Of a stretch of 64,000 nt of DNA, positions 1-64,000 are shown in pieces. The notes beneath the pieces are model-generated. The model saw nothing but the letters and a program-made list of their open reading frames with translations, had not been told where the DNA came from and ran no database searches. A program made the position numbers and the translations under genes. The stretch comes from an uncultured Clostridia bacterium (GTDB taxonomy: Bacteria; Bacillota; Clostridia; Christensenellales; Borkfalkiaceae), in assembly GCA_947630705.1 (NCBI GenBank), contig CANRIK010000018.1, positions 186,001 through 250,000 on the forward strand, given 5' to 3'. Each line of letters opens with the position of its first letter. Position 1 is the stretch's first letter.

Positions 1-252
1 CTCGCATTTTACGATACCCAAATTTTTTAAAAGCCTCAACTGGTGCGAAACGGTCGTTTGGTTGATATCAAGTACGCGTGAAATGTCGGTAACGCACATT
101 TCGGATATTGCCAACGCCGACAACATTCTGACTCTCGTCGGATCTGCAAAAATCGAAAAGAAACATACTATGCTGTCGAGCACGTCGCCGTCGGGAACGT
201 ACTCTCTTACCAAATCTTTTGTACGTCTGTCTAAAAGCATTGTGTCCTGCAT
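1..252 (-). CDS. ArsR-family winged-helix transcriptional regulator (partial, runs off left edge)
   Basis: Minus-strand reading from ATG at 252: MQDTMLLDRRTKDLVREYVPDGDVLDS..FFSIFADPTRVRMLSALAISEMCVTDISRVLDINQTTVSHQLRLLKNLGIVKCE; classic ArsR 'DPTRxRML..L...E.CV.D....L...QTTVSHQLRLL'. Confidence 0.9.
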   Translation of the reverse strand, partial: MQDTMLLDRRTKDLVREYVPDGDVLDSIVCFFSIFADPTRVRMLSALAISEMCVTDISRVLDINQTTVSHQLRLLKNLGIVKCE

Positions 253-342
253 ACGTCCACCTCCGCTTTTAATTATAAGCTCCGTATGCTAATATGTCAA
301 AGCGTTATAAAGACGCATTATGTCACAAAATGAATTAGAATG

Positions 343-558
343 TCATTTATTTTCAATAGACACAACGGTGTATCCGGCATCGGTAACCAGCGATTTGATT
401 TCCTCATCAGATACTTCCTCGCGACTGCGAATTATCGCTGTTTTTTTCTTCAATTTGACATCGACCGAAACTACATTTTTAGCCGTTGAAAGTTTATCTT
501 CCACTCTCTTTGCACAATGTTCGCAACACATACCGTCAATTGTTACTATTTTTTTCAT
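343..558 (-). other. Possible internal translation unit encoding a free 71-aa CopZ-like chaperone inside copA
   Basis: In-frame ATG at 558 preceded by GGGAG with 8-nt spacing (TTGGGAGATGTATTTATGAAAAAAATAG); downstream 71 aa is a complete HMA domain. Confidence 0.4.
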
Positions 559-2814
559 AAATACATCTCCCAAATTTGTATTTTTATAATTTTTATTTTT
601 ATAGAGCAATAACCTTAAAGCGTTCAACACAACAAACAGCGAACTGAAACTCATGCATGCGGCTGCAATCATCGGATTGAACGAAAAGCCGAGACTTGAA
701 AAAGCGCCGGCGGCAATAGGTATTGCAATAACGTTATAAATAAACGCCCAAAACAAATTCTGTTTAATATTTCGAACCGCGGCCTTGCTCAAATCAAAAA
801 CGGTGTCAAGCGTACGTAAATCCTCGCTTACAAGTACAACTCCGGCGGAATCTATGGCGACGTCCGTTCCGTTCCCCATTGCTATACCCACATCCGACTG
901 TTTAAGCGCAGGAGAATCATTTATGCCGTCGCCAACCATAGCAACGCAACCTCCTACCTGTTGGACATTGCGCACGGCATTCAGTTTATCTTCCGGTAAA
1001 ACTTCCGCCACATAATCGTCTATGCCTACGCTCGCCGCAACAGACTTTGCAGTTTTGCTCCCGTCTCCCGTCAACATGGCTACGCGCATATCTCTCTTTT
1101 TGAGAAGAGCCACCGCCTCGGCGCTCCCCTCCTTGATTGTATCGGATATGGCGAAAATCGCCAAAATCTTTTTACTGTCGGACAAATAGATAACCGTATT
1201 GCCCGAAACGGACAGTTCTTCCGCACGCTCCTTGACAGAAGAAGGTATCTTGATATTTTCGAGAAGTTTGACGTTACCTAAAAGATAAATGTCATTCCCG
1301 TATTTAGCCTTTGCACCTTTACCTGTAATATATTCGAAGTCGGTAACTTCGTAGCCGTCGCCGACATAATCTACCACGCATTTTGCCAAAGGATGATTGG
1401 AGTTTTTCTCTATTCCGCAAGCTATTTTTTCCGCTTTTTCTCGGTCATAACCGAATGTGACTACTTCCGTTACTTTCGGCTTTCCTTCCGTTATCGTCGC
1501 CGTTTTATCCAAAAGCACAGCGTTGATATCGCATAATTTTTGTAAACTTTCCGCATCTTTGTAAAGTATTCCGAGCGAAGCCGCCTTACCCGTCGCCGTC
1601 ATTATTGCAACCGGCGTTGCAAGCCCCAAAGCGCAAGGGCATGAGACGACGAGCACGCTTATTGCATAAGTCACACAGTGCTCCGGTTTAAATCCGCCGT
1701 CTATCAAAATCCAGATTATAAACGTAAGCAGAGCCAAAACCGTCACCGTCGGGACAAATATTCCGGCAACTTTATCGGCAAATTTCTGAATCGGAGCCTT
1801 GCTTGCTCCGGCTTCACGCACCATTTTAATTATTTTTGAGAGTGTTGTGTCCTCGCCAACGCGTTCGGCACGCATTCTTATTACGCCGCTCGTCACAAGC
1901 GCCGCCGAAGTAACTTCATCGCCAATAGAGACTTCGACAGGCAAACTTTCTCCGGTTATGGCGCATTTATCCACAAAAGAACTTCCGTCTACAACTGTTC
2001 CGTCAACAGGTATATATTCGCCTTGCTTTACTACAAGTATATCACCTTTCTTGACTTCCTTTACCGTAATTTGCCTCTGTTCTCCGTTCTCTTCAATCGT
2101 GACGGTATCGGGAGCAAGTTTCAATAATTTTTCTATTTCTCCGCCCGTGCGCTTTTTTGATTTTTCTTCCAACCACTTTCCGACGTCTACCAAAGTAAGA
2201 ATTGTTGCGGCTGATTCAAAATGAAGATTCATCGCATAATCCATAGCCGCCGAGTGGTCGCTTATAAAGACAAACACGGTAAGGACAAGCGAATATAGGA
2301 AAGAAACCCCCGAGCCAAGCGCGACAAGAGTATCCATATTAGGTACTTTTTTAAAAATAGCTACCGTCCCATTTTTAAAATAAGCATAATTTACGCCGAG
2401 AATCACGGCGGAGAGAATACATTGATAAAGTGCAAACCATCTGGCATTGGAATGCTCAACGTTCATATCGAGAAAAGGAGGAATCGGAGCGCTGAACATC
2501 GAGCCCATTGAAACATACATCAACGGAACAAGCAGGCACACGGATATAATAAAACGTATAAACAGTTGCTTGTCGTGCGGCGTCTGCTTTTTAACGGGCT
2601 GTTCTCCCTCATGAAATATTCCATAGCCGAGAGATACGACGGTAGAAAATATACGTTCTTCCGAAACAACATTTTCGTCGTACTCCACCCTCATGGATTT
2701 TCCCATCAGACTGACTTCACACAATGAAACTCCGTCTAATTTACCAACTGCCCTTTCGATTCCGGACGAACATGCGGAACAAGTCATTCCGGTTATATCA
2801 TATCTTGCAATCAA
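343..2814 (-). CDS. copA: Cu+-translocating P1B-type ATPase with N-terminal and C-terminal HMA (GMxCxxC) domains
   Basis: GMTCSACSSGIERAV N-term, SCPCALGLATPVA, DKTATITEGKP, GDGINDSPAL motifs; extra C-terminal MKKIVTIDGMCCEHCAKRVEDKL domain. Confidence 0.95.
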   Translation of the reverse strand: MIARYDITGMTCSACSSGIERAVGKLDGVSLCEVSLMGKSMRVEYDENVVSEERIFSTVVSLGYGIFHEGEQPVKKQTPHDKQLFIRFIISVCLLVPLMYVSMGSMFSAPIPPFLDMNVEHSNARWFALYQCILSAVILGVNYAYFKNGTVAIFKKVPNMDTLVALGSGVSFLYSLVLTVFVFISDHSAAMDYAMNLHFESAATILTLVDVGKWLEEKSKKRTGGEIEKLLKLAPDTVTIEENGEQRQITVKEVKKGDILVVKQGEYIPVDGTVVDGSSFVDKCAITGESLPVEVSIGDEVTSAALVTSGVIRMRAERVGEDTTLSKIIKMVREAGASKAPIQKFADKVAGIFVPTVTVLALLTFIIWILIDGGFKPEHCVTYAISVLVVSCPCALGLATPVAIMTATGKAASLGILYKDAESLQKLCDINAVLLDKTATITEGKPKVTEVVTFGYDREKAEKIACGIEKNSNHPLAKCVVDYVGDGYEVTDFEYITGKGAKAKYGNDIYLLGNVKLLENIKIPSSVKERAEELSVSGNTVIYLSDSKKILAIFAISDTIKEGSAEAVALLKKRDMRVAMLTGDGSKTAKSVAASVGIDDYVAEVLPEDKLNAVRNVQQVGGCVAMVGDGINDSPALKQSDVGIAMGNGTDVAIDSAGVVLVSEDLRTLDTVFDLSKAAVRNIKQNLFWAFIYNVIAIPIAAGAFSSLGFSFNPMIAAACMSFSSLFVVLNALRLLLYKNKNYKNTNLGDVFMKKIVTIDGMCCEHCAKRVEDKLSTAKNVVSVDVKLKKKTAIIRSREEVSDEEIKSLVTDAGYTVVSIENK

Positions 2815-2842
2815 ATCTACGAAACTCCTTTAATAAAATTAT

Positions 2843-2881
2843 AGCCTCAAATTCCTATTTTGTCAATAGGAATTTGAGGCT
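2843..2881 (-). terminator. Strong 17-bp perfect inverted repeat, probable terminator after ansA / upstream of copA
   Basis: AGCCTCAAATTCCTATT-ttgtc-AATAGGAATTTGAGGCT; followed on minus strand by an AT-rich tail but no clean U-run. Confidence 0.55.
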
Positions 2882-2903
2882 TATAACTTAATACACCTGA
2901 TTA

Positions 2904-3920
2904 TCAATGAATTTTTTCAAAGAAATTGTCGGAACAAAGTTCGGCGTTTATATCATTACATTTGCCGAGCGCCAGCATAACTTTGACTACCGTCATCTCA
3001 AAACTCATGTCATACGCCAAAATACATCTGTCTTTCAATTCGAAAGCACTTGCATAAACTCTTGCATGACTATCCACCGGAGATAATATTACGTTTATCC
3101 CGAGATTTCTGCAATAATCTATAAATTTCAAAACGTTAGTCTCTTCTCCGGCTGTACATACCGTGCCGCTGTGATAAAGCTCGATTATAACTGCCTTAGG
3201 CTTTTTCTGCCCGAAATTATAGTAACTGAAATCAAGGAACGAGCGCGCTCTTATGGTAACGATATCTTTGCATAAGTCGTATTTTCCATATGGTTTACGC
3301 GGTAGAGATATCTCTTCCTTTGTCGGCAAATAAGGACTTTGCGAATATAAAAACTTATCGTCCGTCCACTCACAAAGCGGCACACCCATTACGCTTGAAA
3401 ACCTGCCGCTTATCTGCTCGGCGACGGTAATCCTGCTGCCCAGATGGATATGAAGATTTTCAAAATCATTCCTGAACGAAACGTAAACTCCGCTCAACTT
3501 CTCGTTTTCGATAAACGCTACGGCTCCGGCAAAATTCTCTACACCCTTACTGCGGCTGTCGTTGAGAGGGTACAACGCCGAAACAAAGACAACAGGCACT
3601 GCGATATCGCAGAAAATCTGACTGAAAAGCGTTGACGTAAAACTCAACGTATCCGTACCGTGAGTAATAATAATACCGTCATATTTACTCTTATTTACGG
3701 CACGAAGGCAAGCCGCCATAGCTTCAAGATCGTTAAACTGTATGTTTTCGCTCAAAATATCGAGAGGACGAAGTTCATCGAATTCAATATCTGCGCCGTA
3801 TTGCCGCTTATAAAGTTCGATGAGCATGTTCTTATTGTCGGTGCTCAAATCTATTGTGTCACCACTGGCATACGAACCTATCGTTCCGCCCGTAAAAATT
3901 ACGCAAATTCTTTTATTCAT
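2904..3920 (-). CDS. ansA: L-asparaginase (type I-like)
   Basis: ICVIFTGGTIGSYAS and IIITHGTDTLSFT catalytic motifs. Confidence 0.9.
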   Translation of the reverse strand: MNKRICVIFTGGTIGSYASGDTIDLSTDNKNMLIELYKRQYGADIEFDELRPLDILSENIQFNDLEAMAACLRAVNKSKYDGIIITHGTDTLSFTSTLFSQIFCDIAVPVVFVSALYPLNDSRSKGVENFAGAVAFIENEKLSGVYVSFRNDFENLHIHLGSRITVAEQISGRFSSVMGVPLCEWTDDKFLYSQSPYLPTKEEISLPRKPYGKYDLCKDIVTIRARSFLDFSYYNFGQKKPKAVIIELYHSGTVCTAGEETNVLKFIDYCRNLGINVILSPVDSHARVYASAFELKDRCILAYDMSFEMTVVKVMLALGKCNDINAELCSDNFFEKIH

Positions 3921-3932
3921 ATACGTGTTTAA

Positions 3933-5309
3933 TCAAAGACTGCCTACGGTTCGAGGAAACAGCAAAGTATCCCTTATATTTTGCACTCCGGTTATATACA
4001 TAAGAATACGTTCGAGTCCGAGACCAAAACCGCTGTGAGGAACCGTGCCGTATTTTCTCAAATCAAGATATTCGCGATATGACTCAATGGGCATATTGCG
4101 AATTTTCATGGCTTTTTCGAGCTTTTCCATATCAGCTTCGCGTTCGCTGCAACCGATAATCTCTCCTATGCCGGGCACAAGCAAGTCGGTTGCCGCAACA
4201 GTTTTTCCGTCCGGATTCTGTTTCATATAGAAAGCCTTAATATCGGCAGGATAATCTACAACGAATACGGGCTTCTTATAATACTCCTCGGTAAGGTATC
4301 TCTCATGTTCGGTTTGCAGGTCGCAACCCCATTCTACGGGATATTTGAATTCTCTGCCTGACTTTTTAAGAACTTCCACCGCTTCGGTATAAGTGATTTT
4401 TGCAAAGTCGCTGCTTACAACCGCATTCAATTTATCCAGCAAACCTTTCTCCGCCCGTTCATTGAAATATGCAAGTTCTTCCGGACAATTATCTATTACA
4501 TATTTGATTATGGACTTAATAAAGTCCTCCGCTATCTCAATAATATCGTGAATGTCCGCAAAACATACCTCCGGTTCTATCTGCCAGAATTCAGCGGCGT
4601 GCCTTGTGGTGTTACTGTGTTCTGCGCGAAACGTAGGTCCGAAAGTATATATTTTCCCGAGTCCGGTCGCCGCCATTTCACCTTCAAGCTGTCCGGAAAC
4701 CGTCAAATTTGCTCTCCGACCGAAGAAATCCTGTGAATAATATTCCTGCTCCGTTTTGCAATCGGTTTTCCAAGGCATCGTTGTGGCACGGAACATTTCG
4801 CCGGCTCCTTCACAGTCGCTTCCCGTTATTATGGGTGTATGCACATACTTATAACCATGCTCCTGAAAATACTTATGAATGGCAAATGAAAGTTTATCCC
4901 TTACTGCAAACACTGCCTCAAAATATTTCGTACGAGGTCTTAAATGAGGTATCGTACGAAGAAATTCCAGCGTATGATGCTTTTTTTGCAGAGGATAGTC
5001 CTGCGGACAGCCGCCCAAAACGGTTACTTCCTTTACCGGCATTTCAAAACCGTTTCTTTCGGAAGGAATAAATTCTCCGGTTACTTTAAGTGCGGCGCCG
5101 ACAACCAACGCACCCTTATAAGAATCGGCGGCAAGTTTTTCCTTGTCGAATATCAACTGAATATTTTTGAGACAAGTGCCGTCGTTCAATTCAATAAAGA
5201 CTATGCTCTTCGAATCGCGCCATGTCCTGACCCAGCCGCAAACCGTCTGCTCGGAATTTACATATTTTGCGGAATTTTCAAAGAGCTCTTTTATATCTGT
5301 ATGTTTCAT
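3933..5309 (-). CDS. asnS: Asparagine--tRNA ligase
   Basis: Class II aaRS, MKHTDIKELFENSAKYVNSEQTVCGWVRTWRDSK..; C-term GTVPHSGFGLGLERILMYITGVQNIRDTLLFPRT. Start moved to the MKHTDIK Met with an SD. Confidence 0.95.
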   Translation of the reverse strand: MKHTDIKELFENSAKYVNSEQTVCGWVRTWRDSKSIVFIELNDGTCLKNIQLIFDKEKLAADSYKGALVVGAALKVTGEFIPSERNGFEMPVKEVTVLGGCPQDYPLQKKHHTLEFLRTIPHLRPRTKYFEAVFAVRDKLSFAIHKYFQEHGYKYVHTPIITGSDCEGAGEMFRATTMPWKTDCKTEQEYYSQDFFGRRANLTVSGQLEGEMAATGLGKIYTFGPTFRAEHSNTTRHAAEFWQIEPEVCFADIHDIIEIAEDFIKSIIKYVIDNCPEELAYFNERAEKGLLDKLNAVVSSDFAKITYTEAVEVLKKSGREFKYPVEWGCDLQTEHERYLTEEYYKKPVFVVDYPADIKAFYMKQNPDGKTVAATDLLVPGIGEIIGCSEREADMEKLEKAMKIRNMPIESYREYLDLRKYGTVPHSGFGLGLERILMYITGVQNIRDTLLFPRTVGSL

Positions 5310-5339
5310 AAACTTCTCACCTATATTATTCACGAAAAT

Positions 5340-5364
5340 ACGGACTACCTATACGGCAGTCCGT
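5340..5364 (-). terminator. Hairpin terminator after rpmF
   Basis: ACGGACT...AGTCCGT stem followed on minus strand by ATTTTCG. Confidence 0.5.
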
Positions 5365-5371
5365 TTGATTT

Positions 5372-5560
5372 TCAGTCTTTCTTTGCGTCTTGTGAAATCA
5401 CTTCGACTTTATCGTAGTATCCGCAGTTTCCGCAAACCCTGTGAGCCTGCATCATCTGATGACAGTGAGGGCACTCCACAAGCGTAGGCGCTGTCGCCGT
5501 GTAATTGGCAAATCTCTTGTTGGTTCTGCTTTTAGATTGTTTTCTCTTGGGTACCGCCAT
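5372..5560 (-). CDS. rpmF: 50S ribosomal protein L32
   Basis: MAVPKRKQSKSRTNKRFANY..CPHCHQMMQAHRVCGNCGYY. Confidence 0.97.
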   Translation of the reverse strand: MAVPKRKQSKSRTNKRFANYTATAPTLVECPHCHQMMQAHRVCGNCGYYDKVEVISQDAKKD

Positions 5561-5576
5561 AATTAAACACCTCTTT

Positions 5577-5984
5577 TTACTTATTAGTTACGTCAATACC
5601 CGTGCAACCCTCTCTGCAAAGAATTATGTCGGGCTGACTTATAAGTATTGCATCGTCAACGGCGGATTTAAGATTTAATCTTATTCCGTCATAAAAATAG
5701 TTATCGTCGTCTTTCTGCGTCACATACAAAACGTCGGAAGTAAAAGAAATTTCCTTTCTTGCGGCATTTAAACAGTATGAACATTGTCCGGAAATTACAT
5801 AGTTTACAGTCAACTCTATATCTACGCTGTCGTCCTCGCAAATCAAGTACGACCCCGAAACACTTACATTCCCGTCTATTTTGCACAGGGGAATCAAGCA
5901 TAAATCTGTCGGGGGCTCGTAATCGAAATGAAATTCGCCTTCATACTTTTTAAGAGCGTTTAATTTTCTAACTTCAATTTCCAT
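5577..5984 (-). CDS. YceD/DUF177 family protein
   Basis: Position immediately upstream of rpmF; CSYCLNAARKE and CREGCTGID Cys motifs typical of DUF177. Confidence 0.8.
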   Translation of the reverse strand: MEIEVRKLNALKKYEGEFHFDYEPPTDLCLIPLCKIDGNVSVSGSYLICEDDSVDIELTVNYVISGQCSYCLNAARKEISFTSDVLYVTQKDDDNYFYDGIRLNLKSAVDDAILISQPDIILCREGCTGIDVTNK

Positions 5985-6060
5985 AACAAAGCCGACTATC
6001 AAATTATATTATAAGGGATTTGCTTTGTCAACTCGTTTTACGCCGCAATAACTATATTTT

Positions 6061-7257
6061 TTATAAAAGTTCCGCCGTCTCTCTTGCTATTACAAGTTCC
6101 TCGTTCGTAGGTATAACAAGTACCTTGACTTTGGAATTTTTTGCGGAAATTTCACGAATCGAACCGTCGTTTTTACCCTTATTTGCCTGTTGATTGAGTT
6201 TTACGCCGAGGAATTGAAGCCCGTCGCAAACCGCAGCGCGTACGGTAGGCGTATTTTCTCCTATGCCGGCTGTAAATACGATACAGTTAAGTCCGCCCAT
6301 CGCCGCCGCATAAGAACCGATGTATTTTTTAGTCTGATATGCAAACATGTCCAAAGCAAGTTGACAACGCGCATTTCCTTTCTTTGCTCCGGCAATAAGG
6401 TCTCTGAAATCGCTCGAAACTCCGGAAATTCCGGCAACGCCGCATTTTTTGTTGAGATAAGTTATTACGTCTGCGTGAGATAACCCCTTCTTTCTTGCCA
6501 AAAATTCAACGGCGGACGCATCAATATCGCCGGAGCGAGTTCCCATAAGAATACCTGCAAGAGGCGTAAAGCCCATCGAAGTATCTACGCATTTTCCGCC
6601 GTCAACGGCAGAAATCGACGAACCGTTGCCCAAATGACATGTGACGATTTTAAGTTCTTCGGGCTTTTTGCCGAGATATTTTGCGGCCTCTGCCGAAACG
6701 AATTTGTGGCTTGTTCCGTGGAAACCATATTTTCTTACGCCGTAATTTTTATAGTCATCGTAATCGATGCCGTAAAGATATGCTTTTTCGGGCATCGTGG
6801 CATGGAATGAAGTATCGAACACGAGCGCCATAGGCGTCCCGGGCATAACTTCCATACATGCGCGCAGTCCAGTAACTGCCGGAGGATTATGAAGAGGCGC
6901 GAGCTCGAACGTCTTTTCTTCAAGAGTTTTTATTACCTCTTCTGTTACGAGAGTAGTCTTTTTGAAATATTCGCCGCTGGCAACCATTCTATGTCCAACC
7001 GCGCCTATTTCTTCCATAGAACTGATTACTCCCACTTCTTCGTCCTTCAACGCGTTAAGCACCAACTCTATGGCAACTTTATGGTTGGGCATAGGCTGAT
7101 TAAAGACCTTCTCCTTCCCATTGCCCTTGGCTTTTAACAGAGAACCTATAATTCCTATTCTTTCACATCCGCCCTTTGCAATAACTTTCTCTGTCTCCAT
7201 ATCAATGAGCTGATATTTCAGTGAAGAACTGCCGGCGTTTACTACAAGTATTTTCAT
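6061..7257 (-). CDS. ackA: Acetate kinase
   Basis: MKILVVNAGSSSLKYQLID; HGTSHKFVS; GNGSSISAVDGGKCVDTSMGFTPLAG. Confidence 0.97.
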   Translation of the reverse strand: MKILVVNAGSSSLKYQLIDMETEKVIAKGGCERIGIIGSLLKAKGNGKEKVFNQPMPNHKVAIELVLNALKDEEVGVISSMEEIGAVGHRMVASGEYFKKTTLVTEEVIKTLEEKTFELAPLHNPPAVTGLRACMEVMPGTPMALVFDTSFHATMPEKAYLYGIDYDDYKNYGVRKYGFHGTSHKFVSAEAAKYLGKKPEELKIVTCHLGNGSSISAVDGGKCVDTSMGFTPLAGILMGTRSGDIDASAVEFLARKKGLSHADVITYLNKKCGVAGISGVSSDFRDLIAGAKKGNARCQLALDMFAYQTKKYIGSYAAAMGGLNCIVFTAGIGENTPTVRAAVCDGLQFLGVKLNQQANKGKNDGSIREISAKNSKVKVLVIPTNEELVIARETAELL

Positions 7258-7284
7258 TTTATTTCCCTCTTCAAATTTTTTTAA

Positions 7285-8289
7285 TTATTCGGCCTGTAAT
7301 GCCGTTACAGCTACTGTTGCGACAATATCTTCCACATTGCAGCCCCTCGAAAGATCGTTCAAAGGCTTTGCAAAACCCTGACATACGGGACCGATTGCCA
7401 TATAACCGCCGAAACGCTGTGCAATTTTATAACCGATATTGCCCGCGTTGATATTGGGGAACACAAATACGTTCGCATGTCCGGCCACTTTCGAGCCGGG
7501 AGCTTTTAATTGCCCAACTTCGGGAGCGACTGCGGCGTCAAACTGGAATTCGCCGTCGAGAGCGAGATCGGGCGCCGCTTCTTTGGCCAGTGCCGTTGCC
7601 TGCTGTACCTTGGGAACGGATTGAGTAAATTTATCGTCGTTGCCGCTACCCTTTGTAGAGAACGAAAGCATTGCCACTCTGGGCTCTATTCCGGCTATGG
7701 ATTTTGCCGTTTTTGCGGAAGTAATGGCTATATCCGCCAACTGCTCGGCCGTGGGTTCGATGTTAATCGCACAGTCGGCAAATACGGCTACGCCGTCGGG
7801 ATTGTAAGGATTCTTTTTGTCGGGAGCAATCATTATGAAACAGCTCGAAACGGTCTTGATGCCGGGAGCGGTTTTGACTACCTGCAACCCGGGACGCAAG
7901 GTGTTTGCGGTTGAATGGCAAGCACCGGAGACATAGCCGTCCACATCGCCTGCTTTAAGCATAAGCGCACCGAACATAGTTCTGTCTTTCGCCTGCTCTT
8001 TTGCCTGCTCCTCGGTCATTCCTTTCGCTTTTCTTGCCTCGTAGAGAATTTCCGCATACTTTTCGGTCTTACCCGAAGTGAGCGGATCTATTAAGGTAAT
8101 TCCCGTAAGGTCCACATTCGGAGCTACTTTTTTACATTCGGCTTCGTTGCCTATCAAAACAATTTTAGCAATGCCCTCTCTGGTTATTTGAGCCGCAGCC
8201 TCGACCACGCGCTTGTCCTCGCCCTCGCATAAAACGATTGTCTTCTTGCGAGACGCCGCTTTTGCCTTGATTTCATCAAGTAATGACAT
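7285..8289 (-). CDS. pta: Phosphate acetyltransferase
   Basis: YVSGACHSTANTLRPGLQVVKTAPGIKTVSS; PNINAGNIGYKIAQRFGGYMAIGPVCQGFAKPLNDLSRGC. Confidence 0.96.
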   Translation of the reverse strand: MSLLDEIKAKAASRKKTIVLCEGEDKRVVEAAAQITREGIAKIVLIGNEAECKKVAPNVDLTGITLIDPLTSGKTEKYAEILYEARKAKGMTEEQAKEQAKDRTMFGALMLKAGDVDGYVSGACHSTANTLRPGLQVVKTAPGIKTVSSCFIMIAPDKKNPYNPDGVAVFADCAINIEPTAEQLADIAITSAKTAKSIAGIEPRVAMLSFSTKGSGNDDKFTQSVPKVQQATALAKEAAPDLALDGEFQFDAAVAPEVGQLKAPGSKVAGHANVFVFPNINAGNIGYKIAQRFGGYMAIGPVCQGFAKPLNDLSRGCNVEDIVATVAVTALQAE

Positions 8290-8400
8290 ATCATTTCTCC
8301 TTAAAATACTTTATTTTTACGGCAAACCGATATATAATAAGTTTACCGACGTTCCAACGGATATATTATATAACAGTTTTTTTTGATTGTAAAGTTTAAA

Positions 8401-9561
8401 ATGAAAATTTGTGCTATAATTTGCGAATTTAATCCGTTTCATAACGGACATAAATACATTATCGAACAGGCGCGCAAACTATCCGGATGCGATTTAGTAC
8501 TGTGTATTATGAGCGGAAGTTTCACCCAACGCGGAGATTTATGCATTTCGGATAAATTTACACGAGCGAGGCATGCGGTTACCTGCGGCGCTGACGCAGT
8601 TATCGAACTTCCCACCGCATTCTCTGTTTCGCCTGCGGAGATATTTGCTTCGGGAGCAATAAAAATTATTAACTCCATTCCCGATATCTCCACGCTTTGT
8701 TTCGGCTGTGAAAACCCGAATGCGGATTTTGAAAAATCCGCATTACTTCTCATTGAAGAAGCCGAAAATTTTAAAAAAGTCATGTACTCTGATCTTTCGG
8801 AGGGAAAAAGTTTTATAAAAAGCTATGCTGATGCATTTGCCTTCGTCGGCGGCGACGCCGAACTCTTGACGAAGCCAAATAATATTTTGGCTGTCGAATA
8901 TGCCAAAGCCGCAATAAAATCAAATTCAAAAATCGCACTGTTACCCGTCAAACGCGTCGGAAATAATTTCGGCGACGATACCCTTTGCGAAGAATTTTCG
9001 TCGGCAAGCGCAATAAGAAAAAATCTATCTTCGCCCACAGTCAAAAATAATGTCCCCTTTTGCGTTTACAAAGATTTAAAGCCCATTTCCAATGAACTTT
9101 CGCGATTCGAAGATCTTTTACGCTTTAAACTGCTATGTTCGTCGTCCGAAACTCTTATCAAAATTTACGGTTGCACGGAAGGACTTGAAAATAATTTAAT
9201 AAACAAATCGGATTTGCCTTATGAACAGCTTATAAATTGCACAGTTGGAAAGAGATATACGCAATCAAGAATCAAAAGGATTCTGCTTTCGAATTTACTC
9301 AATATTTATGCAGATGATTGCGAACTTTATTTAAAATCGGACTTATATATTAAACCGTTGGTTATCAAAAACGAAAAAGCCGACGCCTTTATGTCTGCGC
9401 TTGCACGAGCCGATTATCCTCTAATTATGCGACAAAGAGACCTTTCCGCTCTCGATAAAACGGCAAAAAAATGTCTTGATTCGGATATTTTTTCCGGTAA
9501 AGTTCATAATTTCATATTCAATAGGCCCAACGCAGATTTTGAATATCCGTTATTTATTTAA
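8401..9561 (+). CDS. tmcAL: tRNA(Met) cytidine acetate ligase (TmcAL/YlbM family nucleotidyltransferase)
   Basis: MKICAIICEFNPFHNGHKYIIEQARKLSGCDLVLCIMSGSFTQRGD. Confidence 0.9.
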   Translation: MKICAIICEFNPFHNGHKYIIEQARKLSGCDLVLCIMSGSFTQRGDLCISDKFTRARHAVTCGADAVIELPTAFSVSPAEIFASGAIKIINSIPDISTLCFGCENPNADFEKSALLLIEEAENFKKVMYSDLSEGKSFIKSYADAFAFVGGDAELLTKPNNILAVEYAKAAIKSNSKIALLPVKRVGNNFGDDTLCEEFSSASAIRKNLSSPTVKNNVPFCVYKDLKPISNELSRFEDLLRFKLLCSSSETLIKIYGCTEGLENNLINKSDLPYEQLINCTVGKRYTQSRIKRILLSNLLNIYADDCELYLKSDLYIKPLVIKNEKADAFMSALARADYPLIMRQRDLSALDKTAKKCLDSDIFSGKVHNFIFNRPNADFEYPLFI

Positions 9562-9576
9562 TTTAAGAAATGTAAA

Positions 9577-9606
9577 GGAGCCGTCAAACTCGACGGCTCC
9601 TTTTTT
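9577..9606 (+). terminator. Intrinsic terminator of tmcAL
   Basis: GGAGCCGTC-aaactc-GACGGCTCC followed by TTTTTT. Confidence 0.85.
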
Positions 9607-9629
9607 AGTTTAATCAAAAAATATTGCAA

Positions 9630-10328
9630 TCATAGAGATTTAAGATATTCTATTTCCTGTGCGTTTAATTTTCTCCAAGCGCCCCTATCAAGGCCTCGCA
9701 GAGTCAAATCTCCTATTTTAATCCTTTTAAGCAACTGAACTTCTTTTCCGATAGCGGCGAACATCTTTCTTACTTCACGATTTTTACCTTCGGTAATCGT
9801 AATATGGATCTTGGTAAAATTTTTATTCGTCTCTACAATATGCGCCTTACACTTTTTAGTCAGATAACCGTCGACTTCGATTCCACTCCTTATTGGATTG
9901 AGATCAGATTCAGTAACCGTACCCTCGACTTTCACAAGATAAGTTTTCGGAACCTCGTTCGATGGATGTGTGAGTTTTTGAGCCAACTCACCGTCACTGG
10001 TCATTATAAGAAGCCCCTCGCTGTCATAATCGAGTCTGCCGACCGGATAAATTCTGCCGATATTGGACGGCATGAGTTCCATTACGGTTTTTCTTCCCCT
10101 ATCGTCGGAAACCGAACAGATATAACCTTTCGGCTTATTCAAAATATAGTATTCATATTTTTGAACAACTACTTTTTTGCCCTCAACATAAACTTCATCC
10201 GCGTCGCCTACTTCTTCCCCGAGAGCCGCAACTTTACCGTTTACGGTTACTTTGCCTTCCGAAATCAATCTGTCGCACTCTCTCCTCGAAGCAACTCCCG
10301 ACGAGGCGAGAAACTTATTCAATCTCAT
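9630..10328 (-). CDS. RluB/RsuA-family 23S/16S rRNA pseudouridine synthase
   Basis: MRLNKFLASSGVASRRECDRLI S4 domain; PVGRLDYDSEGLLIMTSDGELAQKLTHPS. Confidence 0.92.
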   Translation of the reverse strand: MRLNKFLASSGVASRRECDRLISEGKVTVNGKVAALGEEVGDADEVYVEGKKVVVQKYEYYILNKPKGYICSVSDDRGRKTVMELMPSNIGRIYPVGRLDYDSEGLLIMTSDGELAQKLTHPSNEVPKTYLVKVEGTVTESDLNPIRSGIEVDGYLTKKCKAHIVETNKNFTKIHITITEGKNREVRKMFAAIGKEVQLLKRIKIGDLTLRGLDRGAWRKLNAQEIEYLKSL

Positions 10329-10348
10329 TTATAGTACCTGCGCCTATT

Positions 10349-11365
10349 TTATCTATCAATAATACTATATAAATTTTCAGATAAAATCAAGCCATTTTGT
10401 CCATAAATTTCAAGTTTGGCAACCAAATCTCCTCTGCGGATATTTTTTAAATCTTTATATGTTGATACTTTAAAATTTACATTTTCAGATGTTTTTGACA
10501 CAAATCTGATTGATTTAGAAGGTTTGCAAAGTACTTTGTCAGACATAAATACGTCATTTTCGTCAATTTCGATAAGTTTATACGCTTTAAAACAACTGTC
10601 CAAAATATCCGTAGTACGTTCGTACATGTCGGGACAGTTCAAAACTACGCTTACTATATCCATGTCTCCCCTCTTTGCCGAAGCTACAAGACATCTGCCG
10701 GCCTTTACGGTATACCCTGTTTTTACACCGTTTGCACCGTCATAATTGAAAAGCATTTTATTTTTATTTGTATAGCTTCTGAACTTCCCGTTATAATTTT
10801 TCGTCGAAACGACTTCGCTGAATGTTTCGTTCTTCATTGCATAGCATGCAATTTTGCAAAGATCTCTTGCCGTCGTATAATGATTATCGTCGGGTAACCC
10901 GTTTGGATTGCTAAAATTTGTATCAAGCGCACCCAGCTCTCTCGCCTTTGAATTCATTTTTTCAACAAAATCCTCAACGCTTCCACTATTATATATCGCA
11001 AGTGCAACCGCGCTATCGTTTCCTGAACGCATCATAAGCCCATATACAAGGTCTCTGACGTCGATTTTTTCACCGTATTTTAAATAAATGCTCGACCCTT
11101 CAACTCCCACGGCAGCATCGTCAACTATCAATTCATCGTTCAAATCGTTTTCTTCAATAACGATTAACGCCGTCATAATTTTTGTTGTACTCGCCATAGG
11201 CATGCGTATGTCCGCATTACTCTCTTCGAGCACGGAGCCTGTGGAGAGTTCCATTGCAATTTCGGCAGTAACGCTTGAATCGGCCTCAACAGTATTACAG
11301 CCTACCAATATAAATGCGGCAAATATCGCCGCCGTACAGCAAATCAGTAGGCATTTTTTAACCAT
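10349..11365 (-). CDS. D-alanyl-D-alanine carboxypeptidase (serine, S11 family)
   Basis: MPMASTTKIMTAL (SxxK), RSGNDSAVALA (SxN), GVKTGYT (KTG). Start set at MVKKCLL. Confidence 0.9.
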   Translation of the reverse strand: MVKKCLLICCTAAIFAAFILVGCNTVEADSSVTAEIAMELSTGSVLEESNADIRMPMASTTKIMTALIVIEENDLNDELIVDDAAVGVEGSSIYLKYGEKIDVRDLVYGLMMRSGNDSAVALAIYNSGSVEDFVEKMNSKARELGALDTNFSNPNGLPDDNHYTTARDLCKIACYAMKNETFSEVVSTKNYNGKFRSYTNKNKMLFNYDGANGVKTGYTVKAGRCLVASAKRGDMDIVSVVLNCPDMYERTTDILDSCFKAYKLIEIDENDVFMSDKVLCKPSKSIRFVSKTSENVNFKVSTYKDLKNIRRGDLVAKLEIYGQNGLILSENLYSIIDR

Positions 11366-11732
11366 TATCGGTAAGTTTATGAACGAGTTCGCTCGTCTTT
11401 TCGACAAGTGCATCCAAAGCCCCCTCTTCCATTTTCAGAAGTTTGCAGTTTGTTCCGTCGTCCACGAGAAAACCTTGCGGTTTTACGGTTATAACCGTTC
11501 CGTTCCCTCCGGCAAGTTTAAATCCATCCGATTCTTTATAGGTTTTAACGTCTCCGTATTCGCCGCCGCCGCTCAAATTCACTACCGTTACTGATGAAAG
11601 CGGTATAATTTGGGCTCCGCTCGCGGTTATAATGGATTTACCGATAACCGTATTAGCGTCGGCAACCTTTTCGATCGAAATTGTGGGCGAATCAAAATCA
11701 TTTTGTTTGTTCTTTTTAATTTTTGAGTGCAT
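11358..11732 (-). CDS. YtfJ/GerW-family sporulation protein
   Basis: ANTVIGKSIITASGAQIIPLSSVTVVNLSGGGEYG..GNGTVITVKPQGFLV. Confidence 0.85.
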   Translation of the reverse strand: MHSKIKKNKQNDFDSPTISIEKVADANTVIGKSIITASGAQIIPLSSVTVVNLSGGGEYGDVKTYKESDGFKLAGGNGTVITVKPQGFLVDDGTNCKLLKMEEGALDALVEKTSELVHKLTDNG

Positions 11733-12243
11733 GTAACTTCTCCATAATAAGAATTAAAATTATTTTACCGACAACGAACGAATTAATTATTGTTACCGCC
11801 TTGCAGTAATATCTTATATAGCCGTGTTCCTGATTCAAGACGGTATAATTTCTTAATTTCGCATAATTGCCGTTGATTTGGATAAATTTATAAATGGCTG
11901 TTGTAAGAGCATTCTGCACAAGCGCAATATTTGCGCTTTTTTGCCCGAGAAGTCCGTAATCCCCGAGCTGTACAATTTTGAATATACAGAGGCTATTAAA
12001 AATTTTATATGCGCTGAATTTTATGTCTTTCAAATCGAATTTTTTGCTTTTACCGTTGATTTCCATTTCCCCGGGCTTATTTTTTACGGAATTTGCGTTA
12101 AAAAATCTTAAAAAACGATATGCGCATACATTTATAGAAAAATATTTGTTTTCCGTGTTTACATATATATAATTGTACAGATGAACGGGAAACAATGTTA
12201 AAGCAAATCCTATTGCAGAAAGGTAAATCATTGCTTCATTCAT
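11716..12243 (-). CDS. DUF2953-like (YtfI) protein
   Basis: Directly upstream of the ytfJ homologue; GDYGLLGQKSANIALVQNALTTAIYKFIQING. Family call rests mainly on synteny. Confidence 0.55.
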   Translation of the reverse strand: MNEAMIYLSAIGFALTLFPVHLYNYIYVNTENKYFSINVCAYRFLRFFNANSVKNKPGEMEINGKSKKFDLKDIKFSAYKIFNSLCIFKIVQLGDYGLLGQKSANIALVQNALTTAIYKFIQINGNYAKLRNYTVLNQEHGYIRYYCKAVTIINSFVVGKIILILIMEKLHALKN

Positions 12244-12278
12244 ACAATTATTATTTGTAACGCAAAATTTAATATACA

Positions 12279-12308
12279 AAAAAGCGGACGATATTACGTC
12301 CGCTTTTT
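12279..12308 (-). terminator. Intrinsic terminator after scpAB
   Basis: AAAAAGCGGACG-atatta-CGTCCGCTTTTTA. Confidence 0.85.
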
Positions 12309-12320
12309 ATGTGTTTATGG

Positions 12321-13052
12321 TTAATCGTCTATTTTGATTACCTCGTCATCTTCCGCAATAAAGTCCGGCAGTTCGTAGCCGTCCTCTGTAACAACGGGTT
12401 GAGAATCCTTTTTATCGGTTTTTGCACGTTTCGCTCTTTTAATTTCCTCATCATTCTCTTCCGAATACTCGTCTTTTCTATAAAGATAGTTTGCGTCTTC
12501 CGAATCTTCATCGGTAAGGAATGAGTTATTCAATTCTGCAATTTGCGCCATGAGTTCGTCATAATCGGGCAAATCATCAATGGAATTGAGCTTGAACCTC
12601 TTTAAAAAATTGTCGGTTGTGGCATATAAAATAGGTTTGCCCACAGCGTCTTTTCTGCCGCACGGAACTATCATTTCGAGTTCCAGAAGAGTATGAATCG
12701 CATAATCGCAACTGACCTGCCTGATCTCCTCCAACTCCGGTTTGGTTATCGGCTGTTTGTAAGCGATTATGGCGGCACACTCCAAAATGGTTTTGGTAAA
12801 TTCTTTTTCTTTTATAGGAATAAGAACCTCCGAAACCTGCTGTTTATATTTGGGATTGGTCGCAAATTGTATTTTTCCGTTAAATGTGAGCAAGTTTATG
12901 CCGCAATCTTCCCCGTACTTTTCTTTTAATTCTCCCAAAGCCGAGTTTACGTCTTTAAGCGAATACCCCAACTTTTCCACTATGTATTTTACGGGCACTG
13001 CCTCGCCCGATGCGAAAACTATCGCTTCAATCGTACTCGTCAAATTGTTCAT
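12321..13052 (-). CDS. scpB: Segregation and condensation protein B
   Basis: IEAIVFASGEAVPVKYIVEKLG..ECAAIIAYKQPITKPELEEIRQVSCDYAIHTLLELEMI; adjacent scpA. Confidence 0.93.
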   Translation of the reverse strand: MNNLTSTIEAIVFASGEAVPVKYIVEKLGYSLKDVNSALGELKEKYGEDCGINLLTFNGKIQFATNPKYKQQVSEVLIPIKEKEFTKTILECAAIIAYKQPITKPELEEIRQVSCDYAIHTLLELEMIVPCGRKDAVGKPILYATTDNFLKRFKLNSIDDLPDYDELMAQIAELNNSFLTDEDSEDANYLYRKDEYSEENDEEIKRAKRAKTDKKDSQPVVTEDGYELPDFIAEDDEVIKIDD

Positions 13053-13842
13053 CGGTTATTTCCTTCAAATCCCACTCCGGATTAAGTTTTATATTGATTG
13101 TTCCGAAACTATCGGTCTGTTCAACCATTATGAATTGATGTTTTAACATTTCAAGTAGAGCTTGAAATGTTGTTATAACTTCACTCCGAGAAAATTTATT
13201 AAACAACTTTTCGAATTCTATCTCATTCGATTCTATCAATCTCTCTCTGATAAATTTAACCTTTTGCTCTACGGTGTATGTATCCTTGGGTATTTCCTTA
13301 ATATTCTCTCTCTCGCGCTGCAAACTTTCGTTTTTTAACATCATGTTTGCAAACGCCTTCAAAAGCGCGTCAACAGTAAAATCCTTATATACTACGCGCA
13401 CGGAATCAAGAGATTTATCTGGTTCTTTGAAATAATACCCCACAGTTTCAAGGTCTTTGAGTTTGGGCGTCTCGCCCTTTATAAGCTCATATTCTCGCTG
13501 TTTAAGTTGTTCGATGAGTGCTTTTTGCTCTTCCTCCGCGCCGCCGATCTCCTCTCCCATGACCTCTACCACCGGCACCATGCTTTTAGATTTTATATAA
13601 ACTATGGTCGCCGCAAGAGCAAGATACTCACTCTCCTTGTCTACATCGCGAGCAGGACATGTCTTCATATATTCGATATAATCCAAAAACTGGTCTGTCA
13701 CCTTTGAAACAAACACATCTTCGATATTTATCTGCGCAATATTTATGAGATGCAACAGTAAATCGAGCGGTCCTTCAAAGTCATCGAGAACCGTATTATA
13801 ATCGACATTCGATTCAAAATTTTCGTAATTATTTTTAGCCAT
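13027..13842 (-). CDS. scpA: Segregation and condensation protein A
   Basis: LDDFEGPLDLLLHLINIAQINIEDVFVSKVTDQFLDYI; overlaps scpB. Confidence 0.95.
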   Translation of the reverse strand: MAKNNYENFESNVDYNTVLDDFEGPLDLLLHLINIAQINIEDVFVSKVTDQFLDYIEYMKTCPARDVDKESEYLALAATIVYIKSKSMVPVVEVMGEEIGGAEEEQKALIEQLKQREYELIKGETPKLKDLETVGYYFKEPDKSLDSVRVVYKDFTVDALLKAFANMMLKNESLQRERENIKEIPKDTYTVEQKVKFIRERLIESNEIEFEKLFNKFSRSEVITTFQALLEMLKHQFIMVEQTDSFGTINIKLNPEWDLKEITDEQFDEYD

Positions 13843-13852
13843 ACAAACCAAC

Positions 13853-14578
13853 TCAATAAACGGAAATCACAGGTAGAGGCACACCGAATATGAAGTTCCA
13901 AAAAGCTCTTATGGGATACCCCAAAATATTGATCGCAAACCATTGAACATACCCCAATACGTCGAAATACCGAACATAGGGGAGATTTGTGTAATCTTCC
14001 AAAATTCCGCAGAGAAAACTCTCCACAACGAGAATAATAAGAATATACTGACCGTAAGTTCTTAAAAATCTCTGAACGGGATTAACGCCACGCGTCAGCG
14101 ACTCCACCACTCTGAATCCGTCGAGAGGATAAAGCGGCAAAAGATTGAAGATAAAAACGCCGAGATTGAAAACAAACAGATTCCTGAAAAGACATTCGAA
14201 GAAATATCCGAAATAATACAATCCCGTACCGGCCGTGGGAAAATACAATGCCACGACAACGTACAGCATATAGCCGAAGAAAGCAATAATGTAGTTCGTT
14301 ATAACGCCGGCAATAGCAGTAAAAAACAGACCTCTGCGATAATTTTTGAAATTATAAGGGTCGATGGGAACAGGTTTTGCCCAGCCGAATCCGGCTAACG
14401 CGCATAAAATAAATCCAACGGGATCGAGGTGTTTTATCGGATTCAAAGTCATTCTTCCGCGCATTTTAGCCGTCGGATCCCCACACTTATATGCAACGTA
14501 TGCATGTGCAAACTCATGCGGAGCAAAAACAAATATAACTGCAATCAAAGCAGCCAAATAATAAATAAAAGTTGCCAA
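13853..14578 (-). CDS. Site-2 protease family (M50) membrane metalloprotease
   Basis: FAPHEFAHAYVAYKCGDPTAKMRGRMTLNPIKHLDPVG (HExxH) and NLLPLYPLDGFRV. Confidence 0.9.
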   Translation of the reverse strand: MATFIYYLAALIAVIFVFAPHEFAHAYVAYKCGDPTAKMRGRMTLNPIKHLDPVGFILCALAGFGWAKPVPIDPYNFKNYRRGLFFTAIAGVITNYIIAFFGYMLYVVVALYFPTAGTGLYYFGYFFECLFRNLFVFNLGVFIFNLLPLYPLDGFRVVESLTRGVNPVQRFLRTYGQYILIILVVESFLCGILEDYTNLPYVRYFDVLGYVQWFAINILGYPIRAFWNFIFGVPLPVISVY

Positions 14579-14580
14579 TT

Positions 14581-15906
14581 TTATTTCAACCTATCCGGAA
14601 TTTCATCGTTTCTGATTAAATCTTCATAAGTCTGGGGTCTTACTATATATTCGGCTTTACCGTCTTTAACAAGCACTGCCGGCGGCACGAAGTTTCTGTT
14701 ATAATTACTTGCCATGGAATAATTATAAGCTCCCGTAGTAAGCACCGCAAGTATATCTCCGCTCTCCGCTCTCGGCAAAGGCACTCCAACGGCAATCAAA
14801 TCTCCGCTTTCACAGCATTTTCCGGAAACAGATACCTTTTCCGTGCACTCCTCCGACGCTCTATTGGCAAGAATTACGGTATATTTCGATTGATAAAGAG
14901 CATATCTGGGATTATCAAACATTCCGCCGTCTATGGCGACGTATTTTCTTATCCCGGGAATATCCTTTATTGCACCTACCGTATAGAGAGTTATTCCGGC
15001 CTCGCCCACTATCGAGCGCCCGGGTTCAAGCATGAGATGAGGCAATCTCAATCCGTGCTCCGCAGACTTATTCTTTATCGCATCTATAAGAGCGCACAAA
15101 TATCCAGAATAATCTTCCGGTTTTAATTTGGGGTCCTCGTCAGTATACCACACGCCGAAACCGCCGCCGATATTTAATGTATCTGCCTCAAAACCGAGTT
15201 TTGTTTTCATTTCTGACATAAAATCAATAACTTTTTGGGCGGCAAGCACAAAGGATTGCTTTTCGAATATCTGCGATCCGATATGACAATGATACCCTCT
15301 CAAATTGATATTATTTTTTGACAGAACGTACTTCGTTATGTCTTCCGCCGCGCCGTCTGCAACCGCAAACCCGAATTTGCTGTCTGTGCGTGCCGTTTGA
15401 ATATAAGCGTGAGTATGCGCTTCGACTCCTGGATTTATCCTTATGAGAACATTCTGTTTAAAATTACGTTCTCCTGCAAGTTTGTCTATAATATCGGCTT
15501 CGCGGCATGAATCGACAACAATGAGTCCCACTCTGTTATCGAGAGCAAAAGTAAGCTCTTTAATGAGTTTATTGTTACCATGCATACATATCTTTGAAGC
15601 AGGAAAACCGGCTTTGATTGCAGTGTATAATTCGCCGCCAGAAACAACGTCCACGCCCAAACCTTCGGACTGCGCGATTTTATATATAGCCATGCACGAA
15701 AAAGCCTTCGAAGCATATAAAACTGTACCGTTTCCGGAATATTTATCGTCAAGCGTACGTCTGTATATACGCATCATTTTCCTTATATAATCTTCATCAA
15801 AGACATAGAGAGGCGTTCCGAATCTCGACGCAAGTTCAACGGTATCCGCACCTCCGATTTCAAGATGACCCGATTTATTTATTTTTAATGTTTCTCGTTC
15901 ATTCAT
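14581..15906 (-). CDS. lysA: Diaminopimelate decarboxylase
   Basis: TPLYVFDEDYIRKMMRIYRR; YASKAFSCMAIYKI; GEAGITLYTVGAIKDIPGIRKYVAIDGGMFDNPRYALY. Confidence 0.95.
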   Translation of the reverse strand: MNERETLKINKSGHLEIGGADTVELASRFGTPLYVFDEDYIRKMMRIYRRTLDDKYSGNGTVLYASKAFSCMAIYKIAQSEGLGVDVVSGGELYTAIKAGFPASKICMHGNNKLIKELTFALDNRVGLIVVDSCREADIIDKLAGERNFKQNVLIRINPGVEAHTHAYIQTARTDSKFGFAVADGAAEDITKYVLSKNNINLRGYHCHIGSQIFEKQSFVLAAQKVIDFMSEMKTKLGFEADTLNIGGGFGVWYTDEDPKLKPEDYSGYLCALIDAIKNKSAEHGLRLPHLMLEPGRSIVGEAGITLYTVGAIKDIPGIRKYVAIDGGMFDNPRYALYQSKYTVILANRASEECTEKVSVSGKCCESGDLIAVGVPLPRAESGDILAVLTTGAYNYSMASNYNRNFVPPAVLVKDGKAEYIVRPQTYEDLIRNDEIPDRLK

Positions 15907-15997
15907 AAAAATTCTCCGAAGTAGTATTTATTTTATCAAACCAACAGTTATTAGTCAAATATTTTATTTAACAATATTATAAATACACACAAAATAC

Positions 15998-16020
15998 GGC
16001 GCACGGACAAACCGTACGCC
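15998..16020 (-). terminator. Hairpin, likely terminator of the upstream D,D-carboxypeptidase gene
   Basis: GGCGCACGG-acaaa-CCGTACGCC (one mismatch), then GTATTTTGTG on minus strand. Confidence 0.5.
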
Positions 16021-16058
16021 TCAATATGTGGGATAATATTTAATTTCAAATTTTCCGT

Positions 16059-17219
16059 TTAAACGGCCCAGTCTCTTGCGCTTCTTCTGAAATAATCTCC
16101 GAATCCGGCCTTCGCCACATTTTCTGCGGCGACTATGTTGACCGTATCAACGAGCGTTCCGTCCTTAAATATCTCTATTTCACCTACCACCTGATCAATC
16201 AAAACAGGTGCTTTAACATTATAATTTATGATATTGTGAGTTATCTCCGGCGTTTGATTTGCCGCCGAAAATACATAGCAGTTTCTTTCGGGCCGGACGG
16301 AAAAGGTCTCTTTTTTACCTCCCATAACAGAAAACTCTTCGTTTAAAACCACATCTTTATCGAGCACTATCCTGTTTTTATAATTGGCAAAACCGTACTC
16401 AAACATTCTTATGGCCGAATTAAATCTGTCATTGCTCGTTGTTGCGCCCAAAACAACCGAAACAAGCCTTAAATCTCCCTTTTTCGCAGTGGAAGCCAGA
16501 CAGAAACCCGCCTCATTCGTAAAACCGGTCTTCCCCCCGTCGCAATATGAATATTTCTTAATCAGTTTATTCGTATTGGTCATTGAAGTAGTTCTGTTAT
16601 CCGGATGAACGAAATCTTCAAGCCAAATGCGGCTGTATTCGAAATAGGAGTCGTATTTCAATAAGTTTCTGAACATTATTGCTACGTCTTTGGCGCATGA
16701 ATATTGGGTTTCGCGCGGCAATCCGGTGCAATTTGCAAAAACAGTATCGGCGCATCCGAGTTCGGTTGCTTTCTTATTCATACGCGATACGAATTCCTCT
16801 TCACTGCCGGCAATTCTCTCCGAGAGAGCAACACAGCTGTCGTTCGCAGAGCATACTATTACAGACTTGATTAATTGATCTGCGGAGTACTCCAACCCTT
16901 TATCCAAAAATATCTGCGAGCCACCCATGCCGGAGGCATTTTCTCCCACCGTTATTTTATCTTCAAAAGAAAGTTCGCCGTTGGCGATAGCGTCAAAACA
17001 AAGAGTCAAAGTCATGACTTTGCATACGCTCGCAATAGGCATATGCGCGTTTTCGTTTTCGGAGTATATGCACTCTCCCGAATTATAATCCATCAAATAA
17101 GCCGCTTTACAATCGTTGGTCAACGATTCCGCCGCCGCTGCCGTGACGAATCCGGACACGGAAGTTGCCGCCGCGACTGCAAGACATACGGAAAACATCA
17201 TTTTCAATAAGTTTTTCAT
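16059..17219 (-). CDS. D-alanyl-D-alanine carboxypeptidase (S11 family, DacB/DacF-like)
   Basis: MPIASVCKVMTL (SxxK), SANDSCVAL (SxN), GGKTGFT (KTG). Confidence 0.92.
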   Translation of the reverse strand: MKNLLKMMFSVCLAVAAATSVSGFVTAAAAESLTNDCKAAYLMDYNSGECIYSENENAHMPIASVCKVMTLTLCFDAIANGELSFEDKITVGENASGMGGSQIFLDKGLEYSADQLIKSVIVCSANDSCVALSERIAGSEEEFVSRMNKKATELGCADTVFANCTGLPRETQYSCAKDVAIMFRNLLKYDSYFEYSRIWLEDFVHPDNRTTSMTNTNKLIKKYSYCDGGKTGFTNEAGFCLASTAKKGDLRLVSVVLGATTSNDRFNSAIRMFEYGFANYKNRIVLDKDVVLNEEFSVMGGKKETFSVRPERNCYVFSAANQTPEITHNIINYNVKAPVLIDQVVGEIEIFKDGTLVDTVNIVAAENVAKAGFGDYFRRSARDWAV

Positions 17220-17247
17220 AACGGTAGTATAACTCAATATCCAAATA

Positions 17248-17796
17248 TTATACTATCATTATTATGATCCTGAACAATACATTAATCAGCAAGGCATAAA
17301 TAATAAGATTGATTACAGATAGAACAAGCGGCATCAACAGAGCATATTTTTTATAAACTACTGAACAGAAATCCGCCACCAAATAACAAAAGACAAATGA
17401 TATAAGCGAAGCCGGAATATATACGAATATAGCGACTACTGTTCCGGAAAAAGAAGTTACGCCTATAAGCAGAGCCACATAAACGCCGAAAAACAGTCCC
17501 CTAAAAAAAATCAGAATCAATGAAAGATACTTGAATTTTGTAAAATAACTGATTGCGAATATGACATACAAATATATCAGGTCGCTTAAAATTCGGGTAA
17601 CCAATAACGAGGCATTATTGAAATTAAATACAAAAAATACGTATTCTTCGGCAAAATCACACAAATAAGGGTTTGAATTAGCAGGTTTATATAGTACTAT
17701 GCCACATATAATAGAGCATAAAAGCGTAATAATAAACGCCAATAAAAACTTTTTGTCTCCGATTGAAGGCTTATTATGAAAATTCCTCATATACAA
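17248..17796 (-). CDS. Multi-TM membrane protein, possibly SpoIIM/DUF95-like
   Basis: ~5 hydrophobic helices; LILIFFRGLFFGVYVALLIGVTSFSGTVVAIFVYIPASLISF resembles the SpoIIM core; adjacent to spoIVB. Confidence 0.45.
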   Translation of the reverse strand: MYMRNFHNKPSIGDKKFLLAFIITLLCSIICGIVLYKPANSNPYLCDFAEEYVFFVFNFNNASLLVTRILSDLIYLYVIFAISYFTKFKYLSLILIFFRGLFFGVYVALLIGVTSFSGTVVAIFVYIPASLISFVFCYLVADFCSVVYKKYALLMPLVLSVINLIIYALLINVLFRIIIMIV

Positions 17797-17815
17797 TTAT
17801 ATGAGGAATTTTTTA

Positions 17816-18832
17816 TTAATATGAACTTAACATATTGTCTATTGCAATGCCGTATCCCCTTGTCGGGTCGTTGATAAATACATGAGTAACTGCGCCTATC
17901 AACCGTCCGTTCTGAACAATCGGGCTACCGCTCATTCCCTGAACTATCCCACCGGTCGAATCCAACAATCTCTCGTCGTCTACTTTAATGACAAAATTTC
18001 TGTTTTCACCGTTTGTCTTATCTATTTTTACTATTGATATTCTGTATTTGTCCGCCGTTTTGCCGTAAATTGTCGTGTATATAAACGCCGAACCTATCTG
18101 CACCTCATCGATGCCGGCTTTCGAAATTTTCAAGAGATTGGAGCAATCGTAATTATCGGAGAGCTCTCCATATACGCCGCAACTGCAATTTATTTTGGCT
18201 TTGCCTATCAATACTCCGTTTTCGAAAGCTCCGCGGAGTTCCCCGGGCGTTCCCCTCACGCCTTTTTTTACGTCGTATATCAGACTGCTGAAAACCGTTC
18301 CGCCGTTTATGGGGATTATATTGTTATCGGTATCGCTTACGGGATGTCCCAGCGACGCGAATTTTTTATTCATACCGTCAATATAGGTCACCGTCCCTAT
18401 ACCGCTGATACTGTCTTTTACAAGTATTCCCAGCTTTTTATTCCCCGATGACATTTCTTTGGCCGGATTTACTTCTAATTTTAAATTTTCTCCTCCGCGC
18501 AAAATATTTAATTCATATTTTTTGTATTCTTTGGAAAGAATATAATTTATATCCGTAGAAGCGTTTACGTCTTCTCCGTTAATATTGCTGATTACATCCC
18601 CCGTTTTGATTCCGGCTTCCTTTGCGGGAGATCTCACGCCGTCCTCGGTCACCACATCGCATACGCCTATAACTTCAACTGTTTTGGTATTTAATACGAA
18701 TCCGGCCGGAAAGCCTCCGAGATACAGGTAGGACTCATCGGCTCTTGCCGCAGTTGATGCAAACGGCAATGTCAAAGCGATTAAAACCAAAAACAGCAAC
18801 AAAAATTTGAAACATTTCTTGCAGTAAGACAT
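17816..18832 (-). CDS. spoIVB: SpoIVB peptidase (PDZ + S55)
   Basis: PDZ (SPAKEAGIKTGDVISNINGEDV) and GIVQGMSGSPIVQNGRLIGAVTHVFINDPTRGYGI. Confidence 0.95.
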   Translation of the reverse strand: MSYCKKCFKFLLLFLVLIALTLPFASTAARADESYLYLGGFPAGFVLNTKTVEVIGVCDVVTEDGVRSPAKEAGIKTGDVISNINGEDVNASTDINYILSKEYKKYELNILRGGENLKLEVNPAKEMSSGNKKLGILVKDSISGIGTVTYIDGMNKKFASLGHPVSDTDNNIIPINGGTVFSSLIYDVKKGVRGTPGELRGAFENGVLIGKAKINCSCGVYGELSDNYDCSNLLKISKAGIDEVQIGSAFIYTTIYGKTADKYRISIVKIDKTNGENRNFVIKVDDERLLDSTGGIVQGMSGSPIVQNGRLIGAVTHVFINDPTRGYGIAIDNMLSSY

Positions 18833-18881
18833 AAAAATATTTTGTACAGGAAAATGCCCAAATATACAAAAAACCGTCAGA

Positions 18882-20576
18882 TTACTCTGCCGGTTTTATT
18901 TTTTTGAATTGATTTATAAGTTCTCTCGCATTGGTTTTTGCCGCCTCTGACGGCAGATTGCCCGTTAATCGAACTATTTCTCCTACCTTCTCATCCTCGG
19001 TAAGTTTTTTAACCTTTGTTACCGTCTTGCCGGCCGCCTCTTCCTTATATATAAGGAATTGAGATGAACTTGCCGCACATATCTGCGGAAGATGCGAAAC
19101 AGCCAAAATCTGCGTAGAGTTTGATATCTTTATGAATTTTCCCGCTACCGTTTTTGCGGTATAACCGCTTATTCCGGCGTCAATCTCATCAAAAATATAT
19201 GTGGAAATTCCGTTTATATCTTTAAGCTGCGTTTTGACCGCAAGCATAAATCTGCTCATTTCACCTCCGGAAATCACCTTATTGAGCGGTTTAAGCGGCT
19301 CACCCTTGTTTGCCGAAAACATGAACGATATTTTATCGGAGCCGTTAATCGATTGAAGGTTTGCATATCCTCTGTCGTATTCGTTGAACTGCACTTCGAA
19401 TTCTGCGTTTGATATATTTAACGATTTTAATTCCGAAGTGACCGATACGCAGAAATTATCGGCGGCGCGCTTCCTGCATTCGGTCAATTCCCTGCATTTA
19501 TCAAAAATTTTACCGTCAAGAAGCTCAATTTCTCTGTTGTATTTATCGATTGCGTCCGCACTGTCCGATAATGCGTCATAAGAAATTTTAGCGTTTTCGA
19601 GAAATTCCATGACTTTCTCTTCGCTTCCGCCGTATTTTTTATTCAGCGATTTAATAAGAGACAGTCTTTCATCGATATATCGGGCTTCCTCCTCGTCAAA
19701 CGAAAGATTATCCGCAAAATCCGTAATCATTCCGGATATGTCGGAGACTTCTTCATAAACATTTTCAAGCCTCGCTAAAATTTTATCATATTCGGCGCTG
19801 TAAGCCGAAATCGAATTAAGATAATGTCGCGCCGATGATATGCCGTCTATACTGCCACCGTCGTCGCTCAAAATCGAATGAACTGCGTTCAAAGCTCCCA
19901 GAATTTTTTCGGTATTTGCAATTATATTCTGTTTTTCCTTCAAAATCTCGAATTCGCCAGATTTAAGATCGGCGGACTCTATCTCATTTATCTGGAATTT
20001 AAGCAAGTCGAGCTTTCTCTCGCGTTGACCCTCATCGCCGCCAAGTTGAGAAATTTTGGCTTTTAATGATTGCTTTTCCGAAATCAACGCAGAGAGTTCA
20101 TCTCTTATCCTGCGACCGTCAACGCCGCATATGCCGTCTATAACTTTAAGCTGGTTTTCCTCGTTGAGAAGATAAAAGTGCTCGCTTTGCCCGTGAACGT
20201 CTACAAGCCGCTGCGATACCGCTTTAAGCATCGACGCAGTGACCGAATTACCGTTTATTTTAATTGAACTTTTTCCGTCCGCGGCAAGTTTACGCGAAAT
20301 AATGATTTCGCCTTCCGATTCGATATCGAATTCTTCGAGTTGAGCTACCGCGGCATTATCGGGTTCAACCAGAAATTCGGCGCGCACCGTTGCCTCCTGC
20401 TCGCCGAACCTGATCATCGTTCTATCCGCTTTGCTGCCGAGTACGAAATTAATCGATTCCAAAATTACCGATTTACCCGATCCGGTTTCACCGGAAAGAA
20501 CATTTAATTTATCATCGAACTCAATATCCGCTTCGGATATAAGCGCGATATTTTTTATGTATAGCCTACGTAACAT
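18882..20576 (-). CDS. recN: DNA repair protein RecN
   Basis: MLRRLYIKNIALISEADIEFDDKLNVLSGETGSGKSVILESINFVLG; ISGGEMSRFMLAVK; IFDEIDAGISG. Confidence 0.96.
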   Translation of the reverse strand: MLRRLYIKNIALISEADIEFDDKLNVLSGETGSGKSVILESINFVLGSKADRTMIRFGEQEATVRAEFLVEPDNAAVAQLEEFDIESEGEIIISRKLAADGKSSIKINGNSVTASMLKAVSQRLVDVHGQSEHFYLLNEENQLKVIDGICGVDGRRIRDELSALISEKQSLKAKISQLGGDEGQRERKLDLLKFQINEIESADLKSGEFEILKEKQNIIANTEKILGALNAVHSILSDDGGSIDGISSARHYLNSISAYSAEYDKILARLENVYEEVSDISGMITDFADNLSFDEEEARYIDERLSLIKSLNKKYGGSEEKVMEFLENAKISYDALSDSADAIDKYNREIELLDGKIFDKCRELTECRKRAADNFCVSVTSELKSLNISNAEFEVQFNEYDRGYANLQSINGSDKISFMFSANKGEPLKPLNKVISGGEMSRFMLAVKTQLKDINGISTYIFDEIDAGISGYTAKTVAGKFIKISNSTQILAVSHLPQICAASSSQFLIYKEEAAGKTVTKVKKLTEDEKVGEIVRLTGNLPSEAAKTNARELINQFKKIKPAE

Positions 20577-21032
20577 TTATCCCAAATATTCTTTTAAAAG
20601 TTCGATAACCTTAGGCGTATGTTCATTGGTATCCACAACAATCAAAAGCGTATCGTCGCCAGCAACGCTTCCGATTATCTCGCCTATCTGCAAAGAGTCA
20701 ACAAAGACTCCCACGGTAGCTCCGTTGCCGCGCATGGTCTTAACTATAATAAGGTTATTGGCATAATTGATTGTCAGAACGCAGCCTTTAAAAAGATTTG
20801 TCATTCTGTCGGTAATGCTATCGACATAGGTATCGAGACTTGCGTAACGATATTTCTTCTGTGTCCCCGCAACCTTATAAAGTTTAAGGTCTTTTACGTC
20901 ACGGGAAATCGTGGCCTGCGTCACGTTAAAGTTGACTTTGTTGAGTTCTTCACAGAGCTCTTCCTGTGTGTCGATTTCCTTGCTGGCAATAATTTCAAGT
21001 ATTTTCTGCTGTCTTATTGTACGTTGCATCAT
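20577..21032 (-). CDS. argR: Arginine repressor ArgR/AhrC
   Basis: RTIRQQKILEIIASKEIDTQEELCEELNKVNFNVTQATISRDVKDLKLYKV; C-term GSVAGDDTLLIV. Confidence 0.95.
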   Translation of the reverse strand: MMQRTIRQQKILEIIASKEIDTQEELCEELNKVNFNVTQATISRDVKDLKLYKVAGTQKKYRYASLDTYVDSITDRMTNLFKGCVLTINYANNLIIVKTMRGNGATVGVFVDSLQIGEIIGSVAGDDTLLIVVDTNEHTPKVIELLKEYLG

Positions 21033-21841
21033 TTACTCCAAATATTTAGTTTTATTAAAAGTTTATCAAAAAAGTTTGTATCTTCCGAAGTTATAAACTC
21101 CGCCGGTCTTTCCGACTTCGTTACCGAAATTTTGTCGTCTGAGCCGACTTCGCCTACGATTTTTCCGTCAATCGCCATTACAAGCGGCGTTTTTGCATTG
21201 ACGGGATTAATTTTAATTGTTGAGCAATCGCTGAACACTACCGGTCTTGAATGTAAGGAATGCGCACAGATCGGCGTAAGAATAAAGGCATTAAGTTCGG
21301 GAACAAGTACCGAGCCGCCTGCGGCAAGCGAGTACGCCGTAGAACCCGTAGGCGTGCTGATTATTATTCCGTCCGATGAAAAATTATCGACCGTAGTCCC
21401 GTCTATTTCGGCGTGCAAATTTACTGTATTGGCAAAATTTTCTCCGTTCGTACTGCGTTGAACGACAAGGTCGTTTAACGCATAATAAATATTTTTTCCG
21501 CAACAGATTTTGAGCATGCTCCTCTTTTGCACGGAATATTTTCCGCCGAGAATCAATTCTATCGCCGCGTCAAGTCTTTCAGGCTCAAACTCTGCAAGAA
21601 AACCAATATGCCCATAATTGACGCCGATTATTTTAATGCCTCGGACGGCACATTCCGCTGCTATCGTAAGAATCGTCCCGTCGCCACCCAAAACAAAAAG
21701 AACGTCAATTCCGTTTAAATCGGAAATTTCATTTATAACTATGCAACTGACCCCGTAAGCGGAAAACCTGTTTTCTATCTTTTCGACATTCCCGAGGTTA
21801 GCCTTCAAATAGTTTTGATTAAAATATATTCCGACTTTCAT
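21029..21841 (-). CDS. nadK: NAD kinase
   Basis: FVLGGDGTILTIAAE; GVNYGHIGFLAEFEP; NDLVVQR; STPTGSTAYSLAAGGS. Confidence 0.95.
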   Translation of the reverse strand: MKVGIYFNQNYLKANLGNVEKIENRFSAYGVSCIVINEISDLNGIDVLFVLGGDGTILTIAAECAVRGIKIIGVNYGHIGFLAEFEPERLDAAIELILGGKYSVQKRSMLKICCGKNIYYALNDLVVQRSTNGENFANTVNLHAEIDGTTVDNFSSDGIIISTPTGSTAYSLAAGGSVLVPELNAFILTPICAHSLHSRPVVFSDCSTIKINPVNAKTPLVMAIDGKIVGEVGSDDKISVTKSERPAEFITSEDTNFFDKLLIKLNIWSK

Positions 21842-21913
21842 ACTTAATTATTATAATACGATTTATACAAATATGCAAACAAAAAATCTGTAAAATTTAT
21901 AATTTTACAGATT

Positions 21914-22660
21914 TTATAATAATTTTATTTGGTCTAAATCCGCAGGTTTCCCATCTTTTTCAAAAAGCATTAAAAATTCAAGGTTTTTACCCTTAACTTG
22001 CGGCGCGGTTGTCAATTTCAAAGGCGCAAGTCCGCATTTCAATGCAAAATTATAAATTTTGGCAATTATTTTCTCCCTGACCCTTGCATCCTTTACTATT
22101 CCGTTCTTTCCGACGTTCTTGTTTTCACATTCGAATTGCGGCTTTATAAGCGCGATAACATGTCTGCCACTGTCCAATACGGATGCAACTTTATCGAGAA
22201 TATAAGTCAAAGAAATAAAACTCACGTCAATAACAACGCCGTCAAGCGGCTCCGAAAATAAACTTTTATTGAGATTCCTTGCATTAAAGTTTTCTATCGA
22301 AACAATATTTTTATCTGCGAGCGAACTGTCTAATTGATTCTCCCCCACATCTATACAGTACACTTTCTTTGCACCGTTTTGCAAAAGACAGTCGGTAAAT
22401 CCTCCCGTGCTCGCCCCGATATCCGCAAATACTTTGCCATCGGCATCGAATCCGAAATCTCTAATCGCCTTACCAAGTTTAAATCCTCCAAGCGACACGT
22501 AATTTTCTCTCGCTTCCGAAAAAGTAAAATCGTCCGACCCATCGGTATCATACGACGGATTGACGATTTTCCCGTTTACAAGAACCAAACCGCGCTCTAT
22601 GGCTTGCGCCGCTTTTGTGCGTGAGCCGAATTTAGAGGCAAGATATTTATCTATCCTCAT
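21914..22660 (-). CDS. tlyA: TlyA-family rRNA methyltransferase / hemolysin-like
   Basis: S4 domain MRIDKYLASKFGSRTKAAQAIERGLVLVNGKIV; ADIGASTGGFTDCLLQNGAKKVYCIDVG. Confidence 0.93.
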   Translation of the reverse strand: MRIDKYLASKFGSRTKAAQAIERGLVLVNGKIVNPSYDTDGSDDFTFSEARENYVSLGGFKLGKAIRDFGFDADGKVFADIGASTGGFTDCLLQNGAKKVYCIDVGENQLDSSLADKNIVSIENFNARNLNKSLFSEPLDGVVIDVSFISLTYILDKVASVLDSGRHVIALIKPQFECENKNVGKNGIVKDARVREKIIAKIYNFALKCGLAPLKLTTAPQVKGKNLEFLMLFEKDGKPADLDQIKLL

Positions 22661-23298
22661 TTACGAACTTTCTCTTTTTTAAAAAGTGTGGTAAATTTTG
22701 CAAAAGCAAAAACTATTTTTTTATTGTATTTTATAGCAAAATGCTTGAAAATTGCCTTACCGCCAACCGTAAGGGAACCTATAACCGCGCTTACAAGTAT
22801 AGACGAAATAAATTTTACTATACTGTCTCCCGAAACAGCAATTATAATTGACAGCACCGCTCCCGCGGCACCGCTGACTATTCCGCAAATATCTCCTATA
22901 ACGTCTGCAAAAATGCTGCCCAGCTTACTTGCGTTACGGCAAAAAGTTACTGCGCGTCTCGCTCCCTTTATCTTATTCGAGGCCATCGCGTGAAATGCTT
23001 CCGGCTTGCAAGATATTATTGCATTCGCCAAAACGTCGCAACTGATATTTAGAATCAGAAGCACAAGCAATACAACGACGCATAAAATAGCCGGACTGTT
23101 TTCATCGATTACGAGTTCGGTTAAAAAACTGAATATAACAGTCAAACCAAATGATAAAAACAATACGCCCAACCCCCACGTAAGCCATTGCGGAGGTCTC
23201 TTTTTGTTCTTTAAATGCTCCTCTTTTTGTCGGGACTTTTTTTGTTCATCCGAATCCGGTTTATTTTCTTCGTTTAAATCTTGTAGGTTTTCGTCCAT
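22657..23298 (-). CDS. oapA: Probable OLE-associated membrane protein (OapA-like)
   Basis: 213 aa, charged N-terminus plus several TM helices; CDVLANAIISCKPEAFHAMASNKIKGARRAVTFCRNASKLGSIFADVIGDICGIVSGAAGAVL; lies directly downstream of the large ncRNA and directly upstream of tlyA, as oapA does. No homology search was run. Confidence 0.75.
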   Translation of the reverse strand: MDENLQDLNEENKPDSDEQKKSRQKEEHLKNKKRPPQWLTWGLGVLFLSFGLTVIFSFLTELVIDENSPAILCVVVLLVLLILNISCDVLANAIISCKPEAFHAMASNKIKGARRAVTFCRNASKLGSIFADVIGDICGIVSGAAGAVLSIIIAVSGDSIVKFISSILVSAVIGSLTVGGKAIFKHFAIKYNKKIVFAFAKFTTLFKKEKVRK

Positions 23299-23318
23299 AA
23301 AAATTCATTTAAAAATAA

Positions 23319-23341
23319 TACGCACAAAATCCGTGTGCGTA
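23319..23341 (-). terminator. Hairpin with U-rich tail between the ncRNA and the oapA-like gene (3' boundary or attenuator)
   Basis: Minus strand TACGCAC-acggattt-tGTGCGTA followed by TTATTTTTAAA. Confidence 0.5.
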
Positions 23342-23351
23342 GAAATAAAAC

Positions 23352-23904
23352 AATATAGTGGTTTATATTAAATAAACTTTGCGGCTTAGGTTCGGTAGGA
23401 TTTCCCTCGAAGCTCACTTCCCGTCGCCGAAGAAGCAGTTTCCTTTTACGAGCCCGAACGTGTTGCCACATAACCGAATCGCCACTGAGTCCACACCGTA
23501 ATCTCTAATATAAAGTCAGTCTAGAAGCTTTCCTTAACAATTTCGATTGAGCTTATCCTCTTTTGCAAACTCAATTTCAAATAGCAATAGAAAGGCACCG
23601 TCTGGCCAAACAGAACTTTCGTGTTCTATTATCCGCTGAGTCCACTCAAGGCAGGCTACTCTGTACCAAGCTTTCGCCTGACAGCAGGTTTATACCGACA
23701 AAAATAAAATTTGCCGGCCTCCACGGTGAATGGGGTTGGCTGCGGTATGCCGTTACCTAGCTCCCATACACCTTTACTCCCAGCATTCACCCACTTTTGG
23801 CAAAGCAAGCAAACACCAGAAACTTCATCGCTATGCCCTTTAACGGTATTTTACCCCCGTCTTCGTATCAACCGAAACTGACTAGAATACTGCACCACTA
23901 TATT
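23352..23904 (-). ncRNA. ole: Large structured non-coding RNA, probable OLE RNA
   Basis: ~553 nt with no convincing ORF on either strand; perfect 11-bp terminal helix (AATATAGTGGT 23352-23362 with ACCACTATATT 23894-23904); own consensus promoter; located between ispA and an OapA-like gene/tlyA, the canonical OLE locus. Confidence 0.85.
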
Positions 23905-23915
23905 AAGTTTTTATA

Positions 23916-23944
23916 ATTATACCATATGACAGAAAAAATGTCAA
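23916..23944 (-). promoter_or_regulatory. Perfect sigma-A consensus promoter for the OLE-like ncRNA
   Basis: Minus strand TTGACA(23944-23939)-17 nt-TATAAT(23921-23916); predicted start falls at about the first base of the terminal helix. Confidence 0.88.
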
Positions 23945-23950
23945 GGTTAT

Positions 23951-24829
23951 TCAACTTCTTCTTGACAGAACAAACTCTATCAGCCATTTGAAGAAGTCCG
24001 TATCGCCGTCAATGCCCTCCAAAATTTTCAGACACTTATCCGCCAAGACATCGGCTCTCAATTTAGCTCCGTTCAGCCCGAACAACCCGACCGCCGTGCA
24101 CTTTCCCTCTTTTTTATCCTTTCCGACCGTTTTGCCGAGTGAAGAAAAATTGCCTTCCTCGTCCAATATGTCGTCCGTTAATTGAAAGAGACAGCCGAAA
24201 TTCGAGCCGAATAATTTCATTTCCGAATAATATTTGCCGCCGGAGAGTATCGAAGGCACTACAAGCGGAGCGGTAAGCATCTTTGCCGTCTTGTTTTCAT
24301 AAATAAATCCCAGAGTATCTTCATCCGTGTGCGGATCGTTTTCATGCAGTAAATCGGCAGACTGCCCCGCAATCATACCGTATATTCCTGCCGAATCGCA
24401 GATAAATTCCGCCGCAGCAATATGATTTTCTCCCTTTCCGCATTGCGACAGCAATACGGAATATGCGGTATTCAACAGCCCGTCGCCGGCTAAAACCGCA
24501 TTTCCGACTCCGAACACTTTATGGTTGGAAGGTTGTCCCCTTCGGTAATCGTCATTATCCATCTCCGGCAAATCGTCATGTATCAGGGAATATGTGTGAA
24601 TAAGTTCTATTGCAAGTGCGTAAGGTTCGAGCTCCGCACTCTCTACTCCCAATAAATCGCCAGCGGCAAACATCATGGACGGGCGTATCCTTTTTCCTCC
24701 AATTTCAAGACTGTATTTAAGACTGTCCGCAAGTATTTGCGGCTTACAATTTATGCCGTCGATAAATTTACGAAGAACAGAATTAAACTCTTCGGCATAT
24801 TTTTTAAGTTGAAACTCCGATCCGCTCAA
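23951..24829 (-). CDS. ispA: Polyprenyl (farnesyl/geranylgeranyl) diphosphate synthase
   Basis: GGKRIRPSMMFAAGDLLG; LIHDDLPEMDNDDYRRGQPSNHKVFG; LTDDILDEEG. Confidence 0.94.
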   Translation of the reverse strand: MSGSEFQLKKYAEEFNSVLRKFIDGINCKPQILADSLKYSLEIGGKRIRPSMMFAAGDLLGVESAELEPYALAIELIHTYSLIHDDLPEMDNDDYRRGQPSNHKVFGVGNAVLAGDGLLNTAYSVLLSQCGKGENHIAAAEFICDSAGIYGMIAGQSADLLHENDPHTDEDTLGFIYENKTAKMLTAPLVVPSILSGGKYYSEMKLFGSNFGCLFQLTDDILDEEGNFSSLGKTVGKDKKEGKCTAVGLFGLNGAKLRADVLADKCLKILEGIDGDTDFFKWLIEFVLSRRS

Positions 24830-25680
24830 CGTTTTTCTCTCCTTGTCGCCGCGACATAAGTATTATACATAAGCATAGTTATTGTCATCGGCCCCACTCC
24901 GCCCGGGACGGGTGTGATAAACGAACATCTTTCCTTAACGTTGTCAAAATCGACATCGCCGCAGAGTTTGCCCGATTCGTCCCTGTTCATTCCGACATCA
25001 ATTACCACAGCGCCCTCTTTTACCATGTCGGCAGTTATAAATTTTGCTTTGCCGATTGCCGCCACAAGAATATCGGCCTCTCTGCACTCCTTTTTGAGAT
25101 TTTCGGTTTTGCTGTGACATACGGTAACCGTTGCGTCCGCATTCAACAACAAAAGAGCCATGGGTCTGCCGACAATATTCGATCTTCCCACAACTACGGC
25201 TTTTTTGCCACGTACGGAAATATTTTTACTTTCGAGCATCTTCATTACGCCGTTCGGAGTGCATGCGACAAGGCACTCTTCATTCGTGGCAAGTCTGCCT
25301 ATATTCTGTTCTGAAAAACCGTCGACATCTTTCTCCACGGGAATCAATTTCAAGGCCTTGTCGGTATTCAGATGCTTCGGCAAAGGCAACTGAACCAAAA
25401 TTCCGTCAACGTCGTTGTCAGAGGCAAGAGCTTTTAAAAGTTCTTCGAGTTGTTCCTGCGTCGTTTCCGACGGAAGATAGTAAGCAAACGACTTTATCCC
25501 AACTTCACCGCATGCCTTGATTTTATTCCGAACATACACCTGTGAGGCATTGTCATTGCCCACAAGAACAACGGCAAGCCCTATCTGCCTGCCGTTGTCT
25601 ATTTTAAAAGAGTTTACATCTACGGCCAAACGTGCCCTCATCTCACCAGCGAGTTTTTTACCGTCTATAATTTCGTACAT
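24826..25680 (-). CDS. folD: Bifunctional methylenetetrahydrofolate dehydrogenase/cyclohydrolase
   Basis: VGNDNASQVYVRNKIKACGEVGI; VDGILVQLPLPKHL; VVVGRSNIVGRPMALLLLNADATVTVCHSKT; TPVPGGVGPMTITMLM. Confidence 0.96.
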   Translation of the reverse strand: MYEIIDGKKLAGEMRARLAVDVNSFKIDNGRQIGLAVVLVGNDNASQVYVRNKIKACGEVGIKSFAYYLPSETTQEQLEELLKALASDNDVDGILVQLPLPKHLNTDKALKLIPVEKDVDGFSEQNIGRLATNEECLVACTPNGVMKMLESKNISVRGKKAVVVGRSNIVGRPMALLLLNADATVTVCHSKTENLKKECREADILVAAIGKAKFITADMVKEGAVVIDVGMNRDESGKLCGDVDFDNVKERCSFITPVPGGVGPMTITMLMYNTYVAATRREKR

Positions 25681-26075
25681 CAGTCCACCTTAATTATTTC
25701 CGAAAGAATTCCGCTTATAAAAGAGGCGCTCTTGGGCGAAGAATATTTCGAAGAAATATTTGCGGCCTCGTTAATAGAAACAGCTTCGGGAATGTCGTCA
25801 AGATATTTAATTTCCGCAAGCGCAATCAAAAGCGCGCTTTTATCTGCCGGGAAAAGCCGCGATTCCGGAAAATCACGCGAGTGCCCGTCGATAATATTCA
25901 ATAATTCATTTTCGTGGCCGAAAACCTCGCCCAATACCCTGTTAAGGTATTTAATGTCGTCTCCTGTCAATTTTTCAGTTTTAATGAGAGTATTTTCAAG
26001 ATTCTCGTCTCTTTCGCCGCTAAAACGCGACGCAAATACAATCTTGAATGCCACTTCTCTTGCCGCAGTTCTCAT
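25680..26075 (-). CDS. nusB: Transcription antitermination factor NusB
   Basis: MRTAAREVAFKIVFAS..LRIAL-like ALLIALAEIKYLDDIPEAVSINEAANISSKYSSPKSASFISGILSEI. Confidence 0.9.
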   Translation of the reverse strand: MRTAAREVAFKIVFASRFSGERDENLENTLIKTEKLTGDDIKYLNRVLGEVFGHENELLNIIDGHSRDFPESRLFPADKSALLIALAEIKYLDDIPEAVSINEAANISSKYSSPKSASFISGILSEIIKVD

Positions 26076-26139
26076 TTATCACCTAACGCAAATATTCCCT
26101 TAAAAACTTTAAGGGAATATCTTATAAAAACAATATGAT

Positions 26140-26475
26140 TTATATAGCCGGATTCTCGGGGAAATTAACGTCGGCTATGTGCACGTCTACTTTTGCAACC
26201 TTGTAATTCGTCATGGATTCGACGTTATGTTTGATCGATTGCTGAATTTTGAACGCAAGCGACGAGACGTTTTCGGTACTGTCGGCTTTTACGCTTATAT
26301 CCGCAATAATCCCCTGTTTGTCGAAATTAAGTTTTATTCCTCTGGTTTTATTGTTCAGAAGGGCTACGCCTTCAACCTCTCCCACAGCGAGCGCAACAAT
26401 GCCGCTCACTATGCTCGAATTATATGTTATTTTACCCTTTTGCGTTGATGTAGGGTCATGTCTGATATGTGCCAT
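26140..26475 (-). CDS. Asp23/Gls24 family envelope stress response protein (YqhY-like)
   Basis: GKITYNSSIVSGIVALAVGEVEGVALLN..GIKLNFDKQGIIADISVKAD; upstream of nusB. Confidence 0.88.
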   Translation of the reverse strand: MAHIRHDPTSTQKGKITYNSSIVSGIVALAVGEVEGVALLNNKTRGIKLNFDKQGIIADISVKADSTENVSSLAFKIQQSIKHNVESMTNYKVAKVDVHIADVNFPENPAI

Positions 26476-26531
26476 TATCAATCTCCTTGAATTAAGTATA
26501 ACACATATTGTTTTTTTTTGCAACTACAATA

Positions 26532-27017
26532 TCAGACTTGGGAATAAATAGGTAAAATTATTATGCTTCCGGGAGCTATTCCCACTTCATCTTTCAATAT
26601 TGTGTAAATAGAGAGCGCCGTATTCATATTCAACTCGTCGGAATTTATAAATACGTTCACATTGTCGGATTCCATTCCTATCGAGACTACCGCTTCGGAG
26701 AATCCGCGAGATTTAATCAATGTTTCAAGCAGAAGCTCGTTTTCCATCATTTCAACTATACGCATTTTCATTTCTACGGCTTCGTTATATTTATCGCTTC
26801 CCTCTTCATAGAGAGCGATAACGCTGTCGAGCTGCATTATTTCTTCATTTCTCGTCGTCGTTCTCTCGGTACGGAAAGTTGTAAAATAATTGGACGTTGT
26901 AACGGCCGTCTCGCCGGAAGCGACAACGTTGCTCGCGAGCAAAACATTTAAAATAGCTGTAAGCGCAAGTAAAAATACAAGTGTTGACATAATGATAATC
27001 TTCTTTCTTTTTGTCAT
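26532..27017 (-). CDS. spoIIIAH: Stage III sporulation protein AH (SpoIIIAH/SpoIIQ-partner)
   Basis: Single N-term TM, YFTTFRTERTTTRNEEIMQLDSVI; last gene of the spoIIIA operon. Confidence 0.88.
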   Translation of the reverse strand: MTKRKKIIIMSTLVFLLALTAILNVLLASNVVASGETAVTTSNYFTTFRTERTTTRNEEIMQLDSVIALYEEGSDKYNEAVEMKMRIVEMMENELLLETLIKSRGFSEAVVSIGMESDNVNVFINSDELNMNTALSIYTILKDEVGIAPGSIIILPIYSQV

Positions 27018-27027
27018 AAAATTCTCC

Positions 27028-27390
27028 TTAAATCTCCATAGAATAGATTGCTATGATTTTTTTATCTATATTGAGCGCCGTGGATACGGCGTTAAGAATA
27101 TTGCTACGGGTCATAATACTGTCAGCGCCCTGACATACAATAACTACGCCCGTAATCTCCCCGTCGCTTTCGTTTATCATGACGTCTGTGGCGCCTACAC
27201 CGTCCATATTGGTGAGTATGCCCATCAGTTTCTGTTCCGTATTGCTCTTTTCCTGCGTATAAACGGTTGCCGCGGTCGGGCTCTGATTGCCCTGATTTAT
27301 AAAGTACAGTATTACGAGAATTATTACTATTATCGTCACTGCGATTATTATTTTTTTGTTTTCTTTCACCCAATCAAGAGTTTTTTGCAT
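27028..27390 (-). CDS. spoIIIAG: Stage III sporulation protein AG
   Basis: N-term TM, QEKSNTEQKLMGILTNMDGVGATDVMINESDGEITGVVIVCQGADSI; operon position. Confidence 0.85.
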   Translation of the reverse strand: MQKTLDWVKENKKIIIAVTIIVIILVILYFINQGNQSPTAATVYTQEKSNTEQKLMGILTNMDGVGATDVMINESDGEITGVVIVCQGADSIMTRSNILNAVSTALNIDKKIIAIYSMEI

Positions 27391-27808
27391 ATACTGATAT
27401 ATTTATATATCCGACTTCACTCAAATATGCGTAAATTTTTTCAATTAAATTTTCGTCGCCCTCGTTTACCGCAACTTCGACATTTTTAACTTCAAAACCG
27501 CCGTTTTCGTACTCCACTTCAACATCACATTCCGTCTGTGCCGAAAACTTGTCATAGAGGAGAATTTCAAGTTGCGAACTCTGGTGATCGGAATATTCCT
27601 CACATACATACGATGAATCGAATATTTCTCCGCTCGTGGGAGTTTCGGATATTTTGAAAATTCCTATAACCGGTTGAATGAGAACGAAGATACATATTAG
27701 TCTCACTACGAAAGTTATTGTCTTGTTCAACTTTCCTTCCGGCACGAGAAGCGAAACTATAACCGAAAGAAATATTACGCCGGCGGCTCCTAAAAGATAC
27801 CCTTTCAT
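27374..27808 (-). CDS. spoIIIAF: Stage III sporulation protein AF
   Basis: Two N-term TMs with a soluble C-term domain; operon position. Confidence 0.8.
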   Translation of the reverse strand: MKGYLLGAAGVIFLSVIVSLLVPEGKLNKTITFVVRLICIFVLIQPVIGIFKISETPTSGEIFDSSYVCEEYSDHQSSQLEILLYDKFSAQTECDVEVEYENGGFEVKNVEVAVNEGDENLIEKIYAYLSEVGYINISVYAKNS

Positions 27809-27813
27809 ATTAT

Positions 27814-29079
27814 TTATATAAAACTGTTTGCCGAATTAACAGTCAACATAACCACAAGCGCATACATGAACGCCACTGTGAGAAGTCCGGCAATAAAATA
27901 TTCTACGTCTTTTGAAAGATCCGAAAGCAAACCGTAGAGGTTATTCTCTCCTACCGGCTGGACTACGGCGCCTACTGTTTTTAAAATAATGGAAAACGAA
28001 AGCAAAAGAACTACCGGACTTATTATCTCTCCCAAAAGAAGAATAATACCGCACAAGCCGACGGAGCTCTTTATCAGCAATCCGGCAGAAGCAAGCATAT
28101 CGAATCCGTTTGAGAGAAAATTGCCCACAATGGGCACGGAATTGCCCACAACGTACTTCGTAGCCTTGAATATTATGCCGTCGAACAGCGAAGCCGCCGC
28201 GCCCTGCGAGGTTATGAATATGCTGAATACAGTAACGCTTATTCCTATGACCCATTTCATAAGACTCTTGATAAGCGAAGTCACGCCCGAAAAACTCATC
28301 TGCGAATTGAATCGAGAAAAAAAATTCAATACGATAACCGCGATAGTCCCGGGAAAAATAAATTCGCTTATTATCTCGACTGCACCACCGGATAAAAAAA
28401 TTGCCGAGGGTTGATAGATTGCCGCAGAACTTGTCCCTCCTGTCAGAACGGTCAAGGTCGCAAGGATCGGCGTTATTATTTCTATTTGCCTCTTAATGCT
28501 TGAAATGCAACCTATACAATCGGTGATTATGCCGACAAGCATCGACGATAAAATCAGAATTATAAGTGAATAACAAGCCAAATGTACTATTTTTGCGGTA
28601 GATTTGCCCAAAATACTGCCCTCCGCCGCGCTAACCACGGCACATAGAAGCGCCATCGCCGCGACAGTGGCAAAAGCCGGTATCTGTTTTATCACATCGT
28701 CGAAAATTATATTGAAAAGTTCATTGAGATAGCTACCGTAATCTACCCCGAGATTGCCTTTGATGAGATACTCAATTATTTCCCGAGCCGTACTGCCGAA
28801 ACCGTTCAGAAAGCCGTTTTCGTTGCCGTCTAAATATTCTTGCAATTCGGACAGATCGAGGTCGTCAAGAAGGTTGGAAATATTTTTGTTTAGTTCCTCC
28901 CTCCGATCCTCGCCGTCCGCCGAAGCAAAACCGTTTACAAACGGCAAAACCACAATACAAACAACCAAAACAAGGCAAAGCAACAACCCTTTCAGGCGAG
29001 TTCTATCAGCGATACTATTATTTTGTAAGTGCTTGACAAAACCGGTATTGCAACAACGAAGATTATTATTTTCCCACAT
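27814..29079 (-). CDS. spoIIIAE: Stage III sporulation protein AE (true start uncertain, likely near 28990)
   Basis: Long polytopic protein; ORF N-term overlaps spoIIIAD by ~88 nt so the start is probably downstream; operon position. Confidence 0.88.
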   Translation of the reverse strand: MWENNNLRCCNTGFVKHLQNNSIADRTRLKGLLLCLVLVVCIVVLPFVNGFASADGEDRREELNKNISNLLDDLDLSELQEYLDGNENGFLNGFGSTAREIIEYLIKGNLGVDYGSYLNELFNIIFDDVIKQIPAFATVAAMALLCAVVSAAEGSILGKSTAKIVHLACYSLIILILSSMLVGIITDCIGCISSIKRQIEIITPILATLTVLTGGTSSAAIYQPSAIFLSGGAVEIISEFIFPGTIAVIVLNFFSRFNSQMSFSGVTSLIKSLMKWVIGISVTVFSIFITSQGAAASLFDGIIFKATKYVVGNSVPIVGNFLSNGFDMLASAGLLIKSSVGLCGIILLLGEIISPVVLLLSFSIILKTVGAVVQPVGENNLYGLLSDLSKDVEYFIAGLLTVAFMYALVVMLTVNSANSFI

Positions 29080-29387
29080 AATATCAGCTTGTCCGATACC
29101 CCCTCGAATCCCAAATCTTTTATAGAACTCGCCGTAATCTCTATTAAAAAGCCTATTCCTATTATTTTGAATATTATCCTTATGATTTGGTTATCTATGC
29201 CTGTGGTTTCCGAAAAATTTTTTAAAAATTCAATACTTTCAGACAGGTAATCGAAGGCAAAAAGAAAAATGATAATTCCACCGGCTGTAAGGCATAGCGG
29301 AACCAACTCCGATTTATGACTTTTTAGGATAAAAGCGCATATCGCTGTTATAACCGCGATACAGCAAAGCTGAAAAACAACCATCAA
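28992..29387 (-). CDS. spoIIIAD: Stage III sporulation protein AD
   Basis: Polytopic; TGIDNQIIRIIFKIIGIGFLIEITASSIKDLGFEGVSDKLILCGKIIIF. Confidence 0.9.
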   Translation of the reverse strand: MMVVFQLCCIAVITAICAFILKSHKSELVPLCLTAGGIIIFLFAFDYLSESIEFLKNFSETTGIDNQIIRIIFKIIGIGFLIEITASSIKDLGFEGVSDKLILCGKIIIFVVAIPVLSSTYKIIVSLIELA

Positions 29388-29581
29388 AACAAATCGAACA
29401 ACTGCCGTATCTGTGAAAATAAGTCTGCTATCATAGAAATTACTACCGTAAGCACAATTATAAGTCCGACCAAACTAACCACGGTAGCAATATCGTCCCT
29501 ATCCGACTTTTTAAGCACTTGGCAGATTATTGTCACTATTATGCCGACCGCAGCAATTTTAAAAATAATACTTATATCCAT
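29384..29581 (-). CDS. spoIIIAC: Stage III sporulation protein AC
   Basis: MDISIIFKIAAVGIIVTIICQVLKKSDRDDIATVVSLVGLIIVLTVVI. Confidence 0.92.
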   Translation of the reverse strand: MDISIIFKIAAVGIIVTIICQVLKKSDRDDIATVVSLVGLIIVLTVVISMIADLFSQIRQLFDLF

Positions 29582-30007
29582 TTACGCCAGAAGCACCGCC
29601 ATAAGAACGCCTAATAAAAAGAAGATTTTAACATAAAGAGCGCTATATTTTTTATAATCAGTGAAACTTTCATCCTTCAATTTCAAAAGAGAAGTCTTTC
29701 TTTCGTTCAAATAATCTATTTGCGACAGTGCGTCGCTTTTCCCCAAATTGTAAATATAATCTCCTATTACCTCTCCGTCTTTACCGTCTAAAAGAATTTT
29801 GCCGTTCAAAACGCTCGGGATAAACTTGAAATTCTGCGCAACTTTTTCCATCGTCTGTCTTGAAAATTTAAAATTTATCAAAAGCTGTTCGTTGAATTCG
29901 TACAGCTCCGAAAAAATTTGCATTCTTTTTTTCTTTTTAGCCGATAGGAACACTCCTATCGAGGTCGTCAACCCCACTACGGCTATAAGCAATAAAATTT
30001 TTATCAT
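29582..30007 (-). CDS. spoIIIAB: Stage III sporulation protein AB
   Basis: N-term TM, RMQIFSELYEFNEQLLINFKFSRQ; C-term TM; operon position. Confidence 0.85.
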   Translation of the reverse strand: MIKILLLIAVVGLTTSIGVFLSAKKKKRMQIFSELYEFNEQLLINFKFSRQTMEKVAQNFKFIPSVLNGKILLDGKDGEVIGDYIYNLGKSDALSQIDYLNERKTSLLKLKDESFTDYKKYSALYVKIFFLLGVLMAVLLA

Positions 30008-30839
30008 AGATAATCGGTAATCCGATAAGCGTCTTCAATTCCACAAAATATTCGAACGGAAACGATTTCAATTTTTCACGATCGGTTACATGGGAAGACG
30101 CAATAACCTTAATTCCGCAATCGGCGGCGTATCTGACCGCTTGCATATCGCTTTCGCCGTAGAGCTCGTCGGTAATTATGACGTCCGGTTTCATAGCTCT
30201 GATAGCGCATGCAAATGCGTTCAATTTGTTTCCAGAGCGTACCACGTCAACTCTTGACCCTATGCAAAATCCGTTCCCGTTTTCATTAATGGCAGAAATT
30301 TCGTTGCGCTCGTCAATCACAAGCACATTGAGAGCTTTTTTATCGCTTATAAACCTTGAAATATCGCGAAGTTTTGTGGTTTTACCAAGCCCGGGCTTCG
30401 AAAATAGCAAGACGCTGCAAACACTTTCCTTAAACAATTCCTCGCATATAAATTCGGAGCAACCCATTATATCGTGAGGAAGACGTATGTTTACTGACGT
30501 CAAATCGGTTATGGTTTTTATTTCTCCGTCCTGAGTGACATACTCGCCGGCAAGACCTATTCTTACGCCGTGTTCGCAAGTTATAAAACCGGAGCGCATT
30601 TGTTCCGCGTATTTGAATATGTTTCCGCCTGTCGCGTCGTAAATTATCCGTGGAATCTCACACCCTATTACGGCTCCCTCGCTCTTTTCGGACAAGCCAA
30701 AACTGTTTAGATAATAATATTCGCCACGATATCCCACTATGACAGGCTGCCCACGTCTTATTCGTATTTCGGTGACGAAATTCAGATTGACATGTTTGAG
30801 CGCTTCCGCAATCTCAATAGGCAGAAAGGACAAACTCAT
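29937..30839 (-). CDS. spoIIIAA: Stage III sporulation protein AA (ATPase)
   Basis: VLLFSKPGLGKTTKLRDISR; LVIDERNEI; ACAIRAMKPDVIITDELYGESDM. Confidence 0.93.
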   Translation of the reverse strand: MSLSFLPIEIAEALKHVNLNFVTEIRIRRGQPVIVGYRGEYYYLNSFGLSEKSEGAVIGCEIPRIIYDATGGNIFKYAEQMRSGFITCEHGVRIGLAGEYVTQDGEIKTITDLTSVNIRLPHDIMGCSEFICEELFKESVCSVLLFSKPGLGKTTKLRDISRFISDKKALNVLVIDERNEISAINENGNGFCIGSRVDVVRSGNKLNAFACAIRAMKPDVIITDELYGESDMQAVRYAADCGIKVIASSHVTDREKLKSFPFEYFVELKTLIGLPIIYDKNFIAYSRSGVDDLDRSVPIG

Positions 30840-30864
30840 ATTTTAATTTATTTTAAACCGAATT

Positions 30865-30893
30865 AAAAAAGAACTCCGCAAGGGAGTTCTTTT
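30865..30893 (-). terminator. Terminator of aquaporin gene
   Basis: AAAAAAGAACTCC-gcaag-GGAGTTCTTTT. Confidence 0.85.
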
Positions 30894-30922
30894 ATCCGAT
30901 TACTTATTGAAAATAATAAATT

Positions 30923-31678
30923 TTAATGCTTTTCAAGCTCTTTTAAAGGCTTTTTCTCTTTTTTATCGCCTTCAAAGAAGCCGTATAATAATGCCGCAAA
31001 AGTAGCTCCGACGAGGGGTCCTGCTATGAAGATCCAAATTTGCGATATAGCCGCTGTATTATCGACTCTTACAAGCGACATAAGAGCAGGTCCTATCGAA
31101 CGTGCCGGATTTACGGACGTACCCGTCAATCCTATGCCGATGAGATGCACAACTGTAAGTGACAAACCTATTATTATACCGGAAACAGTCTTGTTTTCGC
31201 TCTTGGCCGTCGCACCCAATACCGCAAATACAAATATAAAAGTAAGGACTATTTCCACGTCAAACGCAACACCCAGTGAGCCGCCCTCTCCGTAAGCCTC
31301 TACAAGCAGCGGTTGAGCGAAATTCTGACCGAATGCTCCGAAAGTATCCGAAGAATTTACAAACGAACCGCATAACAGGCCGAGTATTGCGGCTCCCACA
31401 ATCGCTCCCAATATCTGCGCCGTGACATAGCAGACAAAATTTTTAATGTCTATCTTTTTTCTTATGAGCATTGCAAGCGAAACTGCCGGATTCAGGTGAC
31501 AGCCAGATATGTTTCCGACGGAATACGCCATAGCAATAATCACAAAGCCAAAGGCCAACGCCGTGCCCACATATCCGGCGGGAGTGTCGCAGCCCAGCAC
31601 AACAGCGACGCCGCAAGCCACCGATACCAATATACAGGTACCGATAAACTCCGCAACATATTTTTTGAAATCAGTCAT
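30923..31678 (-). CDS. MIP-family aquaporin (AqpZ-like)
   Basis: Two NPA motifs: SGCHLNPAVSLAML and GTSVNPARSIGPAL. Confidence 0.93.
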   Translation of the reverse strand: MTDFKKYVAEFIGTCILVSVACGVAVVLGCDTPAGYVGTALAFGFVIIAMAYSVGNISGCHLNPAVSLAMLIRKKIDIKNFVCYVTAQILGAIVGAAILGLLCGSFVNSSDTFGAFGQNFAQPLLVEAYGEGGSLGVAFDVEIVLTFIFVFAVLGATAKSENKTVSGIIIGLSLTVVHLIGIGLTGTSVNPARSIGPALMSLVRVDNTAAISQIWIFIAGPLVGATFAALLYGFFEGDKKEKKPLKELEKH

Positions 31679-31819
31679 TATATATAACCTCCGTTTTTTA
31701 TTATAATTTATCAAATATTAATTCAAATATCATTAAATAAATCTTTTTCTGTGCGTTTTAATAATTAATAAAACTTATGGTAAAGAAGCAAAATATATTC
31801 AAACTTCAAAAATATCGGA

Positions 31820-32014
31820 TTAAACAGCCGTTTTTTCGGTATTTTGTCCTATCTTCTCCAAAGATTTGATAACATCGCTTATGGTCAGTACATAACAAAT
31901 TGGTTCCGTAACGGGAGACAATAACAGACCAAATATTATAAATATAAAACCGCCTAAACCCAAAACCAAACCGACGCGCATTCCTTCTATGAATGCATGC
32001 TCGACAGACTTTTC
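31820..32014 (-). pseudogene. Truncated paralogue of the 32426-32809 membrane protein
   Basis: Minus translation EKSVEHAFIEGMRVGLVLGLGGFIFIIFGLLLSPVTEPICYVLTISDVIKSLEKIGQNTEKTAV* matches KSPEHAFRDGVRIGVIVGFGGILVLSLLVSPITGILWYIHTVKKIVLSKK; a TAA lies directly upstream in frame. Confidence 0.65.
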
Positions 32015-32298
32015 TTAAAGCCTACGGCCGTACTATACAATACGAATATTACATGGAACTATGAAAAACGGCTCATAAAAACAAAAAATTGTTTAAATCG
32101 CTTATCCATAAAAACTCTATATTTTAATACTGTATTATAAGCGAAAGTTCAATTCGGTTTCGCCTGATTACTGTTTATTGCCGCAATTATAACACCACAA
32201 AACGCTAAAATCAAGCTGCCCACATATCAAAAAAAGATTTAGCAACCTATGAAAGAAACTTTCGAAAGTTGTTTGCACAGATAATCTATAAAAATATA

Positions 32299-32333
32299 AA
32301 TCCGAGCCGTTCTTTATTATCGCAGTTCGGATT
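32299..32333 (-). terminator. Hairpin terminator after the small membrane protein gene
   Basis: AATCCGAGC...GTTCGGATT, followed on minus strand by TATATTTTTATAG; sequence resembles the hairpin at 33891-33932. Confidence 0.55.
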
Positions 32334-32425
32334 ATATTAATTTGATACAGTCTGAAACAAAATTGAACTTCTAAATTTATCGTTTTGTTTTGAGTTTTTT
32401 AAGTATTGAAAATATCGTTCTCATT

Positions 32426-32809
32426 CTAGTTGTCCGAATATTGATTTTTATTCTTTTTCGATAAGACGATTTTTTTGACGGTATGTATATACCACAATAT
32501 TCCCGTTATGGGGGAGACGAGCAGACTCAATACAAGGATTCCGCCAAAGCCCACAATTACGCCGATGCGTACTCCGTCTCTAAAAGCATGCTCGGGGGAT
32601 TTGCCATCGAAATATTTTATCGCTAATTGCACGTCAAAAAGCATGGAAGGAATAATAAAAAACGCCCAGGAAACGACAATTACCATTGACGTAACTCTAT
32701 ATGCGTCGGGGATAAAAGTCGGGTCGAGAAGGTATAGTAAAACAGCTAATCCCACAAGTGCAATGCAAATTGTCAAAACAATCAATAATTGTTTTATTTC
32801 GCTCATCAA
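32426..32809 (-). CDS. Hypothetical three-TM membrane protein
   Basis: 127-aa ORF with hydrophobic segments; supported by its diverged truncated paralogue at 31820-32014. Confidence 0.6.
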   Translation of the reverse strand: MMSEIKQLLIVLTICIALVGLAVLLYLLDPTFIPDAYRVTSMVIVVSWAFFIIPSMLFDVQLAIKYFDGKSPEHAFRDGVRIGVIVGFGGILVLSLLVSPITGILWYIHTVKKIVLSKKNKNQYSDN

Positions 32810-32842
32810 GGTCTCCGTTAAATTGAATTTATCCCTGCAATG

Positions 32843-33778
32843 TTATTGGTCTACTCGATTTTTAGTTATATTTCCGTCACTGCAATGGACGGCATACTCT
32901 CTTGTATAAGCGTTCCAAGAGATATCTCTTCCTTTATCATCCCCAACATACTTGACAATGGCATTCCACTGTGCAGTCGTGCCGCCATAATAAATGTCTA
33001 TTAGGTTATAACAGTTCTCAAAAGCCAAATTACTTATTTTCGTAACGCTCGTTGGGATAGTGATACTTTTTAGGCCGTAACAATCCGCGAAGGCCTGCGT
33101 ATCTATCACGGTGATTTTGTCCGATAATACAATATTTTCACAGCCAAGAAACGCACATACATTCATTTTGGCAATTCCCGTAAACGTAATATCTTTCAAA
33201 TTTTGGCAATCCCAGAATACGTCTTCGCCCAACGTAAGCTCGTCGCTCAAAATCGTCACGCTGATAAGTTCGAAACAGTGTTCAAAAGCGGCATCACCAA
33301 CCGAAACAATGCTTTCCGGAAAAATGACATGCTTTAATCCAAGTACATTCAAAAACGCTTTGTCTGCAATTTTGGTGACGGGCAGACCGTGATATGTAGA
33401 AGGAATTTTAATGTAACCACAGTCGGCTGACACGCCAATAACCGCATAAACTTCACTTCCGTTTTCATCTGTTGTTTTTTCATATTGTAATAAAACTGTA
33501 TCGACTGCCTCGTCAATCAAAAAATCGTTACATTCCGTGCAAATGCAATCAACATAATTATGCCCACCGCTTTTAAGGGCAGGAACAAAATCACCCCACG
33601 CCTTAAAGTGACACGTCGTACAGGTGTACACCGTGTACCCCTCTTTACTGCAAGTTGGCAATATAACTTCTGTGCTGAAATCGTGGACGTGTTGATTTGT
33701 TTCATTTTAATTACAACCGCATATACATAGCAGCATACATAAAGCCATAATAACTATACAGATTTTTGATTTCTTCAT
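32843..33778 (-). pseudogene. BspA-like leucine-rich-repeat lipoprotein interrupted by one in-frame TAA
   Basis: ATG at 33778: MKKSKICIVIMALCMLLCICGCN* then same frame NETNQHVHDFSTEVILPTCSKEGYTVYTC.. into BspA-type repeats (FLNVLGLKHVIFPESIVSVGDAAFEHCFELISVTIL). TAA at 33707-33709. Confidence 0.75.
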
Positions 33779-33890
33779 GCTCCGCTAATACTCCTCAACT
33801 TCGCTTATATTCTTCAAAATTTCTATTTTTATTCTAATTATATCACGGTATAATAAAAATGCAAGTAGTAGGCGAGCATCAATAAAAGTA

Positions 33891-33932
33891 AATCCGAACC
33901 ATTCAACTCGTTACGAGTATTTGGTTCGGATT
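33891..33932 (-). terminator. Hairpin terminator after tRNA-Leu(AAG)
   Basis: AATCCGAACCA...TGGTTCGGATT 11-bp perfect outer stem with inner ACTCG/CGAGT. Confidence 0.65.
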
Positions 33933-33941
33933 ATACTGACT

Positions 33942-34026
33942 TGGTGCACTCGACAGGAGTTGAACCTGCATGGGGTGAACCACAAGATCCTTAGTCTTGC
34001 GCGTCTGCCAATTCCGCCACGAGTGC
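33942..34026 (-). tRNA. tRNA-Leu (anticodon AAG), CCA encoded
   Basis: GCACTCG acceptor / CGAGTGC-A-CCA; anticodon arm CAAGA-CTAAGGA-TCTTG; long variable arm; GGTTCAACTCC T-arm. Confidence 0.93.
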
Positions 34027-34086
34027 ATTAAAACGATAATGATTTTATATTATTTTAAATACAATGTCAAGTCAAAATGTTGTAAT

Positions 34087-34692
34087 TTATAAAAATTTTT
34101 CATTAAACCGAAATTCTAAATTTTTTAGGATTTCGATAACTTTTCGCTTCAAATCGCTGATTTTTCCATTATTATGTATAACATAGTACTTTGCAAAATC
34201 ATAATTTTCGTAGCTAATTTGACTGTTAATACGTTTAACAACGCGCTCTCTTTCGATTTTATCCCTTGTAACCACAGAATTTATTCTGTCCTCTTTCTCC
34301 CTTAAAACAACTATAACGTCATCAAACATTCCTTCAAAACCACCCTCAAACAACAGCGGAACTTCAAGAAAAGATATTCTGAACTCCGACATTATTTTAA
34401 AAGCTCTGTCCATTATTATCGGGTGAGTAATTTCATTTAGCTTACTCCTTAACACTGCGTCATTGAAAACCTTATCTGCCAACGCTTTTTTATTTAAAGT
34501 GTAGTCTTTATTCAATATGCTCCCGAATTCTTTTTCAAGAACTTTCAAAAATCCGATATCTGAAATCAAATCCGAATATATTTCGTCACATGAAAAGACG
34601 GGCAGCCCATATTCCTCTATTATCTTACAAACTGCCGACTTACCGCTGCCTATACCCCCCGTTATTGCAATTCTGATATTATTTTGCGTCAT
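34087..34692 (-). CDS. coaE: Dephospho-CoA kinase
   Basis: IRIAITGGIGSGKSAVCKIIEEYGLPVFSCDEI; LNEITHPIIM; LEVPLLFEGG. Confidence 0.95.
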   Translation of the reverse strand: MTQNNIRIAITGGIGSGKSAVCKIIEEYGLPVFSCDEIYSDLISDIGFLKVLEKEFGSILNKDYTLNKKALADKVFNDAVLRSKLNEITHPIIMDRAFKIMSEFRISFLEVPLLFEGGFEGMFDDVIVVLREKEDRINSVVTRDKIERERVVKRINSQISYENYDFAKYYVIHNNGKISDLKRKVIEILKNLEFRFNEKFL

Positions 34693-37237
34693 ACCAATTC
34701 TTTCCTGTATGCAATTCAACTGTCAGCGGAACTTGAAGTTTTACCGCGTTCTCCATTTCATATTTTAATATTTCGGAGGCTTCCTCAACTTCCTCTTCCG
34801 GAGCTTCCAAAACCAATTCGTCGTGCACCTGCAAAATCAATTTTGCTTTAAGGCCTTTCTTTTTAAGCGAATTGCATACGTTGATCATTGCAATTTTTAT
34901 TATGTCGGCGCTTGAACCTTGCAAAGGCATGTTCATTGCCGCGCGTTCGCCAAATTGCCGCAAATTATAATTTGAAGATTTTATTTCTGGAATTATGCGT
35001 TTTCTGCCGGAAAGAGTGGCCACATAACCGTGTTCTTGGGCAAATTCGACGTTTTTATTCATATATTCTTTTACGGTACTGTAAGTTTCGAAATATTTCT
35101 GAATATATTCTCTTGCCGTACTGACCGGAATATTCAAATTTTTCGAAAGTCCGAAATCGCTTATTCCGTAAATTATTCCGAAATTCACGGCTTTTGCCTC
35201 TCTACGCATCTTCGGAGTAACCTCGTCAAGTCCCACTCCAAAGACCTGCGAAGCCGTTACCGCGTGAATATCTATACCGGAATTATATGCGTCAATCAGC
35301 TCTTTGCAACCTGAAAAATGTGCAAGTAGTCTCAACTCGATTTGAGAATAATCCGCGTCGATAAATATATTGCCTTCATGCGGCACAAATATTTTTCGTA
35401 ATTCGCGCCCTTCTTCTTCGCGAATCGGTATATTTTGAAGGTTGGGATTCGAACTCGAAAGTCTGCCGGTAGAGGTGAGAGTTTGATGATAAGTTGTATG
35501 CAAAAGGTGCGTCTTCTTGTCTATTAGCGGCAATAGACCTTCGCAATAGGTTGAAAGCAGTTTTTGATATAATCTGAATTTAAGAATATCCCCTACTACG
35601 GGCGCCTTATCAACAAGTTTTTCAAGCACATCCGCGCTTGTGGAAAATTTTCCCGTCCTTTTCTTTTTTACTTCGGTCAAACCGAGCTTATTATAGAGAA
35701 CTTCGGCAAGTTTTGTGGGCGAATTGATATTGAACTCGCAATCGCATCCCTTATAAATTTTATATCGATATTCCTCTGCCAAAGAGTAAAATTTCTTCGA
35801 GAGTTCGTTCAAGCATTCAATGCTGACCTTTACTCCGCTTTTTTCCATCTCATACAAAATTTTGAGAAGGGGCTTTTCCATATCAACATAAAGTTCGTAA
35901 ATATTCTGACTTTTTAAATTTCCGAAATATTTTTCAAAGATTTCTTCGACGGCAAAAGCTCTGTACTCATAATCGTACAGATAATAATTGCACAGCTCTT
36001 TCAAATTGAAATTTGAAACGCTGCTGTCGGCAAGATATATTACGAGAGAAAGGTCGTCAAAATCGCACTCCGCCTTAACGCCGTAGTTGTCCAGCTCATG
36101 TAGCAATCCCTTAAAATCAAACGCAGTCACTTTTTTGTGAGGACCTGAAAACAATCCGTTAAGAATTGAAATAAAATCGTCAATGCTTACCGCAACGTCT
36201 TGAAGATTTTCCTGCATTTTGGCGCAATATATCTTATCTCCGTCATAAATTTCAATGGAATCATGCTCCAACACAACGGAAAACCTATCTTTTTCGCTTA
36301 TAACATTTTCAATGTCTGAAAACGACTTGCATATTACTTTTTCCGGATAATCGATTTTCCCGTTTTCCGCAACATGCTCATCTGACTCTTCAAATATATC
36401 CAGACTCAAAAAACTTTTAAACTCAAACTCCTCGAAAATACTTTTAACTTCCGCATTGAACCTTTGAGGAGCGGCACATTGGTCAAGATTCAAATCAACT
36501 TCACAATTTCTGTCGATGGTGGCGAGTTTGTAGGAGAGATAGGCAAGTTCCCTGTTATTTTCAAACTTTTCGCGTAAACTGCCCTTGACGGAATCCAAAT
36601 TTAAATAAATTCCGTCGAGAGAGCCAAATTGCTCCAACAAACTTAAAGCCGTTTTTTCTCCCACGTTCGGAATCCCGGGGATATTGTCAGATTTATCGCC
36701 CATGAGCGCCTTTAAGTCGATAATCTGACCAGGATTAAGACCCGTTTGGTCTTTAAAATTATCAATCGAAAGATGCAAAAGATCGCTTACGCCCTTTTTA
36801 GTATAGCATACGTCGGTTTTCTCGTCCACAAGCTGATAGCTGTCCCTGTCGCCGGTGTAAATATAGCTGTGCACATCGAATTTTTTTGAAAGGGTACCGA
36901 GAATATCGTCCGCCTCTATGCCTTCCATGCCGCAAGTGGCGATTTTCATGGCGGAGAGCAAATTTTTCAACGGTTCAACCTGAACCGCAAGGTCATCGGG
37001 CATGGGCTTTCGCGTAGATTTATATCCGTCGTACATTTTATGTCTGAAAGTCGGAGCCTTCATATCAAATGCAACCGCTATATAATCCGGCTTTATGTCG
37101 TTCAGAATTTTAAAGAGCAACTTCGTAAACCCGAAAATTGCATTTGTAGGCATACCGCTCTTGGTAGTAAACACAGGAGTTGCATAGTATGCTCTGTTCA
37201 AAAGGCTGTTCCCGTCTATCAAAACCATTTTTTCCAT
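34679..37237 (-). CDS. polA: DNA polymerase I
   Basis: 5' nuclease MVLIDGNSLLNRAYYA; DADYSQIELRLLAHFSG; RREAKAVNFGIIYGISDFGLS; LQVHDELVLEAPE. The 3'-5' exo motifs appear absent. Confidence 0.96.
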   Translation of the reverse strand: MEKMVLIDGNSLLNRAYYATPVFTTKSGMPTNAIFGFTKLLFKILNDIKPDYIAVAFDMKAPTFRHKMYDGYKSTRKPMPDDLAVQVEPLKNLLSAMKIATCGMEGIEADDILGTLSKKFDVHSYIYTGDRDSYQLVDEKTDVCYTKKGVSDLLHLSIDNFKDQTGLNPGQIIDLKALMGDKSDNIPGIPNVGEKTALSLLEQFGSLDGIYLNLDSVKGSLREKFENNRELAYLSYKLATIDRNCEVDLNLDQCAAPQRFNAEVKSIFEEFEFKSFLSLDIFEESDEHVAENGKIDYPEKVICKSFSDIENVISEKDRFSVVLEHDSIEIYDGDKIYCAKMQENLQDVAVSIDDFISILNGLFSGPHKKVTAFDFKGLLHELDNYGVKAECDFDDLSLVIYLADSSVSNFNLKELCNYYLYDYEYRAFAVEEIFEKYFGNLKSQNIYELYVDMEKPLLKILYEMEKSGVKVSIECLNELSKKFYSLAEEYRYKIYKGCDCEFNINSPTKLAEVLYNKLGLTEVKKKRTGKFSTSADVLEKLVDKAPVVGDILKFRLYQKLLSTYCEGLLPLIDKKTHLLHTTYHQTLTSTGRLSSSNPNLQNIPIREEEGRELRKIFVPHEGNIFIDADYSQIELRLLAHFSGCKELIDAYNSGIDIHAVTASQVFGVGLDEVTPKMRREAKAVNFGIIYGISDFGLSKNLNIPVSTAREYIQKYFETYSTVKEYMNKNVEFAQEHGYVATLSGRKRIIPEIKSSNYNLRQFGERAAMNMPLQGSSADIIKIAMINVCNSLKKKGLKAKLILQVHDELVLEAPEEEVEEASEILKYEMENAVKLQVPLTVELHTGKNWYDAK

Positions 37238-37333
37238 ATCTATAAGTTTATCACTTTCTATGAATAAAATCAACGATAAAATCAAAAACGCTTGATTTTT
37301 GTTGACGTTTATTATATAATTAGCATACTTGAC

Positions 37334-37420
37334 GCCGCTGTGGTGGAATTGGCAGACGCGCTGGACTCAAAATCCAGTGGTAGCGATACCGTGTCGGTTC
37401 GACCCCGACCAGCGGCACCA
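37334..37420 (+). tRNA. tRNA-Leu (anticodon CAA), CCA encoded
   Basis: GCCGCTG...CAGCGGC-A-CCA; anticodon arm CTGGA-CTCAAAA-TCCAG; long variable arm. Confidence 0.95.
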
Positions 37421-37454
37421 AAAAATGGATAGCATAAAGCTATCCATTTTTTAT
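37421..37454 (+). terminator. Terminator of tRNA-Leu(CAA)
   Basis: AATGGATAG-cataaag-CTATCCATT then TTTTATT. Confidence 0.88.
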
Positions 37455-37698
37455 TTGATTTATTAAATTATACTTTGAAACCGCAAAATTAGTATTTTAA
37501 AATTACACACTTAACCCATAGTACTTTTTTACTTATATCTAACTCATTTACCACATTAACTCCACTCTCTTGCGCAATTTTTAACTCAATTTATTGATAA
37601 ATTATTATTTTGCGTTAGAAAATAAACCTTTTAAAACCGAATTCTACAACTTCTTTTAAATTTTTTATAATTGACATTTTACTTTATTCAGCCTTCGT

Positions 37699-37727
37699 TT
37701 TACAAAATCAAAAACATATGCTAAACT
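37699..37727 (+). promoter_or_regulatory. Putative promoter of comEC, positioned for a leaderless transcript
   Basis: TTTACA-17 nt-TAAACT, 6 nt before ATG 37734; no SD-like sequence upstream. Confidence 0.55.
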
Positions 37728-37733
37728 GTAAAT

Positions 37734-39827
37734 ATGAAAAGATATGTAAATGTGCGATTACCCGTAATTGCAGCTCTTGCGCTATGTTCAGGCATAGCAT
37801 TCGGCATTATAATGTACTTTTACAATTTAAATATCGCATGGACAGCGCTCTTCATTATACCCTCTGCTTTGATTGTTTTGATATGGTCTCTTGTAAAACG
37901 TAACCCAATCAAAGCGCTTGTGTTTGTATTCCTTCCTCTGTTTTTATTGATAGGCGGCTCGCTCAATTCATATTTCGGTTTGTACAGATATGATTCCACC
38001 GAAATAAAGGAGGAAACCGAATATTCGATTTTCGGAAAAGTCACCGAAAAAGGTAAAACGACAAATGCAGATTATATAGTTATTGATAATTTAATGTTTG
38101 ACGGAAAACGGTCGGACGGAAAAATGTACGTATATCTTTCCGGCGCATACGGAGAACTGTGCGATATAGGTTACAGTGTGGATTTTTCCGAAACAGTTGA
38201 AAAACTGCGCTCGTTCGAATACGGTGAACTGAATTCCTACTCCGAACAGAATATAAAATACCGTTGCTATGTCGATTCCGGACTTAAATCAACTTATGGT
38301 TTTTCGCTTTTCGGAAGCATAAGAGCTCGCATCCACGACATTCTCTTTCAAAATCTTGATAAAAATACCGCCGCAGTGTCTTATGCTATGCTTACGGGAA
38401 ATACAAACCAAGTAGATGAGCAAACCCTCGACAGTTTCCGATATGGCGGAGTCGCACATATCTTTGCCGTTTCCGGTTTACATATCGGTATTATTTTCGC
38501 CCTCATTACCTTCATTTTGAAAAAACTTAAAATCAATAGATATATTTCAACATTGGTTTCACTCATTTCGATTTTCTTTTACTCCGCGCTATGCGGTTTT
38601 ACTCCGTCGTCTCTGCGTGCGGCTATTATGTGCAGCGTCGCCGGAATAGTTTTGCTCTTCCATCTGCGGCCAGACGGTTTAAACTCCTTGGCAATAGCTG
38701 TTATCCTGATATTGAGTATCAATCCTCTGACAATTTCATCTATCGGTTTTCAGCTTTCCGTGTGCGCCATCGGAGGAATTCTCTGTCTTTCGAAATGTAT
38801 TGAAAAGCTCCTGCTTAAAATCAAACTACCCAAAAAATTGAGCTCTGCCGTAGGCGCTTCGTTCGGAGCTCAACTAGGCACAATGCCTGTTATGCTCTCA
38901 TCTTTCGGCTATATAAGCGGAATCGGATTGCTTTTGAACATTGTGGTTTTGCCTGTTCTGTCGATAATTTTTGCGCTTATTTTTCTGACGGTATTCATAT
39001 GCATGATTGTGCCGGTTGCCGGCCCGATACTGCTTCCGTATATAACCTTACCTCTTCAATTTATAATATCAGTCTTTATAGGAACAGGTTTCGAAAACGC
39101 TTTAATCAGCGGTTTCGGCGCAGGGCTTTTTGTACCGATTTATTTTGTCTGCATACTCGCCATAAGCGACAAAATTAATTTAAAAGTCGTCACACGCATT
39201 ATTGCTATGCTTTGCGGAGCAATAATTTTAATTTCCTATGTATTAATTCAGTATAACTTACCGTTCAGAGGCTATAAAATAATAGTTTCGGGAGACGGCA
39301 AAGGCGGCGAAGTAATACTTAAATCTCAACAGGGAACCGTTTTGATTCTTACCGACGATATATTGTATTCAAAACTTAAAGATATACTGAACAGACATTA
39401 TTGTCAGGAAATCGATGCAATCATTATTTTGGGCTACGATAGCCTTTCGGTGTACCCACTGTCCGGCGTAGAGTGCGACAATATATATTTGTGCCACAAC
39501 TATCCTGAAATACAGCCTTACGGCAGTGTTAAAGTAAATTATGTCGGAAACTTTACTATTTGCGGAATCGATTTTGAATTCAACGACCCCACAGCCGTTG
39601 TAGCCGAAATCGACGGCATAAGATTCGGGATATGTTCGACAGATAATAACCAATTTGAAGATTGTCGAGTAATCGTGTCGGACTATCAATCGCAATCCAA
39701 CTGTGAAACGGAAGTGTTTTTCAACAACCGATACGGCTCTTTGAACGTCTTTGACTGCGGAGATATTGTATTTTCGATTAATGACGGCGCTTACCGCCTC
39801 GAAAACGAAATACCGCCCAAGCGTTGA
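37734..39827 (+). CDS. comEC: ComEC/Rec2 competence-type channel protein with degenerate C-terminal domain
   Basis: ComEC core: YAMLTGNTNQVDEQTLDSFRYGGVAHIFAVSGLHIGIIFAL; SSLRAAIMCSVAGIVLL; NPLTISSIGFQLSVCAIGGI. Confidence 0.9.
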   Translation: MKRYVNVRLPVIAALALCSGIAFGIIMYFYNLNIAWTALFIIPSALIVLIWSLVKRNPIKALVFVFLPLFLLIGGSLNSYFGLYRYDSTEIKEETEYSIFGKVTEKGKTTNADYIVIDNLMFDGKRSDGKMYVYLSGAYGELCDIGYSVDFSETVEKLRSFEYGELNSYSEQNIKYRCYVDSGLKSTYGFSLFGSIRARIHDILFQNLDKNTAAVSYAMLTGNTNQVDEQTLDSFRYGGVAHIFAVSGLHIGIIFALITFILKKLKINRYISTLVSLISIFFYSALCGFTPSSLRAAIMCSVAGIVLLFHLRPDGLNSLAIAVILILSINPLTISSIGFQLSVCAIGGILCLSKCIEKLLLKIKLPKKLSSAVGASFGAQLGTMPVMLSSFGYISGIGLLLNIVVLPVLSIIFALIFLTVFICMIVPVAGPILLPYITLPLQFIISVFIGTGFENALISGFGAGLFVPIYFVCILAISDKINLKVVTRIIAMLCGAIILISYVLIQYNLPFRGYKIIVSGDGKGGEVILKSQQGTVLILTDDILYSKLKDILNRHYCQEIDAIIILGYDSLSVYPLSGVECDNIYLCHNYPEIQPYGSVKVNYVGNFTICGIDFEFNDPTAVVAEIDGIRFGICSTDNNQFEDCRVIVSDYQSQSNCETEVFFNNRYGSLNVFDCGDIVFSINDGAYRLENEIPPKR

Positions 39828-39843
39828 CTTGGACGGTTTGAAA

Positions 39844-40293
39844 TTACTTGCAATATTTTGTTTCAATATCTTTGATTTTATCCACTCGGCGCTTATGTCT
39901 GCCGCCTTCAAATTCCGTATTGAGAAAGATTTCGACTATCTTTAAAGCATATCCGGAGCCGACTACTTTCTCTCCCAACGCAAGCATATTGGCGTCATTG
40001 TGTCGGCGAGTAAATTCGGCGCAATAGCTGTCATGACAGTGAGCGCAACGTATGCCCGGGACTTTATTCGCCACAATAGAAACTCCTATACCCGTCGAGC
40101 ATACAACTATTCCTCTTTCGCACTCGCCGCAAGCAACGGCTTCCGCCGCAGGTAAAGCAAAATCCGGATAATCGCAACTGTCTTTTGTGTCAGTTCCGAA
40201 ATCAGTTACCTCATAGCCATTATCTATGAGGTATTTTTTTATCTCGTTTTTAAGATTCAATCCGCCGTGATCGCATGCAACAGCAATTTTCAT
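39844..40293 (-). CDS. rpiB: Ribose-5-phosphate isomerase B
   Basis: MKIAVACDHGGLNLKNEIKKYL; GIVVCSTGIGVSIVANKVPGIRCAHCHD; RRHNDANMLALG. Confidence 0.96.
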   Translation of the reverse strand: MKIAVACDHGGLNLKNEIKKYLIDNGYEVTDFGTDTKDSCDYPDFALPAAEAVACGECERGIVVCSTGIGVSIVANKVPGIRCAHCHDSYCAEFTRRHNDANMLALGEKVVGSGYALKIVEIFLNTEFEGGRHKRRVDKIKDIETKYCK

Positions 40294-40763
40294 TTTATTT
40301 CTTCTCCGTCCTTATATTGTGTAATATAGTCTTTTATAAATATATCGCAGGCATACGAGAGAGCGTCTCGCGTTTTCCTGTATGCTTCCAAGTTTTGTCC
40401 GTAAGGATCCGGAATATCATATCCGCAGACATCGCGCACACAGAAAACGTTTCCGCACCCCTCCAACATTTGTTTCTGGCTCTGTGTCATACAGATAACG
40501 ATAGTGCTTGCCGCGAGAATTTTCTGCGTTAATTGACGGGGAGCGAATTTGTCGCTCTTTATTCCGACTTCCGCAAGGGCAATCCTGCTATTTGGGCTCA
40601 TGGTTCCGCCCACTTCGGCATGGATACCGCATGACGATACATCCCACCATCTTATCTTGGATTTTTTGATTTTATCTTTCAAAAGCATTTCCGCCATAGG
40701 GCTGCGACAGGTGTTTCCCGTGCATACAAACAGCACACGCTTTCTTCTGTTTTTAGTTTTCAT
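40290..40763 (-). CDS. Low molecular weight protein-tyrosine/arginine phosphatase (YwlE-like)
   Basis: VLFVCTGNTCRSPMAEMLL and VRDVCGYDIPDPYGQ. Confidence 0.93.
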   Translation of the reverse strand: MKTKNRRKRVLFVCTGNTCRSPMAEMLLKDKIKKSKIRWWDVSSCGIHAEVGGTMSPNSRIALAEVGIKSDKFAPRQLTQKILAASTIVICMTQSQKQMLEGCGNVFCVRDVCGYDIPDPYGQNLEAYRKTRDALSYACDIFIKDYITQYKDGEEIK

Positions 40764-41754
40764 TGGAGTTACCACAAGCCTTTGAGAGTCTGTTCATAAC
40801 GCCGACCATAATACCGCCGCGCATATCAGGCGCTATCGCTATTAAGAGTTCCGTATCGTTTTCACATTCGCGCAATTTGGAATAAAGGTTGGCCGCCATA
40901 TCTTCGGGAGTTTTGCCGAGGCTCAAAAACCTTCTGCTCCCAAGAAATTCCGCCGTCTTATCATCGCATAGAATACAGACCTTCGTACCTTTTTCACGTT
41001 CCGCGTCATAGAGCGCGACGGCCTTTTCAATTTCCGCGTATTCATATAATACGGATTTGCACCTCGGTGAATAATGCCTGTATTTCATGCCGGGAGAACG
41101 TGCAATTCCCCCTTCTTTAAAGACATATTCGCCGCACTCGCCAACAGTTTCTTTTATCATCTCTTGGGATATCAGCCCACTGCGCAAAATTACGGGAATA
41201 TCAGAAGTACAGTCAAGCACTGTACTTTCGATACCGCCGTAGCAAGGGCCTCCATCGAGAATAAGATCTATTTTGCCGTTCAAATCGGCATAAACATGAC
41301 GGGCAGACGTCGGCGACACATGCTTCGAAATGTTTGCCGAAGGCGCGGCAATAGGCAAGTCTAAATATTTAAGGAACTTCTGCGCGCCCTCGTGAGAGGG
41401 TATCCTTATTGCAAGAGTATCCATTCCGCAACTGACGGCGGAACTCACTTTCCCCCTGCTCTTATATACCATAGTCAAAGGCCCGGGCAAAAATTTTTTT
41501 GCGAGCGTTACGGCATAATCCGGAATGTCGTACACAAGTTCCGAAATATCGTAATCTCTGTGCACGTGCACAATAAGGGGATTATCGTTAGGCCTTCCCT
41601 TGATTTCGAATATACTGTTTACCGCCGAAGTATCGAAAGCGTTCGCTCCGAGGCCGTAGACGGTTTCCGTGGGGAACGCAACAACGCCTCCGCTCGTAAT
41701 AATCTTTTGGGCTTCTTTCAGACTTTCACTGTCGATTTTCAAAATTCGAGTCAT
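40753..41754 (-). CDS. L-threonylcarbamoyladenylate synthase (TsaC/Sua5/YwlC)
   Basis: ITSGGVVAFPTETVYGLGANAFD; IFEIKGRPNDNPLIVHVH; ESTVLDCTSDIPVILRSGLI; C-term Sua5 domain. Confidence 0.95.
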   Translation of the reverse strand: MTRILKIDSESLKEAQKIITSGGVVAFPTETVYGLGANAFDTSAVNSIFEIKGRPNDNPLIVHVHRDYDISELVYDIPDYAVTLAKKFLPGPLTMVYKSRGKVSSAVSCGMDTLAIRIPSHEGAQKFLKYLDLPIAAPSANISKHVSPTSARHVYADLNGKIDLILDGGPCYGGIESTVLDCTSDIPVILRSGLISQEMIKETVGECGEYVFKEGGIARSPGMKYRHYSPRCKSVLYEYAEIEKAVALYDAEREKGTKVCILCDDKTAEFLGSRRFLSLGKTPEDMAANLYSKLRECENDTELLIAIAPDMRGGIMVGVMNRLSKACGNSNEN

Positions 41755-41756
41755 AA

Positions 41757-43223
41757 TCAAAACGGAGGTTCCTCTTCTTCTGCCGGCACGTCGGCGTCGC
41801 CGAGAGGCACCAATTCCTCTTTTTCCGTGGGACGGTTTATAAATCTGCCTTCATTTTGAGCGCGAGCTTCCATATCTTCGTTCAATTCCGGATTGACAAA
41901 TTTCGTAAGCTCCCCTCTGAACCTCAATTTTATCCTGCCGAGTTCGCCGTTTCTGTGCTTTGCAATAATCAGCTCCGCCATACCTTTGACGATATTTTTC
42001 TTCTCGATATCTGCATCGGTGGCGTTTACGTCCGGACGGTTTATAAACATAACGATATCGGCGTCCTGTTCTATCGCGCCCGACTCTCTTAAATCTGAAA
42101 GTTGAGGTTCCGAGGACTGAATTCTTCGCAACTGCGACAAAGCGATTACAGGCACGTCAAGTTCTTTGGCCATAATTTTGAGTTCTCTCGTAATTGCCGC
42201 AACTTCCTGCGTTCTGTTCTCGTCGCCGCTGTTTTTTCCGCTTGACATTAGCTGTATGTAGTCAATCATTACGAGGTCAAGCCTGCCGTCGTTCCTCGAT
42301 TTTATCCTTCTGCATTTCGATAAGATTTCCGCCGGCGTCACTCGCGAGCTGTCGTCAATATTGATTTTGCATTTTCTCAATTTTTCACTGCCCTTTACAA
42401 GACGTTTCCATCCGTCCTGCGTCAATTTGCCGGAGAGCGCCTCCGACATACTCACGCCGGCAGTACTGCACAGCAGTCTCTGAATAATTTGAATTTCCGG
42501 CATTTCGAGGCTGAAAACCGCGCATACACAGCCGTTATTAACGGCAGCGTTTTCAACAATATTCATGGCCAACGAAGTTTTTCCCATGCCCGGTCTGGCC
42601 GCAATAACTATAAGGTCTGATTTTTGCAAACCGTTGGTTATCCTGTCGAGCATATTAAAGCCTGTCGGCACGCCACGGAAAGCATTTTTATCTTTGGAGA
42701 GTTTTTCAAATTTATCCAAAACCTTGTCTATTCCGTCGCTCTCACGTATATCTTTCACCGTAGATGTATCGTTTACCTGCGATACGGAATATATTTTTTC
42801 TTCGGCAAATTGGATGCTCTTTACTGTATCGTCGCTGTTTTGCGAAAACTCCGCTATTTGTCTCGCCGCTCTTATAAGACTTCTGTTAATACTGTCTCTC
42901 TTTACGATATCCAGATAAAATTTATAATTTGCCGCGGACGGAGTAATTTGCGTAAGCTCCGTTATGTACGATATCCCACCGGCTTTTTCAAGATTGCCTT
43001 CGCTCTCCAATCTATCCGAAAGCGTGACGATATCGAGAGGTTTTCTCTCCTCGAAAATTATCTTTATCGCTGAAATAATGTACTGGTGCGACTCCTGATA
43101 AAAATCGTTTTTATCAAGCCCGACAAGCACATCCGCCAATATTTCATTGTCAATCAGCATGCACCCCAACAGCGCCTGTTCAGCGTCCAAATTATTCGGC
43201 ATCACATTACTTTTGTCTGACAT
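41757..43223 (-). CDS. dnaB: Replicative DNA helicase
   Basis: PNNLDAEQALLGCMLID; IVIAARPGMGKTSLAMNIVENA; MIDYIQLMSSG; SQLRR; DLRESGAIEQDADIVMFI. Confidence 0.97.
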   Translation of the reverse strand: MSDKSNVMPNNLDAEQALLGCMLIDNEILADVLVGLDKNDFYQESHQYIISAIKIIFEERKPLDIVTLSDRLESEGNLEKAGGISYITELTQITPSAANYKFYLDIVKRDSINRSLIRAARQIAEFSQNSDDTVKSIQFAEEKIYSVSQVNDTSTVKDIRESDGIDKVLDKFEKLSKDKNAFRGVPTGFNMLDRITNGLQKSDLIVIAARPGMGKTSLAMNIVENAAVNNGCVCAVFSLEMPEIQIIQRLLCSTAGVSMSEALSGKLTQDGWKRLVKGSEKLRKCKINIDDSSRVTPAEILSKCRRIKSRNDGRLDLVMIDYIQLMSSGKNSGDENRTQEVAAITRELKIMAKELDVPVIALSQLRRIQSSEPQLSDLRESGAIEQDADIVMFINRPDVNATDADIEKKNIVKGMAELIIAKHRNGELGRIKLRFRGELTKFVNPELNEDMEARAQNEGRFINRPTEKEELVPLGDADVPAEEEEPPF

Positions 43224-43229
43224 AGTACT

Positions 43230-45005
43230 TTATATTCCCATTAAATTCTCAAATTCGGTCAATGTTTTATCAAATTCGCGCATTGCCTCTTCAAAAGGTT
43301 CCGCTCTTGACAAATCTACTCCGGCAAGTTTCAAAAGCGATACCGGATCGGTGGAACTGCCTCCGCATAAAAATTTCATATAGCCCTTTACCGCACTATC
43401 GCCGCAACTTAAAATCCTCTTGGCTATATTGATTGCCGCAGTTATCCCCGTAGCATATTTATACACATAGAATGAAGTATAAAAATGAGGTATCCTCGCC
43501 CACTCGAAAGAAATATTTTCATCATGCTCTATTGCATCGCCGTAATATTTCTTTCCTATTTCGGCATATTCAGCGCACATTACGTCTTTGGTCAGAGGCT
43601 CTCCCATCTCCGCAATAGAATGTACTTTGCTTTCAAACTCCGCAAACATAGTCTGTCTGTGAAGCGTGGCTCTTATTGTGTCCAGATAATAATTGAGCAG
43701 ATACTTTTTAAGGTTTACGTCCTCCGCTTCTTTCAACATGTATTTGAGCAACAACACTTCGTTTACGGTGCTTGCGACTTCGGCGACAAAAATTTTGTAC
43801 TGACTCTTCGCATAAGGTTGATTTTTATGTGAGAAATACGTGTGGATTGCATGTCCCATTTCATGGGCAATGGTAAACACTTCTGATATCGAAGGCTGAT
43901 AATTCAGCAAGACATACGGATGAACTCCGTAGCATGCCGCGCTGTAAGCCCCGTTGCGTTTGCCGTCCGTTTCCTCTACGTCAATCCAACGCTCTTTAAA
44001 TGCTTTTCTTAAAAGATTCTGATAATTTTCACCGAGCACGGAAAGTCCGTTGACTACGTATTCGTAAGCCTGTTCATACGTCAATTTAAAATCCACGCCC
44101 TTTACGAGCGGTGCGTACACGTCGCAGAAATACTGTTTCTCACAGCCCAAAATCTTTTTTCTGTCGGCAATATAGCGATGCATAGAGCCCAGATTTTCAT
44201 CTACGGCTTTAATGAGATTATCGTAAACCTTTCTGTCCACGTCCTCGTCAAAAAGAGCGCGTTCAAGGCAGGAGCCGAATTTATATACTTTGCATAAAAG
44301 TACGTCGCTTTTTACGTTGCCTATATATGTGGAAGATATGGTATTGAGTAACTTTCCGTATGCGGCATAATACTTGTCATACGCCTCTTTGCGCTTATCG
44401 CTGTCGTCGGAATGTAAAATAATGCCGTACAATCCGTGACTCAATTTTGTCTTTTCACCGTTATATTCTATCTCCGGCAGAGGAAGGTCGAGGTTGTCAA
44501 TCATTGAAAAAGTTTCGCTGAAAGTGTTGAAAACTTCATATGACATACCTATAATTCGTTCTTCCGCCTCGGTCACCGTATGCGATTTCCCCTTAATAAT
44601 ACGTTTTATTTGATAGTCGTAATCGGAAAAATCGGGATCGGACACTAATGAATTGAGATATTTTTCGCTCAATTTTGCCATTTCAGGTTCAAAAAAGGCC
44701 ACCTCGGAAGAATAGCTCGAAAAAATCGGATAAATTTTCGAATACTGTTCCGTGTACTTTGCCGCGTTTGCGTCTTCGTCGTGGCGAAGATGAGCGTAAA
44801 TTGCGAGATTCTCTATAAGTTTCGAATATTCGTCGTTTTCGCGCAGGAATTTAAGGAGCGTGGCTTTATCGCCGAGTTTCCCCGAATATTCGGAAAATTT
44901 CGGAACATCTTTTGCCTTTGCAAAATCTTTCTCCCAAAGTTCGTCGGTGGCATATATATCTTCAAGATTCCATTTGTGTGAAGCAACAACTTCCTGTCTT
45001 TTCAT
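43230..45005 (-). CDS. pepF: Oligoendopeptidase F (M3 family)
   Basis: TIAHEMGHAIHTYFSHKNQPYAKSQYKIFVAEVASTVNE. Confidence 0.95.
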   Translation of the reverse strand: MKRQEVVASHKWNLEDIYATDELWEKDFAKAKDVPKFSEYSGKLGDKATLLKFLRENDEYSKLIENLAIYAHLRHDEDANAAKYTEQYSKIYPIFSSYSSEVAFFEPEMAKLSEKYLNSLVSDPDFSDYDYQIKRIIKGKSHTVTEAEERIIGMSYEVFNTFSETFSMIDNLDLPLPEIEYNGEKTKLSHGLYGIILHSDDSDKRKEAYDKYYAAYGKLLNTISSTYIGNVKSDVLLCKVYKFGSCLERALFDEDVDRKVYDNLIKAVDENLGSMHRYIADRKKILGCEKQYFCDVYAPLVKGVDFKLTYEQAYEYVVNGLSVLGENYQNLLRKAFKERWIDVEETDGKRNGAYSAACYGVHPYVLLNYQPSISEVFTIAHEMGHAIHTYFSHKNQPYAKSQYKIFVAEVASTVNEVLLLKYMLKEAEDVNLKKYLLNYYLDTIRATLHRQTMFAEFESKVHSIAEMGEPLTKDVMCAEYAEIGKKYYGDAIEHDENISFEWARIPHFYTSFYVYKYATGITAAINIAKRILSCGDSAVKGYMKFLCGGSSTDPVSLLKLAGVDLSRAEPFEEAMREFDKTLTEFENLMGI

Positions 45006-45013
45006 TTTGACCT

Positions 45014-46369
45014 CTAATTTTTATTTGAATGAATGGGCGCTGGAATAAGTCCGCCCCTTGAAATGAACTTGTCCGCACAATCGCCGTGTACGGGCATAAC
45101 GGGGGCTCTTCCCAAAAGTCCGCCGAAGTTTACTTCGTCCCCCACTTTCTTCCCGGGAGCCGGTATAACCCTTACGGCCGTTGTCTTGTTGTTAATCATA
45201 CCTATCGCCGCCTCGTCTGCGATAATAGCGCTTATGGTAGACGCCTTGGTATCTCCGGGAATTGCAATCATATCAAGACCGACGGAGCAAACGGCGGTCA
45301 TAGCCTCTAATTTATCTATACACAGCTTGCCGCGTTCCGCGGCCTCTATCATACCGATGTCCTCCGAAACGGGGATAAACGCGCCGGAGAGACCGCCAAC
45401 GCGCGAACTTGCCATAACTCCGCCCTTTTTAACTGCGTCATTCAACATGGCAAGACATGCCGTTGTGCCGTGCGTGCCTACGCTTTCCAAACCCATCTCT
45501 TCCAAAATAGCTGCAACCGAGTCGCCCCTTGCGGGAGTCGGAGCCAAAGACAAATCCACTATTCCGAACTCCGCATTCAAGCGTTTGGCCGCCTCTCTCG
45601 CTATTAGTTGTCCGGCACGGGTAATTTTAAAGGCCGTACGTTTTATCATTTCCGCAAGATCGGTCAAATCTGCATCCGGAATACTCTCTATCGCGTGCTG
45701 TACTACCCCGGGGCCGGAGACGCCGACATTTATAACCGTACCGCTCTCTCCGACTCCGTGAAAAGCCCCCGCCATAAAGGGGTTGTCCTCGACAGCATTG
45801 CAGAAAATAACGAGTTTTGCACAGCCGAAGCCTCCGCGTGCAGAAGTTTTTTCAGCCGTGTCTTTTATTATTTCTCCCATAAGTTTAACGGCGTCCATAT
45901 TTATACCGGATTTGGAGGAACCGATATTTACGGAAGAGCACAACCTTTCGGTATTTGCCAATACTTCGGGGATAGTCAATATGAACTCTTTCTCGTAATC
46001 TGCCATTCCCTTATGAACGAGAGCCGTATATCCGCCGATAAAATCGACGCCTACCTGCTTTGCCGCATTGTCGAGAGCTTTCCCGATGAGAGAAGATTTA
46101 TTTGCAAACGGCGCGCAAATCAAACTTGCGGGAGTGACGGAAACACGCTTATTTACAATAGGAATACCGTATTCTCGCGTCAATTCCTGCGTTACCTTAA
46201 CTATGTTTTCCGCTTTCTTACATACCGTATCATAAACTTTATCCGCGGTCTTTTCTGCGCTTCCGCCAATACACGGCATAAGCGATATGCCCATAGTCAC
46301 CGTTCTGATATCAAGGTGTTCCCTCTCAATCATATCAATAGTTTCAAGAACTTCGTTTGTGTTGAACAT
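45014..46369 (-). CDS. UPF0210/DUF711 (PFL family) protein
   Basis: [60 protein letters not shown]; adjacent ACT gene. Confidence 0.88.
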
Positions 46370-46377
46370 AGGACCTC

Positions 46378-46647
46378 TTATACGCTGTGCATAGCGTTGA
46401 ATATCTCCTCATGCTGAACATGAATTGACATACCGATATTTTTGCCCATCTCGGCACATTCTTCGGCAAGTTGCGAAAGCGATATGCTTGCTCCGCCGAC
46501 GTCCACAAGCATAATCATTGCAAAATAATCTTCCATAATAGTCTGGCTGATGTCCAGAATATTTACTTTTCTCTCGGCAAGGAAACCGCTGACTTTTGCT
46601 ATTATTCCCGTTTTATCTTTGCCTACAACCGTTAATACTGCGCGCAT
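46378..46647 (-). CDS. ACT domain protein (UPF0237)
   Basis: [49 protein letters not shown]. Confidence 0.93.
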
Positions 46648-46648
46648 A

Positions 46649-47341
46649 TCAATCTCCGTACATTTTACTGTTCAATCTGTTGAATCCGAGCGTAAACTCA
46701 AAAAAGGTATAGATTGAAGTTATCCATTGTTTATTGTCTATCGACCATTGAGGAACAACTCCTACAAGCGATTCCATAGAAAAATCGCCCTTTTGTCTAC
46801 TGTCCTCACTGACGTTTCTGTTGTCGCCCATCAAAAACATGCAGCCTTCTTTAACCACATGTGTTTCGAAAGTATTTACCACTACCGTGGGGTCGTTATT
46901 TTCAACGGCGACATAATCTTCCTGAATTTTTGTAAATTCATCTTCGCCGGCACGTTTTAAATAAAGCTGTCCTCTGTCTATTTTTACCGTATCACCGCCG
47001 AAAGCAATCACTCGCTTAATAATATTATAGCTCATCCCTTCGGCCGAAGTCGTTTTTGCCACTACAATATCCGAATAATCGGGAATAGCGTGCGAATCGA
47101 CAAAAACATAATCTCCGCCGGAAAGAATGGAGTTATTGCCTGCTGTCGGAGCGCCTATGAGCGTAGGCATCATTGACTTACCTTTGACATAAATATTCAT
47201 GAAATACATATTAAAAATTATCTCTGCAACAAATATCAGAATGATGACGATTAATAATATGTTCAATATTAAATTTGCAAAGGACGGCCTTTGTCTATCG
47301 TAAAGACTATTGCCAACTTTTTTCAGCATAATCAAAGCCAC
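46649..47341 (-). CDS. lepB: Signal peptidase I
   Basis: VKGKSMMPTL; YNIIKRVIAFGGDTVKID; FLMGDNRNVSEDSR. Confidence 0.93.
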   Translation of the reverse strand: MALIMLKKVGNSLYDRQRPSFANLILNILLIVIILIFVAEIIFNMYFMNIYVKGKSMMPTLIGAPTAGNNSILSGGDYVFVDSHAIPDYSDIVVAKTTSAEGMSYNIIKRVIAFGGDTVKIDRGQLYLKRAGEDEFTKIQEDYVAVENNDPTVVVNTFETHVVKEGCMFLMGDNRNVSEDSRQKGDFSMESLVGVVPQWSIDNKQWITSIYTFFEFTLGFNRLNSKMYGD

Positions 47342-49008
47342 ATAACGTTATTTACGGCAAACGAATCATCGCTCTTCACCGCAAAGATAAAATTAGAAGC
47401 GAACGCCGTTAAAGGAGTACCGTTGGAATTTTTAAACAACTTGCTTTCCGCAATAATACTCTGCCATACTCCGCCGACGATATCGCACAGATATATGTAT
47501 TCTTCCTTTGCGTTGGCATCAAAAAACGATATCGTTACAGAAGCCGAATTGTCGCAGAAAATATCCAATTTTAGAATGTTCCCAACATCAGGAGAATACA
47601 TGGGGTTATTCATTCTGAATGTTTTAAGTCCATATCGGGAATACAGCCCGTACACTCCTTCGGTCTTTTCAACCAACTTCGGCAAAGCGTTCTCGTTTAT
47701 AAGGAACATGCCTCCCACAGCGCATTTGTAAGGGTCATCAACGGCAAATGAACCCATGCCGTCTTTGTCGGAATACATTACCCTGCATTTCGACTGCATA
47801 TTTCTGAATTTGCCGCTTATTTTTTTAGCGACAATCTTCGACCATACCGTAAAACCGTTTATATATTTGACGTAACAGAGAACGAATACCGTCCCTGTTT
47901 TTTCATATATGTCCAAATAAAAATCCTGTTCCTCGGGCGTTATTTTTTTCTTCGGCTGACAGGCGGACCACTCGCGAAGATACGACTCTATACAGTCCTC
48001 GGCAACATACATTTTGCAGGATTCCACTATGCCCTGATTATCGAAAATAGTCTTTGCAATAAGATTAGATTCGTCGTCAACTTCTACTGAAATTTCTGCG
48101 GGCTTGGGAATGAAAACCTGCCGATTTTTAAGGTATTTATCGAGGAACATAAACATATCCGAAGTACATTTGATTCCTATACAGCTGTTACACTGAACGG
48201 AATATGCTATTGCACTGTCGGAAGCAAATTGCGTATTAATACGCGAAAAAGTATCGTAAGCTCTGTCATAATCAAACCTTGAATCGTTTGTGGAGCAGAG
48301 CAAAAGAACGGGACAGCTAACATACGGAGCGTATGCCTGCGAATCTATTCCGGCAATAAACCGATATCTTTCCTCATTGAGATCGGGCTCTATCGAAACA
48401 TATTTACTGATTCCCGAATAAGCTCTCCAACCGGCGGCGCATACGGGTATAATACATTCGAACTTCTCAGCAACGCCCAGCTTCCAAGCTATCTCGCCGC
48501 CGTCACGAAGTCCCACTACGGCAATTTCATCTTTTCCGCTGCGTTCTACGGCATATTTTTTTGCATAGACTCCGAGGGCAACCCATTCATACCAACTGGT
48601 TTCCACCGCGCTGTCGTCAACATATTCGTATCTTCTTCCGCTCTTCGCAAAATTAGCGTATCCTATGTTTTCCGGATAATGAGTATAGAAGTCGCACCCC
48701 TCCCATTCTCCGCGATAATCCACCATAAGCGCAGTGTAGCCATGCTCAACGAAAAGTTTCAAAAGTCCCTTGTTTATAGTGTCTTTGCTGTCCGGAAAAA
48801 TTATGACGGTTTCCTCTGCCGGAGTCTTTTTATCATAGGCGTAACTTGCCGCAATAAGTACCCTGCCTTCTCCGGTATCGCGCCCACTGAAATTTACGCG
48901 CTCGAAAACGATTCCGTCTTCCTCTTCGGATGAAATCACGGAGGAATCGGTGCTTAAAGAAGGGCTAAATGATTCCCAAAGAGATAATGGCGTCAATATG
49001 TTAGGCAT
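47332..49008 (-). CDS. Alpha/beta-hydrolase-fold protein with substituted nucleophile
   Basis: YTALMVDYRGEWEG and IAVVGLRDGGEIAWKLG (nucleophile elbow); SCPVLLLCSTNDSRFDYDRAYD acid-loop region. Confidence 0.75.
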   Translation of the reverse strand: MPNILTPLSLWESFSPSLSTDSSVISSEEEDGIVFERVNFSGRDTGEGRVLIAASYAYDKKTPAEETVIIFPDSKDTINKGLLKLFVEHGYTALMVDYRGEWEGCDFYTHYPENIGYANFAKSGRRYEYVDDSAVETSWYEWVALGVYAKKYAVERSGKDEIAVVGLRDGGEIAWKLGVAEKFECIIPVCAAGWRAYSGISKYVSIEPDLNEERYRFIAGIDSQAYAPYVSCPVLLLCSTNDSRFDYDRAYDTFSRINTQFASDSAIAYSVQCNSCIGIKCTSDMFMFLDKYLKNRQVFIPKPAEISVEVDDESNLIAKTIFDNQGIVESCKMYVAEDCIESYLREWSACQPKKKITPEEQDFYLDIYEKTGTVFVLCYVKYINGFTVWSKIVAKKISGKFRNMQSKCRVMYSDKDGMGSFAVDDPYKCAVGGMFLINENALPKLVEKTEGVYGLYSRYGLKTFRMNNPMYSPDVGNILKLDIFCDNSASVTISFFDANAKEEYIYLCDIVGGVWQSIIAESKLFKNSNGTPLTAFASNFIFAVKSDDSFAVNNVMWL

Positions 49009-49017
49009 TTTAACTCC

Positions 49018-51684
49018 TCAACAACTCGTCTGCACGGTAGACCCGTGGCTCTCGGTTGCTTTTTGTACAATAATTTTATTATCTATTCTGTGTTTAAGTT
49101 CCTCAACGTGACTGATAACGCCAATCGTAAACCGCGAACTTTTCAACTTTTCAAGCGCAGTCATAACCGTATCGAGCAGAGCGCCGTCAAGCGTGCCAAA
49201 TCCCTCGTCAAGGAAAAAGAATTCAATCGACTTCAACGAACTTGCGCAAATGGTCTGCGAAAGCGCCAAAGCAAGCGAGAGAGAAACAAGAAAAGTCTCT
49301 CCTCCCGACAGCGTATTTACTCCGCGAAGATTGCCGCAATCGAAATTATCGCCGATATTGAAGTTGTTCTCTTTATAAGTAAGAAAATACCTGCCGTCCG
49401 TCAATTTCAAAAGAGTATTTGATGCCATTGAAGAAATATCGCACAGATACTCATTTGCTATAAACTCCAAAAATCTGTTGTTTCTCGTAACTTCTTTCAG
49501 CTGCGAAACAAGATTTTTCTCTTTTTCCACCGACCGGAATTGTTTCAAGAGTTCTTTTTTCTCGTCGAGCTTTATCTTTGTCTCTTCAATTCTCGAATCG
49601 AGAACGGCCAATTCTTTCAAAAGTTCGCTTCTCGCATTCTCGGCAAATTCTTTTCTATTCCGCGCTTCTTCCAAAGCCTCTTCGGAAACCGTTTCGATAC
49701 CTTCGACTGATTTGAGTTCGTCATATCGCGCGGATATCGCCGCAAAATTATCGTCAAACTCTTTCAAAGCGCGTTCGGCGTCGGCATATGCGGAAAACTT
49801 TTCCGCAAGCGCCTTACATTCGTCTATATCATGAAAACCGGATGATTTGATAAGTTTTTCAAGACGAACCGTATTCTCGTCTTTTCTCGCTTTCAAAGCT
49901 TCTCTTTCAGCCGCGTTTCTTTCAAAAGCGATATTTATCCTATTTGATTCCTCTCTGCAATTTTCCGCGTCGAGATTTAATTTTCCGAATTCTTCTTTGA
50001 GATTTTTCAGAGCAAGAGAATTCGCCCTCTCCGCTTCGGCATAATCTCGGCAGTTCTCCCCGAAGACCCGAGAAAGTTCAGAAGCCAACTCGTCGTAACT
50101 CTTTCGCAGAACTACTCCGTCTTTTTTAAGAGTAGCGAGGACGTTCGCATTTAGTTTCAAACGGCTCTCCGCCTCGCTCAATTTTAAAGATATTTCACGA
50201 AGTTTCTCGGCGTTCTTCTCCCTGTCTTTGATGGCTTTTTGAAGTATATCAAACTGCAAACTGGCATTTTCGAGTTTAAAATCTTTTACGTCGTATACTC
50301 GCTGTTTATACAGAGCAACCTGTTCTTTGACTTCGTCTTTTATAAACTTATAAAGTTCCGATCCGTCGTCATATGGTTCGAGCCGCACGCCGAGTTCTGA
50401 AAAATATTCGAGCGAATTAACGTATTCCGACCGCAAGACCGCGCCTTTGAATTCCACGTTTACAAAAGTGTCGAGGTCATCGCTTTTATAGCCGCCGATA
50501 AGTTTTTCAAGCTCTGCGATTTGAGCTCTGAATTTTTCCGCTTCCGAATTTATTTGAGCAGAACTCTTCTCTGCTTCTTTGTATTCTTCGCGCTTTTTTT
50601 CAAGCTCTCTGCCGAGTTCAATTAGCTTCTCCGGCTTCCCCTCGCATGTCTGATATTTCGCCGAAAGTTTTGTGAGTTCGTCTATTCTTTTTTCGAAATC
50701 ACCGTCTTTTAGTCTTTTTTCTATTATCTGCGATTTTTTGGAAACTTCCTCGGCTTTCACTTTAAGAGAATTATAATCGTCCGAATTTGCCTTTATTTGT
50801 TTCTCCGTATCCCCGATAATTTCTTCACAGGCGACTGCCTCGCGGCAAATCGGCAAAACCGAAATTTCTTTGCGGAGCTCCTCCATTGCCGATTTCTTTT
50901 CGTTCAAGGCGGCAAGTTTTTGCTCCACCGAAGCAGCCTCTATTTTCTTTTCATACAAAAATTTCAATTTGTCGAAATTCTTCGACTCGTCCGCTGAAAC
51001 TTTTGATAACTCTTCGAGCCTTATTCCTCCGGCTTGCCGGCGGTCACTTAATGTCTCAATAGATTTTTCGTCTATATCGGTATAACCCGACAAAGCTCCC
51101 GTCAACGTGGCGTACTCGCCGTCGATTTTACTTTCACGCTCATTGATCTTTTCTTTAAGTTTGTCGCCGTATTTGGAAAGCGAAAAAAGTCTCTCTATGA
51201 GCGCAAGTCTCTCGCGAGGCGCGGATTTGACAAATTGAGCGAACTCTCCCTGCGGCAGAGCTATGCACTTACGGAAATCCTCCGCTTCTACGCCGAGTAT
51301 TTCTATTATCTTCTTTTCAACTTCCTGAGTCTTTTCGGCAATGCAAATTCCGTCTTCGTATAAAAGCGCTTTATGCGTACCGTTTTTATCTTTTTTAATG
51401 GAGCGCTCAATGTAATAAGTTCTGCGCTTACCGCCGTTTATTATGTCGAAAGTGAACTTAACGCTTGCGGAATAGCAACGGTAGTTAATTATATCCGTCT
51501 TTTCCTTACTGCGCTCCACTTTTCCGTAAAGAGCAAAATTTATACAGTCGAGAATAGTACTCTTGCCGCTGCCGGTATCTCCGAATATACCGAATATACC
51601 GCTCTTTATCAAACTTTCAAAGTCTATTATTGTATGCTCGGAAAAACTGTTTATTCCCTCAAATTCAAGTTTTAGCGGTCTCAT
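49018..51684 (-). CDS. sbcC: Exonuclease subunit SbcC (SMC-like ATPase)
   Basis: MRPLKLEFEGINSFSEHTIIDFESL..GIFGDTGSGKSTILDCINFALYG; LSGGETFLVSLSLALALSQ; FFLDEGFGTLD. Confidence 0.95.
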   Translation of the reverse strand: MRPLKLEFEGINSFSEHTIIDFESLIKSGIFGIFGDTGSGKSTILDCINFALYGKVERSKEKTDIINYRCYSASVKFTFDIINGGKRRTYYIERSIKKDKNGTHKALLYEDGICIAEKTQEVEKKIIEILGVEAEDFRKCIALPQGEFAQFVKSAPRERLALIERLFSLSKYGDKLKEKINERESKIDGEYATLTGALSGYTDIDEKSIETLSDRRQAGGIRLEELSKVSADESKNFDKLKFLYEKKIEAASVEQKLAALNEKKSAMEELRKEISVLPICREAVACEEIIGDTEKQIKANSDDYNSLKVKAEEVSKKSQIIEKRLKDGDFEKRIDELTKLSAKYQTCEGKPEKLIELGRELEKKREEYKEAEKSSAQINSEAEKFRAQIAELEKLIGGYKSDDLDTFVNVEFKGAVLRSEYVNSLEYFSELGVRLEPYDDGSELYKFIKDEVKEQVALYKQRVYDVKDFKLENASLQFDILQKAIKDREKNAEKLREISLKLSEAESRLKLNANVLATLKKDGVVLRKSYDELASELSRVFGENCRDYAEAERANSLALKNLKEEFGKLNLDAENCREESNRINIAFERNAAEREALKARKDENTVRLEKLIKSSGFHDIDECKALAEKFSAYADAERALKEFDDNFAAISARYDELKSVEGIETVSEEALEEARNRKEFAENARSELLKELAVLDSRIEETKIKLDEKKELLKQFRSVEKEKNLVSQLKEVTRNNRFLEFIANEYLCDISSMASNTLLKLTDGRYFLTYKENNFNIGDNFDCGNLRGVNTLSGGETFLVSLSLALALSQTICASSLKSIEFFFLDEGFGTLDGALLDTVMTALEKLKSSRFTIGVISHVEELKHRIDNKIIVQKATESHGSTVQTSC

Positions 51685-52844
51685 TCTTCCTCCGTCATGG
51701 AAAGAAACAATCCGAGCAATTCCTTTGGAGCGTCAGCACCGTATCGCGATTTATAATACTCGGAAAAGAGCTGCGAAGCGCTTTTGTTTTTATTGGATTG
51801 CCGACCGAAATCGATCTCCGCATTAAGAATTTCCGCTTTTAGCGATACAAGATTGGACTGCGCATGCAACAAAGAGCTTTCGGCGGAAGTCAACGGAGCG
51901 GACAAATTCAAAGTAAGTTCCACATAACTTTCGGGATATTTCTCCACTAAACCTATACCCGTTTCAACGTCGTTAGCCTGTAACCTCAATAGTTTTCTGG
52001 TGCTCTTTATTTCAATCTGTTTGAAATCGTTTATACCTGACTCGTTCAAATCAAATACGTTTACAGATTTGACTGAACCGCTTTCGTCGAACGAAAACTG
52101 CATGGGAGCGCCGCAATAATATGCGTTTTTGCCTAATTTCTGTCTCCTATGCAGGTGTCCGAGCGCCGAATATGTACATTCGGGAAGCATTTCGACGGGA
52201 ACGGCTCTCGCACCGCCCAAATCTATTTCACGTTCGCTGTCGCTTACCTTCCCTCCGGCAACGAATATATGAGATAAGAATACGGAAGGCAAATTATCAG
52301 TATTTCCGCGGTTGCCGTAATTTATCCAACGGGACATTTTGTCTTTGAAGGTTTCATCCGATTTGCCCTCTTTAAATCTTGCCTCATTGGGATACGGCAA
52401 CGTATTGAAGTACACCTTTTCGCCCTTTTGATTGGAAAAAATAACATAGCCGCTGTCGGAAACTATGGGATATGCTCTGCCGACATTGTTCTGTTTGACG
52501 GGCTGCAATTTGACGGGCTGTAAATCGTTGCCCACAATATAAATCCCCAATTCTTCGGCAATAGCCGAAGCCGCGGTGAGACGCACATAATCGTCGTGAT
52601 TTCCGCTTATAACAAGCACTGCGGACAACTCCGCTATATCTTTTATTCCGCAATAAAAAATCTGCTCTGCTTCCGCAGATGGAGTATAAGAATCAAACAC
52701 GTCTCCGGCAATTATAACGAGCTCAACCTGTTCGTCCGCGCATATAGAACATATCTCTTTGAGAACGGCGCGATATTCGTCATACCGATCTTTGCCTATA
52801 AGTTTTTTACCGATATGCAAATCGGAGGTGTGCAGAATTTTCAT
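51681..52844 (-). CDS. sbcD: Exonuclease subunit SbcD
   Basis: MKILHTSDLHIGKKL; IIAGDVFDSYTPSAEA; ISGNHDD; YSALGHLHRRQ. Confidence 0.95.
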   Translation of the reverse strand: MKILHTSDLHIGKKLIGKDRYDEYRAVLKEICSICADEQVELVIIAGDVFDSYTPSAEAEQIFYCGIKDIAELSAVLVISGNHDDYVRLTAASAIAEELGIYIVGNDLQPVKLQPVKQNNVGRAYPIVSDSGYVIFSNQKGEKVYFNTLPYPNEARFKEGKSDETFKDKMSRWINYGNRGNTDNLPSVFLSHIFVAGGKVSDSEREIDLGGARAVPVEMLPECTYSALGHLHRRQKLGKNAYYCGAPMQFSFDESGSVKSVNVFDLNESGINDFKQIEIKSTRKLLRLQANDVETGIGLVEKYPESYVELTLNLSAPLTSAESSLLHAQSNLVSLKAEILNAEIDFGRQSNKNKSASQLFSEYYKSRYGADAPKELLGLFLSMTEEE

Positions 52845-53006
52845 ACTTTCAAGAAAAATTTACGGCAAAATCAACAAATGGTGTTGATTTTTTTAAAACG
52901 GGCTTATATAATATAATTTACTTGCTGTAAATGCTATTCCGAATTTTCACTATTATATACTATTCGCAAGAATAAATCAAGCGGAAAAGAACAGGAGTTT
53001 ATAAAA

Positions 53007-54725
53007 ATGCCCTTTATTTCGGTTTCCGAAGATATTGCCAAAAAAGCGTTTACTTACGTCGAAAACAAGTTTATAACGAAATATTTGCCCGTCTTGGAGC
53101 CCATGGCAGTCAAGATTTATATCTATGCACTCTATCTTGGGCAAAACGGCCGTTCTTCGTTTACGCTGTCGGATTTCGCCCAAAGTTTACAGCTCGCGGA
53201 AGACGATGTAAAAAATTACTTCGAATATCTCGAAGAATTCGAATTGGTATCCGTCACCTCCGTTCTCCCCTTCGAAGTGAAAATTCTCGACGCGGAAAAC
53301 GTTGTGGGTACGCCAAAAAAATTCAAACCGGAAAAATATTCGGACTTTACCAAAGCCGTTCAGAACGTTTTAAAAGGAAGAATGATTTCGCCTAACGAAT
53401 TCAGAGAGTACTTCTATCTACTCGAAGAGTACGGTTTTGAACAAAATGCTTTGGTAATGATAATCAATTACTGCGTAAATCTGAAAGGCGACGACATAAG
53501 ATTTGCTTACATAAAAAAAGTCGCAAAGACATTTGCGGACGAAGGAATAATCACGGCAAAAAAAGTAGACGAAAAACTTTCCGCATACACTTCTGTGACT
53601 CCCACTCTTTTACAACTTTTCAATGCGGTGGGAATCAGGAAAACTCCCGATATCGACGACGATAAACTGTACAGAAAATGGACCGTTGAACTCGGCTTCG
53701 AATATTCCGCGATTTCTGCCGCGGCAAAATTTTTCAAAGCGAAAACAACGGAAAAAATCGACGCTGCACTCGAAGAACTTTATAAAAACCATAAATACGA
53801 CATTAAGGAAATCGAGGACTACTGCAACACAAAAAATTCTGTTTACAATCTTACATTCGATATTGCCAAAAATCTCGGCGTATACATGCAAAATCCGACC
53901 CCATATGTCGAAAACTATGTAAATATATGGTGTGATTACGGTTTTTCGTTCGACAGTTTAAAGCAACTTTCGGTTTATTGTTTCAAAAACGGCAAGAACT
54001 CTTTCGAGGACATGAATTCACTGATTCAGAACTTATTCGATAACGGAATTATTGCAGACGTAAGCGTAAACGGATATATAACTGATAGAATATCCGAAGA
54101 TAAACTTTTAAAAGAAATACTCTCCGCTTGCGGCCTGACGAGGAAGGTCGTAGATTGGGACAGGCAGTCTCTTTCTCGCTGGCGCAGTTGGAACTTCGGC
54201 GACGATATGCTGTTCGAGGCTGCCAAGCTCTCCTCGGGGAAGTCAAATCCCATGGCCTACATGAACGGTATTCTCTCCGCTTGGAAATCCGAAGGTATCT
54301 TCACCGTAGACAAAATAACTTCTAACACTTCCTCTATAAAGCAAAACGGCACCGACCCGAGAGTCGAACGCGCGGAAATAGAGCGTCATTACTTTGAATT
54401 GCGACAGGCCGCCGAAGCGCGCGCAGAACGTGCCGTCGCAAGAGCGACAGAGGATGAAATTTACGGCAAATTGCGTGCGGAATTGAACAACCTGTCAATC
54501 GAACTTGCATTTGCGGAAATACGAGACCCCGATAAGGCAAAAATGATTTCCGAAAAAATAGACGAATATGAAAAGAAAGCAGATATGCGATTGAAGGAAC
54601 TTAAAATAGACAAATCTGAATTTATACCTAAATACAGTTGCAATATATGCAACGATACCGGTTATGACAAGAACGGCAATCCATGCGAATGTTTAAACAG
54701 ATTTATCGCCTCATTAAAATCCTGA
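53007..54725 (+). CDS. DnaD-domain replication protein with C-terminal DnaI/DnaC-like Zn-binding motif
   Basis: DnaB/DnaD-like N-term and tandem helical domains; C-term YSCNICNDTGYDKNGNPCECLNRF. Confidence 0.82.
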   Translation: MPFISVSEDIAKKAFTYVENKFITKYLPVLEPMAVKIYIYALYLGQNGRSSFTLSDFAQSLQLAEDDVKNYFEYLEEFELVSVTSVLPFEVKILDAENVVGTPKKFKPEKYSDFTKAVQNVLKGRMISPNEFREYFYLLEEYGFEQNALVMIINYCVNLKGDDIRFAYIKKVAKTFADEGIITAKKVDEKLSAYTSVTPTLLQLFNAVGIRKTPDIDDDKLYRKWTVELGFEYSAISAAAKFFKAKTTEKIDAALEELYKNHKYDIKEIEDYCNTKNSVYNLTFDIAKNLGVYMQNPTPYVENYVNIWCDYGFSFDSLKQLSVYCFKNGKNSFEDMNSLIQNLFDNGIIADVSVNGYITDRISEDKLLKEILSACGLTRKVVDWDRQSLSRWRSWNFGDDMLFEAAKLSSGKSNPMAYMNGILSAWKSEGIFTVDKITSNTSSIKQNGTDPRVERAEIERHYFELRQAAEARAERAVARATEDEIYGKLRAELNNLSIELAFAEIRDPDKAKMISEKIDEYEKKADMRLKELKIDKSEFIPKYSCNICNDTGYDKNGNPCECLNRFIASLKS

Positions 54726-54762
54726 AATATTCTGCAAATTTTATTTTTAGTTTTAAATATTA

Positions 54763-54800
54763 TATATACGCGGCGGATCAATAAATCCGCCGCGTATATA
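54763..54800. terminator. Inverted repeat between convergent dnaD-like and spo0A genes (bidirectional terminator)
   Basis: TATATACGCGGCGGAT-caataa-ATCCGCCGCGTATATA, 16-bp perfect stem. Confidence 0.7.
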
Positions 54801-54829
54801 TTTGAAAGGAAGTAGATTGGGTATTCTTA

Positions 54830-55600
54830 TTATTCGAGCGATTCCAGCAGAAGTTTGTCCGCAACCAATGCAATAAACTCACTGTTCGTCGGCCGCTCGC
54901 TGCCTATATATACTTTGGCCCCGAAAATGGAACTGACGGCGTCCGTCCTCCCCTTATTCCAAGCCACTTCAATGGCATGCCTTATTGCACGTTCCACTTT
55001 GCTTGCGGAAGTCTGGAATTTTTCGCCAATTCTCGGATAGAGCTCCTTTGTCACACGGTTTATTATGCTCTGATCCTCCACCGTCATTTTTATTCCTTCG
55101 CGAAGATATTTATAGCCTTTTATATGCGGAGGAACTCCTATTGTTACGAATATGTTACTTATCTTTTCGTCAAGAGAGTTTATCTTGCGCCTGTCCCGCA
55201 CGTTCGTGCCTATTTTGTAATCGACTGTGCGCTCGCTTGACAAATCTCTTATTCTGTCGAAAACCGTTTCAACGTCTACCGGCTTCACAAGATAATAGAC
55301 CGCTCCGCTCTCTATGGCGGAATTCACTATCTTATCTTCGAGATAACTCCCTATTGCAATCGGCATGCAGGAAAGATTGGAACTTTTGATATATTTAAGA
55401 ACGCTTAATCCGTCTTTACCGCTCAAAACAAGATCTACGATAGCCACGTCGGGTTTATTATGTTTTAACAGATCTATTGCCGTGTTGCCGTTGGAAGTAG
55501 CCGCGCATACGGTAAATCCTTCGGTTTTCTCTATGTACTCTTTCAATTCGTTGAGAAATTCCTCGTTATTTTCAAAAATTGCGATATTCGCTGTTTTCAT
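54830..55600 (-). CDS. spo0A: Stage 0 sporulation response regulator Spo0A
   Basis: C-terminal HIKGYKYLREGIKMTV..LYPRIGEKFQTSASKVERAIRHAIEVAWNKGRTDAVSSIFG..RPTNSEFIALVADKL. Confidence 0.96.
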   Translation of the reverse strand: MKTANIAIFENNEEFLNELKEYIEKTEGFTVCAATSNGNTAIDLLKHNKPDVAIVDLVLSGKDGLSVLKYIKSSNLSCMPIAIGSYLEDKIVNSAIESGAVYYLVKPVDVETVFDRIRDLSSERTVDYKIGTNVRDRRKINSLDEKISNIFVTIGVPPHIKGYKYLREGIKMTVEDQSIINRVTKELYPRIGEKFQTSASKVERAIRHAIEVAWNKGRTDAVSSIFGAKVYIGSERPTNSEFIALVADKLLLESLE

Positions 55601-55744
55601 CGATTTTTACCTCATGTTTTTTGATGTACAACAGCATTATATCGCTTAATTTTAAAAATGTAAAGGAATTTTGTAAAATATTAAAAAATATATTTTAAAT
55701 TTTTTACAATATTTTGTCTAATTTTGTACAATTATGTAGATTTT

Positions 55745-57319
55745 TTAAGTAATCATATCAATATATTCATCGTAGGTGACGGTTTTATCGAAAACTTTGG
55801 TACCGTTTATCTCGATAATCCTGTTTGCCACCGTATTCATGAGCTCCTGATCGTGGGAAGTAAAGAGCATACAGCCTTTGAAACTCTTCATTCCGTTATT
55901 AAGGGCCGTTATCGACTCCAAATCGAGATGGTTTGTAGGCTCGTCGAAAATAAGGAAGTTCCCTCCCTCCAACATCATTTTTGCAAGCATGCAGCGCACT
56001 TTTTCGCCGCCCGATAGAACCTTTGCCTGTTTCAACGCCTCCTCGCCGGAGAAAAGCATTCTACCGAGCCAACCGCGCAAATATTCTTCATAGTGGTCTT
56101 TCGAAAACTGCGACAGCCAATCCACAAGCGAATACTCACAACCCTGAAAATATTCGTTGTTGTTTTCGGGGAAATACGACAATGATATAGTTTTACCCCA
56201 CTTCACGGTGCCGGCGTCGGGCTCGGCTTTCCCAGTAAGGATATCATAGAGCATAGAAACAGTCGTACTCTTATCGGATACTATGCCTATTTTTTCATCC
56301 TTTTGCACAGTAAACGAAACATTTTCGAAATAACCTTTTTTTGTCAGTCCTTCGACCATAAGGATATCGTTGCCAATCTCCTTTTCGAATTTGAAATCGA
56401 TATATGGATATTTACGAAGGGACGGCTTAAAATCAGCTATTGTAAGTTTTTCCAACTCCTTTTTACGTGAAGTGGCCTGTCTCGACTTCGACGCGTTTGC
56501 GGCAAATCTCGCTATGAATTCCTGCAATTCTTTTGCGCGTTGTTCATTCTTTTTGTTTTGGTCGCGTTGCTGACGCGCAATCAACTGACTTGTTTCATAC
56601 CAAAAATCATAGTTGCCGAGCACCATATTGATTTTACCGTAATCCACATCACATATATGCGTGCATACTTTATTTAAAAAATGGCGGTTATGCGAAACTA
56701 TTATTATCGTATTTTCGAAATCAAGCAAATAATTTTCCAGCCAACGCGTAGTTTTGATATCGAGGTTGTTTGTGGGCTCGTCCAACAGCAAAATATCGGG
56801 ATTGCCGAAAAGAGCCTGCGCAAGAAGCACCTTGATTTTAAGTTTAGCGTCAATGTCGCGCATCATTTTATTATGAAAATCTTCGGGGATATCCAGCGCA
56901 TTCAGCAACGTCTGCGCCTCGTACTCTGCGTCCCAACCTCCGAGTTCGGCAAATTCACTTTCAAGTTCACTTGCCCTGACCCCATCCTCTTCGGAAAAAT
57001 CAGATTTAGCGTAGAGAGCGTCTTTTTCATCCATAATGTCCACCAGACGCTTATGTCCGAGCATAACCGCACGAAGAACGGTAACGTTGTCAAAGGCGTT
57101 CTGGTTCTGTTGAAGAACTGACATTCTCTCCGTTTTATCAATGGACACGTCGCCTTTGTTAGGTTCTATTTCTCCGCTCAAAACCTTTAAAAAAGTGGAT
57201 TTCCCCGCGCCGTTGGCGCCTATAATTCCATAGCAATTTCCCTTCGTAAATTTTAAATTTACGTCTTCGAAAAGTTTTTTGCTGCCGTATTGCAAAGATA
57301 CGTTATTGACTTGAAGCAT
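55745..57319 (-). CDS. ABC-F family ATP-binding protein (YbiT/YkpA-like)
   Basis: Two ABC modules: GIIGANGAGKSTFLKVLSG, LLLDEPTNNLD; VLSGGEKVRCMLAKMMLEGGNFLIFDEPTNHLDLESI; no TM domain. Confidence 0.93.
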   Translation of the reverse strand: MLQVNNVSLQYGSKKLFEDVNLKFTKGNCYGIIGANGAGKSTFLKVLSGEIEPNKGDVSIDKTERMSVLQQNQNAFDNVTVLRAVMLGHKRLVDIMDEKDALYAKSDFSEEDGVRASELESEFAELGGWDAEYEAQTLLNALDIPEDFHNKMMRDIDAKLKIKVLLAQALFGNPDILLLDEPTNNLDIKTTRWLENYLLDFENTIIIVSHNRHFLNKVCTHICDVDYGKINMVLGNYDFWYETSQLIARQQRDQNKKNEQRAKELQEFIARFAANASKSRQATSRKKELEKLTIADFKPSLRKYPYIDFKFEKEIGNDILMVEGLTKKGYFENVSFTVQKDEKIGIVSDKSTTVSMLYDILTGKAEPDAGTVKWGKTISLSYFPENNNEYFQGCEYSLVDWLSQFSKDHYEEYLRGWLGRMLFSGEEALKQAKVLSGGEKVRCMLAKMMLEGGNFLIFDEPTNHLDLESITALNNGMKSFKGCMLFTSHDQELMNTVANRIIEINGTKVFDKTVTYDEYIDMIT

Positions 57320-57347
57320 ATAAACTCCTTTATGATTTTCAAAAAAA

Positions 57348-59108
57348 TTATACTGCAAATTGACTGTTGTACAACTTACGATAAAAGCCGTCCCTATCGA
57401 GAAGTTCGGCATGCGTTCCGCTCTCGATAATCTTCCCGTCCTTCATGACAAGAATCAAATCAGCCTCCTGAATGGTTGAAAGCCTGTGCGCCACAATAAA
57501 ACTTGTTCTCCCAGACATCAGTTTTGCAAAAGCGTCCTGAATCCTCTTCTCCGTACGCGTATCTATGGATGAGGTAGCCTCGTCGAGAATAAGCATCGGA
57601 GGAAGCGACAGCATGATTCGGGTTATGCAAAGAAGTTGCTTTTGCCCCTGCGAGAGATTGCCGCCGTCCTCTGCAATTACCGTATCGTAACCGTCGGACA
57701 ACTGCATTATGAAATTATGAGAATGTGCGGCTTTTGCCGCAGCAATCATTTCGTCGTCGGAAGCGTCGGGTCTGCCCATGAGAATATTTTCGCGCACAGT
57801 GCCCGTTTTAAGCCAAGTATCCTGCAAAACCATTCCGTAATTCGAGCGCAGAGATTTTCTCGTAACTTTGTTTATATCGTTTCCGTCAACGGAAATTACA
57901 CCGGAAGCCGGCTCGTAAAACCTCATTAAAAGATTTATGAGAGTTGTCTTACCGCAACCGGTCGGACCTACTATTGCGATTCTCTGACCGGCATTTACGT
58001 CAATATTGAGATTCTCAATCAACTTTTTATCGGAGCTGTAAGAAAAACTGACGTCATTAAAATTGACATTGCCTTCAACGTTTTGCAAAGTAATTGCATC
58101 GTTACCGTCCGGAACTTCGGTGGGTTCGTCTATTATCTCATATATTCTACCGGCGCAGGCTATGGCGTTCTGCAACTCGGTAACCACTCCTGAAATTTCG
58201 TTAAACGGCTTTGTGTACTGATTGGCATATGCAAGCAAACTTGTGAGCACTCCCACCGAAAACGCAAAAGGCAACGGCGTTTCGAAAACCAGCATAAGCG
58301 CGCCTGCAAGCGCAACCATGGCGTAAACTATTGCGTTAATGAATCTCGTCGTCGGATTGACAAGCGAAGAGAAAAATATGGATTTCAACGAAACTTTCGT
58401 TAGTCTCCCGTTGATTTCGTCGAATTTTTCAAGATTCTCGTCCTCATGCGAAAATGCCTGCACGACTTTCAGATTGCCTATCATTTCATCGATAAAAGCC
58501 GTCTGTTCGCCACGGACTTCGGAAGTCTTTCTGAACATATTGTACGTTCTCGAAGCGATAAAACGGGCAACAAACAACGACAAAGGAGTTATAACCACTA
58601 CTACGAGAGCGATAACCCAGTTAATTACAAGCATTATTACCAATGTGCCCAAAATAGTTAAAACACCCGTAAATAGTTGCGTAAATCCCATGAGCAATCC
58701 GTCTGCAAACTGGTCGACGTCGGCAATGGCCCTGCCTACAATATCTCCGTAAGGATGCGAATCGATAAATTTCAAAGGCAGTCGCTGGATATTCCTGAAA
58801 GATTCTTCCCTTATATCTTTTACAACATTATAAGTTATACGATTGTTTATTTCACTCATCAACCATTGAGAAAGACAAGTTATTCCGATTATTACAGCAA
58901 TTATTATAAAAAGTCTGAATATGGAGCTAAAATCGATATTTCCGCCGTCCACAATCAAATCGACTATCTGACCGAAAAACACCGGAACAGCAAGCGTGCC
59001 TGCAACCGTAACAAGAGCAAACAATATAGTAAGAAAGACAGAAATTTTATATTTTTTTAATTGTTTCAAAATTCGTTTCAGCACGCTTTTGCGGTTGGAT
59101 GCAGACAT
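57348..59108 (-). CDS. ABC exporter half-transporter, ATP-binding/permease (pairs with next gene)
   Basis: TM domain followed by IAIVGPTGCGKTTLINLLMRFY; LSQGQKQLLCITRIML; LILDEATSSIDTRTE. Confidence 0.93.
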   Translation of the reverse strand: MSASNRKSVLKRILKQLKKYKISVFLTILFALVTVAGTLAVPVFFGQIVDLIVDGGNIDFSSIFRLFIIIAVIIGITCLSQWLMSEINNRITYNVVKDIREESFRNIQRLPLKFIDSHPYGDIVGRAIADVDQFADGLLMGFTQLFTGVLTILGTLVIMLVINWVIALVVVVITPLSLFVARFIASRTYNMFRKTSEVRGEQTAFIDEMIGNLKVVQAFSHEDENLEKFDEINGRLTKVSLKSIFFSSLVNPTTRFINAIVYAMVALAGALMLVFETPLPFAFSVGVLTSLLAYANQYTKPFNEISGVVTELQNAIACAGRIYEIIDEPTEVPDGNDAITLQNVEGNVNFNDVSFSYSSDKKLIENLNIDVNAGQRIAIVGPTGCGKTTLINLLMRFYEPASGVISVDGNDINKVTRKSLRSNYGMVLQDTWLKTGTVRENILMGRPDASDDEMIAAAKAAHSHNFIMQLSDGYDTVIAEDGGNLSQGQKQLLCITRIMLSLPPMLILDEATSSIDTRTEKRIQDAFAKLMSGRTSFIVAHRLSTIQEADLILVMKDGKIIESGTHAELLDRDGFYRKLYNSQFAV

Positions 59109-59109
59109 G

Positions 59110-60831
59110 TCAAGCCCCCTCCTTTGCGTACTGCGAATAATGTATCTCGCGGTAAAGCTCGCATTTGTTCAATAGCTCGTCATGCGTGCCTATTCCTACG
59201 ATTTTACCGGCGTCGAGAACAACTATTTTATCGGCGTGTCTGATTGACGAGGTTCTTTGCGATACTATAAACACCGTCGGGTCATAGTCGAGATGTTTTA
59301 GCGCGGAGCGCAGATTTGCGTCGGTCGCATAATCAAGCGCTGAGGCACTGTCGTCCAATATAAGTATTTCGGGTTTTTTGACAAGAGCCCTTGCTATCGT
59401 AAGTCTTTGGCGTTGACCGCCGGAAAAGTTTCGCCCGTCCTGCTCCACGACTTCGTCAAGGCCGTTCTCTTTGGAAGAAATGACGTCTGCCGCCTGAGCC
59501 TTTTCAATTGCTTCCATTATCTCTTCGTCGGTGGCGATTTCATTGCCCCATTTCATATTTTCTCTTATTGTTCCCTTAAAAAGCACAGCATGTTGAGGAA
59601 CTACTCCGCAACGCGAACGCAAACTCTCATCCCCTATGGCGTTGACGTTTTCACCGTCTATAATCACTTCGCCCGATACCGCGTCATAAAAGTGAGGAAT
59701 CAGATTTACAAGCGTAGTTTTGCCAGCTCCTGTTCCGCCTATTATTCCGACAGTCTGTCCCTTTGCAACAGAAAATGTTATATCGTCGAGAGCGTTCATG
59801 GAGGCATTACCGTAATTTACGCATACGTTATTGAATTGAATATAATCTCCGTCTATCTTCTCTTTTGAATTTCTGACGACGAGAGAAGATTGCATTCCGA
59901 GAATTTCGGCAATCCTTCCGGCGCTCGCAAACGATTTGGTAACTGTTATTATGAGGTTGGCGAGTTTTATAAGTTCAATGAGAATCTGCGACATATAATT
60001 GTAGAGAGCAACAACCATGCCCTGCGTAAGAATGGATTCTTCTACCCGTATGGCTCCGACATACAACAGCACTATTATCGCAACATTGATTACCGCATAG
60101 GTCAAGGGATTCATTAAAGCGGAAATTCTGCCCACGAAAAGTTGAGATTTTTTCAAATCAACGTTTTTCCTGTCAAATTCTTCAACCTCATCTTCTTCCT
60201 TGCAAAACGCACGTAAAACTCGTGCGCCAGTAAGAGTCTCGCGAGTGGCCGTTGTAACCTTATCGAGCTTGCTCTGCGATTTTTTATACAGCGGAATACT
60301 GACAAGCATTATAGTAAATACTATTGCGCACAACACGGCTATGGAAACAGCAAATACCGTTCCGGCATATATATCGATCACAAACGCCATTATCATTGCG
60401 CCGAAAACAATAAACGGCGAACGCATAAACAGCCGCAGTACAAGATTTACTCCCGACTGAATCTGGTTCACATCGCTTGTCATTCTTGTAATCATCCGAG
60501 GCGTGCCCAATGAATCAATCTGACTGTATGAAAGCGACTGCATTTTACGGAACAGATCATGCCGAAGCTCCTTTGCAAAGCCGACGGCGGCACATGCGGC
60601 AAAATACTGTGCAGCAACCGCAGCGACCAGACCGACAAGCCCCAGAGCCACCAAAATAACGCAAGCGACTATAATGTATTCGGCACCCACACCCTCTTTA
60701 ACGCCGTTATCGATTATAGCCGCCACAATTATAGGCACAAACAGTTCGAAACACGCTTCCAAAAGTTTGAAAAGAGGCGCGAGAACAGACTGAATTTTGT
60801 AATTTTTAATGTATTTTAAAAGTTTGCCCAT
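59110..60831 (-). CDS. ABC exporter half-transporter, ATP-binding/permease (pairs with previous gene)
   Basis: GIIGGTGAGKTTLVNLIPHFYD; FSGGQRQRLTIARALVKKPEILILDDSASALDYATD (non-canonical Walker B D-S). Confidence 0.93.
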   Translation of the reverse strand: MGKLLKYIKNYKIQSVLAPLFKLLEACFELFVPIIVAAIIDNGVKEGVGAEYIIVACVILVALGLVGLVAAVAAQYFAACAAVGFAKELRHDLFRKMQSLSYSQIDSLGTPRMITRMTSDVNQIQSGVNLVLRLFMRSPFIVFGAMIMAFVIDIYAGTVFAVSIAVLCAIVFTIMLVSIPLYKKSQSKLDKVTTATRETLTGARVLRAFCKEEDEVEEFDRKNVDLKKSQLFVGRISALMNPLTYAVINVAIIVLLYVGAIRVEESILTQGMVVALYNYMSQILIELIKLANLIITVTKSFASAGRIAEILGMQSSLVVRNSKEKIDGDYIQFNNVCVNYGNASMNALDDITFSVAKGQTVGIIGGTGAGKTTLVNLIPHFYDAVSGEVIIDGENVNAIGDESLRSRCGVVPQHAVLFKGTIRENMKWGNEIATDEEIMEAIEKAQAADVISSKENGLDEVVEQDGRNFSGGQRQRLTIARALVKKPEILILDDSASALDYATDANLRSALKHLDYDPTVFIVSQRTSSIRHADKIVVLDAGKIVGIGTHDELLNKCELYREIHYSQYAKEGA

Positions 60832-60884
60832 TCCAAAGCATTATAACATTTGTAATACAAAAAAGCAAATTTTTACAAATGTGT

Positions 60885-60913
60885 TTGCAATTAATATTAA
60901 TATTTGCTACAAT
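60885..60913 (+). promoter_or_regulatory. Putative promoter of the downstream methyltransferase, positioned for a leaderless transcript
   Basis: TTGCAA-17 nt-TACAAT, 6 nt before ATG 60920; no SD. Confidence 0.65.
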
Positions 60914-60919
60914 TCAGTT

Positions 60920-62083
60920 ATGAGTTATTGCGTATATCTTAAAAAGAACGAAGAAGCACGTATAGTCTTTGGCCACAGTTGGGTCTATGCCAATGAAGTT
61001 TCGAGAATAGAAGGCAAGGACAAAAACGGAAGTCTGGCGTCGGTTTATTCTTTCGACGGCAGATTTATAGGCAAGGGTTACATAAATCATGCCTCCAAAA
61101 TACTTGTGAGAATATTTATCCGCGGCGAGGGACTCGACGACAAGACGTTTTACCTCGAAAAAATAAAAAATGCGGACGATTATCGTAAAAATTTGGGCTA
61201 CACCAACTGTTACCGAATGGTTTTTGCCGAGTCCGACGGCTTGCCGGCTCTTATCATAGACAAATACGGCGACTATCTCGTCATGCAATGTCTATCTCTC
61301 GGAATCGATATAAGAAAGCAAATGATATGCGAATGTCTCGTAGAACTCTTCCAACCAAAGGGCATCTATGAACGGAGCGACGTTGCAGTCAGAAAAAAAG
61401 AGGGTCTCCCCGAGACAAAAGGCACGCTCTACGGCGAAGTGCCGGATTATTGCGAAATCTGCGAAAACGGAATCAAAATGCTTGTAGACGTTAAAAACGG
61501 ACAAAAGACCGGATACTTTCTCGATCAAAAGGAGAATCGTCTCGCGGCAAGGCGGTATGCGCACGGGGAAGTTCTCGATTGTTTTTGCAACAGCGGAGGA
61601 TTTTCTTTGAACTCTGCTCTTTCCGCCGACAGAGTGATTGCATGCGATATCTCGCAACTCGCCCTTAAAAATGTTTCCGACAATGCAAAGCTGAACGGCT
61701 TCGAAAATATACAAACGCAGTGCGGAGACGCTTTTGAAATTCTGCGTAATTACAGACGCGAAAAACGTCAATTCGATACGGTTATTCTTGACCCTCCCGC
61801 ATTCTGCAAAACGGCTGACGAAATTAAAGACGCCTACCGCGGATACAAGGATATAAATCTCACAGCGATGAAAATCGTAAAAAGCGGAGGTTTCCTTATC
61901 ACCTGTTCATGTTCGCATTATATGTCGTCCGTACTGTTTGAAAAGATGCTGCGAGAGGCCGCAAGGGAAAGCGGCAGATATGTTAGATTCGTTGAAATCA
62001 AATCGCAGTCGCCCGACCATCCGGCCACGCTCTGTGCGGAGGAAACGAGCTATCTGAAATTCTACGTTTTAAATATAATCTGA
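60920..62083 (+). CDS. Class I SAM-dependent 23S rRNA methyltransferase (RlmI/YwbD-like, PUA domain)
   Basis: PUA-like N-term RIVFGHSWVYANEVSRI; GYFLDQKENRLAARRYAHGEVLDCFCNSGGFSLNSALS; VILDPPAFCK. Confidence 0.9.
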   Translation: MSYCVYLKKNEEARIVFGHSWVYANEVSRIEGKDKNGSLASVYSFDGRFIGKGYINHASKILVRIFIRGEGLDDKTFYLEKIKNADDYRKNLGYTNCYRMVFAESDGLPALIIDKYGDYLVMQCLSLGIDIRKQMICECLVELFQPKGIYERSDVAVRKKEGLPETKGTLYGEVPDYCEICENGIKMLVDVKNGQKTGYFLDQKENRLAARRYAHGEVLDCFCNSGGFSLNSALSADRVIACDISQLALKNVSDNAKLNGFENIQTQCGDAFEILRNYRREKRQFDTVILDPPAFCKTADEIKDAYRGYKDINLTAMKIVKSGGFLITCSCSHYMSSVLFEKMLREAARESGRYVRFVEIKSQSPDHPATLCAEETSYLKFYVLNII

Positions 62084-62137
62084 CGAAAATCATGTATTTA
62101 TGTGTAACATAGTACTTTGCAAACAGCCTAAACACGC

Positions 62138-62165
62138 AAAAACCGCGGTTTTACCGCGGTTTTTT
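62138..62165. terminator. Bidirectional terminator between convergent rlmI-like and serS genes
   Basis: AAAAACCGCGG-tttta-CCGCGGTTTTT. Confidence 0.88.
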
Positions 62166-62190
62166 ATTTATCTATAAATTTAAACGCTAC

Positions 62191-63483
62191 TCATTTCTTC
62201 GGAGAAATTTTACAGAGTCCACCCATATATTTACGCAAAGGTTCCGGAATAAATACGCTTCCGTCTGCTTGAAGATGATTTTCAAGGAATGCAATGAGCA
62301 TTCTCGGAGGAGCGACTACGGTATTGTTCAAAGTATGCGCAAATTCATTTTTACCTGTTTTTTCGTTTTTAAATCTTATTCCGAGACGGCGAGCCTGTGC
62401 GTCCGTTAAATTGGAACAGCTACCCACCTCGAAGTACTTGCCCTGTCTGGGGCTCCACGCCTCCACGTCGCAACTCTTGTATTTCAAATCGGCAAGGTCG
62501 CCGGAACAGCAAATAAGCTGTCTTACGGGGATTTCCATTGATACAAAAAGTTCAACAGTATAACGCCACATCTTTTCGTACCATTCGTCGCTCTCTTCGG
62601 GCTTGCATATTACTATCATCTCTTGCTTTTCGAATTGATGAATACGATAGATTCCACGCTCCTCTATACCGTGCGCCCCCTTCTCTTTTCTGAAACAGGG
62701 TGAATACGAAGTGAGCGTCAAAGGCAGTTGACTTTCAGGTATTGTCTGCCCCATAAATCTGCCGATCATAGAGTGCTCCGACGTACCGATCAAATACAGG
62801 TCCTCGCCCTCTATTTTATACATCATGCCTTCCATTTCTTCAAAAGACATTACTCCCGAAACGACTTCGCTCCTGATCATAAACGGAGGTATGCAATACG
62901 TAAAGCCTTTATCAATCATAAAGTCTCTCGCATAGGTTATGACCGCGGAATGCAGACGGGCAATATCTCCCGTAAGATAGTAAAAACCGTTGCCGCTTGT
63001 GCGCCGAGCGCTGTCGAGGTCTATTCCGCCGAGTTTTTCGAGTATATCGAGATGATAAGGTACCTCAAACGGCTTGTCCGCAGCCTTTAAAAATACCTCG
63101 CCCTGAACGTTCTCGCTGTCATCTTTGCCTATGGGAACATCGTCGGCAATCATATTCGGAATAGCGCATAGTACTTTCTTCAAAGAAAGCTCTATTTCCG
63201 CACTCTCTTTCTCAATCTCCGCAACGCGGTCATTATTTTCCTTCGACGCCGCTTTTGCCTTTTCCGCTTCGTCCTTTTTGCCCTCGCGCATCAAAGAACC
63301 TATTTCCTTGGCAATGCGATTTCGGTCGGCGCGGCGCCTGTCGCCCTCCTGTTGAAGTTCACGACGTTTCTTATCGAGAGAAAGAACTTCATCTACAAGC
63401 GGAAGTTTATGGTGCTGAAACTTCTTTTTGATATTTTCCCGAACGGCTTCGGGATTTTCACGTATGAAATTTATGTCTAACAT
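62191..63483 (-). CDS. serS: Serine--tRNA ligase
   Basis: MLDINFIRENPEAVRENIKKK; TSEHSMIGRFMGQTIPESQLPLTLTSYSPCFRKEKGAHG; HTLNNTVVAPPRMLIAFLENHLQADGSVFIPEPLRKYMGG. Confidence 0.97.
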   Translation of the reverse strand: MLDINFIRENPEAVRENIKKKFQHHKLPLVDEVLSLDKKRRELQQEGDRRRADRNRIAKEIGSLMREGKKDEAEKAKAASKENNDRVAEIEKESAEIELSLKKVLCAIPNMIADDVPIGKDDSENVQGEVFLKAADKPFEVPYHLDILEKLGGIDLDSARRTSGNGFYYLTGDIARLHSAVITYARDFMIDKGFTYCIPPFMIRSEVVSGVMSFEEMEGMMYKIEGEDLYLIGTSEHSMIGRFMGQTIPESQLPLTLTSYSPCFRKEKGAHGIEERGIYRIHQFEKQEMIVICKPEESDEWYEKMWRYTVELFVSMEIPVRQLICCSGDLADLKYKSCDVEAWSPRQGKYFEVGSCSNLTDAQARRLGIRFKNEKTGKNEFAHTLNNTVVAPPRMLIAFLENHLQADGSVFIPEPLRKYMGGLCKISPKK

Positions 63484-63537
63484 ACTTCAATTATAATTCA
63501 AATATTTTGTAAATGCAATTAATTTATTCTTAATATC

Positions 63538-63566
63538 TTGAAAAACGCTATTTTTTATGTTATAAT
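63538..63566 (+). promoter_or_regulatory. Promoter upstream of P-type ATPase gene, with a duplicated -10-like element downstream
   Basis: TTGAAA-17 nt-TATAAT; second TATAATATAGTTT copy at 63588-63600. Confidence 0.55.
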
Positions 63567-63607
63567 ATAGTTTGAAATTTTTTGTGATATAATATAGTTT
63601 AAAGGTT

Positions 63608-64000
63608 ATGAGTAAGATATTTTTCAAAAGTCAGAGCAAAGACTCCGACAAGCAAAAAGAAAATGCGAAAGTTTCCGATGAGACTGCGGCAACGACCGAC
63701 AGTATTCAGACTACAATGTTCCCATCGGAAGAATACCCTTCGGAAGATACTTCCGAACAGAGTGCGGTAGACAAGAAAAAACTGTTGAAATATTTCAAGC
63801 GGCATCCTAAAAAGGAAGCCAACATGAAGGTTGACAGGTTTTCTCCCAAACTGAATATGGGTCTTACCGCCGCGCAAGTGGAAACAAGATTCAGTCAATT
63901 TCTGTTCAACGAAACGAATAAACAGTACTCTCGTTCATATGCGAGCATATTTATAGGAAATATCTGCACGTTTTTCAACCTACTCTGCCTACTTGCCGGA
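63608..64000 (+). CDS. Cation-translocating P-type ATPase (partial, N-terminal part only)
   Basis: MSKIFFKSQSKD... GLTAAQVETRFSQFLFNETNKQYSRSYASIFIGNICTFFNLLCLLAG: P-type ATPase N-terminal 'GLT..V..R...G..N' pattern plus first TM; runs off right edge. Confidence 0.7.
   Translation, partial: MSKIFFKSQSKDSDKQKENAKVSDETAATTDSIQTTMFPSEEYPSEDTSEQSAVDKKKLLKYFKRHPKKEANMKVDRFSPKLNMGLTAAQVETRFSQFLFNETNKQYSRSYASIFIGNICTFFNLLCLLAG

Follow-up and report, generated by a model that had tools for sequence, protein, structure and literature searches.

The 64,000-nucleotide stretch of DNA analysed here, which we call the window, contains a genuine OLE RNA of the known kind lying beside oapA, the gene for its membrane partner. 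OLE RNA is among the largest structured bacterial RNAs, and its biochemical function is unsettled. The window's genus is Candidatus Coproplasma (Borkfalkiaceae, Christensenellales), which occurs in animal gut metagenomes. We put at roughly 0.88 the probability that the locus as a whole encodes an OLE RNA and a membrane partner, OapA, which together would make up a ribonucleoprotein concerned with metals and stress that can be replaced by the protein MpfA. New in this work is a within-genus record of where this system is present and where it is absent, which includes empty sites, a relic of the terminator and OapAs that have no OLE. The features of the locus, in the order of transcription, are the following:

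23951 to 24829, minus strand: ispA (polyprenyl synthetase), the upstream neighbour; PF00348, E = 1.7e-51
23916 to 23944, minus strand: predicted OLE promoter, TTGACA-17 nt-TATAAT with TG before the -10 box; 12 of 12 consensus positions
23342 to 23914, minus strand: OLE RNA (RF01071); 402.8 bits in cmscan and covariation in 30 relatives
23894 to 23904, minus strand: terminal stem, 5' arm, AATATAGTGGT; pairing with the 3' arm supported by covariation
23604 to 23607, minus strand: GGCC palindrome, P9.3 loop; sequence, and conservation in 27 of 30 relatives
23352 to 23362, minus strand: terminal stem, 3' arm, ACCACTATATT; pairing with the 5' arm supported by covariation
23319 to 23341, minus strand: predicted intrinsic terminator of OLE, TACGCAC...GTGCGTA with a U-rich tail; hairpin between OLE and oapA
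22657 to 23298, minus strand: oapA, a 213-aa membrane protein; DxxxD motif, weak CNNM match, fold and an OLE upstream
21914 to 22660, minus strand: tlyA (S4 and FtsJ methyltransferase domains), the downstream neighbour; 4-bp overlap with oapA

The identity of the RNA is decided by the Rfam covariance search of the minus strand that the sequence-only reading had proposed. With cmscan, the 573-nt locus matched the OLE model over its full length (positions 1 to 616, untruncated) with 402.8 bits and E = 7.2e-115, the gathering score of RF01071 being 50 bits. This is the only OLE copy in the genome (1.59 Mb, 97% complete). The same reading had seen an ORF-poor gap of about 650 nt between ispA and a membrane-protein gene, within a spore-former gene neighbourhood; that neighbourhood is as described, and the gap measures 652 nt, from the end of ispA at 23951 to the start of oapA at 23298, with no convincing ORF on either strand (the longest is 65 aa). 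The interval first drawn, 23352 to 23904, captured the right feature with ends that were too short, as it is the OLE feature cut back to its terminal stem; the Rfam match covers 23342 to 23914, the predicted start lies at about 23909 and the terminator stem extends to 23319.

Covariation among relatives, on which the original proposal had been made to depend, is extensive. Thirty OLE sequences from the genus and from other families of the order were aligned with MAFFT without fitting to structure, and the Rfam structure was mapped onto them via the window sequence, only positions that form a standard pair in the window being counted. Paired cells reached 91.3% versus 75.3% in shuffles, double-sided changes were found at 90 of the 129 pairs versus 65 in shuffles, and none of 500 shuffles matched the observed value on any covariation measure. 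When the partners were slid by 1 to 3 columns, pairing was only 40-45%. The ends of the RNA, already noted as pairing perfectly, do so over 11 bp between AATATAGTGGT and ACCACTATATT, a result equalled in 3 of 2000 shuffles of both 60-nt ends. This terminal stem is unpaired in the Rfam consensus; in the relatives it has double-sided changes at 9 of its 11 pairs and 87.6% of cells paired. No shuffle out of 1000 was as good on pairing and double-sided changes and all slid registers were worse, while the number of pair types was at chance level. Judged from sequence only, the GGCC palindrome sits in the expected P9.3 loop; in the published OLE dimer this palindrome (L9.3) is the symmetric OLE-OLE kissing contact, bridge B3 (PMC12286853). 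The P7 helix is shorter than in the Rfam consensus, and the P13 loop (GGCGAC) is kept.

The proposal that the neighbouring membrane protein is OapA also holds. A DxxxD motif distinguishes OapA from CNNM domains, which lack it (PMC11332333), and here it reads D132-V-I-G-D136 and is invariant in 23 homologues. The match to the Pfam CNNM family (PF01595) has an E of 0.004, under the curated cut-off, and a profile of the protein compared with PDB sequences returned MtCorB only, non-significantly. AlphaFold predicts four long helices (37-63, 70-96, 123-156 and 159-190; pLDDT 80), and the top six Foldseek matches of the model are all CNNM transporters, each of them weak (E 0.01-1, TM-scores 0.3-0.44). 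Each of these lines is weak, and jointly they would be consistent with a distant relationship between OapA and CNNM proteins. Genomic context agrees: 80 named OapA loci were compared, and 73 of them have an OLE within 4 kb upstream. Of the other seven, five start no more than 261 nt from a contig end, too close to be informative. The remaining two, from Anaerofustis stercorihominis (L243) and from a Bacilli MAG (L197), were considered as cases of OapA without OLE and rejected, since OLE and oapA are unlinked there and OLE stands elsewhere in both genomes (at G061:C30 and G062:C39).

Among the other Oap proteins, OapC (L7Ae family, PF01248) is absent from all 37 genus genomes, although it is encoded in 21 of 24 other families. 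For OapB, a KOW protein, the KOW model found only ribosomal protein L24 above its cut-off and missed NusG as well, so that this search looks insensitive. The OLE family does not require these two proteins, and the species with OLE that encode them amount to about 60% for OapB and 45% for OapC; both are mostly absent from other gut clades with reduced genomes (Fernando & Breaker 2024, PMC11332333). The OLE complex of the genus would thus be one that works without OapC.

The RNA would also be its own transcription unit, with a predicted conserved promoter and terminator. The promoter, which follows the ispA stop codon and precedes OLE, is the only site in the 3.1 kb scanned to match at 12 of 12 positions, and promoter-like sites of any strength numbered 9 there versus 5.9 expected; near-consensus promoters occupy the same position in the OLE loci of the genus. 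The terminator pattern occurs once in the window, with 0.04 occurrences expected, and among the fetched loci it marks the OLE 3' ends of the genus and one ispA-tlyA site devoid of OLE. Such a self-contained arrangement could make this a convenient version of OLE for expression.

From published work a mechanism can be outlined. The OLE RNA would dimerise through the GGCC kissing loop of P9.3 and other contacts, as in the published OLE structures, and, as in Halalkalibacterium halodurans, would bind the four-helix, CNNM-like OapA to give a membrane ribonucleoprotein. This particle is expected to adjust the handling of divalent metals (Mg2+) and tolerance to stress. Comparison between genomes suggests that its job may be one that the magnesium exporter MpfA, a CNNM-CBS-CorC protein, can do without RNA, and consequently that relatives with MpfA could lose OLE and oapA. 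Both the OLE phenotypes and the anticorrelation with MpfA across Bacillota have been published (PMC11332333, PMC12265935).

The species-level record of the genus supports this published idea of replacement, with few independent events. Of its 37 genomes, 22 have OLE, and exactly the same 22 have OapA (one of them, G015, counted as positive from a partial match at a contig end). Full-length MpfA (CNNM-CBS-CorC, recognised by its CorC_HlyC domain) is in none of these 22 versus 11 of the 15 others (Fisher p = 1.6e-6, kinship ignored). A laxer whole-genome search of the 15 negative genomes found no OLE, the one match being at chance level (E = 1). In 11 OLE-less genomes (G001, G007, G012, G018, G026, G027, G028, G029, G031, G035 and G036) an empty site was seen, where folD, ispA, in some cases dxs, and tlyA are contiguous and 19-59 nt replace OLE and oapA; this count leaves out G025, with a run of N, and G003, G005 and G023. 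MpfA is present in 10 of the 11 empty-site genomes. The eleventh, G028 (96% complete), has no OLE, no OapA and no CNNM protein of any kind, and therefore MpfA is not always present where OLE is gone. Our first formulation, in which absence of MpfA meant absence of any CNNM protein, was wrong: the window's genome (G000:C4:56897-57421, L147) and five other OLE-positive species (G006, G008, G014, G017 and G019) carry a shorter CNNM-CBS protein of about 335-390 aa without the CorC_HlyC domain. These short proteins group in a clade separate from the MpfA that OLE-negative relatives carry, and CNNM proteins as such are consequently not excluded by OLE.

The most serious alternative, which we regard as possible though distinctly the less likely, is that the complementarity of OLE and MpfA within the genus is a coincidence of kinship and not functional replacement. 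In the PolA tree the OLE-less species fall into one clade (seven species in the tree), which share a single history, plus G035, placed among OLE-positive species, and thus two absences are resolved; G028, having neither system, also suits a coincidence. On the genus tree, the independent pairs were too few for pairwise statistics to be informative. G025 was dropped as a further independent loss, its ispA-dxs junction being a run of N, and the tree was rebuilt without it. Against coincidence stands G035 itself, which is separate from the other OLE-less species (grouping it with their clade is rejected, AU p = 0.0003), possesses MpfA and has kept an OLE terminator: its ispA-tlyA junction contains TACGCACGATTCCGTGCGTATTTTTT, the OLE terminator of the genus (L105 832-849; L078 2255-2272), found in no other OLE-less locus fetched. 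On the PolA tree the absence of OLE in the genus arose at least twice. The G035 terminator is best read as a putative relic of OLE loss, and its survival would mean that OLE disappeared from one side of it and oapA from the other. The MpfA of G035 clusters with that of the OLE-less clade in the CNNM tree, no neighbouring gene family common to the two was found, and a lateral gain of MpfA by G035 is possible. Since only two independent absences are resolved in the genus, the case for replacement rests mainly on the earlier cross-phylum statistics. That the same trend appears over 24 families and over Bacillota (PMC11332333) also argues against coincidence.

Outside the genus, one genome per family was taken for these 24 families. 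MpfA is present in 7 of 7 OLE-less families versus 4 of 17 OLE-positive ones (p = 0.001), these four keeping both OLE and MpfA; one of the seven, G042, is 51% complete and its lack of OLE is insecure. Two other families (G041 and G043, 98% and 95% complete), which both carry MpfA, have an orphan OapA directly after ispA (L082 3033-3711; L083 1433-2232). No OLE was found either in the gap between ispA and OapA, which measures about 142 and 206 bp, or in the rest of the genome. It has been stated in print that OLE and OapA may never occur apart, and G041 and G043 are possible exceptions. Both orphans retain the DxxxD motif; M105 and G112 are changed in both and K109 in one, three residues that are invariant in a comparison set of 21 OapAs with OLE. 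In nine further OapAs, recognised by the DxxxD pattern and not matching the other one, G112 is always present, position 109 is K or R, and M105 is variable. With two orphans, these changes are a lead and not a result, a hint as to which residues may matter only when the RNA is present.

In our estimate the odds are evenly balanced that the whole sequence of events took place as these data would suggest, namely that OLE and OapA were lost at least twice, each time in a lineage with full-length MpfA, with a relic terminator in G035 and orphan OapAs altered at M105, G112 and, in one of them, K109. If true, these events would document, step by step and in nature, how a protein takes over from an RNA machine of the membrane, and the residues changed in the orphans would indicate the region where OapA touches the OLE RNA. 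Close species with and without OLE between the same flanking genes offer a cleaner functional test than comparison across the phylum.

That the window holds a degenerate, non-functional OLE in a reduced gut genome is very improbable: the genome is small (1.59 Mb), OapC was not found and P7 is shortened relative to the Rfam consensus, but the match of 402.8 bits is untruncated, the helices covary throughout the genus, and promoter, terminator and oapA are all intact. Least probable of all is that the RNA is a long structured leader acting in cis on oapA, since its place ahead of a co-oriented oapA in most species is countered by the conserved terminator between the two in the genus, by the separation of OLE from oapA in A. 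stercorihominis and the Bacilli MAG, and by published work in which OLE functions as a membrane ribonucleoprotein.

The window OLE resembles those of H. halodurans and Clostridium acetobutylicum in its full model match, conserved 5' block, covarying helices, GGCC kissing loop and ispA/oapA/tlyA neighbourhood, and differs from them in its shortened P7 and in the missing OapC gene of the genus. In H. halodurans the cluster has been described as giving one polycistronic transcript (PMC12265935), unlike the window OLE with its own predicted promoter and terminator. Also comparable is OLE variant 1 of the gut clade TANB77 (Fernando & Breaker 2024), likewise from uncultured gut Clostridia with small genomes, with P7 short and OapC missing; the window OLE departs from it in keeping the P13 loop GGCGAC, and the likeness is one of description. 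OapA would share a CNNM-like transmembrane fold with MpfA, CorB and CorC, and it is relatives without OLE that have MpfA; these proteins, unlike OapA, are all-protein systems with CBS and CorC_HlyC domains and have no RNA partner.

The suggestion that this locus, if its organism is mesophilic or host-associated, would extend the host range of OLE was not borne out. Anaerofustis stercorihominis is a species of the human gut. An isolate of it carries OLE, and OLE RNAs from gut clades are already published: 2,822 Bacillota genomes with OLE have been reported, some of them from the uncultured gut clades TANB77 and RF39 (Fernando & Breaker 2024, PMC11332333), and the host range is therefore not extended. 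Coproplasma itself corresponds to GTDB UBA11940 (Borkfalkiaceae, Christensenellales) and was described from chicken faeces (PMC8035907).

Some further observations concern the genus loci and the window. In many members of the genus, dxs lies between oapA (or ispA) and tlyA (L084, L094-L103); it is missing at this position (22657-22660) in the window's genome and likewise in G035. Genus contigs often break in or beside OLE (L084-L088, L091, L093), with contig ends at OLE in G009, G010, G011, G015, G016, G021, G022 and G033. Candidate shrunken OLE variants in G009, G011, G015, G016, G021, G022 and G033 were rejected, their partial matches being contig ends. The conserved RNA perhaps tangles assembly graphs and so causes these breaks, and the absence of OLE from draft MAGs consequently needs careful judging. 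Elsewhere in the window, an ORF at 343-2814 encodes a P-type copper ATPase with an apparent heavy-metal-binding domain at both its N- and C-terminus, resembling a CopA-CopZ fusion.
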